Positions 1 through 64,000 of a DNA stretch of 64,000 nt are shown here, in pieces; position 1 is the first letter of the stretch, and each line of letters starts with the position of its first letter. The translations under genes were made by a program, and so were the position numbers. The notes under the pieces were generated by a model. That model was not told the origin of the DNA and did no database searches. It worked only from the letters and a program-made list of their open reading frames with translations. Source of the stretch: Psilocybe azurescens (taxonomy: Eukaryota; Basidiomycota; Agaricomycetes; Agaricales; Agrocybaceae); assembly GCA_023853785.1 (NCBI GenBank), contig JAJIRX010000152.1:1-64000 (forward strand), in the 5' to 3' direction.

Positions 1-517
1 CGGAAGGTCTCGTGAATGACAGAGACAGAGGAGAAGTACCACAGACAATGAGCCAATATGGCGATGTCGTATTTAGGACTGGTTGAAGTGCTTGGAAGGA
101 CCTGAAGAGGGTCAGCTTGAATCCAGTTGATGCGTGGTCCAAGATCAGTAGTTGAAAGATGCTCATGAGCCTCTCCGACGGTGTACGGAGATCCTAGATC
201 ATTATAACTGAGCAAAGACAGTATCTTCGGGCGCGGTTTTTGAGTAATCACTTACCATAACCTGGTGGAGCGGGATCAACGGCATCTACAGACCCGTTCT
301 TGCCAACCGCATGTGCGATAGCCACCGTGCAGTCACCTTGGCCACAACCAAGCTCCAGCACGCGTGACGCATTTGCGAGGCCTCCCCACGCATCAATCAT
401 CTCCAGGCGATGTGCGACTTGTGCTACCTGAGACTCCATGCCATTTTGGGGGACAAGGAGAAATTTGGAGAGCTCCTCTGCACTAATGGAGGTCATACTG
501 ATCATGGTATGAAACAA
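1..517 (-). CDS. SAM-dependent methyltransferase, 5' part (cut by window edge)
   Basis: Small-molecule class I methyltransferase. The first exon (about 517 down to 249) carries motif I as VLELGCGQGDCTVAIA, preceded by a start-proximal helix rich in E, S and L and followed by the acidic SVDAVDPAPPGYG segment. A GTAAGT donor follows. The next exon (about 190 to beyond 1) reads GSPYTVGEAHEHLS, then NWIQADPL and ILAHCLWYFSS, which is the usual order in fungal secondary-metabolism methyltransferases. The start is either the ATG at 517 or the nearby MTSISAEE methionine. The 3' end lies outside the window. It sits next to the tyrosinase and UstYa genes. Ustiloxin and phomopsin clusters also encode a methyltransferase (UstM/PhomM), so a role in N-methylating the peptide is plausible but inferred. 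Confidence 0.8.
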
Positions 518-802
518 AGAGCTAACGGTCGAGTACTCTTATGCCATTACGCACCGCATAAGGCCGATGCCCCGGTGACACCTGTTCGGGTCCGTGTACA
601 TGGAAATTCGCCACAGAATTCTCGACGATTCAGTTACTGTCCGAAATGAACGCGCTCTGGGGTAGACCGCGTTAGTCCATATGATATGAATCTCAAATCT
701 AAGAATAGACGAAGCCTGCAGCATGATCTTAGGAGAAGTCAATAATTAGATTTTAATTGTTTGCTCCAACCTCATGCTACGGCAAAGGGAAACCGTCCGA
801 TA

Positions 803-1259
803 ATTACAGCTAATTGCAAACCCTAGGCACATTCCCAAAATATCGCGAATGCGCTGAGCTTTGTACAAACAACCGCTTTTGGGAAGATCCTGCGTCATTA
901 TGCCTTCTACCTGCAACGAAGCCCCACAACGTCGGTGGAGGGCGCCATGCAAATGGAGTTGTTGCTTCCTATGTATGTATACCATAGCATTCTATGTTAG
1001 GGGTTCTTGTGGTTATGGGGGTCGACATTGTGAGCTCAGGGTTATGACATAGATTTGTATAGAGGTTTATTAGAGAAGCTGGTACAGGGCGTGCTAAGTG
1101 GAGGAGAGTGGGGTCACGAAGATGGTAACAAGACGGAGATGGTAACAGGATGGGCTTGCGTCACCTGCCCGTGCCATACCAAAAGCGGTTGTTTGCACAA
1201 AGCTCAGCGCATTCACGATATTTTGGGAATGTGCCTAGGGTTTTGCAATTAGCTGTAAA
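803..1259. repeat. Inverted repeat pair, possible small TIR element
   Basis: An arm of about 80 bp at 803-883 is repeated in inverted orientation at 1180-1259 with only a few mismatches. Both arms contain the word AATGTGCCTAGGGTTTTGCA or its near complement. About 295 bp lie between the arms, and no transposase reading frame is present. The right arm ends about 45 bp beyond the tyrosinase stop codon. I saw no convincing target duplication outside the arms, so the outer limits are uncertain. A MITE-like element or a relic of one is the simplest reading. Confidence 0.6.
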
Positions 1260-1302
1260 TAGGCCTACAAATGCGGAATGTAAAATTTCCACCAGAACAA
1301 AA

Positions 1303-2941
1303 TCATTCGTACGTATAGCAAAACGGTGGACTTCGATGATCGAAAGTCTGTGAAGTACTGCATTTAGACCGGAATTCGTAAAATGCATCAGAAGTGCTGA
1401 CCTCATGTACTCTAATACCAACACTTAGGTGATCAAACTCCATGGTATGCATGCTTGAGGCGTTTAGATCGTAACGGGGATCAGAAAGATTCGTAGAGTT
1501 TACAGGGATTCCCGAAAAGCTCTGGATATACGATCAGTCACATTTCTGAGATTAAAATTATAAAGCAATATAGCACATACGTCAAAATTTTGAGAAAAAG
1601 AATCTTGCCACTAATAATATCGATAGATAAGGCTAGAAATAATCAGAGTAATAAAATAACTTTACATTGCTCCAGATGCGGTCTAACTGTGCATGATGAA
1701 GCCCTGTACTCGTCGTCAATGGGTGGAGGCCATGAACGGTCATGAACAAGTTCGATCGAACTCACAGAAAATGGGATCTGCGTTCGAGAGAACATCAACA
1801 AATGTTAATCAGTCATCACCATCAGACTAGTAGCGCCTCACTGACCATTTGGTGTATATCCAGCATAGTCGTTATCTTCACATGTCTCCTCGGAGATTGG
1901 CTTGGGGCACACGCCGGCCAGGTCGCCTCCAACGAAATTATGTATATGGTTGTGCATTAATGCCAATTTGTGCTGGAATCGAAAAAATCCCCAGCAAAGC
2001 TCGATGTAACATTATGCACGGTTTCAGCACCAATTGTTTGATTGTGGGCACCCCACCTAAGTCGGCCCACGTGTTCAGGGAAAGATTGCGACGAAGCACG
2101 TGGGGAATTGGAAAAGAAAGTGAAAGAAGGGAGCGACAAGGGCTCCAGATGTGATTGTGCAGTAACGATCTTCTGAACAATCCCCGATTCACCGAGACCA
2201 TGACTTGGCGATGAATCAAACACGGGAGAGTCGAGTAGGGATACAGAGTCTATAATATCGATTCAGTGACCGTTTATATGGCTTAAAATCAATTTGTACC
2301 AGATTACCTTGTGACCAGTCCCAATATCTAAACGAAGGCGGGTATAAGTAGCCAGAAAGCGATGCCAAAGAGAAAAGAATCACGGAGTGGGTCCTTTGTA
2401 TCCACAGATCTCGCGTGTGGCCGTGTCAAATAGATACAAAAACCTGTAGTCGAGCACAATGGGAATCCATAGAGAATGCAATATGGCGATGGCGAACTTA
2501 CCATCGATCTACATAACTATAATTTGAGCATCACAGCATTATTGAGGCAGATAAATGCTTACGCCAAGGAAGAAAGTACGGATTGGAATGGGCAGACTTC
2601 TGCATGGCGTTGTGGGCATACGAGAAATCATCGTAAATAGAATGTTTTCCGTCCAATAGCACGTCTTGGGCTATGTGGGACAGTCGTCGATGTTTGATCG
2701 AGCCAAGACACTAAGAGATATTGGAAATCCTGCATTTACACTGAACATCGTAAATGCAAAATCTCACCTTGACACTCGATATCCATTTTTCCCGTTGGAC
2801 TTCCGACAGCGATCTCCATTCAATTCGAGGGTTGAGTTTGGCGCAGCTGGCAGACTTGTGAGCTATAGGAGTAGTAAGCGCCAGCGATTGAATGAGTAAA
2901 AGAATATTGAAAAGAAAGTATGGCAAAGTCGGAGCTTTCAT
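1303..2941 (-). CDS. Tyrosinase (type-3 copper), UstQ-like candidate
   Basis: Secreted or lumenal type-3 copper oxidase that would hydroxylate or oxidise tyrosine. It is spliced from about eight exons on the minus strand. From the start (ATG 2941): a hydrophobic signal peptide (FLFNILLLIQSLAL); the family word NPRIEWRSLSEVQREKW; CuA residues in YDDFSYAHNAMQ and AHSNPYFLPW; TREICGYKG; YWDWSQ; SPVFDSSPSHGLGESG; CTITSGA; PHVLRRNLS; CuB words HNHIHNFVGGDLAG and DPIFWLHHAQLDRIW; and a terminal CYTY motif before the TGA at 1303. Two odd points: the third CuA histidine (normally in WHR) is not recovered by the simplest splice, which gives WRF; and two one-base frame breaks occur near 2182-2185 and 2130-2140. 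The gene is divergent from UstYa, separated by about 300 bp. The position suggests work on the tyrosine-containing repeat peptide. Confidence 0.82.
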
Positions 2942-3228
2942 GGCGAGTGTGGATTCTTTACGGCTAGGCAAGTAGCAGGTCAGTCAAAGGTCAGTACATC
3001 TCCGACTTAGCGCTGAGTTTCAAAAATCTCACGGATGTATATTATATTCCCACCCTAACGGCCAGTTCCGTGTATGAACTCGCCGTAAGTTGAGGATCCG
3101 AGAACCACGCCAACAAACTCTCCGAAGACGCAGGCCTATTGACGGTGGATAATTCCGGTAAATCAATCTGTGACACCAGTGATTCTATCAGAACATAGAG
3201 AAAGAGATCCGATGTCGGATGTGGACTC

Positions 3229-3999
3229 TTGCACGACGACACCAGTCTATTTCAAGTTCTTGCATTTCTCGTTTTGTGCTGTACTATGGCCTGGAATTAC
3301 TCCTCGTTAACACTTTCCAAGAAGCTTCGGCCAGCCATTTCCAGCTGCCTTTGGGGCTGGTTTATGTCTTTCAATTATTCTCAACGCCGCTGTTCTTGTA
3401 TGGCAAACGACCGTCATATTCTCCAACACCCCAAGTTATAGTAAGATTCTCCTCACCCATCACAATGCGGTACCCTGATAGTTTCGAAGCCTATGTCGGT
3501 ACTGACATGCCTAGGGAACTACCCATCCCAGTACGTAATGTCAATATGGCTTTCCACGACGACCCGGAACACTACGCCATGAGCGGTACTCCGAGCCTGG
3601 GCCGAATGGAATGAAATTCGCCCTCCTGGAAAGGGATACATCTTCCTTGGAGACGCTTACTACCCTTTTGGAGTGTCAATGTGGCATCAAATCCATTGTC
3701 TCAATCACATCCGCACCATGTTCGTCAATGGCGATGACGGCTCCGACCACACAGAGCATTGTTTTCACTACTTGAGACAGGCGCTCTTGTGTGCGGCCGA
3801 TACCACACTAGAGTATGGCGGTCCTTCCATGCGTTCTCCCAATGGAGATGTTATTGCAACAGGGGTAAATGTTACACATACGTGCAGGGATTGGAAGCAA
3901 GTCCACGACTATATGGAAGAAGAACATGGAAAATGGACTCCGGAGATGGTCGCAAGGATGAAAGATGTATCTGATGGAACTAATAATCACGCGATTTAG
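3229..3999 (+). CDS. UstYa-family oxidase (DUF3328)
   Basis: UstYa-type proteins carry out oxidative cyclisation of ribosomal peptides in fungi. This one has both diagnostic HxxHC motifs: HQIHCLNHIR (around 3683-3712) and HTEHCFHYLRQ (around 3750-3780), followed by LLCAADTTLEYG. Before them are a single membrane helix (AGLCLSIILNAAVLVW, about 3354-3400), NTPSYS, EAYVGTDMPRELPIPV, DDPEHYA and WAEWNEIRPPGKGYIFLG, all in family order. The stop is TAG at 3997. The start is uncertain because a 5' intron is needed to reach an ATG. A frame change occurs between EHYA and WAEW near 3585-3595, which is either an indel or an unrecognised splice. It is divergently transcribed from the tyrosinase and lies 2.6 kb upstream of the repeat precursor, on the same strand. 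Confidence 0.85.
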
Positions 4000-4128
4000 C
4001 ACGGGGGTACATAGGCTTTAAATGTGCAGAGCGCTGTATATCGATATGCGCTAGTTATAGTACGTGGGGCATTATTTCTGCGTAATGACTTTCATAGTGT
4101 ATACTGGCTACATATCACAATATCACAT

Positions 4129-5038
4129 CTAGTCCTTTCGGATTAACTCAAATCCCATCATTGGAACCATATGCACCTGCTTAAACTTAACCTCGCATGC
4201 CACCCTTAAGCATCTCATCTCGATAACCAAGTCTTCTTCATCGTCCGGGCATCCAAACTCTACCGTAGTCGAATTCGGCTTTGCGCTCATATCCAATGTT
4301 CCCAGAAGCTCCCCTCGAATTGGGCGCGTGTTCCACGATATTTCATTGAAGTTAATGTTCTTGACAGTTGGTGAAGCAGTATCTGCGAGGATTTTAGGAG
4401 AAATGATCGACCACACCTCAATTTCGGAGATGTCGCCTTTGGTATGAAGATCGTTGGTGCGAGCACTGAGGCTGGGGAGCCGTCCATGTTACGGCGCAAT
4501 TAATTGAATTGGATCTGGATGTCGGTACCCGAAAGCGAAAGATTGAAGAATCCTGTTAGAATTACCATGAGAATTATGCCAGGTAATAGCGCGAAATATA
4601 AGATACCTCGACGGATATGAAAACCTGAACACCATCTCCGTAGACCGCATTCTTCAGCTTTTGGCTCAATCGAGTAATATTCGAAGGCCAGGAGCGAGAC
4701 CAGGTTGGGTGATGTGGAATAACCTTGGACGCTCTGTCTAAACCGATACCTTGTGTAGGATAGGGAAGCATGTTCAGCTCGGGTTGCGTGAGTGATGCGT
4801 TTTTGTATTTGGGAAGTGTAAACGGAAGGAGAGCGCCATTGAGAATGCTGAGAGATACCAGGAGAACAGAGGCGTAAAATATCGGGCGAGATATTGTCAA
4901 AGGATTATGGGATTGAAGGGAGCCTTCCGTCGTTTGGTACTTGTACTGGGCCGACGAAGAAATTCCATCTTCACTTGAGTCGTCGTATGTGCTTGGGTTG
5001 AGCAGAAGATATTCTGGCTGGGGCATCTGGTCATACAT
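4129..5038 (-). CDS. Single-pass membrane protein, But2-like basidiomycete family
   Basis: Function unknown. The N-terminal exon starts MYDQMPQPEYLLL (ATG 5038), which is polar and Ser/Asp-rich. A membrane helix follows at about residues 50-68 (FYASVLLVSLSILNGALLPF), then the conserved region YPTQGIGLDRA and a mixed segment up to GDGVQVFISVE. After an intron around 4570-4500, the C-terminal part contains WNTRPIRGELLGTLDMS, STTVEFGCPDDEEDLVIEM and VACEVKFKQ. In mushroom genomes this pattern (helix, GLD/GLE block, 'RGELLGTL', Cys/acidic block, 'VxFKQ') marks a large family sometimes annotated as But2 C-terminal domain. Whether it belongs to the peptide cluster is unclear, since such genes are common and often tandem. 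Confidence 0.6.
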
Positions 5039-5364
5039 TGTCGCCTATGGTAGTGAAGATCATGGATTAAGTTAATTGAATTGGGTCACATCTAATGTAA
5101 GAGGCGTGTCATCGGAGATCTGCCTCCTCTACTCGTACAATCGTACAATTTGGCATTGTTACCAGCCCAATTACGAATACAGTGATGTTAAAAATGAATA
5201 CCGAACACAGCGGTGTACACTGACTGCGCTGTTTGCGGCACGAACAGTATCCAAGTTTATTCTTATATCAACGTATATTGTTGCGAAATGGAGGTCAATA
5301 ATAGACTTAAGAAGGGTCGAGCAGTCCCGAGTGACTTATCATCGTCACCCTCCTAGACTATCCC

Positions 5365-6028
5365 ATGATTTTGTACTATCTCGCCTGGCTATATCCCATG
5401 ATTGTTACAGCTGCTCATGCGGGATTTCATGTCCAGTATCCATGGGCAACTCGAGCAATCCCTGAACAAGAGCGCGCTAGTTTACTAGGGTACCAGCCAT
5501 TCTGCGGCAAGTCTTAACGCACAATGGTCTTTACCATTTGAATCTAACTTGAATTTGGTTTTAGGGGATATCATTCGTAACCCTCAATCTTTTGCTGGCT
5601 ACTCCAAAACATTTCTGTCGTTCTCGGGTCATACTGGCGATTTAGGTTAGTGGGTGGCAATTTACAATTATGTAGCACACTTATTTCTAATGTACTTGCC
5701 ATGAGATAGTCTCTGTGCGGTACACCACAAATCGCGTGCCCAAAAATAGGGAAGAATTCAATGTTAAAATGGTCACCCAAGTTCCGATTACACCTTCAGG
5801 TCAGCTCTGTATTGATATAGAGATGCCGACACCCGTGACAAATCCACAATACGGTGTCCTCCTATTCGAGGCTGAGAATCCAACGGATGGAAATTTAACC
5901 TGGTTTGTATGTTTGAAATCTACTCCGTGCTCTGTAAAATTAGTACTGACGTCACCTAGTGCACTGATGTGAAGGTTAAAGATGTCGAGGCTAGGGGAGG
6001 ACCATCCTGCCATGTGTGCAAGAAATAA
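5365..6028 (+). CDS. Small secreted protein, BIM1/X325-like (copper-acquisition fold) candidate
   Basis: Signal peptide from ATG 5365 (MILYYLAWLYPMIVTAAHA) followed by GFHVQYPW, a His-containing mature N-terminus like that of the copper-binding X325/BIM1 proteins. Exon 1 ends at a GC donor (GCAAGT, about 5506). Exon 2 begins GDIIRNPQSFAGYS and ends SGHTGDL. Exon 3 reads VPITPSGQLCIDIEMPTP and YGVLLFEAENPTDGNLTW. The last short exon has CTDVKVKD and ends HVCKK-TAA at 6028. The layout of Cys-Gly near the N-terminus, a central 'GQLC' and a terminal 'CTDV' is the spacing expected for the BIM1-like domain (usually 'CADV'). The assignment is moderate. It is the gene directly upstream of the repeat precursor on the same strand. 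Confidence 0.55.
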
Positions 6029-6500
6029 CGAGACGTTAATTCCAATGCCAGATGAGTTCTTGTAATGCACTTTCTATATATATCTTTCCATTGCGACCCG
6101 TTTGGAAATTGTGAAAACCAGACATTCGGATTAGAACTTACGACACGGGGGTTGGAAACAGTGTAAAATGTTGCATGATTACCTTTTATATTCCATGTAG
6201 TACGTTCGTGATTTAAATCATTGCCACAATTCGCTTCTTGTGATCAAATTTAGCGCCGATGAAGCTGGAATCCAACTCACATACGTAGCGTAGTAGTAAG
6301 AGCCCCAAACACGGGTCTTCGAGTTCAATTTCCGTGAGTATTGGTATATTACGTGCAAACGGCTCTTCTAGAGAGTTCCACGCTGACGGAGAATCGGACA
6401 TTCGATCTTCTACGGCAGCTACTCCATTGCATTTAATTACTCTGCCACAATGATAGGTGAACTAGCTGAGCGACAATGGTTAAAGATTAAGGACTACTAC
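6029..6500. other. Intergenic region upstream of the precursor gene
   Basis: No gene is recognised. The only frame longer than 60 residues here (minus strand, 6213-6401) has no family resemblance and lies in a likely promoter region. The segment is AT-rich and leads into the TATA box of the peptide precursor. Confidence 0.4.
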
Positions 6501-6508
6501 TATAAATA
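6501..6508 (+). promoter_or_regulatory. Probable TATA box of the peptide precursor gene
   Basis: TATAAATA lies 65 bp before the precursor ATG at 6566. This is a common distance for strongly expressed fungal genes encoding secreted proteins. The sequence between it and the ATG is rich in CA and CCAAGA and has no other ATG. Confidence 0.5.
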
Positions 6509-6565
6509 CGAGACCGCCGAGATTCACTGTTAACCCTCACCAAGAAAACACGAACTCACTCCAAG

Positions 6566-8226
6566 ATGCTTTTCAACTCTAACCGCCTACTTATGTGCGT
6601 TGCATGCGCAGTGTTCACCGTAAATGCGCTTCCCGCGCAGCTCACTGAAGGTGGAGTCAGTTAATTCATCTGTATAGCGGTAGTATACCTGTTGGCTAAT
6701 GCATTGAAAATCAGGTTCTCGCGAAGCGTGTTGCCCATGTCTATGGTGTAGACGAAGATGAGGCCCTCAGCAGGCGTGTAGCACACGTCTACGGTGTAGA
6801 CGAGGACGAGGTCAGGATATCAAAATGTTACTTTGCTAGCTGCTTAACAATATTATATGCACTGGCAGGCCCTCACCAAACGCGTTGCTCACGTCTACGG
6901 GGTGGACGCGGATGAGGTTTGTATGCACTATTTTTATTACATACATCCGAATCCAACGCTCTTTGACAGGATCTCACGAAGCGCGTTGCTCATGTCTACG
7001 GTGTGGACGCGGACGAGGTCGGAAAGGTTTTCCTCGAACAAATAATTATCTAATGCAAAATACTGTTAGGATCTCACCAAACGAGTCGCTCACGTCTATG
7101 GTGTGGATGCAGATGAGGTGAATAGATTAATTCTATATTTCTCAAATGGTCATGGCATCTAACACTGGCCCTAGGCTCTTACCAAGCGTGTTGCACACGT
7201 CTACGGTGTTGACGCAGACGAGGTCAGAGATTTATGTCACCACATAGTCATTCAATATCCAACTCCTCTATAGGCACTCACCAAACGCGTTGCTCACGTT
7301 TATGGCGTGGACGCCGACGAGGTAATTAAAGTCTAGAAGACTGCCTTACACCAAGAAGCTAACCATCAAATGATGACTATCAGGCACTGAGCAAGCGTGT
7401 TGCACACGTCTATGGGGTGGACGCAGATGAGGTGACAATTCTTTCCTTAACCGAGTATCCATTCACATCCAGCTAATTGACCTTGACAGGACCTCACAAA
7501 GCGTGTTGCTCACGTCTATGGGGTGGACTCCGATGAGGTTAGTTGGGATATCCTCCTTGGCTTTATCAAGGAAAGATTTAAGAGATGTCGAGTACTTACT
7601 ATGTAACGATGACAGGATCTCACAAAACGGGTTGCACATGTCTACGGGGTGGACGCCGACGAGGTTAGACTATTCTGCTCCACGCAAATTCTAATCCTTC
7701 CCAAATAAAATATATCACTGACGTCAGACGTATCCTTTGTTATATAGGAGTTGACCAAGCGCGTTGCCCACGTATACGGCGTAGATGCAGACGAGGTTTG
7801 AACTTTCCCTTCGACTGAGCGACTAGAGTACAAGCCTCTAACCTAACTGAATTCAACAGACTCTTACGAAGCGCGTCGCGCACGTCTACGGAGTAGACGC
7901 TGACGAGGTTAGCCTCATTTTCATAGCTCGATTGACGCTAAAATCTCACTGTCTTTTGTATTTTCTTATGTAGGACCTGACTAAGCGTGTTGCTCATGTC
8001 TACGGTGTAGATGCCGACGAGGTTAGACATCTAATATTTGATTAGGACCTAATAGTTGTCAACTTGGTCTGATTTCTCAAATCTCATTACAGGCTCTAAC
8101 AAAGCGCGTGGCACATGTCTACGGCGTGGATGAGGACGAGGTGAGATCGTCTGCAGCACTAAAGATTCTAATTTAATGATGTAATTAAACTTCATTTTAC
8201 AGACTCTCGCGAAGCGTCAATCTTGA
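6566..8226 (+). CDS. Kex2-processed repeat peptide (RiPP) precursor, dikaritin-like
   Basis: Predicted 261-residue secreted precursor, 15 exons. Exon 1 (6566-6655) encodes a signal peptide (MLFNSNRLLMCVACAVFTVN, cleavage after ALPA) and ends at a GTCAGT donor. Exon 2 (6715-6810) holds two repeats. Exons 3-14 each hold exactly one 16-residue repeat: 6869-6916, 6970-7017, 7070-7117, 7175-7222, 7274-7321, 7384-7431, 7490-7537, 7616-7663, 7748-7795, 7860-7907, 7974-8021, 8093-8140. Exon 15 (8203-8226) encodes TLAKRQS-stop. Each repeat contains a Kex2 site (KR or RR) followed by the invariant VAHVYGVD. Variable residues are E/A/S before DE, then A/D/E/T/V, and T/S/A before the dibasic site. Kex2 cutting would release about 14 copies of a 14-residue, single-Tyr peptide. 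The architecture matches UstA/PhomA-type precursors, and UstYa, tyrosinase, methyltransferase, P450 and MFS genes lie nearby. The final product is not known. Confidence 0.92.
6715..8140 (+). repeat. Fourteen exon-encoded 48-bp repeats with unrelated introns between
   Basis: The 48-bp unit recurs 14 times: twice fused in exon 2, then 12 times as single exons. Intron lengths are 59, 58, 53, 52, 57, 51, 62, 58, 78, 84, 64, 66, 71 and 62 bp. All introns are phase 0, all internal ones follow GAG, and apart from splice signals they look unlike one another. Units differ mostly at third codon positions (GTC/GTT/GTA, TAC/TAT, GGG/GGT/GGC/GGA), while VAHVYGVD never changes. This points to old exon duplications kept alike by selection on the protein rather than recent array slippage. 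Confidence 0.92.
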
Positions 8227-8692
8227 AGATGATATGTTAGACGGACTCGTGAACACCATTATAGGGATAGTCACTTCGTGTAATGTCCTCTGAATTAGCC
8301 GATCTAGTGTGGTAGTTATCAATGGAGCAGCAATAAGATGAAAGCGATTGTCAAGATGAGGATTGAGTCCATCTGGAGACTGCTCAATATGTGTCAAACC
8401 CTAGCGGTCGGAATTTTTGGAACTTAGCAATTTAAATGTCGAGCATGAACAATGAGTTGTTAAAATTTACCATGACTTCTACCTACCTGCAGCTTGTTGT
8501 TGACGGCCAGATTAAGACCTTTAGTGAGCACTCCTGAGCTCAATGGTATTGTCTTGTGTTCTACTTTGAATTTTTAAATATTGAATTTCTCTTTATGACC
8601 AACATTATTTCAGGAAGATAGCTCGTGCTCACGGGTAGGTATTCGTATAGTATGTTTAAGGGAAAACTTAACTTCCCATGTGAATTGATGCA
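8227..8692. other. Short intergenic region between convergent genes
   Basis: No gene recognised. This is the 3' flank of the precursor gene and of the seven-helix gene on the other strand. A minus-strand frame at 8197-8397 overlaps the precursor's last exon and has no support. Confidence 0.4.
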
Positions 8693-9920
8693 TTAGCGTC
8701 TACGGTCAATGGTGACATTTGCACTACGGCCCCTCAGACTTCCTTGTTGGGACTCGAAGTGCAAATTGGATATGTGTGTGATTGTTGGTTCAACCGTGTA
8801 GTTGGAGTTTGTGAGAGCAATTCTTGCCACAAGAACCGTGGAAGCCATTCCCTAACTGTGAGTTAGAAGGTCACGATCATCATACAAAGAAAACTTTAAT
8901 ACGTACTGGTACAACAATCAGCACTGCATCCACAAAATATCCAGCTTGATACAAGGGAGATCCCACTAGGTTAAACGATGGAATGACAGCAAATACGGCG
9001 TCCAAGAGGAGAACGAATGAGTACACTGCGGCTGACTCAATCACTAATACAACAATATGTTTGAATAGTCTTTTCGAAGGTTGACCATTCAAACGAGCAA
9101 CAGAATATATTCTGTACCCGATAAGCAACGATGTAGTCACTGTGGTGGCCAGCGACACAAATACCAGAGCGCTTGTAAGGCTATTGAATAGGGCCGCACT
9201 CGTATTGGCCCCGCTGGTTAAACGATGGGATAACCCTTCTAAGATTGTGGCTGTAACAAAGAGGCCTGCGAAAAACACTATCAGCTTGATAATGCGATGC
9301 TTGATTCGTAAGAGTTACCGAATTCCGCAAGTAAGAGTATCAGTAAGACTGAAACTACTCGGAACGATCGACCCCAGACGTGGTAGCATCTCCATATCTA
9401 TCGACACACCGATGAGAATGATGCGATAATCAATAATATCTACCAACCAGTAGTCCATCGGATGCAACGAACGAGGCATAGAATGGAACGTTGGCAAATA
9501 CCCACAGCCATTTCGGGCCTCCTTCCACTGTAGAAAAAAAATAGACTCTCGTGTGTCTCCATTAATCACGACATCTAAATCAATGGAGTACCACTGTACA
9601 ACAAATTGCACGAAGCAAAGGAGGTACAGCACTGAAATAGCCGAAAGGACGATGCGGCGGTTCGCATGTGTGGCTTTATTGGAAGCTGCAGGGCGCGTTT
9701 TTGCATTGTTATTCCAAATAGAAGAAGAAAGCTCACAGTAAATGAACAATGTTCCAGCATATACCAAGGTATATATGCCTGACGTGAGTGAATATGCTGT
9801 ACTGATCAACCGGCGAGGAAACTTACCCATCAAATAATTCAAAAGCATTGACGAATTGAGATTGCTGCTGATCTCCGCCTGTTGGAAATTTGTAGAGAAT
9901 GGCTGGTCTGATGTAGACAT
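8693..9920 (-). CDS. Seven-helix membrane protein, basidiomycete DUF6534-like
   Basis: Multi-helix plasma-membrane-type protein of unknown function, a large family in Agaricomycetes. ATG at 9920 (MSTSDQPFSTNFQQ). Hydrophobic segments are seen in LISTAYSLTSGIYTLVYAG, RIVLSAISVLYLLCFVQFVV, the FFAGLFVTATILEG segment, LTSALVFVSLATTVTTSLLI, IVVLVIESAAVYSFVLLL and YFVDAVLIVVP. Family words include SGANTSAALFNSLTSALVF and the loop RLNGQPSKRLFKHI. After an intron from about 8906, the last exon reads GMASTVLVARIALTNSN and ends with a hydrophilic tail at the TAA (8693-8695). It converges on the precursor gene and may be a bystander. Confidence 0.7.
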
Positions 9921-11162
9921 CAGGGAGATGTTGGAAAAACGCTTACTTCACAGACTCGTTATATGCCAGTTAACATGAGATGCACGGTTTCAAGAAATTA
10001 TGGCATGACTTGCTAATAGAGCATTTTGCCTGCCTCCATATGATACTACTCTGAGTAAGTATACCGCGACATAAGCTCGATCGGCCAGCATCAGAAATAA
10101 ATACTCTACACATCACCACGGCGACATCAAGGTATTGGGATGGTCAACCATAATGAGACTTACAGTGAGCAACTGTCATATGCACAAAGTAGGCTTGCAC
10201 AATCAGGTACGCAATGGGATCTAGGCGATGAAATCTCGATCACCATGTCATCGGTCCCGATGTTCTTTTACTCAGGCACAACAGGTACAAAACATATTGG
10301 AGCTATAGTGGATACGAAGAACATGCGTCAACGACGCAGAAAAGGCTGAAGGAGTCGCCCGCAAGCATAAGACAAGGACTTAGGTGAGGTCATCAGGATG
10401 ATGGTTGATAGGCATAATCCTAAACTCTCTAGTACATCCCGCACTTTGCCGAACAGGGAAGGAATTCGTCGCAAGGAGGCTACAGGTGAGGCGACTTAAA
10501 CGTCGCGAGCGGTGTGCATTGAAATTTGGAATACGAGTTTCATAACATGGATATGAGATCCTGCCCAGTTCGTATATGGGGGAGACCACCAGAAAAAGTG
10601 CGGCATTGCGACATTGTGAAACAGACGAATTGTAAATTGCACGATATCGGATATGGTGATTTGAAGCGTCAACAGTTGGCTACGGCGTGAGCTTAAAGAG
10701 TAGAAGTTATATGCCAGAGGAACGTACGACTACTCACGGAGCCGGATCCAAAATGATAGATCTGAGGTGAGTAGAAAGACCACTCACACGATTGTGAGTG
10801 ATGCAATAATTCGGCGGCTTTCTGACCAGCATAGAGGGAAAAGATGTACGTCGCGTGTTCAACGTCTAGCAGTAGAGTTAAATCGGAATTTGAATGTTGA
10901 ACGTTGAGTTGTGCTACTCCGACGCCTATCCTCCTGCATGTCGTTGCCACCAGATTGCTACACTCACAGACAGACAAAAATGTCAGTTGTTGATTATCAA
11001 ATTCTACAAATAGCCAATTGGAAGCGATCGAGAAAGTTAAGTTGCCGAGTCTTCAACGAACCCATTCCGTGCGTCTGCAGTTTCTGGCGTCCACGGCCAC
11101 GTCCACGTCTACGTTAAAACAACCACATCTGTGTTCGCATTGAACAGTAATCGTAACCCACT
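9921..11162. other. Gene-poor stretch, no recognised gene
   Basis: Several frames of 60-95 residues exist on both strands (for example + 10140-10349 and - 10693-10977). None has a recognisable motif, a signal peptide or a convincing spliced extension. The last 100 bp are probably the promoter and leader of the dehydrogenase gene that follows. Confidence 0.4.
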
Positions 11163-13238
11163 ATGCCTGTGCTATTGGAAACTGTGTCATCTCCATCCGC
11201 ATCTACGTCTGCTTCCACAACCATCTCCCCACTCGCCACCTCTCCCCTAACCAGCTCTCCATCAAACCAAGACAGAGAATATTACGCCTCCCTCCCGATA
11301 AACACCGCGCAGAACGTGACGCCCGCCTCGCCAGTGGACGCGCAGCCGACGATTGGCCTCATCGGGATGGGTGCGATGGGCCGGATGTACGCGAAGCATT
11401 TGGGGGATGCTGGGTGGTCGAAGTGAGTTTGTGCTTTCTTTTCTTCTGGGTCTTGGATGGGTGGTGTCGGGTGGTCGGGTGCTTGGGGCATGGAGGACAT
11501 CCGCGTTCACTTCGCTTGTCTTTCAGAGCTGCGTGCTCGGATCGGTCGGTGGCTGACTGACTGACTGGCTATGCTGGCGATGATACGTTTCATGACGGTC
11601 ATGCTGATCGGAACTCGGGCTGGTCTTTTCGCTAGGATTAACGTGTGCGATATCCCGGAAAAATACGAGCAGCTGAAGGCGGACTATGCAGGTACGTTCC
11701 ACCCTGTATTTTGGTCCACTGTTCTATCAACTAACGCTGGACTGTGCTGCTAGGCAACCCCAATATTCATGCTATGCAAGACGGACACGCTGTAGCTCGC
11801 TCGTCTGACTTTATCGTGTACTCTGTCGAAGCGGAGTTCATCGAGAAGGTCGTCGCTCAATATGGACCATGTGCGTTGTTCTCTTTATATTTCATACCTC
11901 GACTACTAACAGAAGCGTCTACGTACAGCGACGAAGGTGAACGCGATCGTAGCCGGACAAACGTCGGTCAAAGCGCCAGAGAAGCAGGCGTTCGAGAAGC
12001 ATCTACCGAGGGACGTGCACATCGTATCGTGTCATTCGCTGCATGGGCCGACTGTCAGCCCACTGGGCCAGCCTCTGGTGAGTTTGTATGCGCGATCGTC
12101 GTGATCATCATCCGTCACATCTGTTGTTTTTTTACATCGCACCCTACGACGTTGTCATCTTTGCCATTTTCGAAACGTACGCGTACCAATCACAAAACCC
12201 CGCACAGATCCTTATCCAACACCGCGGCTCGAACGCCGTGCTCTCCCTCGTCGAGAACATCCTCCGCCCGCTCCGCTCAAGGCACGTTCATCTTTCCTAC
12301 GACGAGCATGATCTGGTCACCGCGAACACTCAAGCCGTCACGCACGCCGCGTTCCTGAGCATGGGCTCCGCATGGGCCGCGGCGCAGTCCTACCCCTGGG
12401 AGCAGGGGCTCTACGTTGGCGGCATCGAGACAGCGAAGGTAAATTTGACGCTCAGGATTTATGCGAACGCGTGGCATGTGTATGCAGGGCTCGCGATTCT
12501 GAACCCGGCGGCGAGAATGCAGATCGAGCGGTATGCGACGAGCGCGACGGAGCTGTTCAAGATGATGTTGGAGGGGGCAATGGCGGGGAGGAGGCCAAGC
12601 GGCGGTTTAGGGAACGGGTTGAGTGGGCTAGGGATATGGTGTTTGGGGGTGTGGCCACGGACGGCTCGGAAGGGCGTGGTGGGAGGAGGAGACGGCCGAT
12701 CTTGTTGAGCGAGGACGTGCTGGACCGGTTCAGCCTCGGCAAGACCCCCGCGCTGCGCGACAAGAAGGATCTACCACCACCTTCTCCCGTAGATCCGTCC
12801 TCGCCTACGGAGTCGCAGCGCCCGCCGTCCAAATACCGCCCGAACTCGCACCTCTCGCTGCTCGCCATGGTCGACTGCTGGGCGCACCTCTACATCAACC
12901 CATACACGCACCTCTCGCTCGCCGCGACGCCGCTCTTCCGGCTCTTCCTTGGTGTGGCCGAGCACCTCTTCCTCTCGCCCACGAACCTGCTCTCGGCGTC
13001 CATCCACTCTGCGCTGTATGACACGTGGCATCGCTCGGATGATCTGGAGTTCGTATGCGCGGCGCGGGGTGGAGCCAGTGTGTGAGCTTTGGGAGCTTTG
13101 AGGTGTATAGGAGGCGGTTTGAGGAGACGAGGGGCTTTTGAGGGGAGGTTTGAGGAGGTTGGGAGGGTGGGGGCGGAAATGATCAAGGCGGTTATGGAGA
13201 GTGAGATCAAGAGAGAGGAGGAAGAGGGGATTGCGTGA
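11163..13238 (+). CDS. TYR1: Prephenate dehydrogenase (tyrosine biosynthesis)
   Basis: NADP-dependent conversion of prephenate to 4-hydroxyphenylpyruvate, the last committed step to tyrosine. Exons: 11163-11422, 11636-11691, 11754-11870, 11929-12077, 12208 onward. The Rossmann motif is IGLIGMGAMGRMYAKHL. Later come NVCDIPEKYEQL, SDFIVYSVEAEFIEKVV, NAIVAGQTSVKAPEK, VHIVSCHSLHGPTVS, HRGSNAVLSLVENILRPL and WHVYAGLAILNPAAR, as in fungal TYR1. The reading frame is lost by one base at the G-run 12584-12587, again at 13066-13069, and again near 13130-13140; family words (RRFRERVEWARDMVF, WSQCVSFGSFEVYRRRFEE, GAEMIKAVMES) continue in the shifted frames to the TGA at 13236. An essential gene with only missing-base breaks suggests assembly errors, although a decayed second copy lies at 58.7 kb. 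Confidence 0.88.
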
Positions 13239-13564
13239 GGGAGAGGTGATTTTTTTCATTCATTGGCGGTGGCTTAATACAAACCTTAAAAAGATGTGTA
13301 CGCAGGACATCGTTGAATATTAATACCGTAATTGCTCATCGACAGTCCAGATGGGTGGATTGAAAATATTACAAATATCCTCCGCCCAAAATTCGAACAT
13401 TGTGTACCGTGGTAGTTGGTACGTAGTCAAAAACAAAAATACAAGCACTATTCTGTGTGGCTACTCTATGTTTCCTTTGCACGTCTGCGAATTTGCACCT
13501 CCAAATACATCCGCCCACCCGTATGCACGCCCCAACGCTTCCCAACCGCCTGATCTTCCCAACT

Positions 13565-14577
13565 CTACGCGCCTCCACACCCCTCGTCATTCCCTTGCGT
13601 TCCATAAATAGACCTACCGAGATAAAGCACTCTACTCGTGTCGATACCGAAGTACAGTGTTGCGTCGCTACAAAGCAAGTCTCTGACTGTATATCCACTG
13701 GTACTGGAATTTTCTCTTGTCCAGTCAATGATAATCGTGAACCCCGACGGAATCGAGCCCGTGCATCGCAATAGACAATCGCTGACTGCTTCAAAAATCG
13801 ACTGTAATCTATGGCGCACATTGATTATCGGTCTTCCTAGCACGAAGGCTAGCCGCTGGCTGCTGAATCAATTGACCAGAATGTAGGAGTGTCTGGCCCT
13901 GAATAAAATGAATACCGAAGTATCCCAGATCACGTCTTATGATGTTGGTGCAATTCTGGTTTTTTTTGTCCCCAAGCCCTGGCCGCGAATGCGACCGAGA
14001 ATTCTGTAGCCATAATGTATGATGAGTGATCTATAAGGTGTGGTCCAGCTCGGGATGGATCAGTCAGGAAGTCCGTCACGATTGCTAAATATTGGTGGTT
14101 GATTTTGAGAGCTCCTTGGAAATTTTTTATCATAGTAGTGGTCATTTCATGAAAAATTCGACTGTAAAAACGAGATTGCAGTAGAAACAACGTTGTCAGA
14201 TGCTGGTGAAGTAGATGGTAATTCTACAAGCGTTTCAAGTCTGAATTCTCTGACTACACGTTCGAGATGCATGCCCACACAGGTCGCAGCCCAGAAAGCC
14301 AGACTAGAGGTCTTGGAAACTAATGCCAGGTCTTCACACATTTTTAATCCTAGATTCCTTCATGATGTAGATAGAGCTCTTCTGTGTCGCGGAAAGACTC
14401 CATAAACATGAATTATAGACTAAAAAAGTTACGTTTTAAATAATCACTCACCGACGTATGCAGAAAATGGAAAAAGTGCGTGAGAGCCTCGGTAAACTTG
14501 AAGCTAAGAGGGGCACCATGATGGTGGTCCGTAAATATCCCTCCAGATATTAGCATATTGTTTGTATTTTTGAACAT
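13565..14577 (-). pseudogene. NLR paralogue A: N-terminal leader fused to C-terminal region, NACHT missing
   Basis: Begins MFKNTNNMLISGGIFTDHHH (ATG 14577), the same leader type as NLR B. Within a few residues it passes straight to KFTEALTHFFHFLHTSVSDYL, which in NLR B lies about 1.6 kb downstream of the start. The NACHT ATPase and the helical region after it are therefore absent. Later exons or fragments match B in order: CEDLALVSKTSSLAFWAATC (14340), QYLAIVTDFLTDPSRAGPH (14080), AVSDCLLRCTGSIPSGF and GRSIYGTQG (13600). Exons are in shifting frames, so it may be a pseudogene or a badly sequenced short form. Transcript data would be needed to tell. Confidence 0.65.
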
Positions 14578-14874
14578 TGTACGGGAAATACTGTGGATTA
14601 TAAATCTGAGAAGACGATTTGGGTATATTGCCAAGTTCTTTGTGGGCAGTAAGAGAGGATAACCACCAGAAGATAACTTTACGATTAGTGTAGTTGGACG
14701 GGGCGTTATCAAGGTGTGGTACAACCACCACGCTCACGTTGTTCTGATACTATATGGCTGTGCTTTATAGCTCGTTTGTTATTTTAGGATCAAAGCTAAC
14801 GAGGCTCATAACGGCCGCTGTTAATAAAGAGGGAGATAATTGGTAGCAGAGAACGAACAGAATGATTTTCTCTT

Positions 14875-17800
14875 TTATAGTAGATCATCGAGCGCGGCCA
14901 TCTCAGACCCGCACGGATTGCCAATAGCTTCGATCTCATGGTCTGTATTTTTGGGGAAAATGGTAACCATCACTATGACCCAGAGCACCCGAGAACCAAT
15001 ATGGAATAATATGGACATGTAGCTAGGAAGAGAAGAAAGAAGGAAGGTGTAAAAGGCATAGAATAGAGCCGCGCAGGTGAGCACGACGCAGCATACACCG
15101 CACCACGACACATTCCCACATCCATCTATACGAGAAAACAATCAGCGAGCATCTTATATAACACCTGAGAGAACGCATTACTGACCTGTCAGACGCCCAG
15201 AATTACTCGTCCAAACAATCCCCGGAAAATCATCTCGCCATGCCCTTACTTTGTACTCCTGCGTGGTAAAAGCACGCTCCGAGTATAGGCGCCTACCCGT
15301 ACAGCCGCCCCAGCTATGCGTACCCGCATGCCCGCCCGCACACCTGCACGCTTTAACTCTGCATGCCCCTGCACATCCGAGTCGTACCTAGTATCGATAG
15401 ATCCATCGAAATAAGGATCCACTATACCAGTATTGGCATTCTCTCGTGTCCCGTTGATGGATTCGTCGAGATAAAACACCGTGTCTAACTTTATATCATC
15501 TAAGTATCTGGGCTTGTATGTAACGTCTTTCCATTGCGTCCAGTCGATGGCTATGTTGAACCCTGCCGGGATAGTCCCCGTGCACCTCAACAAATAGTCG
15601 CTGACTGCGTTAAACATGGACCGCAACCTATCGTGCACATTTCCATCTGGCCTTCCTAGAGAAAAAATTAGACTCCGTTGGCTGAGCAAGGTGATTAGGT
15701 TATCCGAGTGCCCGGCTCTTGATAAGACGAATACGAAAGCGTCCCAGATGAGGTCCCATTGACCACGATCGCTCCCTACACTCGACTTCTTCCCATCCCA
15801 AGGTCTGATCACGAATGCGGCCGCAAACTCTGCAGCCGTAGTGTACGTCACCTGGTTCACAACATGGGGTCCAGCTCGAGATGGGTCGTTTAGAAAAGTT
15901 GTCACAAGCGCTAAATATTGGCCATCGGCTACATATTGGCCATCAGCTTCTTGCAACCAGGTTGTGGCCGTATTAAAAACCATGTCGTGAGATATCTCGG
16001 CAGTGAAGAGAGTGATCGTAACATAGAGAAAAAGGCCAGAAGTAGATGAAGAAGGTAGTAGGGCCGTAATAGTCTCAAGAAAGACCGCTCTGGCAACATG
16101 CTTGAGTGCTATGCCGACACAGGTGGCAGTCCAAAAGGCCAGACCAGGGCTCTGGGGGACCAAAGCGAGGTCTTCGCGCATTTGTTGGTCCCAGATACCT
16201 CGATGGCGAAGATAAAGCTCTTGCGTATCCCGGAGGGACTTCATAGGAATCAATGTAAGCTAGTTTGGATATATTTTGAGAGATAACTCACCGACGTTTG
16301 CAGAAAACTGAGAAATTCTGTCAAAGCATCACTGACTCTGAACGTTGAGAAGTACGGTCTATCATCCCAGAACCACCTCTTTGCACCGTTCAAGAAGTGG
16401 ACATAGGGCATGTTGAGGACCTCCTTCCGAAGACTGGCGTTGTCATACAGAAGAGGGCCTGCTTGTCGAAGATGACCAAACAGTGATGTGCACACAAGCT
16501 GCACGAAATCTGCGTCGAAAGTGTCCGGAAAGGCATTGCCTCCGGCAGCAACTATACAGTGTTTGGAATGAGCCAAGACTTAGTAACTTATGGGAGAGGT
16601 AGAACTTCATGAAAATTTACCTGATATCCAAAACGAGTTGATGTGAGACACGCAAAGACGTGCTGCTTCCTCGTGCACTTTACTGGGGTCAATATAGAAC
16701 TGAAGAGATCGTGTAGGGTCAAACAAAAGTCACTGAAAGACGCATGGAATAACTTGATAGGTTCCGTATTATTAGAAGCATCTACAACCGAAAGTAGATT
16801 GATGAGCAGAAGCTGGATAGCGCCTGGGCTCAGGCGCATGAACTGCTTGAGATCATAGATGGTCACATTGCCCATGACTAGAGAAAGTCCTAGCACTCGC
16901 AACGCTGCTTTGATGCCCTCCACACCGGATAGGACGTTGATGTATAGTGCGTCAAGCTGCGCATATGGTTTATCGTTATTGACAGGAAGAAGTCCATGAA
17001 TGACTTTCAGGCGATCAAGAGGGTTGTGACGAGGGGGAAGACACATATCGAATCACCGTGGCTGCGTAAATGAACTGACCTGATGATTTTGTTACCAATT
17101 TATCGATGTCTTCCTCAGAAGGCCAAGAATCTGGGAGATCAGCTCGCATGATGTGTGTCTTTCGAATTTCGTAAAATGAGTCTATCAAATATAGTCTGAT
17201 ATCCTCTTCTGGCTGATACGTGTCATCCAGTGCCAGTCGGAGAGTTAAGTTGTTGAGAGAGGGGCCAGAATATGGAATAGTCAGATGATGTTCTGGTCGG
17301 CTGGCAATGAGGAACATTAAGGGAAGAGTCGAGCGTTGATATTGGAGAGTGTTTGAAATAGTGTTTAGTATGGTGCTCTGAATTTCCGAGCCTTTGCATT
17401 CGTCTAGGCCATCAATGATAATTAGGCAGGGGAAAGGTTCGCCAGATACGAAGAGACCGGATAGCTGAAGAAGGGGGTCTACAATCAGAGTTTGGAACTG
17501 CGTTTCAAAATTGAGCTGAAAGATAGCTGGATCTTTATCGATGGCGGTCTCGATGATTGTCCGAGATTCGGGTATGCGCAATGAAACCTGATAAGCCAAC
17601 GTTGCTACGAGCGCCTTTTCGTTGTTTCGTTTGGGATCCGATCTGGAAAAAAGAAACTTGCGAGAAGGCCATTTTCCCTAAAGCATTGCTCTGCGAACGT
17701 CTGGGCTATGGCGGATTTTCCTGCACCTGCTGGTCCATATAGCCAAAGAACAAACGTTTCCCATCCAAGTTTACGAATAAACCAATCCGTGAGTCTCTGT

Positions 17801-18072
17801 AGGACTGCTATACGAGTTTTTGGATGACATTTGGGTGGGTCAAATCTCTCGCCCGAGTTATGGAGAGCCCCAAGCGAAGATGCTTCCATCAACCGATCCA
17901 TCGCTATGAGCATAAATTGATAGGTGACTGTTGTCAGTTGAAACAAGGAGATATACTTACCACTCTTTTTGGTGTTGAATACTGAAGGACTGGTGTGATG
18001 ATGGTGCTGTTGCTGGTCTTGGTATGTAAATGACCCTCCAGATACTAAGACGTTATGCGAGTTTCTGAACAT
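14875..18072 (-). CDS. NACHT-domain NLR (STAND) protein, basidiomycete type, with C-terminal membrane segments
   Basis: Putative intracellular sensor for non-self or heterokaryon incompatibility. ATG 18072: MFRNSHNVLVSGGSFTYQ is the usual leader of mushroom nwd2-like NLRs, then a His/Gln-rich patch. The Walker A is LYGPAGAGKSAIAQTFAEQC (about 17700). Walker B is CLIIIDGLDECKG (about 17400), followed by FLIASRPEHHL and SGQFIYAATVIRYV. The helical second half has LYINVLSGVEGIKAAL and FHASFSDFCL. The C-terminal region (LYLRHRGIWDQQMREDLALV, CTGTIPAGFNIAIDW) is shared with paralogues A and C. Splicing after 15246 appears to continue through WRDDFPGIVWTSNSGRL to a last exon (15137-14875) with two hydrophobic helices (VCCVVLTCAALFYAFYTF; GSRVLWVIVMVTIF). 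No WD or ankyrin repeats were seen. Confidence 0.8.
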
Positions 18073-18955
18073 CTTGGGACGGGAGGGTCAAGGTGGGCTG
18101 TGGCTAGTAACGTGATGCGGTACGTGTTTGTTCGGGTCCCTCGCAGGGAGAAAGAAAGGGTGTAGAATGACCTTCAAAAGCCTGAGCGAGAAGTAGAGGA
18201 GGGTGGTAGTAACTGCGGTATATCACATACTCAGAAGATGTGTTAATCCAACTGTGACGCGGACGTCAAAATAAAATTCTTCCCAGTGCGCAACGCCGCA
18301 AAGCATCACACTCGGAACAAAGAGGCCGTCATCCCGGCATCACAGGACGTCATTCTCTCGACAGTCAAACAAAACAATGCAGCTACCTCTTACCTTCATC
18401 TCTGCCGGTATCGAACACAAACTAATAACTGAGAAGGTGTGCAATGAAACTAATATTCCGTCTCCCCTTCTATAGGCTGTTGTGATATGAAACGAGGTCT
18501 ACGACGCTCGACGGCCTTTCTGGAGACTATTTTCCAAATCCTCCATGTTTTTTTCCGAATCGAATAGTGTTGAGCGCAGCTTTGCGAGTCGACTGCATCC
18601 TCAAAAGTGGTACGGAGATGCAAGCACACTGCACTTGTTGAAGTACTCTACGGCTACCCCACACCATTACTCAATCCACTGGTCACGATGTCGACATATT
18701 TCCCCACAATATGTTTCGGCAAGTCCGACTGTGGGATAGCGTTCTTTTTTACACCTTCGTTCTTACGGCCTGACTTTCAAACAGTTGGAAATGTATTCAA
18801 TCGATCGTCTTCATGGCCCAAGGAGGAGGAGAAGCACACAAATATCCTGCCTATCTCCAAGTAGCGGGTACTCCTACCTCTAACGTTAAAATGGCGTTCG
18901 TTTAGGAGTATTCGTTTTCGTCTCATCTTCTCCCCGCTCACGAGTCATAGCCAGC
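18073..18955. other. Intergenic region, no gene recognised
   Basis: Divergent promoter region between NLR B and the MFS transporter. Two plus-strand frames (18545-18739, 18607-18864) show no family features. The last 60 bp are pyrimidine-rich, as expected for a transporter leader. Confidence 0.4.
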
Positions 18956-21517
18956 ATGTTGGACAAGAAAACGTCTATTCCCTCAATCGATGAGAAACGG
19001 GTCGGAACGCCATCAGACGACATCGACTTTGGAGGCGATTCAACTCTCCCCCTCCCCCCTACGCTGACTCCAGAACAGCAGAAGAAGCTATGGCGCAAGG
19101 TCGATCTGAGGCTGATGCCTATCCTGGCATTAATGTATCTGCTTTCATTCATGGATCGAGGTACGTCTTAATTCTTCTCCATTCATATTACAGCAGACTC
19201 ACAGCGCCGTATCAGGAAATATCGGTGAAACCTGGAGTATCTGATAAAGTGGAGCATCGGCTTAGTCAGTTTCAGGAAATGCCAGGCTACAAGGTCTACA
19301 ATCTCAACTTCATCTGACGGGCAATGAATACAATGTCGCCTTAGTATGTTATATCCATAAAAGGCGCAGCTTTCTCGAGACTCACTCTTATCTGCAGACC
19401 ATGTATTTCATCGTCAGCAATCTCGACGTATTTGACTCGCCTCCGTTCTAACGTTTTACGCACCCCATAGCCATACTGTATATTCGAGTGCCCCGCGAAG
19501 TAAGATCTACACCACATATGACTGTGCTGCGATAATACTTACCTGCGCTTCCAGCCTCGTGTTGAAACGCTTCCGTCCTTCAAGGCCAGTCCGCTTTCTC
19601 AGACCCTAAGTTTAACCGTCTTATCGATTATTCATAGGTGGCTTCCAGGTATTACGGTACGTCTGAATGATTATTTTTACTATCTTTTAAATTTAAATTG
19701 ACCCTCACCGCTTATCGTAGGTAGCATGGGGTATTGTCATGTGAGTTGGCTTTGGTTTTTCCAGGTACAATTTTGAAGTGATGGCTTTAGGACTTTGATG
19801 GGCCTCGTTAAAAAGTAAGGTCTAGAAATATACTTTGCACACGACGCAATTTAAAACGTCTTTTATATTTAGCTATCCGCAGCTGGTGGGAGCTCGTGTT
19901 TGTCTGGGAGTTGCGGAGGCAGGTCTGTTTCCTGGAGTGGTTTACTAGTGCGTATTACTGTCAAATTTTGCACTTTATTTGTCTCTCGAAAATTGAATTA
20001 CTTCGTTGCAGTCTGACTCTCTGGTATCCGCGCCACGAACTACAATTCCGAGTCGGTATTTTCTATGGATCGGCGTCACTCGCAGGTGCCTTCTCGGGTC
20101 TACTTGCCTATGGGATTGGATTTATGAGCGGTACGGGAGGCCTGCTGGGATGGTCATGGATCTTTGTAAGCTTGTGTCACTCTCTGGTAAAGTGCCTCAT
20201 TCGACGAGGAATAGATTCTTGAAGGGATCCTCACCGCGCTCGTTGGGATTCTCGCATTCTTTGGTTTGTTTCTTTACTCTTCATCTCAAGCAATCAAGCT
20301 GATATGTTTTCCGTAAAGTCTTAGTCGATTTCCCAGCCACTGCTACCTTCCTAACGTTAGAAGAACGCTCTTTCATCGTCCATACAAAGAGTACGTTTCT
20401 CGTTTTAATCTTTACGGAATGAAATCGCTCATTTGAATTTAGAGTACGACAATTCCAGCGTTGGTGAAGAAGAGCACTTCGAAATGCGTCATCTGTGGGC
20501 TGCTGTCAGTGACTGGCAGGTACATCTTTCACACATCGATTTCTTGCCGAGTACTCTAACGCCTTGACTTCTCAGGTATGGGTACATGTCCTGGCTTATA
20601 TGTCCGTTGTTGGTCCCGGTGAGTCACACGGCCTATATGCCAATTGAAATCAGTATTCACATCGTGCAGTATACGGCATTACACTTTTCTTGCCGTGCGT
20701 TTTAACTGTATTTCAGACTCGAAAGACGCGTTGATGACTCTGTGTTAGCACCATTATTAACTCGTTTGGACATACTCCTGCGATCAGCCAGCTGCTTACA
20801 GTGCCTCCATATGTCTTCGCCAGTGAGTCTCACTGGTTATAGTTGATCCTCTACGACGCCGCTCATGTGTTGGTGCTCTTCAGCCATCTGCGTATACACC
20901 TTTGCATACTATTCGGACAAGACCAAAATGCGGTCTCCTTTCATACTCCTTGGACTCTTTTTCTGCTTGTTCGGTTTCTCCATCAATATCTCCAACGCGT
21001 CCAATGGTGTCAAGTATTTTGGGACATTCTTTGCGGTATCTGGAGGCTATGCTGCTTTTCCTGGTATAGTGGCCTGGTGAGCTATCATATCCCTTTGAAC
21101 GCAGCTCGCAATTAGATCTGACCTATACGGCAGGCTCGGAAACAATCTCTCTGGACAGTATAAACGAGGAATAGGAATGGCGATACACATCGGGGTGGGA
21201 AACTTCAGCGGGGCTATCGCTGCCAATATTTATCGCTCCAAGGATACACCGCGTTTCCTGGTCGGTCGTAAGTCATTTAGCCTTCTTCAAAGGGGAAAAA
21301 GTCATTTAAAGGCCATGTCATAGACGGCGTGGAGTTGATGTTTGTTGGAATAGGTCTCATTGTCGTTCCTATTCTCATCGTATCGTACATCCGTATCAAC
21401 AAGAAACGCGACGCGATCCAGCAAGAGGCTTTAGATCGCGGAGAGACGAGCAAATTCACGAAACAACAGTTACGTGCACTGGGCGATAGGGCTCCAGATT
21501 TTAGATATACCCTGTGA
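18956..21517 (+). CDS. MFS transporter, anion:cation symporter (Dal5/allantoate permease-like)
   Basis: Twelve-helix secondary transporter in many small exons. ATG 18956. The hydrophilic N-terminus ends in LWRKVDLRLMPILALMYLLS and FMDRG, the hallmark start of the ACS/Dal5 family. Downstream words in order: ANLVLKRF-like region, GLPGITVAWG-like (spliced around 19640-19760), GARVCLGVAEAGLFPGV, LWYPRHELQFRVGIFYGSAS, GAFSGLLAYGIGFMSG, FEMRHLWAAVSDWQVWVHV, LLTVPPYVFA, YYSDKTKMRSPFILLGLFF, GGYAAFPGIVAW, MAIHIGVGNFSGAIAANIY and a basic C-terminal tail ending at TGA 21515. It is convergent with the P450 (228 bp between stops). It could export a peptide product (compare UstT) or import a nutrient. Context favours the first only weakly. 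Confidence 0.87.
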
Positions 21518-21744
21518 TAATGTTCCTGCACGATGGACGTGTCAAGAGTTCTTCGATTACGATTTAACTACAATCAGGGTATCAGGGTCTCCAGAATACG
21601 AGACAATAAATCGATTAGGAACGAATTAAATAGTGTTTTCTATCAGCCAAGAGTGAGTGTTCGAATCTTCATTCTACTTGAGGTGGCTACCAAATGCCTA
21701 GAGGGAAAGCTAGACCACGGAAATATTGCATTGCAACAATGTCT

Positions 21745-23818
21745 TTAACTGTTACGCTTTCGGAACATGATCTTGGCCTGCATATTCGGGAACGATTGCT
21801 GCTCTAGAAACACTTTCTGAGGATATTCGTGATCCTTCTCGAGTTTGATATCGTAATTCGTAACGATATGTGCCACCATCGTTTTCAGCTCGGTGACCGC
21901 AAAGAACCGACCAGGGCTGTTATTTAAAAGTATCTTTAGGGCTGCTGTGTAGGTATCACAGTATGTATGCTCACCAAGCAGATCGTCCATGTCCAAAGGC
22001 ATGGTACTCCAGCGTCGGGGTAGCAAGCATTGGACGGGTAATGCCAGAACTTGGATCCCTAACAAAGCGGAAACCATCGAAAACCCCGGCGTCGGGGTAG
22101 AGATTGTCGTCATTATGCCGCGAATAGATGTTGACCGTAGTTGTGGTGTTCTTCGGGAGGACGGTACCGTCTGAGAATACGAAATCCTTCAGGGTGACTC
22201 TGCTCATGGCAACTGTGTAGCGTCAGAGAATGCGGAGACGATGGACGATGATAAGGCTTACACCGGTTCATAAAGTGGAGCCGATGCGATTCACGCAGAT
22301 AACTGTCCAGCTTATACATCTTGGCCAGCGACGCCTTAGACCACCCATCTGATTCCACCACACGCTCTACTTCTTCCCTGATTTCCTTGACGTCCTCCGA
22401 ATTCAAGGACAGCTCGTATAGTGCAGCTGTAATAGTCTAAAATCAACGCTGCAAGTCAGAGGCGCAATACAGAGATCCATGTCGAATTTAGAGTATACCG
22501 CAGTTGAAGTGTGAATGGCGCCAAAGATGGTGAAGAGGACCCTCGTGCTCATGTCCTCGGCGGTTATTGCTGTGCCAGATGCTTGAGCACCATCCATAAG
22601 CCAAGAGACCAAATCATTCTGGACACGAATACCATGTGAGCAAAGATATAAATCCGACTAGGCAAGAACAGAGATTCATGAGACGTACTGGCCTACCCGA
22701 CCATTCTGTACCGTGAAATTGATCCTGTTTGAGCCTCTCATTGATAATAGGCCGAAGATACTCTTCCATCTTCGTTCTCAAGCTATGAATATTAGTGAAA
22801 ATACTTGCCCCAAGGCTATTCAGATGCGTAAGATATTCAGATGCGTCGTCGGATAAAGGGAAACAAAAAACGCACGGCCTGAGGATGACTGGAAAAACTC
22901 TCAGGAGCCTTCCTTTGAAAATTTCCAACGTAGCTCGGTCGCAGATATCCAGAAAATTAGGATCATTGCCTATTTAAACGGAAGTCTCCATATAAGACCA
23001 AGTGGCGAACGGATGATGACAACTCACATAGCGGTTGCCCAAAGAAATATCGAGCAGACACCCTGTTTATAATGCCAACTTGGAGTTCATATGCTGGGAT
23101 GGCGGTCCAGTCTTCGGAAGAAAGCAAACAGAGGCTTAAATGAAAGTGTGAAAGTCAGGTCTTTCTGCGGCTCACCGTTCCCAGTTAACTTTATGGCGTC
23201 CGAATAAGCACGGGAAACCTCATCGTGAATCTCTTGAAAGCGCGCCCCAATGTTCCTCGTCACGGCCATTCTGATGACGTCGATGTGATACGGATTACTC
23301 AAGAGCTGCTTTCCTAACGTATGGTCAAGCTGCAAGTACTGCATGGTTCAAACATAGTAAATCACTGGACGTTCAGGAATAGATCTTGCATTATGACATA
23401 CCTCAGCGACAGTGGTCATGCCGTGCATTTGCTCATCGTTTGACCGACGAATATCATCAATCTGCTGCGTTCCATTAACCACCACAAGCCAGCCATCAAA
23501 TGTGGAGATTTTGAACATAGAGTTGGGGTACTGGATAAAGTTGTGAGTTCGTTGAGCTTCCTTTCCGAAGGCCGAGGGCGTACTCGTCTATATCCCTCTT
23601 CGGCGATCTTGCCACATCCAATGATGTAATTGATAGAGGAGATGAATGACAGTAGAGGGTTCGAAAATCCTACAGTAGGGATGTGGTCTAGCTGATTCAA
23701 ACGGATGAGAAAATTTGAAAGAGAAGACGAGGATGAGACGTACCTTGCGATTGCGGACCAGGAAACACCACGCGACAAGGAGGGCTGCCCCAGCTAACAG
23801 GCTGCTGTACTCAATCAT
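21745..23818 (-). CDS. Cytochrome P450 monooxygenase
   Basis: Membrane-anchored haem oxygenase. ATG 23818, N-terminal anchor MIEYSSLLAGAALLVAWCFL. Then LDHIPTVGFSNPLLSF, EEGYRR, a 51-nt intron, KISTFDGWLVVVNG, DHTLGKQLLSNPYH, VGIINRVSARYFFGQPLCE, ATLEIFKGRLLRVFPVILRP, ISWLMDGAQAS and the I-helix region MSTRVLFTIFGAIHTS. The ExxR-region word YLRESHRLH and the PERF-region word FDGFRF follow. The haem loop FGHGRSA-C-PGRFFAVTE has its cysteine codon split by an intron (21963-22012). TAA at 21745. About twelve exons and no frame breaks seen. The overall type is that of fungal P450s annotated as ent-kaurene oxidase or GA14 synthase-like. It is a candidate tailoring oxidase for the peptide (compare UstC), unproven. 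Confidence 0.9.
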
Positions 23819-24345
23819 GGACTTCCGATGTGCTTGCAGTCAACCGGTCAGAGCCAGCGGCCACCGAAGCCACGACGATTGGATAATGTAAGCTTCGATG
23901 ATGCTAAGCAGTAACGTTAAGTGAGGTCTGACAGGTAAATTAGTACAAGAATAGCTTGTCCCACGCCATTTACAGGAGTTGCGAGTCAATTTATCATTTG
24001 TTCAAAATATTTCTCCAAGCGATTAGACGTTTGTATACAAGACAGGATAATCAGTCGCTTGTAGCCCGCCTAAATAGCTACTGTCCTCCGAGTGAGTATC
24101 CACGCAAATGAGATGGGAGATGACCCCAAGTCTCACCCAATAACGAACCTGAACATGTATCCTGTCCACCGCCGCCTTGACAGCTTTATCATCCAATTGA
24201 GATGTTGATGACGAGTGATAACGAACGCTATACAGTGAGGAAGAAACTATCCAGAGGATCCATTCCTTCTATGGGTTGTCGAGGTTTATTTTAAGAGTAT
24301 GTCAGTTAAACAGGTTTGCAACCAATTTCTGCGATGCAGTAGTGA
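23819..24345. other. Intergenic region, no gene recognised
   Basis: Promoter side of the P450. No reading frame above 60 residues on either strand and no obvious repeat. It ends at the target duplication of the TIR element. Confidence 0.4.
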
Positions 24346-24351
24346 CAAAAA

Positions 24352-26607
24352 TATGGAAAGCCGGACTGTCAAGCCTCCAAATAGCTTGACAAACACTTTG
24401 TTGCCGTGATTGCCGAGGTTCGTCGGCATTCATAGTATGTCAAAACCTCGGAGACCCCTCTGGATGTTTTGTCCGGTAGGACATTTGTCATAATATTTCT
24501 GTCTGCTGCTCATGTACAGCACCCTCGAGTATAATATAAAATATACTTTGAACACAAGGAAATTTGGTTAATATGTTCCTGTGTTACCTACCACTTATCT
24601 ACCTCTCCAGAATTGTCAAATTCCTCATCATTGACATTTGGTGCTCTCTTTATCCTGGATATAATAGAAAAACTGGTTATTCCATAAAATCATGCAAGTA
24701 ATTAAAAGGACTTGCCTAGTCCAAGTCCATTATTGACACCACCTATATAATAAGCAACATCTGTGGCTGGGTTTTCAAGTCCTCCAAGCAGTGTGCAAAA
24801 ATAATGCATGAGGTTCATTGTCATGTTTTTCAACAATGGCTAAATATTTTTTACAATTAAATTGCAGTGTGTAGATATAGTTTGGACACATCTTTGTACA
24901 ATATTTTGAGATCATATCTTAAGAATTGAGTACAGGAGATAAGAAATACCAAAGTTTGGGATGATCAAATACTAGAAGTAGCAGTTCAGTTGACATGAAA
25001 TATTACTAGGGTACAGTCTGGCATAATTAGACCACACATCAACTTGAACCTTGAAAATCTCCAGTTTTTCACAAGATATGGGCTGTGTAAAGAGTAGATT
25101 TCAGGTTTTTTCTGCAGTTTCCCATAGAAAGATGGGCAAAGGAGACATTTCAATGAGCTGTATGTGCTGAACAGCTGAAGATGTTTTTAAGATTCAAATT
25201 ATGGTGTAGTCTAATTATGCCAGACTATGTCCTGGTAATATTTTACGTCAACTGAACTGCTACTTCTAGTCTTTGATCACTCCAAACTTTGATATTTCTT
25301 ATTCTTCATGCCCAATTCTTAAGATAGGATCTCAACATATTGTATAAAAATGTATCCAAATCATATATACACATTAAAATTTGAATCATAAAAATATCCA
25401 GCTGTTGTTGAATAAATGCAACAACAAACTCTATATGTTATTTTTGTATGTTACTGTACATATATTGGTTTGAGCTTCTGATAATGCCAGGTATATTTTA
25501 CATTCCTCAATGAAATCCAGTGCATCGTCCAGCTGCTCAAAGTGTGTCAGAAGCTTTTGATAGATCTCCTAGATATTTTCTGTGTTTAAAACAGGGCTGC
25601 CCATGCATTCAGTCTGAATGGGGAAACTTAAAGATATATTATTTGGAGAAGAAAACATCAACACCACATTCAAAGCCTTTATCATTTAACATCAATACAG
25701 TCACTATTGCAAATATATTACCATCTCACTGAATTTGGGCTGCAGAGTGCACTTATCCACTTTTATTGGAAGAGCAGTTCTTCCATTCATTATGTACTCA
25801 TGCTTGTTAAAAGTATGGAAATAACCTTTAATGCATTATGTTAGCACAACAAAGAGAGCTTAGGCTATCTTTTCTGATCCATGATTCCTCTCTAATGAGT
25901 CAATGTTTGTGTGAAAATATTTGCTTCTGGATGGCTCTTTATGAGGAAAAAATCCAGCAATCTCATGATATTGTAAAAATCTAACCTCTCTAGAAGTCAC
26001 CCAATCCATTTACTTCCTTTGGGAACATAAAGAACATAATGAGGGCATTCTAGGAATATTTTTTTGAGTTTTTAATCATAGCCGTTGAAGAGATATGAGC
26101 TATGCAAAGTGGAAAAAATCATGTGAATTCACTCTAATGGGCCTAAAAATGCCAACTTGCATCATCCATATCTTTGCAACTACTGAACATTGCAATAACA
26201 AATTTTGTGAGTGCGCTCTAGTTACAGTCTAATTTATCTCCCCAAAAATCTAAGTTAAAGAACAACTCTAAAAAAGTTGAAATTCCAGACAGCTGGTAAA
26301 CTATGCATTTCTCTCGCTGGGATACATATTAAATTGAGGGACTTTGGGGATGGATTTATTGACCAATGTACTTTAAATCTTCTATACAGACTTTGGGCTG
26401 AATCCCTTGTTTTGCACAGTTTTAGTGTGTTTCCATACTTTTGACAGGCATGAGTACTTTAAAGTGAACAACAGAACACTTACATAGACGAGATTTTCGG
26501 GGTCCTGACAACCTTAAAATGATCAATCCGTGCAAGCCTGCTTCGGCATTGATGGCCGCACGATATTTGGCAACCTCTTTGGAAGCTTGACAGTCCGGCT
26601 TTCCATA
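24352..26607. mobile_element. Non-autonomous TIR DNA element, 2256 bp
   Basis: The ends are inverted copies: TATGGAAAGCCGGACTGTCA at 24352 and its complement ending at 26607, extending imperfectly to about 30 bp. CAAAAA directly flanks both sides (24346-24351 and 26608-26613) as a probable 6-bp target duplication. The interior is AT-rich and has no frame above 70 residues, so no transposase is encoded. A second inverted repeat lies inside (see separate entry). The superfamily cannot be named from ends alone. Confidence 0.75.
24856..25388. repeat. Internal inverted repeat inside the TIR element
   Basis: The arm 24856-25036 is repeated in inverted orientation at 25204-25388 with scattered mismatches. 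Shared words include TAGAAGTAGCAGTTCAGTTG and AGTCTGGCATAATTAGAC. The loop is about 167 bp. It may be a nested element or a fold-back end of a related transposon. Confidence 0.65.
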
Positions 26608-26613
26608 CAAAAA

Positions 26614-27077
26614 GGGGTGTTAGATGAAGGGGTTTAGCGTGAGTACACCGATTGTTCTTCCGTAGGGCACATCACATATATTGAAGTCTGTCTAGGAGAG
26701 ACTACCCACAAACCCCATTATTTCTTTTCTTGAAGCAAATTGCCGATGCTTATATAAGCTTATGTTCGACAAGAGCACTTGCCGCTGCATTCCCTCAGCT
26801 TCCTCTTTTGTACTACACTCACGCCATGTTGCTGTATATGTTTCACCACTTTCGCTTTATAATTCTACGTGTGAAGGTGTGCATCGGCGAGTGATCCTCG
26901 ATTTGCAGCATCTACTTATTCTAGCAAGCATGACAACCAGTTGTTCTTTTTTGGACTTGGTCTCACCGACACCCACTGTACACGAGCTGAGGCCGTCCTC
27001 TATAAAGACTGAAGTGCCCACTGGCAGCCATTTACTTTATTCTTTCAAACGATACAGGTTCACTCAACTAGGCGACT
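26614..27077. other. Intergenic region upstream of F-box gene A
   Basis: A frame from 26762 overlaps the start of the F-box gene but shows no family features. The part from 26700 holds several ATGs and probably contains the 5' leader and perhaps a first exon of the gene that follows. Confidence 0.3.
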
Positions 27078-28836
27078 ATGGTTTCATTTTCCCTTCCTTC
27101 CTTCAGATGCCTTCTGCCCAAGCGGGCAAAGCACCACTCTCGTGGCAAACATTCTATGCAGACCGACACTCAGAGCCCATCTCCAATAAATAAGCTGGAC
27201 GAGACACTCTTCCATCAAATTTTCACTATAAACGCTCAAATGGATGACGAAATAACTTCCCAGACCGCTGCTCGCGCGCTGGACACTCTCCGGCATTTAT
27301 CCCAAGTCAACTCTTGGTTACGAGGAATTATCATTTCTTCTCCTTCTCTATGGGGGAGCTCAATCAATTTCAACGGACTTCATTGCAGCAATGTAAAATG
27401 GAGGTGCGAGGTTCTCCGAAGGACCAGAGGTGCGAGCTTAGACATTTACGGCGAGGCCTTATCTCTATCCTGCTTCGGCTTCGAGGACCCCGACCCCGAA
27501 GACGATGTTTTCTCATTTCTCGCAAGCAATTGGACGAGGATCCGCAGCTTACACCTCAGCATTGTATGCTGCCCACGCTTATTCTCCAGGCTTCTTCGCA
27601 ATCAGAGCCTGCTAGCCATATTCCGCGTGCCTTCTACACGCATGCAATCCTTCGTGCTCTCAGTCCACGCGTCGGAGGCCGATGCTATGTTTTGGAAATA
27701 TCGAGAGAGCTTGCCAAATGCTCTAGCGACTACATACCCGATTGATTCGCTAACTATGGAAAGGCGTAGCCTGGAGAAGCCGTATGGGTTCCCCATCATC
27801 TTCAGCCCTATGGAATTTCAGATATTGGCGTCTAGTAATCTAGCTGTATATGCCGCTCCCAATTTTGTGCTTGACATGCGTTTCTTTTCGACATCGAGGT
27901 TGAGATCAAATCTACGCTCATTGACAATAACCACTTCAGCTCTGGTGCACGAGATACTAGATGTTCTAAAATCTACGCCGCTGCTAGAGAGTCTTCACAT
28001 TTATAATCTCGCTCAACTTCACGACAGCCACGAAGAGATACAGCGATCTCCGAGAAAGCAGAAGATTGATCTCCATCATTTGACCTCAATCTATTTCCCC
28101 ACGTCATCGAGATCTCTGCATACACCTTCATCCTCCTGAACATCACCCCTGCCGACATGCACAATCTCATATCCAGTGCCTGCGAAACCCACTCAACATC
28201 GAACGCACCCGACACCGACGTTGTCTCCAATTTAGCGCACATCATATCCATGTACACGAAACAATCCCATCAGTGGCTATCCAGTGCAGCAGAGATGACT
28301 CTATGTATGCTCCCATTTGAGTTGGATATCCAGCTTACAGGGAATGGTCGAGCATTCGTGTTGGAAATAGGCTGTATCCGCAGGGAGGATGTCATGGTTT
28401 TGTGTTGGGCATTTAATATGCCCGTTTTTGACAGAATTGAAAAGGTCAAGTACTATATGGACGAAAGCCTCACTGCGCTGGATGTCACGAGCTACCAAAC
28501 AACACGGACGATCCATGCGATCTCCCCACAGTGAAAACACTCGCTTCTTCGCCGAGATCCTTAATATCACTCTTGAGTAGCCTTCCTGACGAATTTTATG
28601 AAGACGGCCTTGCCTTCAGAAATTTGTGGCAGATAGACATACATGAAGTGGATTGTGCTACAGCTCACGACCTCATCACCGTTCGACAGCTTCTGGAGAA
28701 GAGAATTGCTGAGAGCCTGCCTATTTTTGTGATCAATATAGCAATTGAAGAGAAGCAGAGTGTGGATTGTCCACAGTTGCTGATGTTGAAAGATATGTTG
28801 AAAGATATTCGTGGGCTGCATGTGGTTTGTGTATGA
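27078..28836 (+). CDS. F-box-like protein A (two single-base frame breaks)
   Basis: Typical mushroom F-box protein, a probable substrate adaptor of an SCF ubiquitin ligase. The N-terminal box reads INKLDETLFHQIFTINAQ, then LDTLRHLSQVNSWLRGIIIS and SPSLWGSSINFNGLH, where the usual W in SLW is present. Leucine-rich segments follow (NLRSLTITTSALVHEILDVL, STPLLESLHIYNL). The frame breaks at the C-run 28097-28100 and again at 28523-28526. Family-like coding continues each time in the frame that one extra C would give (HVIEISAYTFILLN; SLISLLSSLPDEFYEDGL), ending at 28834-28836. The start could also be the methionine before QTDTQSPSP (about 27156). Both breaks look like homopolymer errors. Confidence 0.75.
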
Positions 28837-31337
28837 GGTTCGAAAGTAGTGTGCAGGCGTTATTTCTGGGCAAGCGCTTAGTGCCGTATCCTATGCGTTC
28901 TCATTCCATCTTACTTAGTGCCATTTTTTAATTACGACCAAGTTTCAGACGACTTCATTGGATGGAGAAACGCCTAACAACCACTCAACATCGTATACAC
29001 TTCCAGAGTTAATGTGTGAAACCCGTTAGCCAACCGTCAGCTAATTAAGATTTAGAAATATATTTCTACACCTTTCCTATTTTCAATTTACGGACACTAA
29101 CTCAAAGGAGTGTGCCCTTCAAGTCAGCATTGATTAGATGAGCTCTCAGGCTTGACAGTCACTGTGATACTAGCCGCTTTATCGTCAAAGCTGAAATTGA
29201 GTTGGGGACAAATTTCAGTCGTCTTTCTCGAAGAAACATTTCTTTCATTTCAATGGCTAGGGCTAAATTCGTACGTCACATATGTATCGGACCTACGCAC
29301 ATAAGGGGTAGAAACAATTGTATTCAACTTATAATAAAACTAACCTAAGCCAGGCTAGGGCGCCGTTTATCATCAGCGACCTTCTTGAAGGCTTCAGGCC
29401 TAGACCACCATTCCATCTATCCCTTCGAAACTGACATAATACAGTGGATGGAGGCGCATCAACGGGTTTCGTTCTTACTAGTAGCAGATAAATTATATGC
29501 ATTGCTTATTTTATTGACGTAACATTTATCTTCGCTACACATGTAGCTTTTCGATATCAACGCCTCCCTGGTCCCCGTTTTCTGCTCCTCGGACATAGGG
29601 GTATTTTAGGTGTTTGTGGGTGAATTAAAGCGGTCCGGGGCCACGTTGGGTCTTATGATGCCTCAATCAAAGATAAAAGATCGGCTCACGGTGTACGATG
29701 GCGTACTCTCTGCCATTGAACAATATCCCTTCTTTCATTATATTTGAATGATAGTGCCGCGGCTTTTTCAGACATACAATTGACAGTTGATAACTTACTT
29801 GACGCTGCATGAACTGCAAATGGATTCATAAAGTATTTATCAATGAGGTAAGATCGCAAAGATAACTTATTGTGTTGAAGTGTAGTTAATTGTCTTGGTA
29901 TGTCTTCCGTGTATGAGTAGTTTGCATTGAACTCGTTTAGCTCGACTTTCACGCTCGACTTTGGCCAGATTGGCTTGGCACAGGGATGGCAAAGGTTCGC
30001 ACGAATATCGTCGGGTTTCGCCGTCGATACATGATTGGTTGAGATTTCCATTCTTCAACCAATCAGCCAGCAACCACTTTCCTTCACAACAATATTTTGC
30101 TTCTACTCAGTAGATCAAGCATCTATCGCCACGCCTCACTCTAACAGTGTAATAGAGTGTAATTACACTTGAACTCGGAGTGATTAGGGGGCGAAGATAT
30201 GTCACATAACAGGGTTCTTTTATATTCTGGATGACGACCTGGGGCTCAGGAAATGGCGAATTATGCACCACGAGTAGCCAGTGAGGTAAGCTACTGAATC
30301 TTATCAGATCCATATATCTCTCTTGAACACAACCACCATGTTCTTGATGGCGCCTTAGAACCTTAGTTCAGCTGGCATTCTTAAATGATCAACCGATGGA
30401 GAAATCATTCAACCTGGCGTGCCATCGACACGTCAGACCCTCCCTACCCCAAAGGCTATGGTCTCAGCGGGCCTACGGGCAGTTTGATAACGGAAATTGG
30501 GGGTCACGATAGATATCTATCATGTTGCACGACACATGGCTACCATCTCTGGAAATCCGTCCTGTCATAAACTGGATGAAGCATATGTGTCTCGCGGCGC
30601 CCTCATATCCTCCACCTTGCGTCCACCTTCCTTTCCCCATACCCTAACATCCCCAAGGTCGCATATGGTCGATTCTTGCGTAACGACGCCTACCTCTGCC
30701 CAGACCATGTCCAATTCGAGACCAGTTAACGGCGATATTACAGAATATCACAAAATGCAAGCTATCGCCTGTGCATCTTCCCCGATTGACCATTGAGCAG
30801 GGTGTCATACATATCTCGGACAGGTTGATGAACGCTAAGCGTTATTTGAAAACCTCTTACTGAGCTAAGCTGAACGGCAAGACGGCTACTACACCTCAAA
30901 AGTATTCTTCTCTTGTTCGCAGTCGTGCCTCATCGCTGATTATTGTATTCAGAAATAGATAGGCACGGAGGGGATTGCTCACGTGAACCTCTTCATAAAG
31001 AATCTCCCCTTGCGTTGACATTTTCTGGCATGAAAGCTTCCGGAAGCCTTCTCAACATGGAAGAAAAAGGACACAGTCAATATCCGTAGCTTGGCGGGCT
31101 AGTCAGTGGCTTCGGTGGACGGAGATGTCCGCTCCGAATTCATTGTTCTTAATCCACTCATTCGCCAGAAATCGCAACTTTGGAGAGTAGATAGGGCGTT
31201 CGCTTTCCGTGTTTCAGTGTCCCTGAAATTTGTTTGGTCCTACATCAAATAAAATCACCACCAAGTTGGAAAGCGCTCAAACCTCGTTCCTTATCTTTCA
31301 ACATCCCTTATACCAATCCCTGCATACCAACCGCATC
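28837..31337. other. Gene-poor stretch, no recognised gene
   Basis: About 2.5 kb with scattered frames of 60-121 residues (longest on the minus strand at 29686-30051) that carry no motif I recognise. There are no clear repeats or LTRs. The last part has a CT-rich tract before the ATG of the next F-box gene. Confidence 0.4.
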
Positions 31338-32270
31338 ATGCTCTCTGCGCTCCTCTTTCTCCCTCCCGAGCTTCTGAACATAATAGCAGAAGCGGTACGT
31401 CAACATGACCCATGATAGAACGAAAACTGAATCTTATTCCTCCAGTTGGACGCAGCAGATGTTAAACGACTGCGTCTCTCGTGCAAACAACTGGGTGCTT
31501 CGCTCGAAGCCATGGTTCTTCACACCATTTCGTTCAATATCAACGCTCGCAATGTCTGCTCGGAGTCTGGAATCCCCAAGCTTCAATACCTCGCGACCAA
31601 AGATACTCTGGCCCTTCCCGAATGGCCAAGCACCTCATTATTGACTGCCTCGCGCCAGAGTACGATCCTAATTTCGAAGCAGAAAGCTACATCAACGGGG
31701 AGTGGGTGGCCAATGTGCCCCTTAAGGACCAGCCTCAAGGCGTCGTTGCCCGAAAACAGATGAAGCTATATCTCTTCTACGCCCTCAAGTCACTGAAGAA
31801 AATTCGTTCTGTTAGGTTTGTTCGTGTTAACCTCCATTCGATTATCCTTCTGATGTGGAGACCTTTGTAGCTGGAAAATCAACCAATATGATGAAGAATG
31901 GGTCCAGCGTGCGGTGATGAACGCCCTTGAATCTCTCCAGAGTCTCCGGTCCGTCCGGATCGAATTAGACTGGGCTAGAATTCCTCTTCCTTTGCATCGC
32001 TTACGAAATATCCATGATATCACCATCATCGACTCTAAACCATCCACAGACTCGGGAAACGCTTATGAGATATACCAAAACTTGGGAAAGATGATATCTC
32101 GCTCTCTGCGGTTAATTGGTATCGACATCCAGCGAGGCGATTACGATTCTGCCCATGCCGACATTAGCGCCAGCCTTCACCAGCTCTTCTGGTGCTATCC
32201 CACTTCTCGGGTACCTCTTCGACTCAATCGCCTCGTAATGAGCCGGATGTTCGTCAAACTAGACCGACTT

Positions 32271-32633
32271 TGTTGAAACTATGTGACAGCACGTGACATG
32301 CACGTGAACGTTAGCGTTACACAGTGCACATGACTGAAAGGTTGCACGTGAATATGGCGTAATTATGGCGTGCTTTATAGCACATGATATGCACATGATA
32401 TATGTTTCCTAATATATATGCAGTATGTAAATATGCACAAACTATGTAGAAACGTATATAAGTAGCTGTAGTTCTACTCCTAATAAATAACGAAGTTCCT
32501 CACTTCAGTACAGCGCTCACTACGCACTTAAGTACATACATACAAGCTTACAGGTCAGTAGTATATGGGTTCGAGTAGGTAACCATACCACTACGTACAT
32601 AGCCTCGATAGTAGTTACTATATTATTGCAACA
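32271..32633 (+). repeat. 5' LTR of the copia element
   Basis: Starts TGTTG and ends CAACA. It contains the TATATAAGTAG promoter-like word near 32453 and AATAAATAACG about 30 bp after it. Confidence 0.93.
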
Positions 32634-32646
32634 GGTTATGGGCCCC
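32634..32646 (+). other. Primer binding site of the copia element
   Basis: GGTTATGGGCCCC directly follows the 5' LTR. This resembles the initiator-tRNA-Met primer sites used by many fungal copia elements. Confidence 0.55.
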
Positions 32647-33081
32647 GAGGACGTTCCTGGCGTTGAGCTTAGGCTCCACCAGTGGATTACCCTCAACGCT
32701 CGTAACTCTGGCCTGTACAGCTAGAGCCCAGCTTCGCTGCTTCAGTGTTGAGCCTAGCTCCCTGTCGCATGCTTGAAGCTATGCTCGCTGGTCAGCTTGA
32801 GCCATAGCTCGCTGTGTAAACTAGTCTCCACAATGTCGAGTAACAATGAATAGAGCTTTGCCTCTTCGTTGATCTCCATTTGAGTTGAGCAACATCCTCT
32901 GCAGAGCGCTCTAGTCAAGCGTATTTTTGCTGCATGATGAACAAATCGCTTTGCTCGACATGAACGATTGTTAGCTCAACGTTCTAGACGACTAGTGCAG
33001 GTCTTTAGTTAGAAGCTTGATTTCATATCGCTCACTATACCTCAGACCATGATCGCTAACGTCTATTGTTTACAGATAACA

Positions 33082-33861
33082 ATGTCGACCTCCAAGCAAA
33101 CCATCTCCCTCGATGTCAGCAAATACCCAAAGTTTTCTGGCACTCGTCTCCGAGAATGGAAAGACAAGATGGAATCTGCTATCGAGATTGGTAACATTAG
33201 GAACGTGCTTGAAGGAAGGCTGGTCGCTCCAACCGGTCCAGCTCCTACCGCACCAACCATGTTTGCCCCTGACGCCCGATGCTGCCGCAATCGCCGGTAC
33301 CAGGCACTCTACCAAGTCTATCAGCATGAATCCGATCAGTTCTCAAAGGCACAAAAGGAGTATACCGAAGCCAACTCCCGGGCTAAGGGTATTCTTTCAG
33401 TTACCTTGTGGGACGATATCTACAAACAAGTTTTCAGCATGACTGCTAAGGAAGCTTGGGATTGGTTAACCGCTAACTACGGTACCCAACAATTCGTTGA
33501 GACTCTTGACACTTTCAAGAAGCTCCGAGATTACAAGATCGATCTATCCGATCCCAATCCACAAATCGCCCACTTCCGAACCGAATACAAACGTCTTCCA
33601 CTCGAACCAGCTCCTGGCACAGCACCCGGTTCTCCCGACACCGTCCGCATCATTTCCGAATCACTCGCTTGTCTCATTTTACTCGCCGCACTTCCTCTTA
33701 CGAACGACCCTACGCACGAATCCGTCTATCAACGTATGATCGAGTCGTACAAGGAGTCGCACACCGTGACTTCTACCATGACTCTCGACACGTTGCAGGA
33801 GACTATTAGAGTCACCTGGGCATCTCGATTTGGTCACCTTCCTGAGCGCCGAAAAGCCTAA
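33082..33861 (+). CDS. gag: Copia Gag
   Basis: The ATG at 33082 opens MSTSKQTISLDVSKYPKFSG, a normal copia Gag start, followed by LREWKDKMESAI, AKGILSVTLWDDIYKQVF and AKEAWDWLTANYGTQQ, matching the UBN2/Gag-polypeptide region. The frame stops at 33859-33861. Lys-rich sequence in the next frame (33870-34080) is the natural continuation towards the nucleic-acid-binding end. No intact CCHC knuckle was seen in the part in frame. Confidence 0.85.
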   Translation: MSTSKQTISLDVSKYPKFSGTRLREWKDKMESAIEIGNIRNVLEGRLVAPTGPAPTAPTMFAPDARCCRNRRYQALYQVYQHESDQFSKAQKEYTEANSRAKGILSVTLWDDIYKQVFSMTAKEAWDWLTANYGTQQFVETLDTFKKLRDYKIDLSDPNPQIAHFRTEYKRLPLEPAPGTAPGSPDTVRIISESLACLILLAALPLTNDPTHESVYQRMIESYKESHTVTSTMTLDTLQETIRVTWASRFGHLPERRKA

Positions 33862-35218
33862 GAAGGGTACGACCTATATCAAGAAGGGAACAACTTCTCC
33901 TCCCAAGAAGCCCAATGCTCAGAAGATATCGGCTATTGCCGATAAAGGCCCTACTCCGAAACATTCGGACCAACGTGCAGGAGGATCTTCCTCCACTTCT
34001 GACCCGAAAGGGAAGAAGCCGTTCACAAAGAAATGGAAGGATGACAAAGGAAACGATCATCGCACACGTACGCGCACTCGTAGAGCCGCACCAAAGCATG
34101 AGCATTCGCACATTGCTGAGGTTAACTCCGAGGATGACCGCTTCGTGATAGCATCACCTATGCAGGTAGACATGCCAGCACTTATGCTCGGCAACTACAC
34201 GATCTCTGATCGACCTGCTATTATTGTCCCTGATTCTCCCGAATCCGGACATGCGATCACAATTTCCGATTCTCCATCACCGCCAAGAAGGCATGGACGG
34301 CTATCAAGCCGATCATTCCTCTTTGGTTCCATTCGAACCTTCTCATTCAGTCGCCTCATTTGGCCTTTCCGGCGTTGCTATTCGCGAATGTCAAGCCTGC
34401 CAAGGCACGACGTGAAGCTGGATCAGCTCCATATCCCACATTCCACAAAGCCAAGAAACTTCGCTGATCGTATTGGCGCACAGCCAACAACTCAGACCCT
34501 CAAAAGTTTGAGCAAATCATCGAGCAAGACATGGAAGTGGATGAGCCTTTCGTGGATCCCTCTCCAACAAGGGAACTCCTATTGAAACCTTTGACCCCAA
34601 TCAAGGTTTCTCCACGATCCATTTACGAACACGTCATCGACTCCCCGCCCGAAAGCCGCTACTCCGGAACCCGCTCCTTCTACAGTTGAGCCATTCCCTG
34701 AGTACGAAGGTGACGACATCAGTCCCTACATCATTACGGGATCTGATTCCCCACGAGAAGAAGATCGTAACTGGCAACCAAGTCGAGCCCCCACTCCTGG
34801 TTCCAGAAGCCCGTCTATCTTTGACCCCGAAGAAGAATATGGTGGAAACCCCTATGCCTTTTTTGGAAGAAACTCCAGAACCGGAGTTCTCCTTCAGCAT
34901 GGACGCCGATGGCGTTTCACGGGTACACATGACTCCTTACGGGGGATAAAGGAAAGAATCGAGCTGTCGATCCGGTTCAAGCCCAAATGGACCTTCATCC
35001 CCACGTGGTTGATGAAAATGGCAACAAGGTATCTCAGGACTACCGCGACTCCATTGATTTTGGAACGCCTTCCCCTTATAGGGACTACGAAGACGAAGTC
35101 GCAAATAACACTGAATACTTGTACGTAAATCCTCTTGCATTCACTCACTGCAAACCACTAAATATGCTCCTACCAGCTGATCAAGCTGTAGATAGTCGAG
35201 TACAATATTTATGTAATT

Positions 35219-38200
35219 GTGGTAGAAATATCGAACAATGATGTTGAGTTTAGCTCCAATTGTCAGAATTGCAAAGATAAGCTACGAGATTTACTCTCAT
35301 TCATGGAAAACAAAACCATGTGGATGGTAGATTCCGGCGCATCATGTGCCTTTACAGGGAATTTAGCCGATCTTGCCGAATATGCGGAATTCGAAAAAGG
35401 AAAGGAGATACTTGTTCAAACTGCGGACAAAATCATACCTATTCCTGGCCGAGGAACAATCTTCCTTAGCTTGAAACCCCCATTGGCAGACAGATTGTCT
35501 TTCGTTTACATCCGGTACTATACATGCCGAGTATGAAGACTAGACTCCTGTCAATGCGTCAAATGCTTGGACCTGACACGAAAGTCGAAGGAGATTCCAG
35601 CGTTTTGAATTTTATAGATAAATCTACGGATGAGATTCTCTTCATTGCAGAACCATCTGAAAAGATAATCTATATTGGGTTAAAACCCAAATTGTCTCCG
35701 GACAGAACTTGATGGTGTATGAAACTATGCTTGATGATAGCTACGAATTATGGCATCGTCGCATGGGACATCCCTCAGATCAAGTATTGGGCAAACTACC
35801 GGGTAAAACCGAGAATTTCCCATCTGGTCTACAAATACCTAAGGATAAAGCTATATGCGAAGGCTGTGCTAAAGGGAAAATGACCTCGCGAACATTCGCT
35901 GAGAACCCTAAACGCGCAAGCAAATCCTTCGAGCTAATCCACTCTGATCTAAAGAGTTTCCGGTACTTTCGTACCATAAGTTTAAATACTTTATATCCTT
36001 TTTGGATGACTGTACTTCACACGCCTGGATCATTCTGCTTCGGAAGAAGTCAGAAGCTCTAGAAGCCACAGAACAATGGATTGCTTATGTCAGTAGGCAA
36101 TTCAACGCTTACATACAAGCGTGGTTCAGTGACAACGGCGGAGAATACATGTCCAAAGCATATCGAAACTCTTGAAAGATGCAGGTATTGAAATTAAGCT
36201 AAGCGTACCACATCAACCCCAGATGAACGGTCGTGCTGAACGCTTTAATCGGACCATTGATGAAAAATCTCAGGCCATGCGCTTACAAGCGTGCCTACCC
36301 GAGTCCTGGTGGGAGTTCAGCGTTTTACACGCTGTCTATCTCTATAATCGCACACCAGTACAACGGCTCTCGTGGAGTACACCCTTTACGGGATCACCTC
36401 CGAGAAGCCTGATCTGTCCAAACTTAGAGTCTTTGGATGTGGTGCTTACGTCTATCTCCATAAAGATGTGAGAAAGAATAAGCTATCTCCTAAATCGGAG
36501 TTAATGATATTCCTGGGATATCGTGAAGGGCATGAAGCCTACATGATATTTATGCGCACCGGTAATACCGGGTACCATAATAGAATCTTCTTCGCAGCCA
36601 CAGCGCTGTTTGATGAAGCTCTATTCCCAAGATGCATACCACTAAAAACACCTCCGGTCTCTAAAGCCCGTGAGAAGACTAATAAAAAGGAGATAATCCT
36701 GTTGTGGAAATAGAATTTGGAGACTCCGATGATGATGATTCGGATGACTACGCCATTCTACGTACCTGCCCCACCAAAGGTGTCCGCTCCGCCCGAGTTA
36801 GCTACTCCTGGCGATGATGCTGGACCGCCTCCGCCGTCTACGGCATCTCAACCCTCACCCTCCGTCGGTCACGAGAGCTCCGAACCGAGTGGTTCACAGC
36901 CAGGACCATCTCACAGTAGTAGAGCACCGCCCATGCCTACTCAAGGGGAGATAATAATGAGACGGGACCAAGAAGGTCCGACAGGCCGAGAACCCACCCT
37001 CGCAGAGGAGGGAACGTATACCCTCCGGGAACAACCACCGATAAAGATCTCAGGAAAAGACCCTGGCGGTCAGATGTAACAGGATCCGTACCTGATTTGA
37101 CATCACCTGATTTTAGTGAAACGGTACCAACTGGTTGGAAACACCAGAAGAGTATATCCCACGGCGCGGGATGTGATTAAATCAGTCACAGAAGGGGGGA
37201 GAATTAGGGTTTGAATCGCTTTTAGCTCACGCGATTTCTCACCACAATGACCTACCCGATCCTTCCGAAGTCCGAGATTGGACATCGAAGGATATTCGCG
37301 AAGCTTCCCGCCGAGCAACAACAGCGTTGGAGAAAAGCACAGCTTGAAGAACTAGAGGCACTCAAGCAGCGAAAAGTCTACGTGCTTAGTAACCTACCTC
37401 CAGGTGCACACTGCATCAAATGCCGTTGGGTATTCGACATCAAATCAGATGGCCGATACAAAGCCCGACTTCGTGGCCAAAGGCTTCTCACAGATAGAAG
37501 GAATTGACTACACCGAGATATTCTCACCCACACTCTCTACTGCTTCGTTCAGAGTGGTCCTTGCTTTAGCTGCGCTAGAGAATTGGACTGTTGAGGCACT
37601 TGATGTGAAATCTGCGTTCCTATATGGAAACTTAGACGAAGAAATCTATATGGAGCAACCTCCTGGATTTACCCGTCCAGCGGAAAAGAAACACAAGTAC
37701 TCCGGTTACTCAAAGCGCTCTATGGCTTGAAACAAGCCAGCGAAAGCGTGGTGGCATGAACTCGATAAATCCCTCAAAGAGTTCGGCTTCCAGCGATTAT
37801 CGCGAGCGCAGGCATATTTGTTCGCGCGCCCACGCCAGATGGTCGCTGGTAATTTTACTAGCATATGTTGACGATATAGTCATCACCGGTCCGAACTCCA
37901 CTTTAGTCAAACAGAAGAAGGCTATCTTCATGGACAAGTGGGAGTGCCGTGACTTAGGAGTATGCCGAGAATTTCTCCGCATGAAGATTGTCTATAAGGA
38001 CCGAAAGATCTATCTCGATCAAACGGATTACCTTGACAAGATTCTCAAGCGTTTTGGTATGACTGATGCCAAAGATGCAAAAACTCCTTTACCCACTGGG
38101 TATAAACCGGAACACGTTCGAGGAGCGAGTTCATATGAAATTCGGTCACGCTATCAATCGTTGATTGGTTCTATCCTCTATTTGATGATCGGAACTAGAC

Positions 38201-38834
38201 CCGATATAGCATTAGCTGTATGCCAGATGGCTAAGTTCTCATCGAACCCATCTGAAGAACATCTGAACCGAGCTATGTATATGCTTCGTTACCTAAAAGG
38301 TACACGACAGTATGCTCTAGTGTTCGATGGAGGCAGCAACGAAGGCCTGTACACGTACTGTGATGCCTCCCATGGAGATGACAAAACGGAGCCTGATCGG
38401 CGCCGTCCCGGTCCACACAAGGGTTCTTCTTTAGTCTCGCTAATGCTGCGGTCAAGTGGCATTCGAAGACTCAAATCCCTGTTGCGACATCTTCCACGGT
38501 ATCGGAATACATGGCTCTTTCCGACTGTGCACGTGATTGTGCATGGTTCAAGATCTTATTTGGCGAACTTGGTTTACCAATTGATCATGTGCCGCTCTAT
38601 GCCGACAGCAAAGGAGCAATCTTTAACGCTCAGAATCCAGTTACTCAAAAGGGTATTAAACACGTGGAGATCAGATACCACTATATCCGAGAACAGGAAG
38701 AGCTTGGCACGATCAAACTCTATCACGTCCGCACCGATCAAAGCGTTGCCGACATGTTTACCAAGAATCTCGGCCCGACTCTGTTCTTAAAACATCGAGC
38801 ATTCCTAGGCCTTGAATTTTACCCGCTAAAATAA
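35219..38834 (+). pseudogene. pol: Copia Pol: protease, integrase, reverse transcriptase, RNase H (frame-broken)
   Basis: Broken polyprotein read over several frames. The protease active site is MWMVDSGASCAF (35319). The pre-integrase zinc region has LWHRRMGHPSDQVL and CEGCAKGKM. The integrase core has HSDLKSF, a DNGGEY-like acidic word near 36131, and HQPQMNGRAERFNRT. The RT region has WVFDIKSDG, VAKGFSQIEGIDYTE, FRVVLALAALENW, LDVKSAFLYGNL and the catalytic LLAYVDDIVITG (37850). RNase H has YMALSDCARDCAWF, LYADSKGAI and HVEIRYHYIREQ. The stop is at 38832. Several breaks need only one base, as in host genes here. Confidence 0.88.
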
Positions 38835-38880
38835 AAGGTCACAAACGTTATGACGAGTGTAGAGTCAGTACGCTCCACTC

Positions 38881-38889
38881 GAAGGGGAG
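38881..38889 (+). other. Polypurine tract of the copia element
   Basis: GAAGGGGAG lies directly before the 3' LTR, where plus-strand priming is expected. Confidence 0.65.
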
Positions 38890-39251
38890 TGTTGAAACTA
38901 TGTGACAGCACGTGACATGCACGTGAACGTTAGCGTTACACAGTGCACATGACTGAAAGGTTGCACGTGAATATGGCGTAATTATGGCGTGCTTTATAGC
39001 ACATGATATGCACATGATATATGTTTCCTAATATATATGCAGTATGTAAATATGCACAAACTATGTAGAAACGTATATAAGTAGCGTAGTTCTACTCCTA
39101 ATAAATAACGAAGTTCCTCACTTCAGTACAGCGCTCACTACGCACTTAAGTACATACATACAAGCTTACAGGTCAGTAGTATATGGGTTCGAGTAGGTAA
39201 CCATACCACTACGTACATAGCCTCGATAGTAGTTACTATATTATTGCAACA
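38890..39251 (+). repeat. 3' LTR of the copia element
   Basis: 362 bp, identical to the 5' LTR except for one missing base. Followed by the GACTT target duplication. Confidence 0.93.
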
Positions 39252-40234
39252 GACTTACGCTACCTCATTTCCACCATCTGAAATCTTTGGACCTGTCCCA
39301 CATGCTCGAGCCATATCACATGCCCAATATCTATCCCGAGTATACCTACGATGGTCCTTTCTCCTCGCCTTGTACCCAACTCCACGCTTCTCAGAATCTC
39401 GTCGGTTCAAGCATTGATGACATATGGCTCGCTCTAACCGATTTGAGCGTCGAATTAGAAGTCATCAAAGTCAGAAAGGTCACAATGGGATTGTTGAGCT
39501 ACCTCGAAACCTACTGCGGCGTCAAGAAGCTGCATGCCCTTAGCTCGTCGAGCTCCACTACTCCGGCGGAATGTGATGAACTAGCGTCGCGGTTCTTCGG
39601 CACCTCTCTCGGAAGACATGCCCAAACCATCGATGCACTTGACATCGAAGCCGTTAATGATGGGCTATGGTGCTTCGGATCCCATAACATGACCGTCATC
39701 GCCTCCTGCACGAACTTGTTATCTTTGGGTATAACTATGTCGTCCTTGCTTCTCAAAGCATCCTTATGCGACGCCGAACCAACGCTCGGGTCCGAACCTC
39801 CCTTACAGGTTGATAAATTTGATCCTATTGTGGGTGTGCTTTGACTTACTAGTCTGGCTACGTACCTTAATTAACTGCGCATTATTGTCTGCCAGACGTC
39901 GCTGTATGACACCATATCCAGCCACTTGGTCAAATTACGCACGCTCAAAATCTCGGTTCCAACGAATATTGACAGGTTCGAAGGATATTGGTGTGGCTAT
40001 TCCGTTTCACAGCATTTCTCCTGGGTCTGTGATACTGTCGCAGAACGATTGTGTGTATCCTCAATCGATAAGCCCAGTTCCCTTCCAGGAGGATTGCCAG
40101 CTGTGGTTATTGGCGAGAAGAGCTGCAAAGAGAAGCAGCTGGAGCCATTTCCGATCGCCCACTCGGTGATCGCGGTGGATGCTGAAGCGCGGACGCCTCC
40201 GCAGACTCGATTGTGTTACAGGGAGGTGTGTTAG

Positions 40235-41463
40235 GCTATGTATAAATCGTCCATCATCGGAGGTGGATATCCCATGGTCTTAACTATTGTATTTCCATCG
40301 TCGTTAGGACTGGTGAAACATCCGTACACATCGATGACTTATGTATATTTCTTCCGGTGCTCTATTTTTACTGTATGATATAATTATGGCAAAGACCTAT
40401 ATGTAGCAACTTGTTTTGAATGTTTCTGGAGTTTATCGGGGAGCGTGTAAAAAATCCATAATACCACTCAGAAATGTGAAATATAATGGATGCAATGCCT
40501 TAGGCGTTAGTGTAAAAACTCTTCCTTTTCTCCTTACAGCAAGAGGACAGTACAGACATAGTTCCAGTACGAGTACAAGCTCTAGCCTGTATCTGTTACT
40601 GTGAAATCAGTTAGCTGGTCGTCCGATGATTATCCTCCAGCACGAACACGAGCTCCCCACTCCCTGACATCATAACAACGCTTGATCATCTCGAACGAGA
40701 ATTTCATTTTCAAGTTACAAATAACCGATGAAATCATCATAATGTAAGTAGAATAGTTCACGAGGAAGGACTTCCGAAGTTCGGGGCGAATGCGTAGTAA
40801 ACGGGACTCTGCTGATAGTTTTGCAATATAGTCTCAGTTGTCGTTACTAGGTAGTTAAGTGAACTTTATAACATACCCACCTTGACGATAACTTCTCCCA
40901 GCTTGGATAAGTAATCCATGAGCTACGAAGAATATTAGAAGCTAAGCGGTATAACTTGAGGGTCAAGAAATACAGTTGGCAAACCTTTCATTAACAAAAT
41001 ATTTGCCTCCCTTGAGCTGCATAAAATAACGGACAATGAGAACGCCGAATACGCTCGACACGCAAGTATTCTGGCTTTACACTCCCACAGAGGTACTCCA
41101 TAGTTTATCTCGTCCCTGGAAAAAACCATTGGACCGTCAGGCCGGACATGTTTTCGAGATAATGCATATCGTAAACGATTGGACAGACCTTTTCAGGTTG
41201 AAGAAAGGCATAGGGCTGAAGTCGAGAACTTGAATTGAATAGCTGGCCTGCGCTTGAAGTTGTAGAAAGATCCGTATTTCCTTACATGACGAGTTCTCCT
41301 AGCTTCCGATTGATCTTAGCACATAAAGAGGCGAGGGTGAGGGTGTCTAGCACCGTGCATGGATGATGCGATTCCATGTGCGCAGGAGAATGATGAAAGT
41401 GCGGTTTTCGACACTCAAAATGGAAAGAGAGGACAAGAGATAAGGGAAGGTGCATGAAGGCCT
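40235..41463. other. Intergenic region, no gene recognised
   Basis: 3' flank of F-box gene B. Short frames on both strands have no motif. A minus-strand remnant of the F-box family may reach into its right end. Confidence 0.35.
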
Positions 41464-42332
41464 TTATAAAGAGGGATTGGCAAGATCGTCAATCCGATTC
41501 TTTAAATCCTTGACGCTGGCGAGACAGGGGGAGTCTACTATGTCCCCGAATAGAAAGCCGGAATCTGGGCTTGTACTGAAGCTACCCTTTATTGCCAAGG
41601 GGTGCATAGACCTGTCATATAAGTCCTCGTTATCACACCCATTAGACCGAAGATCGAGGTTAGGAGGATGGTGTTCGACGAAGTATCCATGCAAGTATTT
41701 CAGTATATTTGACAATAGATCAGCTGTTGATGGTATATGAGAGCAGCTAAACCTGGTCCCAAATCGTATATGCAGAGGGCCAGGTAGCACGCAGACGAAG
41801 GGACTATATGTTGGAGAAGGAGTAATGCGACAGTATAATCAGCTCGTAAAACCAATTCGTTGAGCCGGCGAAGGTTGAGTGACGGAAGAGAATCGTAATT
41901 CAGCGGGAATGATTTGGGCATCCGGGTTGCCCTGCCACTGATTCGAAATGATCTTGTTACTTCCACCCTTTCACGAAAAGGGAGGGACGCAAGAACGGTG
42001 AAAACTTAGGAGATAGAGTAAAGAGGTGAAAAAGCTATATGCCGAATACTGGTCAACCATGGCGTATTTATGCCTACTTTGGGCTCTGTGATTGCAAACT
42101 CGTTGAGAGCTGGAGCATAGTTTTCAAACAGGGGTGTAGAGTATGTCTGCTCTGCGTTCCAGTTGTACGTATTACGGGCCACCGAAAAGTGGTCACGCCG
42201 AGGATGGTCGTCGATGTGACTTCTAAGCGCCCGCGAGGTGGGAGCTCTGCGGTGCAGCCTTCCATAACCATATCGTCTCATTGTAGCCAAAATCAGAAAC
42301 GCCTTTGTCGGCATTCCAGTGCGCCCAAACAA
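41464..42332 (-). pseudogene. Possible decayed F-box/LRR-like gene
   Basis: Three overlapping minus-strand frames contain stretches like the second half of mushroom F-box proteins: TPWLTSIRHIAFSPL, SLPSLNLRRLNELVLRADYT and LLLLQHIVPSSACYLAL (leucine-rich 'barrel' part), and GDIVDSPCLASVKDLKNRI. No F-box itself and no continuous splice model were found. This fits a relic or a badly broken paralogue of the neighbouring F-box genes. Confidence 0.35.
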
Positions 42333-42876
42333 TACTTCAAGCCTGTGTATCCGTTACCAGCTTTCCTGGATGCAGTCGTGATATGGATCCCTCACTATGA
42401 GTCATAGCGGTGGTAGTAGGGGGTGTATAGTGCAAGGTGCATGATACAGGTCGAAGTGAACACCAACCGCTTAGATACGCGCTTTTATGATCAACCTAGT
42501 TCTAATCATTCGGCATCAACGAGTCCGTGATTTCGTGTTTAGCCTGATCAAAATATCCCTTGCAGATTCTCGAATTATAACTCTTCAACGGTGTTCGAAA
42601 GTGCTCAAAAGTAGAACTCACAACAACAACAAAGACACAGTCCCTAAAATGAGAAATGAAAACACAAAAATCAGTAAACAACGACAACATTACGACAGCA
42701 CAGAATCGCTTATTTTGGTGTAAGTAAAGTAATAGTAATAGGTCCCTTCCCTTCATTCGTCGTTATTCCCTTTTATTCATTCGTTCGTCAATTCAAATTC
42801 GCTTTACCCAATGCCTTCACCAATGCCTTCACTTTCGTCTTCACGTACACGTTCATGATCAATTCCCATCCCCTTC
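42333..42876. other. Intergenic region, no gene recognised
   Basis: Contains the 3' flank of the phosphate transporter, with T- and CT-rich stretches near 42750-42850. The frames at 42487-42756 have no features. Confidence 0.35.
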
Positions 42877-45815
42877 TCATTCAATTAGCGGCTTGTTTAG
42901 CCCTCTCTTTTCCTCTCTCCGCACACGGATCTCCTCTGCGAGAATGAGATCGGCGTCGCGGCCTTTCACCTCTGGTAGAAGGAACGTAAAGACTACAACG
43001 AAAGCGGGCAGAAAAGGAGGATCAGCATGGGGAGAACGAGAACCAAAAGAACTTGGAATCAACGTACCTGCGCCGGCGATACAGCATCCCATGAATACTA
43101 CACGGGAAAAATGCGAATTCGGTCCGTCAGTACAAAGCGTAACAATTCAAAGTAGGAACAGGGTGGGGAAAACACAGGATCGAATACGCACTCCATAGAC
43201 AGGCGGGCGTCCCGATCTTCTTGCTGAGCGTGTTGAACGCGAGCGCTGAGATGATGGCGCCGCATTTGCCGGCCGCAGCTGAGATACCGTGCGCAGTCGC
43301 TTTGAACCGCGTTGGGAATACTAGATAGATGAGAATGAGAACAAACAAAGCGTCGGAGCGTCAGTATTCAAAGATCGGAGGAGATAGGTAGTGCGGAGAT
43401 GAGACGGACCTTCAGCTGGGTAGCACTATATGCGCCAAAAGAGAAAAGAAAGCGACAAAGTTGAGAAATATGGTTGGTCCGAGGGATTCAGTGGATGACG
43501 TACATATGTTGTTCTAGAAAAAATACGTACGTCAGTATACAAAAAAAAAAGAAAAACATAGAACCAAGAGACTCACGTATTCGCTCCAAAGTTAAAGAAG
43601 AACTGGAGGAAAGCGAAGCACACAATGAACGAGACTTTGCTGAGCGTCTCGAAGCATCCAGCCAAGATACCCACTACAAACAAAAGTCGTTGAAAAACCA
43701 TTCAAATTGATTCAGTTAGCCGGTCATAGATGGGAGAATGGTGTCAAATAACACGCACGGAAGAGAGCAGCCAGGAGGAATCCCTGCACCTGGATCCATT
43801 TGCGTCCGAGGAGTTCAATCGTCAACACGGAAACGTAGTATCCTATAACCCCAGGGAAAGAGAAAGAAGGAAGGGAGAAAAGAAAGAAAGGCACATTTTA
43901 GTATACACAGTCGATCTCACGCACAGACACGGTGAATGTGAATAGTACGTATGCGAGGCTTACCAGGCACGAAACCGAGCGCGGTGATAATGATGCCTCC
44001 CGTCGAGATCTTGAAAAGGCGGTTCCAAGGCGTGCCGCTAGACCCGTCGAATCCGATTTGCTGAAGGACGACGTTCTGGTTCAGATTGATGCCGTAGAAC
44101 CTGAGAAATTCAAACAGAAAGACAGGAGATTCAAAGAAGAGTCAGATAGGAAATCATAGGCGTAGAGAAGGAAGGAAGGGAGAATCAGGTGGGGGACCGA
44201 GGTGGACATGGGATGGGATTCGAGTTTAAGAAAAAAAGCAAGACGTACGCGATATCGAGGAGGAACCAGCACGTGCACGTGCCGATGAGCAGCTTCGCGT
44301 GACGCCATTCGGAGAAGTATTCGATGAATTCTGCAAAATGAAAAGACAAAAATGTGAGCAAAAAGCAGTGCCGACGTATTGAAAAAAGAATACAAAAGGA
44401 ACAGAAATAGAAAATAGAAATATAAGAAAGAAAAAAAGCGTCTACACGCACACGCACCTCTGAAATGTGCAGATTTCTTCGCCAACACCTCTGGCTCCTC
44501 AACGTCATCGCCCTTCTCATTCTCACCAGACGAGTTTTCGAGACTCTTGCGGGATCCAGCAGAGACGCTGCTATCCTGCTTTGCTTCAGACACGTTGGTC
44601 ATTTTAATTTCCTCTGCAGCTTGTGCCTTCTTTAGCTGATCGATCTCATTGGCGGCTTCTTCAGCTTCCATGCGCTGCCTGTGCTTTTGCGCAGAAAGGT
44701 AGCGCGTGGATTCAGGTAGTGTAAGACGCTGATAGAGGGTTCCAAATGCGGGTACGAGTGAGATTCCAATGATAATTCGCCACACTGCAGATGCATATAG
44801 AGTTCAATTATAGACCTGGACCCCAAAAAAAGCAGGAGATGACGCACCTCCGTCCACTTTCGACGTTTCTCCGTGCACCTCCATCGCAGACTTATAGCAC
44901 AATAATACGATGATGGTGACCAGGCTTCCGGCGAAGCTTCCCCAGCCCTGGTTCGCGAAGATGTAGGCGAGCATCGTGCCGCGCTTACGGATATTGGCGC
45001 GATCGGAGGTAACTGACGCAGACATAGGATAGTCGCCGCCGACGCCGACGCCGAGCAGGATGCGGAACATGCCCAAATAGATGAGGGACGCGTCGGGGCT
45101 CAGTGTCCCCGTGGGTGTTGTGATAGTGAGGATGGTGGCGAGGATAATCAGCATAAGCTCTTTTCCGTCTAATGAAAGCATAAATCTATCAATAAAGCAG
45201 TGTCCGATCATAAATGAACGCAAAGGAGCCGAATAACTTACAAACGGCTTTTCGCCCCAACGAGTCGGCGGCATATCCTTGAGCAGACGTATTTAGCACA
45301 CACGTTGATCGATGAGGTGGGGTTCGGGCTCACCGAACGCGAATTGGCCAATTACACTGCCGATGTTGGCACCGGCTTTGACGAAGCCTTCGAGGTTTGT
45401 CGGAAGGTGTCCACCTCCGTATAGTCGGTATTGGAGCATCGTCGCTACCGGCTGCAATGACATCAGCTCCATGTCTGGTACCAGTTAGGAGAAAAATGAG
45501 TGAATGACACACATTGATGATGAATAGATCATAGGCTACGGGAGACAGTCAGTAAATCTCCAATGTTAATCGTGACACTACCATTCACCATCTAGGAAGA
45601 ATCCGACCTGTTGAAAGGATTAGTGATTTGTTGAAAACCAAGCCCCAAAAGACGTATTGACGCACTCCAGTAATGCCAAGGAGCTTGACCTCGGTGAAGT
45701 TCAGGTGGTATGGAGCGCGTCCATCGTGCCGTTCGAAATTCTCCAAGTCTTCTCGATACTGGGCGGACGCTGTCAGAGACTTCGACGGAGCGAGTTCATG
45801 TGTCTGTTCAACCAT
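42877..45815 (-). CDS. PHO84-like inorganic phosphate transporter (MFS)
   Basis: High-affinity phosphate:H+ symporter of the plasma membrane. ATG 45815 ([14 protein letters not shown]), then [26 protein letters not shown] (spliced near 45590), the [13 protein letters not shown] helix, [17 protein letters not shown] (the PHO84 signature, about 45040), [40 protein letters not shown] and the PESTRY word LPESTRYL. A long charged central loop rich in E, K and S follows. The C-terminal half has [26 protein letters not shown] (spliced), [20 protein letters not shown] and [14 protein letters not shown], ending NKPLIE-stop at 42877. About thirteen exons. Expected to be induced by phosphate starvation, though no regulatory site was verified. 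Confidence 0.9.
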
Positions 45816-46491
45816 CGGATGTGTAAGTAGATAAAATCTGTCTCTAGCGGAGGTATGTTATAGGAAAGAAATAGCGCACGTTGGTATTAAAACATACCTC
45901 GACAGACAGTTATATAGGAACGGTGGAGAGAGTGGAGAAGGGGAGGAACAGAATTTGTAGTCGTGTGCCGCTAAATATGAGGTCAATTTTTCGTTATCTG
46001 GCCGCTACTCTATTTTCCCACGGCAATTGCCGGCCGGATCGCAAATGACCGTCCCAGAGCAAAAGGTTGAAAATTAAACCTGCGATTGTCAGTTATTCCC
46101 CACCGTACTCTTCACAGGTCCTATACAGTCCGTTATATTCCCAATCTTGCCTCATTATGGGTCTTTTTGGTATACAAATATCCCAGACATTAGCAGATTC
46201 TATTAATAGACTACACGAGGCACGTTGAGCACCTTGTGGTTTTGACGAACGTTCGTCGACTGGTAAATGAGCCGGTCCGTTTACGACCATTGAGTTGGCA
46301 ATTGTGGATGAGGGCCGAATACATTTACTTGTAGACACTTTACTGGCGGATAGATGGGCTTTACTACTGCGTAACCCGCCACATATCCAGCCCAAATCTA
46401 CTCCTATAATCCAAAGGCTTTCCGTTACGTCTATGGCCACATTTTCCTAACCCACCTGGCGTCGGCGTACCTCCACAAGCTCTGGCAGAAT
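45816..46491. other. Intergenic region, no gene recognised
   Basis: Promoter of the phosphate transporter (right-to-left) and 3' flank of the GST. CACGTG, the core of a Pho4-type site, was looked for and not seen in this stretch. Confidence 0.35.
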
Positions 46492-47287
46492 CTATTCGTA
46501 TCTCTTCATATCATCCACCAAAATACCCCATCTTCCTTCATTCCAAGAAACTATCTTCTTCCATATCTCACTCTCATCTCCGTATGAAACTCTAAAGACA
46601 ATGACAACCCCAGCGACCAGAACATCAGCCCAAGAAGGAACATCGCCCATGATATATGGTCCCTTCCCACCATTCTTGGCATACAACGCGTCGATCTTCC
46701 CCAAAATAGCTTTCAACCTATCCAATTCCGCTGCGAGCTGGTCATCTGGTACCAGTTCCTCCATCTTCACCCCTAAGGCCTTCTCCCGCACTTCGCGGTA
46801 GTACCCGATACTAGCTGGATTTAACTTGGTAAACATATTCCAAGTGAGGAGGTTCCGGGCTTCCACGATGCGCGACAAGAACATATCGGAGAATGCCTGT
46901 ATGAGCCCGCCTGTATTGTGCGGGAACACCTGCGGTGCCTCTGGGTATTGTCTCTCAAGATACTCCGCTATGGCGAGCGAGTCAGGTATGTATGTGTTTG
47001 TGGAGGAATCATGGATCATGGGGAGGGTGTAATGAGGCCCGGTTCCATCGAGTTTCTTTGCAGTCGGCACGACGCCCAGTTTCTTGTAGAGAGGAACGAT
47101 ATCGGGAAATTCGACCCATTTTGTGGTATACGGTATACCCTTGATATTGAGGCAGTATCTACATAGGATTGCATCAGCAGAAAAGAGGAAACAGTGGCAT
47201 GTACACGCCGCACCGTATCCTCCAGGTGTTATGGGACACGGAGTATCCTGGTGAGGTGGACGGAATGTCGTAAAGAGTTATCGACAT
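46492..47287 (-). CDS. Glutathione S-transferase, fungal Ure2/FuA-type
   Basis: Two-domain cytosolic GST of about 250 residues. The start exon (ATG 47287) encodes MSITLYDIPSTSPGYSVSHN and ends in NTWRIR. After a roughly 50-bp intron the thioredoxin-like domain continues with YCLNIKGIPYTTKWVEFPDI, then HYTLPMIHDSSTNTYIPDSL and AIAEYLERQYPE, the glutathione-site 'P...DS' pattern. The helical domain ends with GKGPYIMGDVPSWADVLVAG, with the N-capping 'SWADV', and SWNEGRWGILVDDM. Such GSTs are common in wood- and litter-decay fungi. The ustiloxin cluster also includes a GST-like gene (ustS), but this one is 38 kb from the precursor and probably unrelated. Confidence 0.87.
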
Positions 47288-49710
47288 ATATGAGTGCCCA
47301 ATATATTAGATCGAGAAAGTGCAAGTCACTGTCTGGTTGAGCCGGTGTTATATGCTTGATACCGATCAGACACCGGACAACGTTAATGTGTAATTTCCGT
47401 GACATTCGTTGCAGCTTGAAGTTCTTCGGATGCGCCGGTAGATGACTATTTGAGGATATCTGAATGAGAATAATCACGAAGAGCTTTTTCTTTGGTCCTC
47501 GAAGGATCTACAACAGGTCAACTTGTCGACTTTCGTCAAACACGCGTCGCGACTTTGAAAACTACCTCGTGACTTATTACACAAATCACGTGACATTACC
47601 ATTACCAATTCAAGGTGGCTATGTCGCTGTTATTGATCTCCCGCTTGAACTCGAACCACCATCATCAAATACGAAACCATCCATCTCCCGACGGGACCGA
47701 GACCATCGAATTTCACGCTTATTAAACTTCCGAAGCGTCTTGCATCATCAACATGCGTGCGGGAAGTTTGATTTGCCGTAGCAGGTTGGGACTAGAACTG
47801 GTGACCCTACAGTCTACGGAACATTCGGCCTCGGCTTGCTTTCGTATACTTGCCCCTATGCCTAGGAGTACTTGGGGTACGGTTCTCTGCTCAGTGGCAA
47901 GTGTTCACCAGTAAGATGACCATCATCACGGGAGCGCGCCAAATGCGACAACTCGCTATAGCTATCTACACGCGTTGACAAGATCATTCATCAATGATTC
48001 GGAATTCTCTTCTGGGAGTGGGAGCTTGTGTCTTGACTCTTGAGTACTTGAACCTTCAGTGACAACCACATCTGATCGCCTTCCTCAGTGGATGATGACC
48101 TTCGACGTTGCATTCACAAGGTGCTACTGTCCAGCCGTCTAACGGCACTGTATCTGCCATTTGGATTGTATAGTTATCTGATCGGTCTGTGCGGCCTCTC
48201 ACCGTGCCTGGGCATGCCAGTTCCCACAGCTCTGGTATCAGGTACCTATTGGAGCTGCTCATTCTGTCAGGTGCGACCGCCAATGTATGCCTGAAGGTTT
48301 AGCAGACCCATGGTCGTCGGGCTCATGACGCCGTCGTTTCCCGTGTTCATGTTCTCGTGGACGCATTCTGTTGGCCACTCCGGGTAATGAATATTGGGAA
48401 AGTGGCACATAAGGACGGCAAAGATGATATAATCCAAGGGGAGAAACTTAACGGGCAGGCGCGCACTCCGAATTTGAATATCGCCTTTGGTTAATCAAAT
48501 GCGGACTCTTCCTTGATAAAAGAAGTTTCATACATACATATAGAGTACGGCGGCATTCAAAAAAAAAACAGTCTTTGAATGGGGATGATCACCAGATCAA
48601 GCGCAGTATTCATAGGATGTTGTTAATATCCGCACCAATGCCCACAATGAGGTCAGCCGTTCACTTGAAGTCTAGACCACGGGGAGAGGTTGGAACACAC
48701 ACTGTACTCTATAAAAATTGCAAAGTTTCACGGTTACATGTTTACGTCTTGAACCTGCGGGTATCGCGCATGCGAGGGTGCAAAGCAAGTACAATGGTGA
48801 AAGTGGCGTTCTTGAAGGCTTTATGTGGCTGCTTGACACGATTGTGTGTATCAGTGAAGTCATGATGACGCTTCAATATCGAGTAAAAATAGCCCTGACG
48901 AGCACCGAGTGTGATTGTCCATGATGCGCATACCTCTCGGGCGGCTATTTATGCACTGTGCTCGGCAACGGCGCTAAATTTATGTGAGAGAAAAATAGCT
49001 ATACTTACCACTCGTCAGGAAGCCATAGAATGCGAGGCACCATCTCAATTGAGAGCATCACCAATCTGAAAGGCGAGGTATCAAATCAAATGATGACCCA
49101 TCTATCTTGAGGTCCTCCGTGAAATGTCCTTAGATCTCACCAATTTTTGAAACTACGGGGCTATAGAATAACCTTGGGCAATACATATCGAAGCTCCGTA
49201 CTAGAGCGCTGGCAGTGAAGTTGGTCGATATAGCGTCGAGGTCAGTGGATTGTTAACAATCACGTACCTTCTATACAGTCCCTGTCAGCTTCAGCGCGGG
49301 CGCCGAGGGATCCATCACGGGTATAGGTTTTGCGGAGCTTTTCAATTAGCTTGCAATTGAGAAGAGTGTAACGCCAAATTCGATCTGTATTTTGGAGCGG
49401 GTAGCTCCAGCAGTATGAAAACGTCCAATAGAAAGGGGATCAACAAATCTAGATAGACAGCCCACAAGGAGACAGCTTACCACCTACGACTCGAGAATTG
49501 TTGCCGAATTATTGCAAAATCTGTAGGTAGACACAAGGCGTTCTCTCTCACAAGATAAAACGATAAAAATACGTTGATAATAAATTAAGTATATGAGAGT
49601 GACAACAGCTATGTATACAAATAGATATGCGAATAACAATCTCGGCGGAGGACAAACCGTAATGAAGCATGTAACACAATAAAAATACAAGTGTAATGCA
49701 AAGATAAACA
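47288..49710. other. Gene-poor stretch, no recognised gene
   Basis: Frames such as + 47464-47781, - 48056-48283 and + 48575-48865 were read and show no family motif. A tRNA-like B-box word near 47790 could not be folded into a tRNA. The stretch includes the 3' flank of the adenylating enzyme. Confidence 0.4.
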
Positions 49711-52201
49711 TCAGAGGATGCTCATATAGCATCTTTCTACCTCCTTTCGATACTCGTCCAAGATTAGGGACCTCTTCGACAGGCCTTTTTCGCCGTAGAG
49801 GAATGGCCGCTCTACTTCGGAAATCAAGTATGCCTGGTACTTTCACGTCAATTCTATTCGATTGTAGAATTGTAACACGGAGGCACGTACCTCTTTTCGA
49901 ATTCGAGAGAATTCTGGAAGAGTCTTGTTGTACTCTTCAATCACTTCCCTGCGCGATTGAAAGAGCCATTGTATCAGTAGAATACAAGTGGGATGAAAAT
50001 TTTCAGTACCAGATACGAGCGCTCATAGCATCCCTCTCCTTTTCCACGACAGGTGCAGAGGGATTTGGGGAAACCAATATGCCTAGGAAAGGTCGTCCTT
50101 GTCCAAATACTACTGCGTCTTTGATTTCAGTATGTACTCGAAGGGCATCCTCTAGAAAAACGACAGGTTTGAGTGTCAAATACAGTAAGGATCGCATATT
50201 CGCACCTATATAGACGGGATTCACCTGAATCGGTGAAGGGAAAGTCAGGGGATATCGATCAATGTCCAAGGATTCGACTTACTGCTTGTCCCGATGACAG
50301 CAAAATCATGTCCTTGTTTCTCCCTATCACTTTATAGAAGTCACGCTTGATGGGATGAGGTATGAGTAGGTCTCCACACGCATAGGCCGGCTTTCCTTTC
50401 CATTCAACCTCGCAAACAGGTATCTCATGATATCCTTTTGATACTGATAAACGCTAAGTGCCATTCGTATGTCACAATCTAATATGGACAGCTCACCACA
50501 ATGACTGCCTCGTATAGTCCATCTTCACGGGAAGAAGCTCGTATTTGATACCAGGATTGAGGTTGAAGTACTCCCAGTCAGTAGTTTGTGGTTCTGAAAT
50601 TGGTTGAGAAGAGTAGAGGGCAGAGAACGGTTCGATACTCACCCGAAACAAATTTGCTTATAGCACCGACTTCAGTCCTTTACAATTTGTTAGAGAGCAC
50701 TTTTGCTACAGCACGCTGAGATGAACTCACGCTCCATAAGCATTGCAAAGTTTAACCCCGTTCGAGGTAAGCTTGTCTCCAGCGGCTTTACTGAGAGCGG
50801 ATCCGCCGTATATCTGTACACCTTAATGAGTGCCAATAAGTCCGAATGAAGGCTCATCCAGGGTTTACCATGCAGTCTAAATTTGACAGATATTCAATGT
50901 TGTCCGGTTCTTTTGACCAGGCCTAAAGGAATACAGTGAGTTCCCAGAGTCGCTTGAGCACATTACAAATCTCCCGGCTTACTTCGAGGAAACGTGGTGA
51001 TGCCCATCCAATATTTATCTCACTTTTCTTATACCCTTCAAATACCATGTCCCTATTTGCAGGTATAACCGCTCGAGGATCTTCTGGAGACATTACAGCC
51101 ATTACAAATCCCGCTCGGGGCTATTGAAACATCGGTCGGTAAGTCTGAGGACCGGCCACGATTCACACGGGTCCAACGTACCATTCCAAATAAGATGTAT
51201 AGCCCTGCTGTGTGAAAAAATTCGGCCGATTGTCCTCCAAGAATTTTTCCTTCGAAGTCAACGTCGGAGTATTCTTTGACAAGGCTAATAAGCCGAAGGC
51301 ACATGTGCGGACATTAGATACATACCAATTCCAATAGAGTTGGCCCGAATGTAATTGGACGACCATGGTATTATCTTGGGGCAAGAAGATGTCGAGCCTG
51401 CCATAGTAAGTTAGCGTTAGAGTTGACGTAGACATGATAGGCGACTTTACTTGATGAATGAACGATTAATGAGTTCTTGGCAAAATTCTCATGATGCCGA
51501 GGGAGTTCCTCGAAGTTGTTATGTCCAGGATACAGTTCTCCATGGAATGGCAAGTCGACGACGACTGGAATTACCTCATCATCAGATACTTTCGATGCAT
51601 ACATTTCCGACACTGCTTGCACAGCTATATGCCGTAGGCTATCGCTAACCAAGACATGAGTCGGTCTAGCCATCCTCAGCAATTCCGCAATGACTGCCGA
51701 ATGGAAGCGTGGTGATATCAAAAGGCGGTGATGCCAGCGCGAAGAAGCCCCTATAATGATAGAAGGTGTCAGAAATTACCATCAATTTTAGCATCAGATG
51801 CGTACCAGAAGGTGAGTCGCGTATGTCATGTTATCTACAATATTCAGAGACAATGGTCAGTTGCATAGGCCTCTACGTATTCCCGACTCAACTTACTGAT
51901 TTCCGCAAAAACAGCCACCACAGGAGCCACAGAGTACTGTGGCTCTGTCTTTCCTATCGACTCCCCAATAATCCTTCCGGCGCGATGAATAGCGGGTACA
52001 ACCTCAGCATAAGTGTACACGCGTTGGACGCCTGTTTGGCTGTTATCTGGGTGTTGAAAGACAGCGTAATGGGGATTATTCTCGTGATGAAAATCGAAGA
52101 CGTATTCGATGTCTAACTCTGCGGGGGTTTGACAAAGAAGGCCTAGGTACCTGCTCTACAGTGCTGAAGCTGCCGCTGAAATACGAAAGCGCCTGGCCCA
52201 T
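49711..52201 (-). CDS. Stand-alone adenylate-forming enzyme (NRPS-like A domain)
   Basis: Activates a carboxylic acid as its AMP ester. From ATG 52201 (MGQALSYFSGSF): TPAELDIEYVFDFHHENN, TYAEVVPAIHRAGRIIG, NMTYATHLL, GLLRAGITAF, ISPRFHSAVIAELL, THVLVSDSLR, NSLIVHSS (A3-like Ser motif), MSPEDPRAVIPANRDMVFEG, PDNIEYLSNLDCM, IYGGSALSKAAGDKL, NAYGATEVGAISKFV (A5), a region around LEDALRVHTEIKDAVVFGQG, and the end-domain GEKGLSKRSLILDEY with the likely catalytic Lys. The TGA at 49711 follows at once. No thiolation, reductase or thioesterase domain is present, unlike most NRPS-like reductases of mushrooms. One-base breaks occur at the run 51720-51723 and near 52110. About eleven exons. Confidence 0.75.
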
Positions 52202-55200
52202 TGTATCGCAAATATTGAAGGGGTGGGTGAAAGATGGATTATTCGGTAGGGAGTTAATCTACACAAGTTAAGGTTTTTAATACTTGCTGACTTATTTTCG
52301 GAATAGTGAGATCTCCATATCGCTTGAGCTACAAGCCAAGATTCATCTCCATTAAGCATGATAAAAATAACCTTCCTACCCCAAGTAATGTCATTCAATA
52401 TCTCACAAATATCTGCGTTGTAGATAATTGTATTAGTCTCAGCTGTGGATGTAACAGTACACATAAGTGCGCGAAGACTACGGCTGAGAGAAAATAGCGA
52501 ATTTGAATGTAAATCATGAAATCATGAATCATGTCCAACTTGAATGACCATCGCTCAGGTACTCTATTCCACTACTTATATCACAGCTCACCATCATTTC
52601 CCGCAAAATCTTTTCAGATACATATATGGCTATTCAAACAGACATCCTGCAGCTGAAGAAGCTTCTTTACAGAAATAATGAGCGCGCAGCTTCAGTGTGA
52701 CATCGGTATCTGATGGCTGCAAGTAAGAAGGAAATTCAATACCGTAAAGTGCAGACCTAGGAATATCGCGTAACAACGGTGATTGAATATCATTGTCGTA
52801 TACTTACTGTTGAGTTCCGGACACGGTTCGCGATGTCACCGGAGGATGGCCGCACAGGCTGTCCAACTAGGTGTTAAAGTGTCACACACGGAGTGATTAC
52901 CATGGAAGTGATCAAACAACCGTCACTGTGATCTGATACCATCATAGTCTCAGCCATAGCGCGGAAGAGCATTTAGAAGGATTCCTTTGGAAAGTTAACA
53001 GAAATTGAATAGGCGTGTATAACGCAGGCGCTGTTGAGGTGGGATGTCAATTCGCGATTACCGTGAACGATTTCCCAAGGACATCTCGAAATATCTTATC
53101 AATCAAGGCATCAACATATCTCGCATGCGCAACTTGTTCGAGAATTACTAGGAATTACTCCAAAGAACTTCCGGACAGGTGATTTCTTGTAAGCTGACAT
53201 GCTTCAGTGATTGAAGATCAATAGGGTCCAACTGATCATCTCAACGCTATCATTACATATTACTATTAGTGAAAGAGTGCTGATAGAACGATAATAGCCT
53301 GTAGACATAAAGCACCATTCCGTTATGAAGTTTAGGATGCTCCAGGCGCTCTCATGTAAAATCCTATCGCGGTGATCCTACTCCTCCACGATACGAACCT
53401 ATCACTTTGGGCCAACTGTTGTTTAAGGAGGTTGAAATTATCATGTTTGGAGGAACAACTGTGCAAAAGTTCGCGATCACCGCTGCCCTATATAGCATGA
53501 TTCGACCCTCAAAATCAAAATCAACATCAAATACAAATCTGAATGAAGTCATTGAAGGTATATGTCTCTGGGTATCCGGAAAAGACGGCTTGCGTATGAG
53601 CCCTTTACTCCCAGTTACGGTCCAGTTTCAAGACCCCATATCGAATACGATTCTTACCAGAGGTGGGTATTTCCTTCCCGCGGCATTACGGCTCAATGCA
53701 TTATCTTCAAAATTCATGCCGGAACCGATGGCCAGCGATGTTGCACAGAGTATGTGACACTTATGTTTTGGCAAACTCGATACGACTACTAAGACCATTG
53801 ATAACAAGATACCTTAGGCATCATAAGCATTCTAAACTCTTCCTGGAACATCTCTCCTGGTCGACCAAGACTAAGGCACCGTTCAAACTTGACCGCTTCG
53901 TACATCGGCATCCAACCATATGTACCAACGTAAGGCTCATTTCTCGAAATGCCCCTTTACCAGTAGCAAGACATTGGAGGAGCTAGAAGATCTTCATATT
54001 CACGACTGCCCCTTTGGGCGATGACGGGCATCGTCTTATTAAGCCAAAATATTTGTTACTATCAGGGACATATTAAACACAACAGGATAATTATAAAAAT
54101 CTAACTGCATCACATCTGTGACGATCTGGTATATTTCTCACCCACAGATGATCTCCCATTCTATCTTATCGTCTTATTGCCCGTCCTGAGCCTCCTATTG
54201 CATACGAAGTCATGTTAGCAAAGCGTTGCGATTCAATGAATAAGTTTAGCGTCGATGGTCTCTGAAACAATGAAGAGTGATAACACCGGACAGGACGGGT
54301 TGTCAGATTAAAAAGAAACCAGAGAGCGTTGATACGTGTCAGAGATCTATTTGACGTGAGCGACTAGCTGGAAGAGTATAGCGGACAGTGATGAGGGGGC
54401 CCGCCGGAAGAATGAGATCGAAGTTTCAACGCGGCCTACGAAGTGATGAATTGCCGGATCATCCTGTACAGTCTGATACAATTACAACAAAGGCTGACAC
54501 TGTAAGAAGCGTTCTGCACCTCGTCTTTGATGGTACACCCTCTTTAAGTGCGGTTCCCGAATCTCCCGGTAGTTTTTGGGTTCATTTAGGACTGGATACT
54601 GATATTAGATTTAGCATACTTTCACATCTTATAATACGGCAGCTACATGCAAACGAAGCAGTAGATACTGACAGGTCATAAGGCGTGGACTGTGACAGAA
54701 GTGATAATGGTGACTTGGGATAGTTTCGGTTAGGTCGTTCTGTCGCACGGAAAGACGTGTAGAGTGAAGCTCAGAGACAAAATAGCTATAGAGTCGAAAG
54801 GAGTAGGGGTGACCAAGATGTAAGACATAGGGTCAAAGAGGTCATGGAGTCGAAGTGGAAAAGATAAGATAAAGGTACATAAGCGATAGATAATGAGAGT
54901 GTAAGAAAGTGCCGGATCGTTGCACGAGCACTCGAGCATTGATATTGAACATTGAACGTAGAGTGGAAGCACCGAGTGGCACACATTGCTATTCTTTCCT
55001 GCGCCGGCATTACCCAAAGTTGTTTGTAGCGTCACGTAATATTGCAGCTGTTGGACATTGCCGACATGGCCTTACTGTGAAACAGAAAGGCTCCCCACAA
55101 GTGGGCAAATTTGTTGGCGCTTTGCCGAAGGCCGAAATTTGCCCCTGCAAAATAGGGCTAATTTGCACCTGAGGTCCGGGGTCAGGGCTCGGGCTAATTT

Positions 55201-56141
55201 GCAAGTGAAGTAGGTATCTACGGCTTTCTCTTTTATAAAAACATATTCCGTCAATGTTATGTGGCAGAAAATCGCTTAGAGCTGCCTCAATCTCCCAGTT
55301 AAAGGCTCCCTCAACTCCTGCATTTTCCACTCCAAGTATCATCAAGAGAAAACTCCAGCAGCCTGTTGAGTTTAGAATCAGGACCGGAGAATTCAAGGGC
55401 TTTAGGAAGGGCTTTGTTTGTGCTTAATTGTCTTATGCTTCACTGAACCGTTGCAAAGTAAGACCCAGCTGTTCAATGTTCATTCAATACTCCTTTTGCT
55501 CTTTGCATTCCATTAGATATGCCTTACGGCGAAGGTCTGTTTTCAATTTTATTTATTTTACCTCTAATTGTATAAACAAGAGTTTCCACTTCTTCGTCCA
55601 GTTTCTTACCCTGCTTTCCCTTTACAGGAACCAGGAGAAGACATTGTAAGTGATCATTTTTGTCTTGTCTTTTCCATGATTGGAATACATGATTTGGTGA
55701 CAGGTCTCAAGATGAAGAGGATGACGCCGACGCCGACGCGACTGGTGCCAGCCCAGCAAAGAAGAGCAGAGGGCGCTAATTATGTATACAATGAGGGCCC
55801 GTGTTAGTTAGTAATCTACTATTGTACTCAACTGGAACTCATATACTTAAAAAGTGGATTTTATCAAATAGATTTATGCCTTAATCGATCATCTTAGCAT
55901 TGTTTCCTTATGTATAGTATAAAGTCTGTGACTCGGCCTACAGCAAGGCCTGGAACCACAATCTCTTACTGTAACCTACTTTAACATCAATCTCGAACAA
56001 CCATCATCGCCATTAGTTTAGCACGTGAGTGCTTCAATATTCTGTACAGAGCGCCTAGGGTTCATTAAGCCACGAACATCATCAGTACATCGACAATAAG
56101 TCCTAGTATACGATATACAGGCACATGCTCTGGCTGCCTCT
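52202..56141. other. Long gene-poor stretch with weak coding signals
   Basis: No gene could be supported. A plus-strand frame at 53407-53757 has a leucine/isoleucine pattern like the second half of F-box proteins (LFKEVEIIMFGGTTVQKF) and may be a relic. Frames at 54388-54681 and 55010-55396 show no motif. Around 55098-55200 is a GC-richer patch with internal inverted words (GGGCAAATTT and its complement repeated), which looks like part of a repeat. Confidence 0.35.
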
Positions 56142-56707
56142 TTATGGTGGTGCTATCAGCATGTTACATCCGCCCGCTATCGCGTTAATAGCATAGGTCA
56201 TGGTGGCCCCGGGCAACGACCCGAACCCACCCTAGAATAGAGCTTTGGTCAATAACCGGATAGTAAAATAGGATTACTCTATAAGGGATATTACCTTGGG
56301 ACATTGACCAGATATGGCAAAAAGAGTATCCGAGCATGTAGAGTCGTCCGATATCTGACCAGCCGGCGCAGTACTGGAAGCCGCAATACGAAGAATGCCT
56401 TCAGACATAAACATTTGAGTCAGTGAGCGAGTCTTCCAGAAAATTCAAATGGAGAGATACGCACAGGTTCCGTTCGTAGTCGAATTAAAGAAACAACGAA
56501 AAAGCTCGTCGTCTCCATTGAACTGCCGTAGATATAATGCACGATCTTTAGTGAAGTGTGAGGAATTAGCATGATATGCGCAAATACCTTCACGGCACTA
56601 GACGTAAGATGATCACAGAATGGCTGTATAAGGCTAGCGCAATTGAAGGCCGCTAATGCCGAATGCGAGATTTCGCAGGAAATCTGACCAAACGTCTTCT
56701 GAGCCAT
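56142..56707 (-). CDS. Small Cys-containing protein, possibly secreted
   Basis: Unrecognised family. Exons: from ATG 56707 (MAQKTFGQISCEISHSALAA, then FNCASLIQPFCDHL); about 56545-56466 with ALYLRQFNGDDELFRCFFNS; about 56400-56300 with ILRIAASSTAPAGQISDDST and LFAISGQCPK; and a last exon with GGFGSLPGATMTYAINAIAG ending CNMLIAPP-TAA at 56142. Six or more cysteines are spaced through about 140 residues. The protein lacks a clear signal peptide from this ATG, so a 5' exon may be missing, and one intron phase does not match. Introns at 56461-56401 and 56292-56228 are well formed. Confidence 0.45.
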
Positions 56708-57410
56708 GAGTATTGTGGAGAGAAAGGTCTACCGAGTAACGCGATGTTAAGTCATCATAGGTAGACTGCCAAAGTCAAAAACTGACTAGGGTTCCATACA
56801 CATGCATTGCTGGTATTACACTGGCTGGTGTGACAATGAAAGTCAGGGTAGCGTGCTGATATCTGGAGAACAATCTGCCAACACTCTAGATATATGTGTA
56901 TCTATCGTCGAATGGTAGCCATGTTCCTTGTACCTAATTGCTCTCCCTCAAGTTCCAAAGAAGGAGTACACAGAAAGTCATCCATGAGAGGATATTTTTG
57001 ATGTTTCGTCAAATAATCAGCAGAATGCATGTCACACCCGTCGATTGAAATTAGGCGCCGCTAGAGCGAGGTTAAGTCCACAAGTCTCGAAACTCTTATA
57101 AAATAAGAAACGGGAAATTCAAGCTATGATTCATAATTATAATTTACTGTTAAGCTCAGAGCCCGCTATAGCAAGCAACATGCACCGTGCAGATGCGTGA
57201 TGCGTGATGCATCGTGTCATCATGGGCATCACCCCTTCCTCTTCACTTCAGAATTTCTAAAAATGGCGTCAATTGACATTGCTTATAATTAGAGATCAAC
57301 AGAGTACTATATAATTCAATCATCCATGTCATGTCATTGGCACATGTACAGGGATGATGTGTATGTAGTGCAGTTTTGAGTTATTTTGCACTCGAATTCG
57401 GCAATGTTGA
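56708..57410. other. Intergenic region, no gene recognised
   Basis: AT-rich, no frame of note. Contains the short palindromic-looking repeat GATGCGTGATGCGTGATGCA near 57193. Ends at the fold-back element. Confidence 0.35.
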
Positions 57411-57991
57411 CACTGCTGGCTGGGGACGTTTTAGGCACAGTAAATATGACTAAAATAGATGCATGCTTGTTAAAGTTTTGGTTGGGTTTACCGGCCCCGT
57501 AAATAACCAATAAATAAAAATATTATCACTTGCCAAAGTTCAGGCATATTTAGCCTTTTACCGAAATCTAACAGATGTTAATTGTTTCGTTTCACGATAT
57601 TTGATGGCCGATAGAATTATGACGAAAGATAACAATTGTCCAAAACTCTGCTTCGAACAAAGGTTGCAAAAATAATAAATTTTATTTGAAAATTTTAAAT
57701 TTTAATAAAATTTTCAAATAAAATTTATTATTTTTGCAACCTTTTGTTCAGCTAGAGTTTTGGACAATTGTTATCTTTCGTCATAATTCTATCGGCCATC
57801 AAATATCGTGGAAACGAAACAATTAACATCTTGTTAGATTTCGGTAAAAGGCTAAATATGCCTGAACTTTGGCAAGTGATAATATTTTTTATTTATTGGT
57901 TATTTACGGGCCGGTAAACCTAAACTTTTAACAAGCATGCATCTATTTTAGTCATATTTTACTGTGCCTAAAACGTCCCCAGCCAGCAGTG
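57411..57991. mobile_element. Fold-back element: 581 bp near-perfect palindrome
   Basis: The left half (57411 to about 57695) and right half (about 57705 to 57991) are almost exact reverse complements, meeting at an AT-only centre near 57701. The ends are CACTGCTGGCTGGGGACG and its complement. TGA flanks each end directly (57408-57410 and 57992-57994), a possible 3-bp target duplication. No coding capacity. A fold-back MITE is the best reading. A transcript through it would form a hairpin of about 285 bp. Confidence 0.8.
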
Positions 57992-57994
57992 TGA

Positions 57995-58675
57995 TGAAAG
58001 ACTGCCTGTAGCGACTGTGCCGGATCAACGTGTGCCAGCTCGTACCCGGCGAAAAAGTCAATAGAGCACCATCAGACCTTTGTTCAGGCAACCTCCAACG
58101 TTTCAGTACTCGATCTTCCTTTTCTTCAATTTTATGACTTGCTTTATCATAGCACGTTCAGAAGCAAGTATTTGCGCGCATGTTTTATACTCGCGGTGTT
58201 ATCTGAGACCCCAACCTCATGGACCCGTCTCACCGTGACATTCTATTTTTCCCATTGTCAACGCGAACACCAGAATTTTGGAGATACGACGACACTTACC
58301 AGTGCCCTTCCCCTAATGCAGGAGGGTATTCGCGTACCTGTATTCGTGAATATTATACCATATGAAGAAGGATAGGGTTTAAGCACGGTATGCCTCCCTA
58401 CAAGCTACAGATAACTTGGCTTCCTATGACAGAACAGAACGATGGAAAAAATAATGAATTACAAGCATACCAGCTCCATGCAGCCAAGGATGTGAACGCG
58501 ACCAAAATCTTTTAAAGACCCGGTAAGTAGTGATTGTGACTATAACTACGATCCATTCCTTCTTCTATTCGATTCCCGCCTTCCCAAGCAGTTATCAAAA
58601 CGATGTATTGTTTCATAATCTTGGAAGCGCATCTTGTTTTTATCTTGTACACATACTGACCACGCACTCGATCGC
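57995..58675. other. Intergenic region, no gene recognised
   Basis: Frames at 58139-58375 and 58530-58826 were read. The second overlaps the TYR1 relic that begins near 58676. Nothing else is supported. Confidence 0.35.
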
Positions 58676-59735
58676 GCAGATTTCTACCAACACCGTGGGT
58701 GGAATGCCGCACTCTCCCTTGTTCAAATGTCTGCCGGGCCCTCTGGTGTCTCCATGTGCATCTCTGCCAAACCGAGCATGGTTCATCGGTATGAAGATCC
58801 CAGCTCAACACGCGCCACCTCTCTGAGCATGGGCGCCTTATAGGCCACTACACAATCCCACCTTGACGAGCAAGGCTTCTATGTCGGGGACATTGAGGCG
58901 GCCAAGGTAGACGCTGTGAATATGCTTGAAAGCGTGTCATGTTTATGAGGGGCTGGCTATTCTGAACCGGACGTCGAGAGTGCAGCTTGAATTTTATTTG
59001 AAGAGCTCGACGGAGTTGTTGAAGATAATGCTGGAGGGCGGATTCGAGGATAGGAATCGAAGCAGAGATTTAATGAGAGGATTGCATGGTTAAGGGTGTT
59101 GCTCGATGGGACCGTTAGGGAGTGCAGATGATAAAGCAGGAGGAGATCGATATTGGTGAGCTAGGGTGAGCTGGGCTGGTTTAGCCTCAGCAAGACATCT
59201 ATCATGCATGTAAAGGAGCATTTGACCCCGTGCATCTCTTTCTCTCCCTCACAAACCTGCTCTCTGGAGTCCATCCATTCCGTGCTGTAAGTTCGTGTGT
59301 CCGGCGGGGAGATCGAGCCGGTGTGTGAGAATTATGAGCTTTAAGGTGTATTGACGGCGATTTGAGGAGACAAGGGAGTTTTGGGGGCAAATCTTGAAGG
59401 GTTGGGGGTGATGGGGTGGAGATGATCAAGGAGGTGAAAGCCTGGCGTCACCAGGCTCACTGAGAGTCACGCGGAAAATGACAGGACCACGATATATCGA
59501 TAGAACGACTGACTGGCTACAGGTGTGTACGGTGCATAAGGTCTAAGTCTAAGAGAGAAGTCGGTGTCGAAGGAATGGGTTGGGGATCACGGTCACGTGT
59601 ACGTAAATGTAATAGATAAGATAATATGTAAAGGGGCTGTGGTAAGACTGGGGCGCCAGGCTTACAGGAGGTTACAGAGAGTGAGATTAAGGACTAAGAG
59701 AAGGGAATTTTTGAAGGAGAGGGAGGGAGGTGGGT
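58676..59735 (+). pseudogene. Decayed TYR1 3' half (prephenate dehydrogenase relic)
   Basis: Starting at the intron acceptor word GCGCAGAT, the sequence follows TYR1 exon 5 base by base with many changes: 'CCAACACCG...GAATGCCG...CTCTCCC', the LSMGAL word (compare LSMGSAW), then 'GGCTTCTATGTCGGGGACAT' (compare LYVGGIE) and 'GGGCTGGCTATTCTGAACC'. It continues through the C-terminal 'TTTGAGGAGACAAGG' and 'GAGATGATCAAGG'. It holds in-frame stops and frame changes throughout. The last piece (59666-59735) is separated from the rest by a 230 bp insertion. The first four exons are absent here. Confidence 0.85.
59436..59665. mobile_element. Small TIR insertion within the TYR1 relic
   Basis: About 230 bp that begin AAAGCCTGGCG and end CGCCAGGCTT, an inverted pair of about 10 bp. 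AGGAGGT occurs directly on both sides (59429-59435 and 59666-59672), while the intact TYR1 at 13185-13195 has the site only once. This marks a clean insertion with a 7-bp duplication. No coding capacity. Confidence 0.65.
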
Positions 59736-61976
59736 AAGGTTGAGATTGAGGTATGTTTTGTATTGATTCGTCGTCGTTGGAAGCTGGGCCCTGCTGCACA
59801 TGTTATTTTATACATGACTCTTTTTCTCTTCTTTCCTTTGTCCTGTTGATTATCTCTGAAACACTTTTAGATGAGCAGCAATGCACAAGTCTGCAACGCC
59901 ACACAGCAAGCCAGAATAGTGCGTCCGAATCCTTGCCATTCCCCATCGGCTGGTTTGAGATGAAGGGAGCAGAGATTGGGAGGGAAGCAGCTCAACGTAG
60001 CAGCTACTTCGAAACATCCCTAAACTCATGCCTCAAAACCCTGATACAAATCTTACTGAACATAGCACGCGTACTGAGCATGAACGAGATGGAGATGGCG
60101 TTTTGAAACTGGTCCTGATTGTACTTGACATAACTATTCCCCAAGTCTGATCCGGATAGCATTCATCTTCCACGATCTAAGAAACCGATGAAAGAGGAGG
60201 CCAGTTTCCTGTATTATCTTCCGAGAAGAATGCCCCCATCGACTCATATCCAAAATTGGTACTTCGAGGACGGCTTCTTCTTTGACGGTGTGCAGTGAGG
60301 ACATGTAGATTCTGATTCTGTCGATGGCACAGAGCTAGGTAATCAGTTCTAGGGATGCCGAAAAGGAGGAGGGGCAGGAGGCAGGAGAGCTAAGAAGGGA
60401 AGAAAGCGAAAGCAAACAAATTAACCTCACGAGAATTGAAATTTTAGCCAACAGCTTTATTGGAACCCCGACGCTAGCGTCTATTACACAAAATAGCACG
60501 CTCTGTAACATAAGTGAGATGACGATGAGGGGGCTGCGACCATGAGTTGGACGATAAACAGGAGGTAGACGCCGGCGGCTGAATCGGAGGTTGGCTATGT
60601 AGACGATGGCTTGGCCAGGAGCGAGGCCGATAAAAAAGGCGAAGACTAAGAAATTTTAGTAAGTGCATGTATGCGTGTAGGTCGGAGGAAGAAGGGGGTG
60701 TGTGGATGTGAGCATGACACAACACAACACAACACAACACTCACGTTTCGCGATGTGATATCAGGCATCTTACTGAACTCCATGACCGCTCCACGGTTAG
60801 AGGCGAGCATTCTTTATCCAGAAGAGTGGGTAAGCGGAGGAGGAGGCGATACCGTGGAGCTCGCAAGTACGCTAGGAAGATATGGAGAGTTACCGTCGTC
60901 CATAATACCTGTCAGTTGAATGTGACCTCTTGAGGTTGAGATAAGTAATTGATAAGAAAAGGCGCATATGTAATGTTACATGGTAAACTCTAAATATACA
61001 CACGTATCTCCCGAAAGCGGTATGTACCTGTGATGTATCAATGATACCATTGATCATGTTCCACTGGTTGTTCTTGCGAGGTGGTGGTAAGCATATACAT
61101 CGACATTACTTGTTCAAAATCAAAGCTTGATCATTGGACGTATTAGATTTCGTTGTAATGAATATAAATTGACGATACTGGCTGAGCAGCTCGCTTGTTG
61201 ATATTAATGCCAGTGGCTGGTCTCACTTCTTCAATCAAAGCGTTCTGACTCACTGAACATCGTAAAGGGCAAAAACAAGATGGGGAGATTCTTGGGTTAA
61301 CATGATCCGCGAGTCGCAATGGCTACATCTCTTATAAGTTATAAATGCGGCAACGCCCAACACGAATCAATCGATGGGACAAACATTTCTAAAGTCTAAG
61401 AAGATCGATATCGCGAGTGAATCGGAGCTCACGAGGAGTATCATGAGGCTGATTTAAAAACCTTCAGTCGTGGATTTATCAGTCGTAATAGAAGCCAGTC
61501 GAGCTTTTAAAAAAATTACGGATGGTAAGGTGGAGTCGAAGCATTTATCCACTGCTGCAGATTCAGTACACAAAGTTAAATATAGATATCAACTCGTGAA
61601 TCATTGGAAAGGACAGAGCAATAGTCCAAATTATCATGATTTAATAATTAGTCCTCCGCGAGCTTTCAGCCGCTGCACACACATCGTGGTGGTGGCACGC
61701 CCTCGATGCAAAATTAAACAAAGGCAACCCGACATAAATTTGTCTCCATTCTGTAATGAGATATTTAAAATTGAACAAAAACATTTGCACATGCGTCAGT
61801 ACAAAGCGCCCAGCTGTCATGGAATAGCGTCGAAAGAACTCTTGCGGGCGACTTGTAAATATTTCGGCCGTCGGCATCTGCTTTGCATTTGCCCCGCGGC
61901 TTATTTAAACTCAGATAGTTCTTCACGATTTGTCCGTCATAGACAGGCCGGTAAGCGGTGCAGGCTGTGCGTCGTT
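59736..61976. other. Gene-poor stretch
   Basis: A minus-strand candidate around 60900-60400 (MLASNRGAVMEFSKMP, then FAFFIGLAPGQAIVYIANLR in the next exon) could be part of a membrane protein, but the splice phases do not agree. The frame at + 61470-61997 (175 residues) is Lys/Arg-rich with no motif and overlaps the TYR1 fragment. A short AACAC tandem run is at 60720-60740. Confidence 0.35.
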
Positions 61977-62060
61977 TTTTCATGGCGGTCATGTTGATCT
62001 CGTTTGTTTCATGCTAGGACTAACATGGGCAATATCCTGGCAGAAACTTAGACCCTATTG
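61977..62060 (+). pseudogene. TYR1 intron 1/exon 2 fragment
   Basis: CATGGCGGTCATGTTGATC followed by GCTAGGACTAACATGGGCAA and ATATCCTGGCAGAAA matches, with about one change in six, the end of TYR1 intron 1 and the start of exon 2 (11590-11660). It has the same strand as the 58.7 kb relic but lies 3' of it, so the two relics are out of order. Confidence 0.65.
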
Positions 62061-62579
62061 AGAGCGCAAGATGCCTGCACTTCAAGAACGAGAACGATCC
62101 GTCGCTGCCTTCTCATGAAATCGTCTCTGTTGCTTCAACACCTGAATAGAGCTTCAACTGCAAGCACATCTCGCTGCTCGGCCTCTACATCAACCGGGTA
62201 TTTGAATTTTGGCTGCTCTGTGTGACGGAAAAACTTAAAAATCAATCCTTTCTCATAATCAAATCAGAATCGTTTGTCAGATGGACTCTGAAGACGAAGT
62301 CAGAAGCAGTCCAGTCTCTCATAGACAGCATTCGATATAATGTGAACATGAGTGTGCGTGATGTTCATGATTATATGAAAATGGCATAAACCAGCACAAA
62401 GCTACCATCGGACTGACGCACACGATGTACTTCTCCCACTCACTCTCCCATAGACGCATCATCAGCGCCGGGGCCGCAGTACAGAAAATTTGACTCATAT
62501 ATTCACCGTTGCAGCTTGACACAGAAGTTTAAATATGGTATATCAATGCAAGATAATAAAAAACCAGTGAATAAACTGA
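62061..62579. other. No gene recognised
   Basis: Flank of NLR C. Frames on both strands lack features. Confidence 0.3.
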
Positions 62580-64000
62580 CTACTGAGGTGCTATGTGAGT
62601 ACAAAAAGATGCGTCAAGATGAAAGACTCCGTCTACTCTGAAACCTTCCTCAGCAATCTCTATTGTAGGCCATAGTCCAGGCATCCACTGTTTCCAGTCG
62701 ATGAGAATTCTGAACCCTTCAGGAATAAATCCCGTGTACCTCACTAAATAGTTGCTGACCGTGTAAAACATGGTTTGTAACCTGCTGTATATCTTCTTAT
62801 CCGGCCATCCCAGAAAAAGGTTAGACTCCCGTGGCTAAGTAAATTTATCAGCGTGTCCGAATATTTAGCCCTCGGCAAGATGGATGTGAGGGCATCCCAG
62901 ACAAGGCCCCATCCCGCTGATTGTATCAGTATCTTCCTCTCGTCCCATTGTCTGACCGCAAATGTTACAGCAAACTCTGCGGCCATGATATAAGTTGATT
63001 CATTCACGGCATAATTCCCCGCTCGCTGTGGATCGCCCAGGAACTCCGATAAAATGCCTATGTATTCGCGGTCAAAAGATATATCTTTGTACCACGGGTA
63101 ATTCCTATCGAAAATCCCAGTGTGGAAATGTCCCCCACCAAAAGGCAGAATGGCACACAAGGCCAAGACACTGATAAAGGAGAAGAGGGTAGAGCATGAA
63201 TTATTGCACAACAGAGATGGTGTTCTGCCGAAAAAAAAGAAAAAATGGGATAACCGATTACTTTCACAAGACAACACGCAGTCCAGAAGGCCGTTTCAGG
63301 GCTCTTGGATTCAGAAACAAGTATCAGGTCGTCACGCATTATATGGTCCCAGATACCTCGATGATGGAGATAGAGCTCTCGGGTGTTTAAGAAATCCTTT
63401 ATAGACGTCAACAAAAGTAATCAACGGTACCTGGACACAATTAACTCACCGAAGTTTGCAGAAATTTAAAAAATTTGTGAGACCCCTGCTAACGGTAAAC
63501 CCATTGACACCAGGTGAAACCCAGGGCACTGCGACGCATTTCTTCAAGGATTGAACATAGGACACGCTCATTACCTCTTCGCGAAGAGTGAAATTTCGAA
63601 GCAGATCTCCTGATTTTTGAAGATGAGCGACGAGGGAGTTGAGTGCCACCGTCAAATTGTGTACTTGTGGTTGAAATATGACTCGAGAAATGTCAACTCC
63701 TGTATATATATATGATGTTTTCAACTCATGAGCTCAAGTTTAACAGCTTCTGGATAGCTATAGCTGTACGAAGACTGACCTGAAATCCAAAATGAGTTGA
63801 TATGAGCCATACAGAGACGGGCTGCTTCCTCATGCATCGTACAGGGGTCAATAAAGAATTGCCGGGATCGCGTTGAATCAAAGAGGAAGTCCCGGAATGA
63901 CGCATGGAAGAACTTGATCGGTCTTTCCTCGTCTGAGGCATCCAATACCGAGGGTAAGTCGAGAAACAAAAGTTGTAGACTCCCCGATCCGAGAAACATA
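62580..64000 (-). CDS. NLR paralogue C, C-terminal part (cut by window edge)
   Basis: Same family as NLR B. From the window edge inward: LPSVLDASDEERPIKFFHAS, FRDFLFDSTRSRQFFIDP and the HINSFWIS segment (compare B: FHASFSDFCLTLHDLF), then MSVSYVQSLKK, LTNFLNFCKL, ELYLHHRGIWDHIMRDDLIL, YIGILSEFLGDPQRAG, AAEFAVTFAVRQWDERK and YLVRYTGFIPEGFRILIDW, ending at a stop at 62580 after VFHLDASF. Exons are split by introns at 63440-63420 and similar places, with frame changes near 63250 (an A/T-run) and 62800. The NACHT domain would lie beyond 64000. No C-terminal helices like those in B were seen. Confidence 0.7.

Follow-up and report, generated by a model that had tools for sequence, protein, structure and literature searches.

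What kind of peptide is made from a gene that encodes 14 copies of one short tyrosine-containing repeat, most of them on exons of their own, is the question raised by a locus of the basidiomycete Psilocybe azurescens. The gene lies at 6566..8226 on the forward strand of the window, that is, the whole stretch of 64,000 nucleotides analysed here (C148:1-64000, in an assembly of 70.4 Mb and 937 contigs). Dikaritins are RiPPs that arise from KEP precursors and are cyclised by UstYa homologues; five have been reported (PMC10512285), and reviews place them under Ascomycota (PMC9233826, PMC12048977). Based on sequence, we estimate the probability at about three in four that the locus is a dikaritin-type cluster, in which secreted, Kex2-cut HVYGVD(A/E/S)DE repeats are predicted to carry a ring through Tyr as in ustiloxin.

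The precursor gene and its repeats

The precursor gene consists of 15 exons and encodes a protein of 261 aa (ATG at 6566, stop codon ending at 8226, CDS of 786 nt including the stop) with a signal-peptide-like start, 14 repeats and the C-terminal sequence TLAKRQS. Exon 1 (6566..6655, +) carries the start codon and, as judged from translation and hydropathy, the signal-peptide-like stretch MLFNSNRLLMCVACAVFTVNALPAQLTEGG; in the hydropathy scan the best 11-residue value was 2.64 (LMCVACAVFTV), and V-N-A follows. In the unit listing, repeats 1 and 2 share exon 2 (6715..6810, +), while exons 3-14 (6869..8140, +) are twelve phase-0 exons of 48 nt with a single repeat apiece, parted by introns of 51-84 nt. 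Exon 15 (8203..8226, +) encodes TLAKRQS and the stop, and thus holds the last KR that the original prediction had placed ahead of the C-terminus. All 13 of introns 2-14 have GT-AG borders, and intron 1 (6656-6714) was read by eye as GTCAGT..ATCAG. This splice model rests on the GT-AG borders, the frame and the second allele, which together with the ATG agree with the 15 exons proposed from the beginning.

As in other KEPs, the repeats are parted by KR or RR (14 units, one of the two before each). The unit of exons 3-14 is 16 aa long and reads xL[T/S]KR-VAHVYGVD-xDE. All 14 copies of VAHVYGVD that had been noted were found at 6566-8226 (+), 13 preceded by KR and one by RR, and the acidic stretch noted after them was confirmed by DE in 14/14, the residue between being A in 10 copies, E in three and S in one. 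The linker had been described as two or three residues long; it is always three ([ADVET]-L-[TSA]), with A, D, E, T or V before the L. A degenerate pattern for VAHVYGVD gave 14 forward and no reverse matches in the window, and none in 200 base shuffles on both strands. Over the whole genome the same pattern gave 36 matches, of which 14 are at the window locus, nine on C664 and 13 on C665, two contigs with overlapping ends; the backward pattern, used as a control, gave none in the whole genome. Introns separate the units of the array, and Tandem Repeats Finder did not list it. Matches of 12 Pfam families to the precursor were taken as chance matches of a repetitive protein, since no stretch passed alone; the two best were DUF1871 and Fe_hyd_SSU.

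C664 and C665 hold the other haplotype of the locus, the window and C664 being 97.7% identical over 7506 bases. VAHVYGVD is identical in all 27 copies of the two alleles, but its codons do vary. Across the 14 copies in the window, the eight codons of the core show at least 16 silent changes and no replacement. If 25-29% of random changes are silent, and changes are neutral and independent, the probability of such a pattern is about 2e-10 to 3e-9, a figure that gene conversion would weaken. Between the alleles, 11 unit pairs differ by 12 silent and no replacement codon differences; units without a one-to-one partner (8-10 in the window, 2 and 9 in the other allele) are not among these pairs. 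The precursor therefore looks like a translated gene under constraint. The same secretory repeat layout is seen in Ustilago Rep1, whose peptides form fibrils (PMC9769878), and the precursor might likewise be a structural protein, secreted and cut into pieces that coat the hyphae. The repeats here, however, are acidic and of 16 aa with a Kex2 site at every boundary, the spacers vary while the core is kept, and oxidase and tyrosinase genes adjoin the precursor, so that such a protein is a most improbable reading of this gene.

Neighbouring genes and the predicted ring

Genes for UstYa, a tyrosinase and a methyltransferase were identified within about 6 kb of the precursor, in support of the original prediction of a Kex2-type RiPP precursor in a basidiomycete. 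The UstYa (DUF3328) gene at 3286..3999 (+) has two HxxHC motifs in exon 2 and matches PF11807 at 3604-3921 with 76.1 bits. The tyrosinase-type gene at 1666..2941 (-), with CuA and CuB stretches, was recognised from two spliced pieces (PF00264, 69.2 bits for its first part and 50.9 bits for its CuB part); its centre and C-terminal exons below 1666 lie outside this reading, and small indels in it differ between contigs. The class I methyltransferase gene at 2..538 (-) is cut by the contig start and continues on C664, where its version matches PF13649 with 32.8 bits. The six-frame genome search for tyrosinases gave 46 matches and none at the locus, where the gene was revealed by its spliced pieces. 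No S41 peptidase was matched in the six-frame genome scan, from which introns may hide one, and a Kex2-type P domain is encoded elsewhere in the genome (four matches on two contigs).

The locus thus shares with dikaritin clusters a UstYa/DUF3328 gene beside a repeat precursor, a tyrosinase gene and a methyltransferase gene. The five-gene list for dikaritins includes more than one DUF3328 gene (PMC12048977), a trait later not required, as asperipin has one. In the profile search PF11807 gave 28 matches in the genome, and UstYa stands beside the precursor on both haplotypes; a second UstYa gene at the locus was not found, with one match each on C148 and C664 in the six-frame search, which short exons could escape.

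Two 1-nt insertions are present in the window copy of UstYa (876/881 identical to C664), a further one is in C665, and the frames of the tyrosinase gene differ between contigs (window and C664 1805/1815 identical, with 4 gap positions). These could be signs of a decaying cluster, in which the precursor persists but this haplotype no longer encodes working modifying enzymes, so that nothing cyclic is made. The C664 UstYa, however, is intact (exon 1, a 49-nt intron and exon 2, 220 aa, HQIHC and HTEHC, 77.9 bits) and equals a deposited Psilocybe cyanescens protein over 171/171 residues, a match that also speaks for the RiPP reading, as do the relatives of the precursor with the same core described below; the core of the precursor, moreover, is constrained on both alleles. 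As evidence from a single gene, the match to P. cyanescens also points to this species or close kin as the probable host. Over the 8007 bases in which C664 and C665 are near-identical, gap openings (19) outnumber mismatches (11), and such gap-rich differences point, short of proof, to assembly error of the kind expected from long-read indels. Decay is accordingly judged very unlikely.

Other features were recorded around these genes. A gene of the CARME (carnosine N-methyltransferase) family, which has matches on five contigs of the genome, adjoins the cluster methyltransferase on the other haplotype (C664:130364-131.9 kb, -, 131.7 bits); the core peptide begins with His, and methylation of this residue by the enzyme is no more than an idea. 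An inverted repeat that separates the genes for the methyltransferase and the tyrosinase (818-1243) looks MITE-type; its 65-nt arms are 97% complementary, with 296 nt between them. Between UstYa and the precursor, at 4132-5044 (-), lies a gene for a protein with one probable membrane-spanning stretch; it is present beside the other allele too, and no Pfam family matched it over the cut-off. The 3' end of the precursor gene is adjoined by a gene for a multi-span membrane protein (8883-9947, -), two pieces of which gave no Pfam match at E 0.1. Further along the window, a NACHT-type NTPase is encoded at 17018-17677 (-; NPHP3_N, 50.9 bits), with a related stretch on C664 (75% over 960 bases), and Copia-type retrotransposon-like ORFs for integrase, reverse transcriptase and RNase H were seen by eye at 33000-38850.

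For a dikaritin-type product, the precursor would enter the secretory pathway via its hydrophobic start, Kex2 would cleave after every KR/RR, and the basic residues left at the end would be removed by Kex1; Kex2/Kex1 processing is established for precursors of such layout (PMC9769878). The VA left at the front would either stay or be taken off by a dipeptidase of the Ste13 kind; in the relatives of the precursor zero, one or two residues stand between the site and the core H. In the motif Y-G-V, UstYa and the tyrosinase would link the phenol oxygen of Tyr to the beta-carbon of Val, and the methyltransferase may act on the peptide in the way known for UstM and PhomM. The link from Tyr O to the beta-carbon of Val/Ile is the best prediction by analogy, because the Y-x-V/I spacing matches the Tyr-Ile cores and both UstYa and tyrosinase are present; in the cores YAIG, YVIG and YVIP the ring is formed between Tyr and an Ile two residues apart (PMC7329392). 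In one unit of a relative Y-G-I stands instead of Y-G-V, both residues being beta-branched at the same spacing. The computed [M+H]+ values for the linear form, the form minus 2 H and the form minus 2 H plus CH2 are, respectively, 1004.432, 1002.416 and 1016.432 for HVYGVDADE; 1289.601, 1287.585 and 1301.601 for HVYGVDADEALT; and 1459.706, 1457.691 and 1471.706 for VAHVYGVDADEALT.

Comparison with known clusters indicates the extent of the analogy. The ustiloxin B cluster of Aspergillus flavus (ustA, ustQ, ustYa, ustYb, ustM) likewise has a Kex2 repeat precursor, UstYa, tyrosinase and methyltransferase (PMC6514808, PMC7329392), and in its core, YAIG, a beta-branched residue stands two positions after Tyr, as it does in YGV here (PMC7329392); UstQ, UstYa and UstYb are needed for the first cyclic ustiloxin intermediate, and ustQYaYb have been expressed in Aspergillus oryzae (PMC6514808). 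It differs in its ascomycete host, its core, its two UstYa-type genes and its further tailoring genes. We know of no one-repeat-per-exon array for the ustiloxin cluster. The phomopsin cluster (phomA, phomQ, phomM) also has a repeat precursor, with eight repeats and KR sites, a tyrosinase, an N-methyltransferase and DUF3328 genes (PMC6514808); phomopsin is not made without PhomQ, the methyl groups on the N-terminal amine come from PhomM (PMC6514808), and the core YVIP carries the Tyr-Ile ring (PMC7329392). It too differs in being from an ascomycete, in its core and in having several UstYa-type genes (PMC10512285). The asperipin-2a cluster (aprA, aprY, aprT, aprR) is similar in its repeat precursor and single UstYa-type gene (PMC6514808), but tyrosinase is absent from its four genes, and its core FYYTGY has two Tyr ether links.

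Relatives of the precursor and of UstYa

The search for the repeat among other proteins, which had been proposed as a check, was carried out in two forms. With the whole precursor as the query, no relative was found at E 0.001 among 7998 scored candidates. With the query limited to residues 31-110 (from the precursor's first 158 residues) and a threshold of E up to 10, three relatives were found among 7785 candidates. P0096 (E 1.4e-14) has four [A/E]HVYGVDADE after KR, P0097 (E 1.3e-7) three SAH[E/V]YG[V/I]DADE after SR, and P0098 of the ascomycete Clathrospora elynae (E 6.4e-7) four HVYGVD[A/S]DE after KR. Their common core is H-V-Y-G-[V/I]-D-[A/S/E]-D-E, in which the first V is replaced by E in one of the 11 units of the relatives, while the flanks differ. 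Pfam matched neither DUF1871 nor Fe_hyd_SSU on the three relatives. In the repeat VAHVYGVD the leading VA is probably a spacer, because the relatives share HVYG[V/I]D[A/S/E]DE and in Clathrospora KR directly precedes the H.

The VA bears on whether the product is cyclic at all. A linear Kex2-processed repeat peptide, perhaps a signal, could be released with VA trimmed by Ste13, the oxidase genes serving another substrate. In 14/14 copies KR/RR is followed at once by VA, an X-A dipeptide of the kind that serves as the Ste13 site in alpha-pheromones and in many KEPs of basidiomycetes (PMC9769878, PMC6339444). Agaricomycete KEPs in which Ste13 motifs occur, such as C. cinerea 490115 and Pleurotus 1091723, resemble the precursor in their secretory layout, repeats and Kex2 sites with an X-A/X-P dipeptide next (PMC9769878); the peptides from KEPs that were detected in C. 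cinerea, Lentinula and Pleurotus are linear (PMC9769878), and those of 490115 and 1091723 differ from the present core in that several are Trp-ended (PMC9769878). UstYa and DUF3328 are not mentioned in the main text of that source, and in a survey of KEPs only 103 of 1680 basidiomycete KEPs have a DUF3328 neighbour (PMC7329392). Here, however, UstYa, tyrosinase and methyltransferase genes all adjoin the precursor, and DUF3328 genes almost never accompany alpha-pheromone genes (PMC7329392). The Clathrospora relative lacks VA, also at odds with an alpha-pheromone, yet keeps HVYGVDADE, and precursor and UstYa relatives appear to share one contig in that other phylum (a longest contig of the same length, 170251, is listed for P0098 and for the UstYa relative P0008, both of Clathrospora elynae). 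A linear product is for these reasons considered unlikely, and the cyclic, dikaritin-type reading is preferred.

The search with the UstYa protein gave 95 proteins, with two HxxHC motifs in 78, one in eight and none in nine; a UstYa relative of Cordyceps militaris, P0017, is 64% identical. A tree of 59 rows was made from 51 of these 95 hits (46 named and five unnamed; the 44 left out are mostly unnamed or partial, with a few named ones), the C664 protein and seven paralogues of this genome as outgroup. The locus protein groups with those of P. cyanescens and Cyathus (99/97), and the 25 ascomycete rows form a single clade (100/99) inside the basidiomycetes, beside the Dacrymycetes Calocera and Dacryopinax (99/98). 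The outgroup branches are long, of the 56 inner branches 26 are open, and bootstrapping is not yet stable, so that the direction of transfer is a lead and no result. A broader proposal is that one macrocycle family, with the core HVYG(V/I)DADE and a link from Tyr to the Val/Ile two on, is spread over mushrooms, moulds and a chytrid, with a basidiomycete origin and a single crossing into Ascomycota, and that the Psilocybe array is a set of interchangeable one-repeat exons, whose number drifts as exons exchange with one another and might also be adjusted through splicing. As a whole it is put forward tentatively, and we consider it rather doubtful in this full form.

The kind of precursor itself is probably catalogued. 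Umemura 2020 surveyed 7878 KEPs (PMC7329392), among which type G-5/P-1 (type 24) comprises 35 KEPs from 19 genera of three phyla, Psilocybe included (PMC7329392). Its members are Y-rich with several D, and a DUF3328 gene is near in 16 of the 35 (PMC7329392). DUF1871 and Fe_hyd_SSU, which head the chance matches of the present precursor, are both among the chance Pfam names given for the type (PMC7329392). The comparison was made with the text description of the type. Of the 19 genera, 11 recur among the UstYa relatives found here, if Plenodomus is counted as Leptosphaeria, as we assume. The listing of Psilocybe, the richness in Y and D, the DUF3328 gene nearby, the Pfam names and the overlap of genera together indicate that the locus probably belongs to type G-5/P-1. 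The text passages on this type give no product name or structure, and the words 'exon' and 'intron' are absent from the main text (PMC7329392). Neither the HVYGVD core nor one repeat per exon was found in the texts searched, a search with figures, supplements and subscription papers outside its scope. Since a matching survey type exists, the kind is already known, and the core, the exon array and the enzyme set make a new variant; the core had been noted as unlike YAIG, YVIPID and FYYTGY, and the type, in a 2020 survey that includes Psilocybe (PMC7329392), is probably not new.

Other KEP-like genes near UstYa genes were observed in the same genome. At C434:346.9-348.1 kb (-) eight AVAPQAWSGYN units (of the ADDAVAPQAWSGYNEKRAEEASD kind) are encoded, seven of them as 69-nt stretches between AG and GT, read as exons of their own; their Trp with Pro fits survey type P-3, which lists Psilocybe too (PMC7329392). 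EQGTSFRR units, without Tyr, gave 15 matches at C623:313.6-314.6 kb and 20 at C625:40.9-42.2 kb, most of them following one another within one exon while a few exons have just one unit, and these two loci may be alleles. By the criterion of at least four copies of a 5-residue word within 4 kb, no such repeats were found in the stretches fetched around the UstYa matches on C40, C538, C438, C641, C723 and C250; at C500:152.6 kb the four-copy words RADTA/DTAWL near UstYa matches possibly belong to another repeat protein.

Allelic variation of the exon array

The other haplotype has 13 repeat copies against 14 in the window, its first and last exons being read by eye. Exon 2 holds three units in the other haplotype and two in the window. 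Allele unit 9 is followed by an intron of the window intron 10 type (77/84 bases alike); its first half shows 2/24 differences from window unit 8 and 8/24 from unit 10, and its second half two differences from each. These sequences are most simply explained by an exchange between exons 8 and 10 in which two units were lost along with two introns, without a change of frame, and the copy numbers agree with it (14 - 2 + 1 = 13). Gain or loss of a unit keeps the frame because the repeat exons are of 48 nt with phase-0 ends. Copy number would shift through such exchange between repeat exons, and the two alleles differ just so; exon skipping would likewise alter the repeat number in frame.

The introns of the precursor are on average no more alike among themselves than expected (mean score 16.5, against 15.6 when shuffled, over 91 pairs), although pairs 10/12, 10/14, 13/14 and 12/13 (3' half) exceed the best shuffled score. 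In a separate comparison of window 6973-9706 with C665:7288-10000, the identity of the haplotypes, about 97.6% up to there, is 87.7% from a point inside the precursor gene on. Misregistered repeats account for part of this drop, and there may be a haplotype break close to the array.

The number of repeats is reported to affect both product and transcript level of ustiloxin (PMC10512285), and in the present array two alleles of one genome show how the repeat number of a precursor changes. Precursors of this sort would escape gene finders that overlook 48-nt exons, and the counts of basidiomycete members may thus be too low. A basidiomycete locus that combines precursor, UstYa, tyrosinase and methyltransferase genes with a core that recurs in an ascomycete offers a target of exact mass. 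The interest of the locus lies in a core common across phyla, in the enzyme set found in a basidiomycete, and in an exon-per-repeat array that changes between alleles; the shared core lets one ask why such different fungi keep one peptide.
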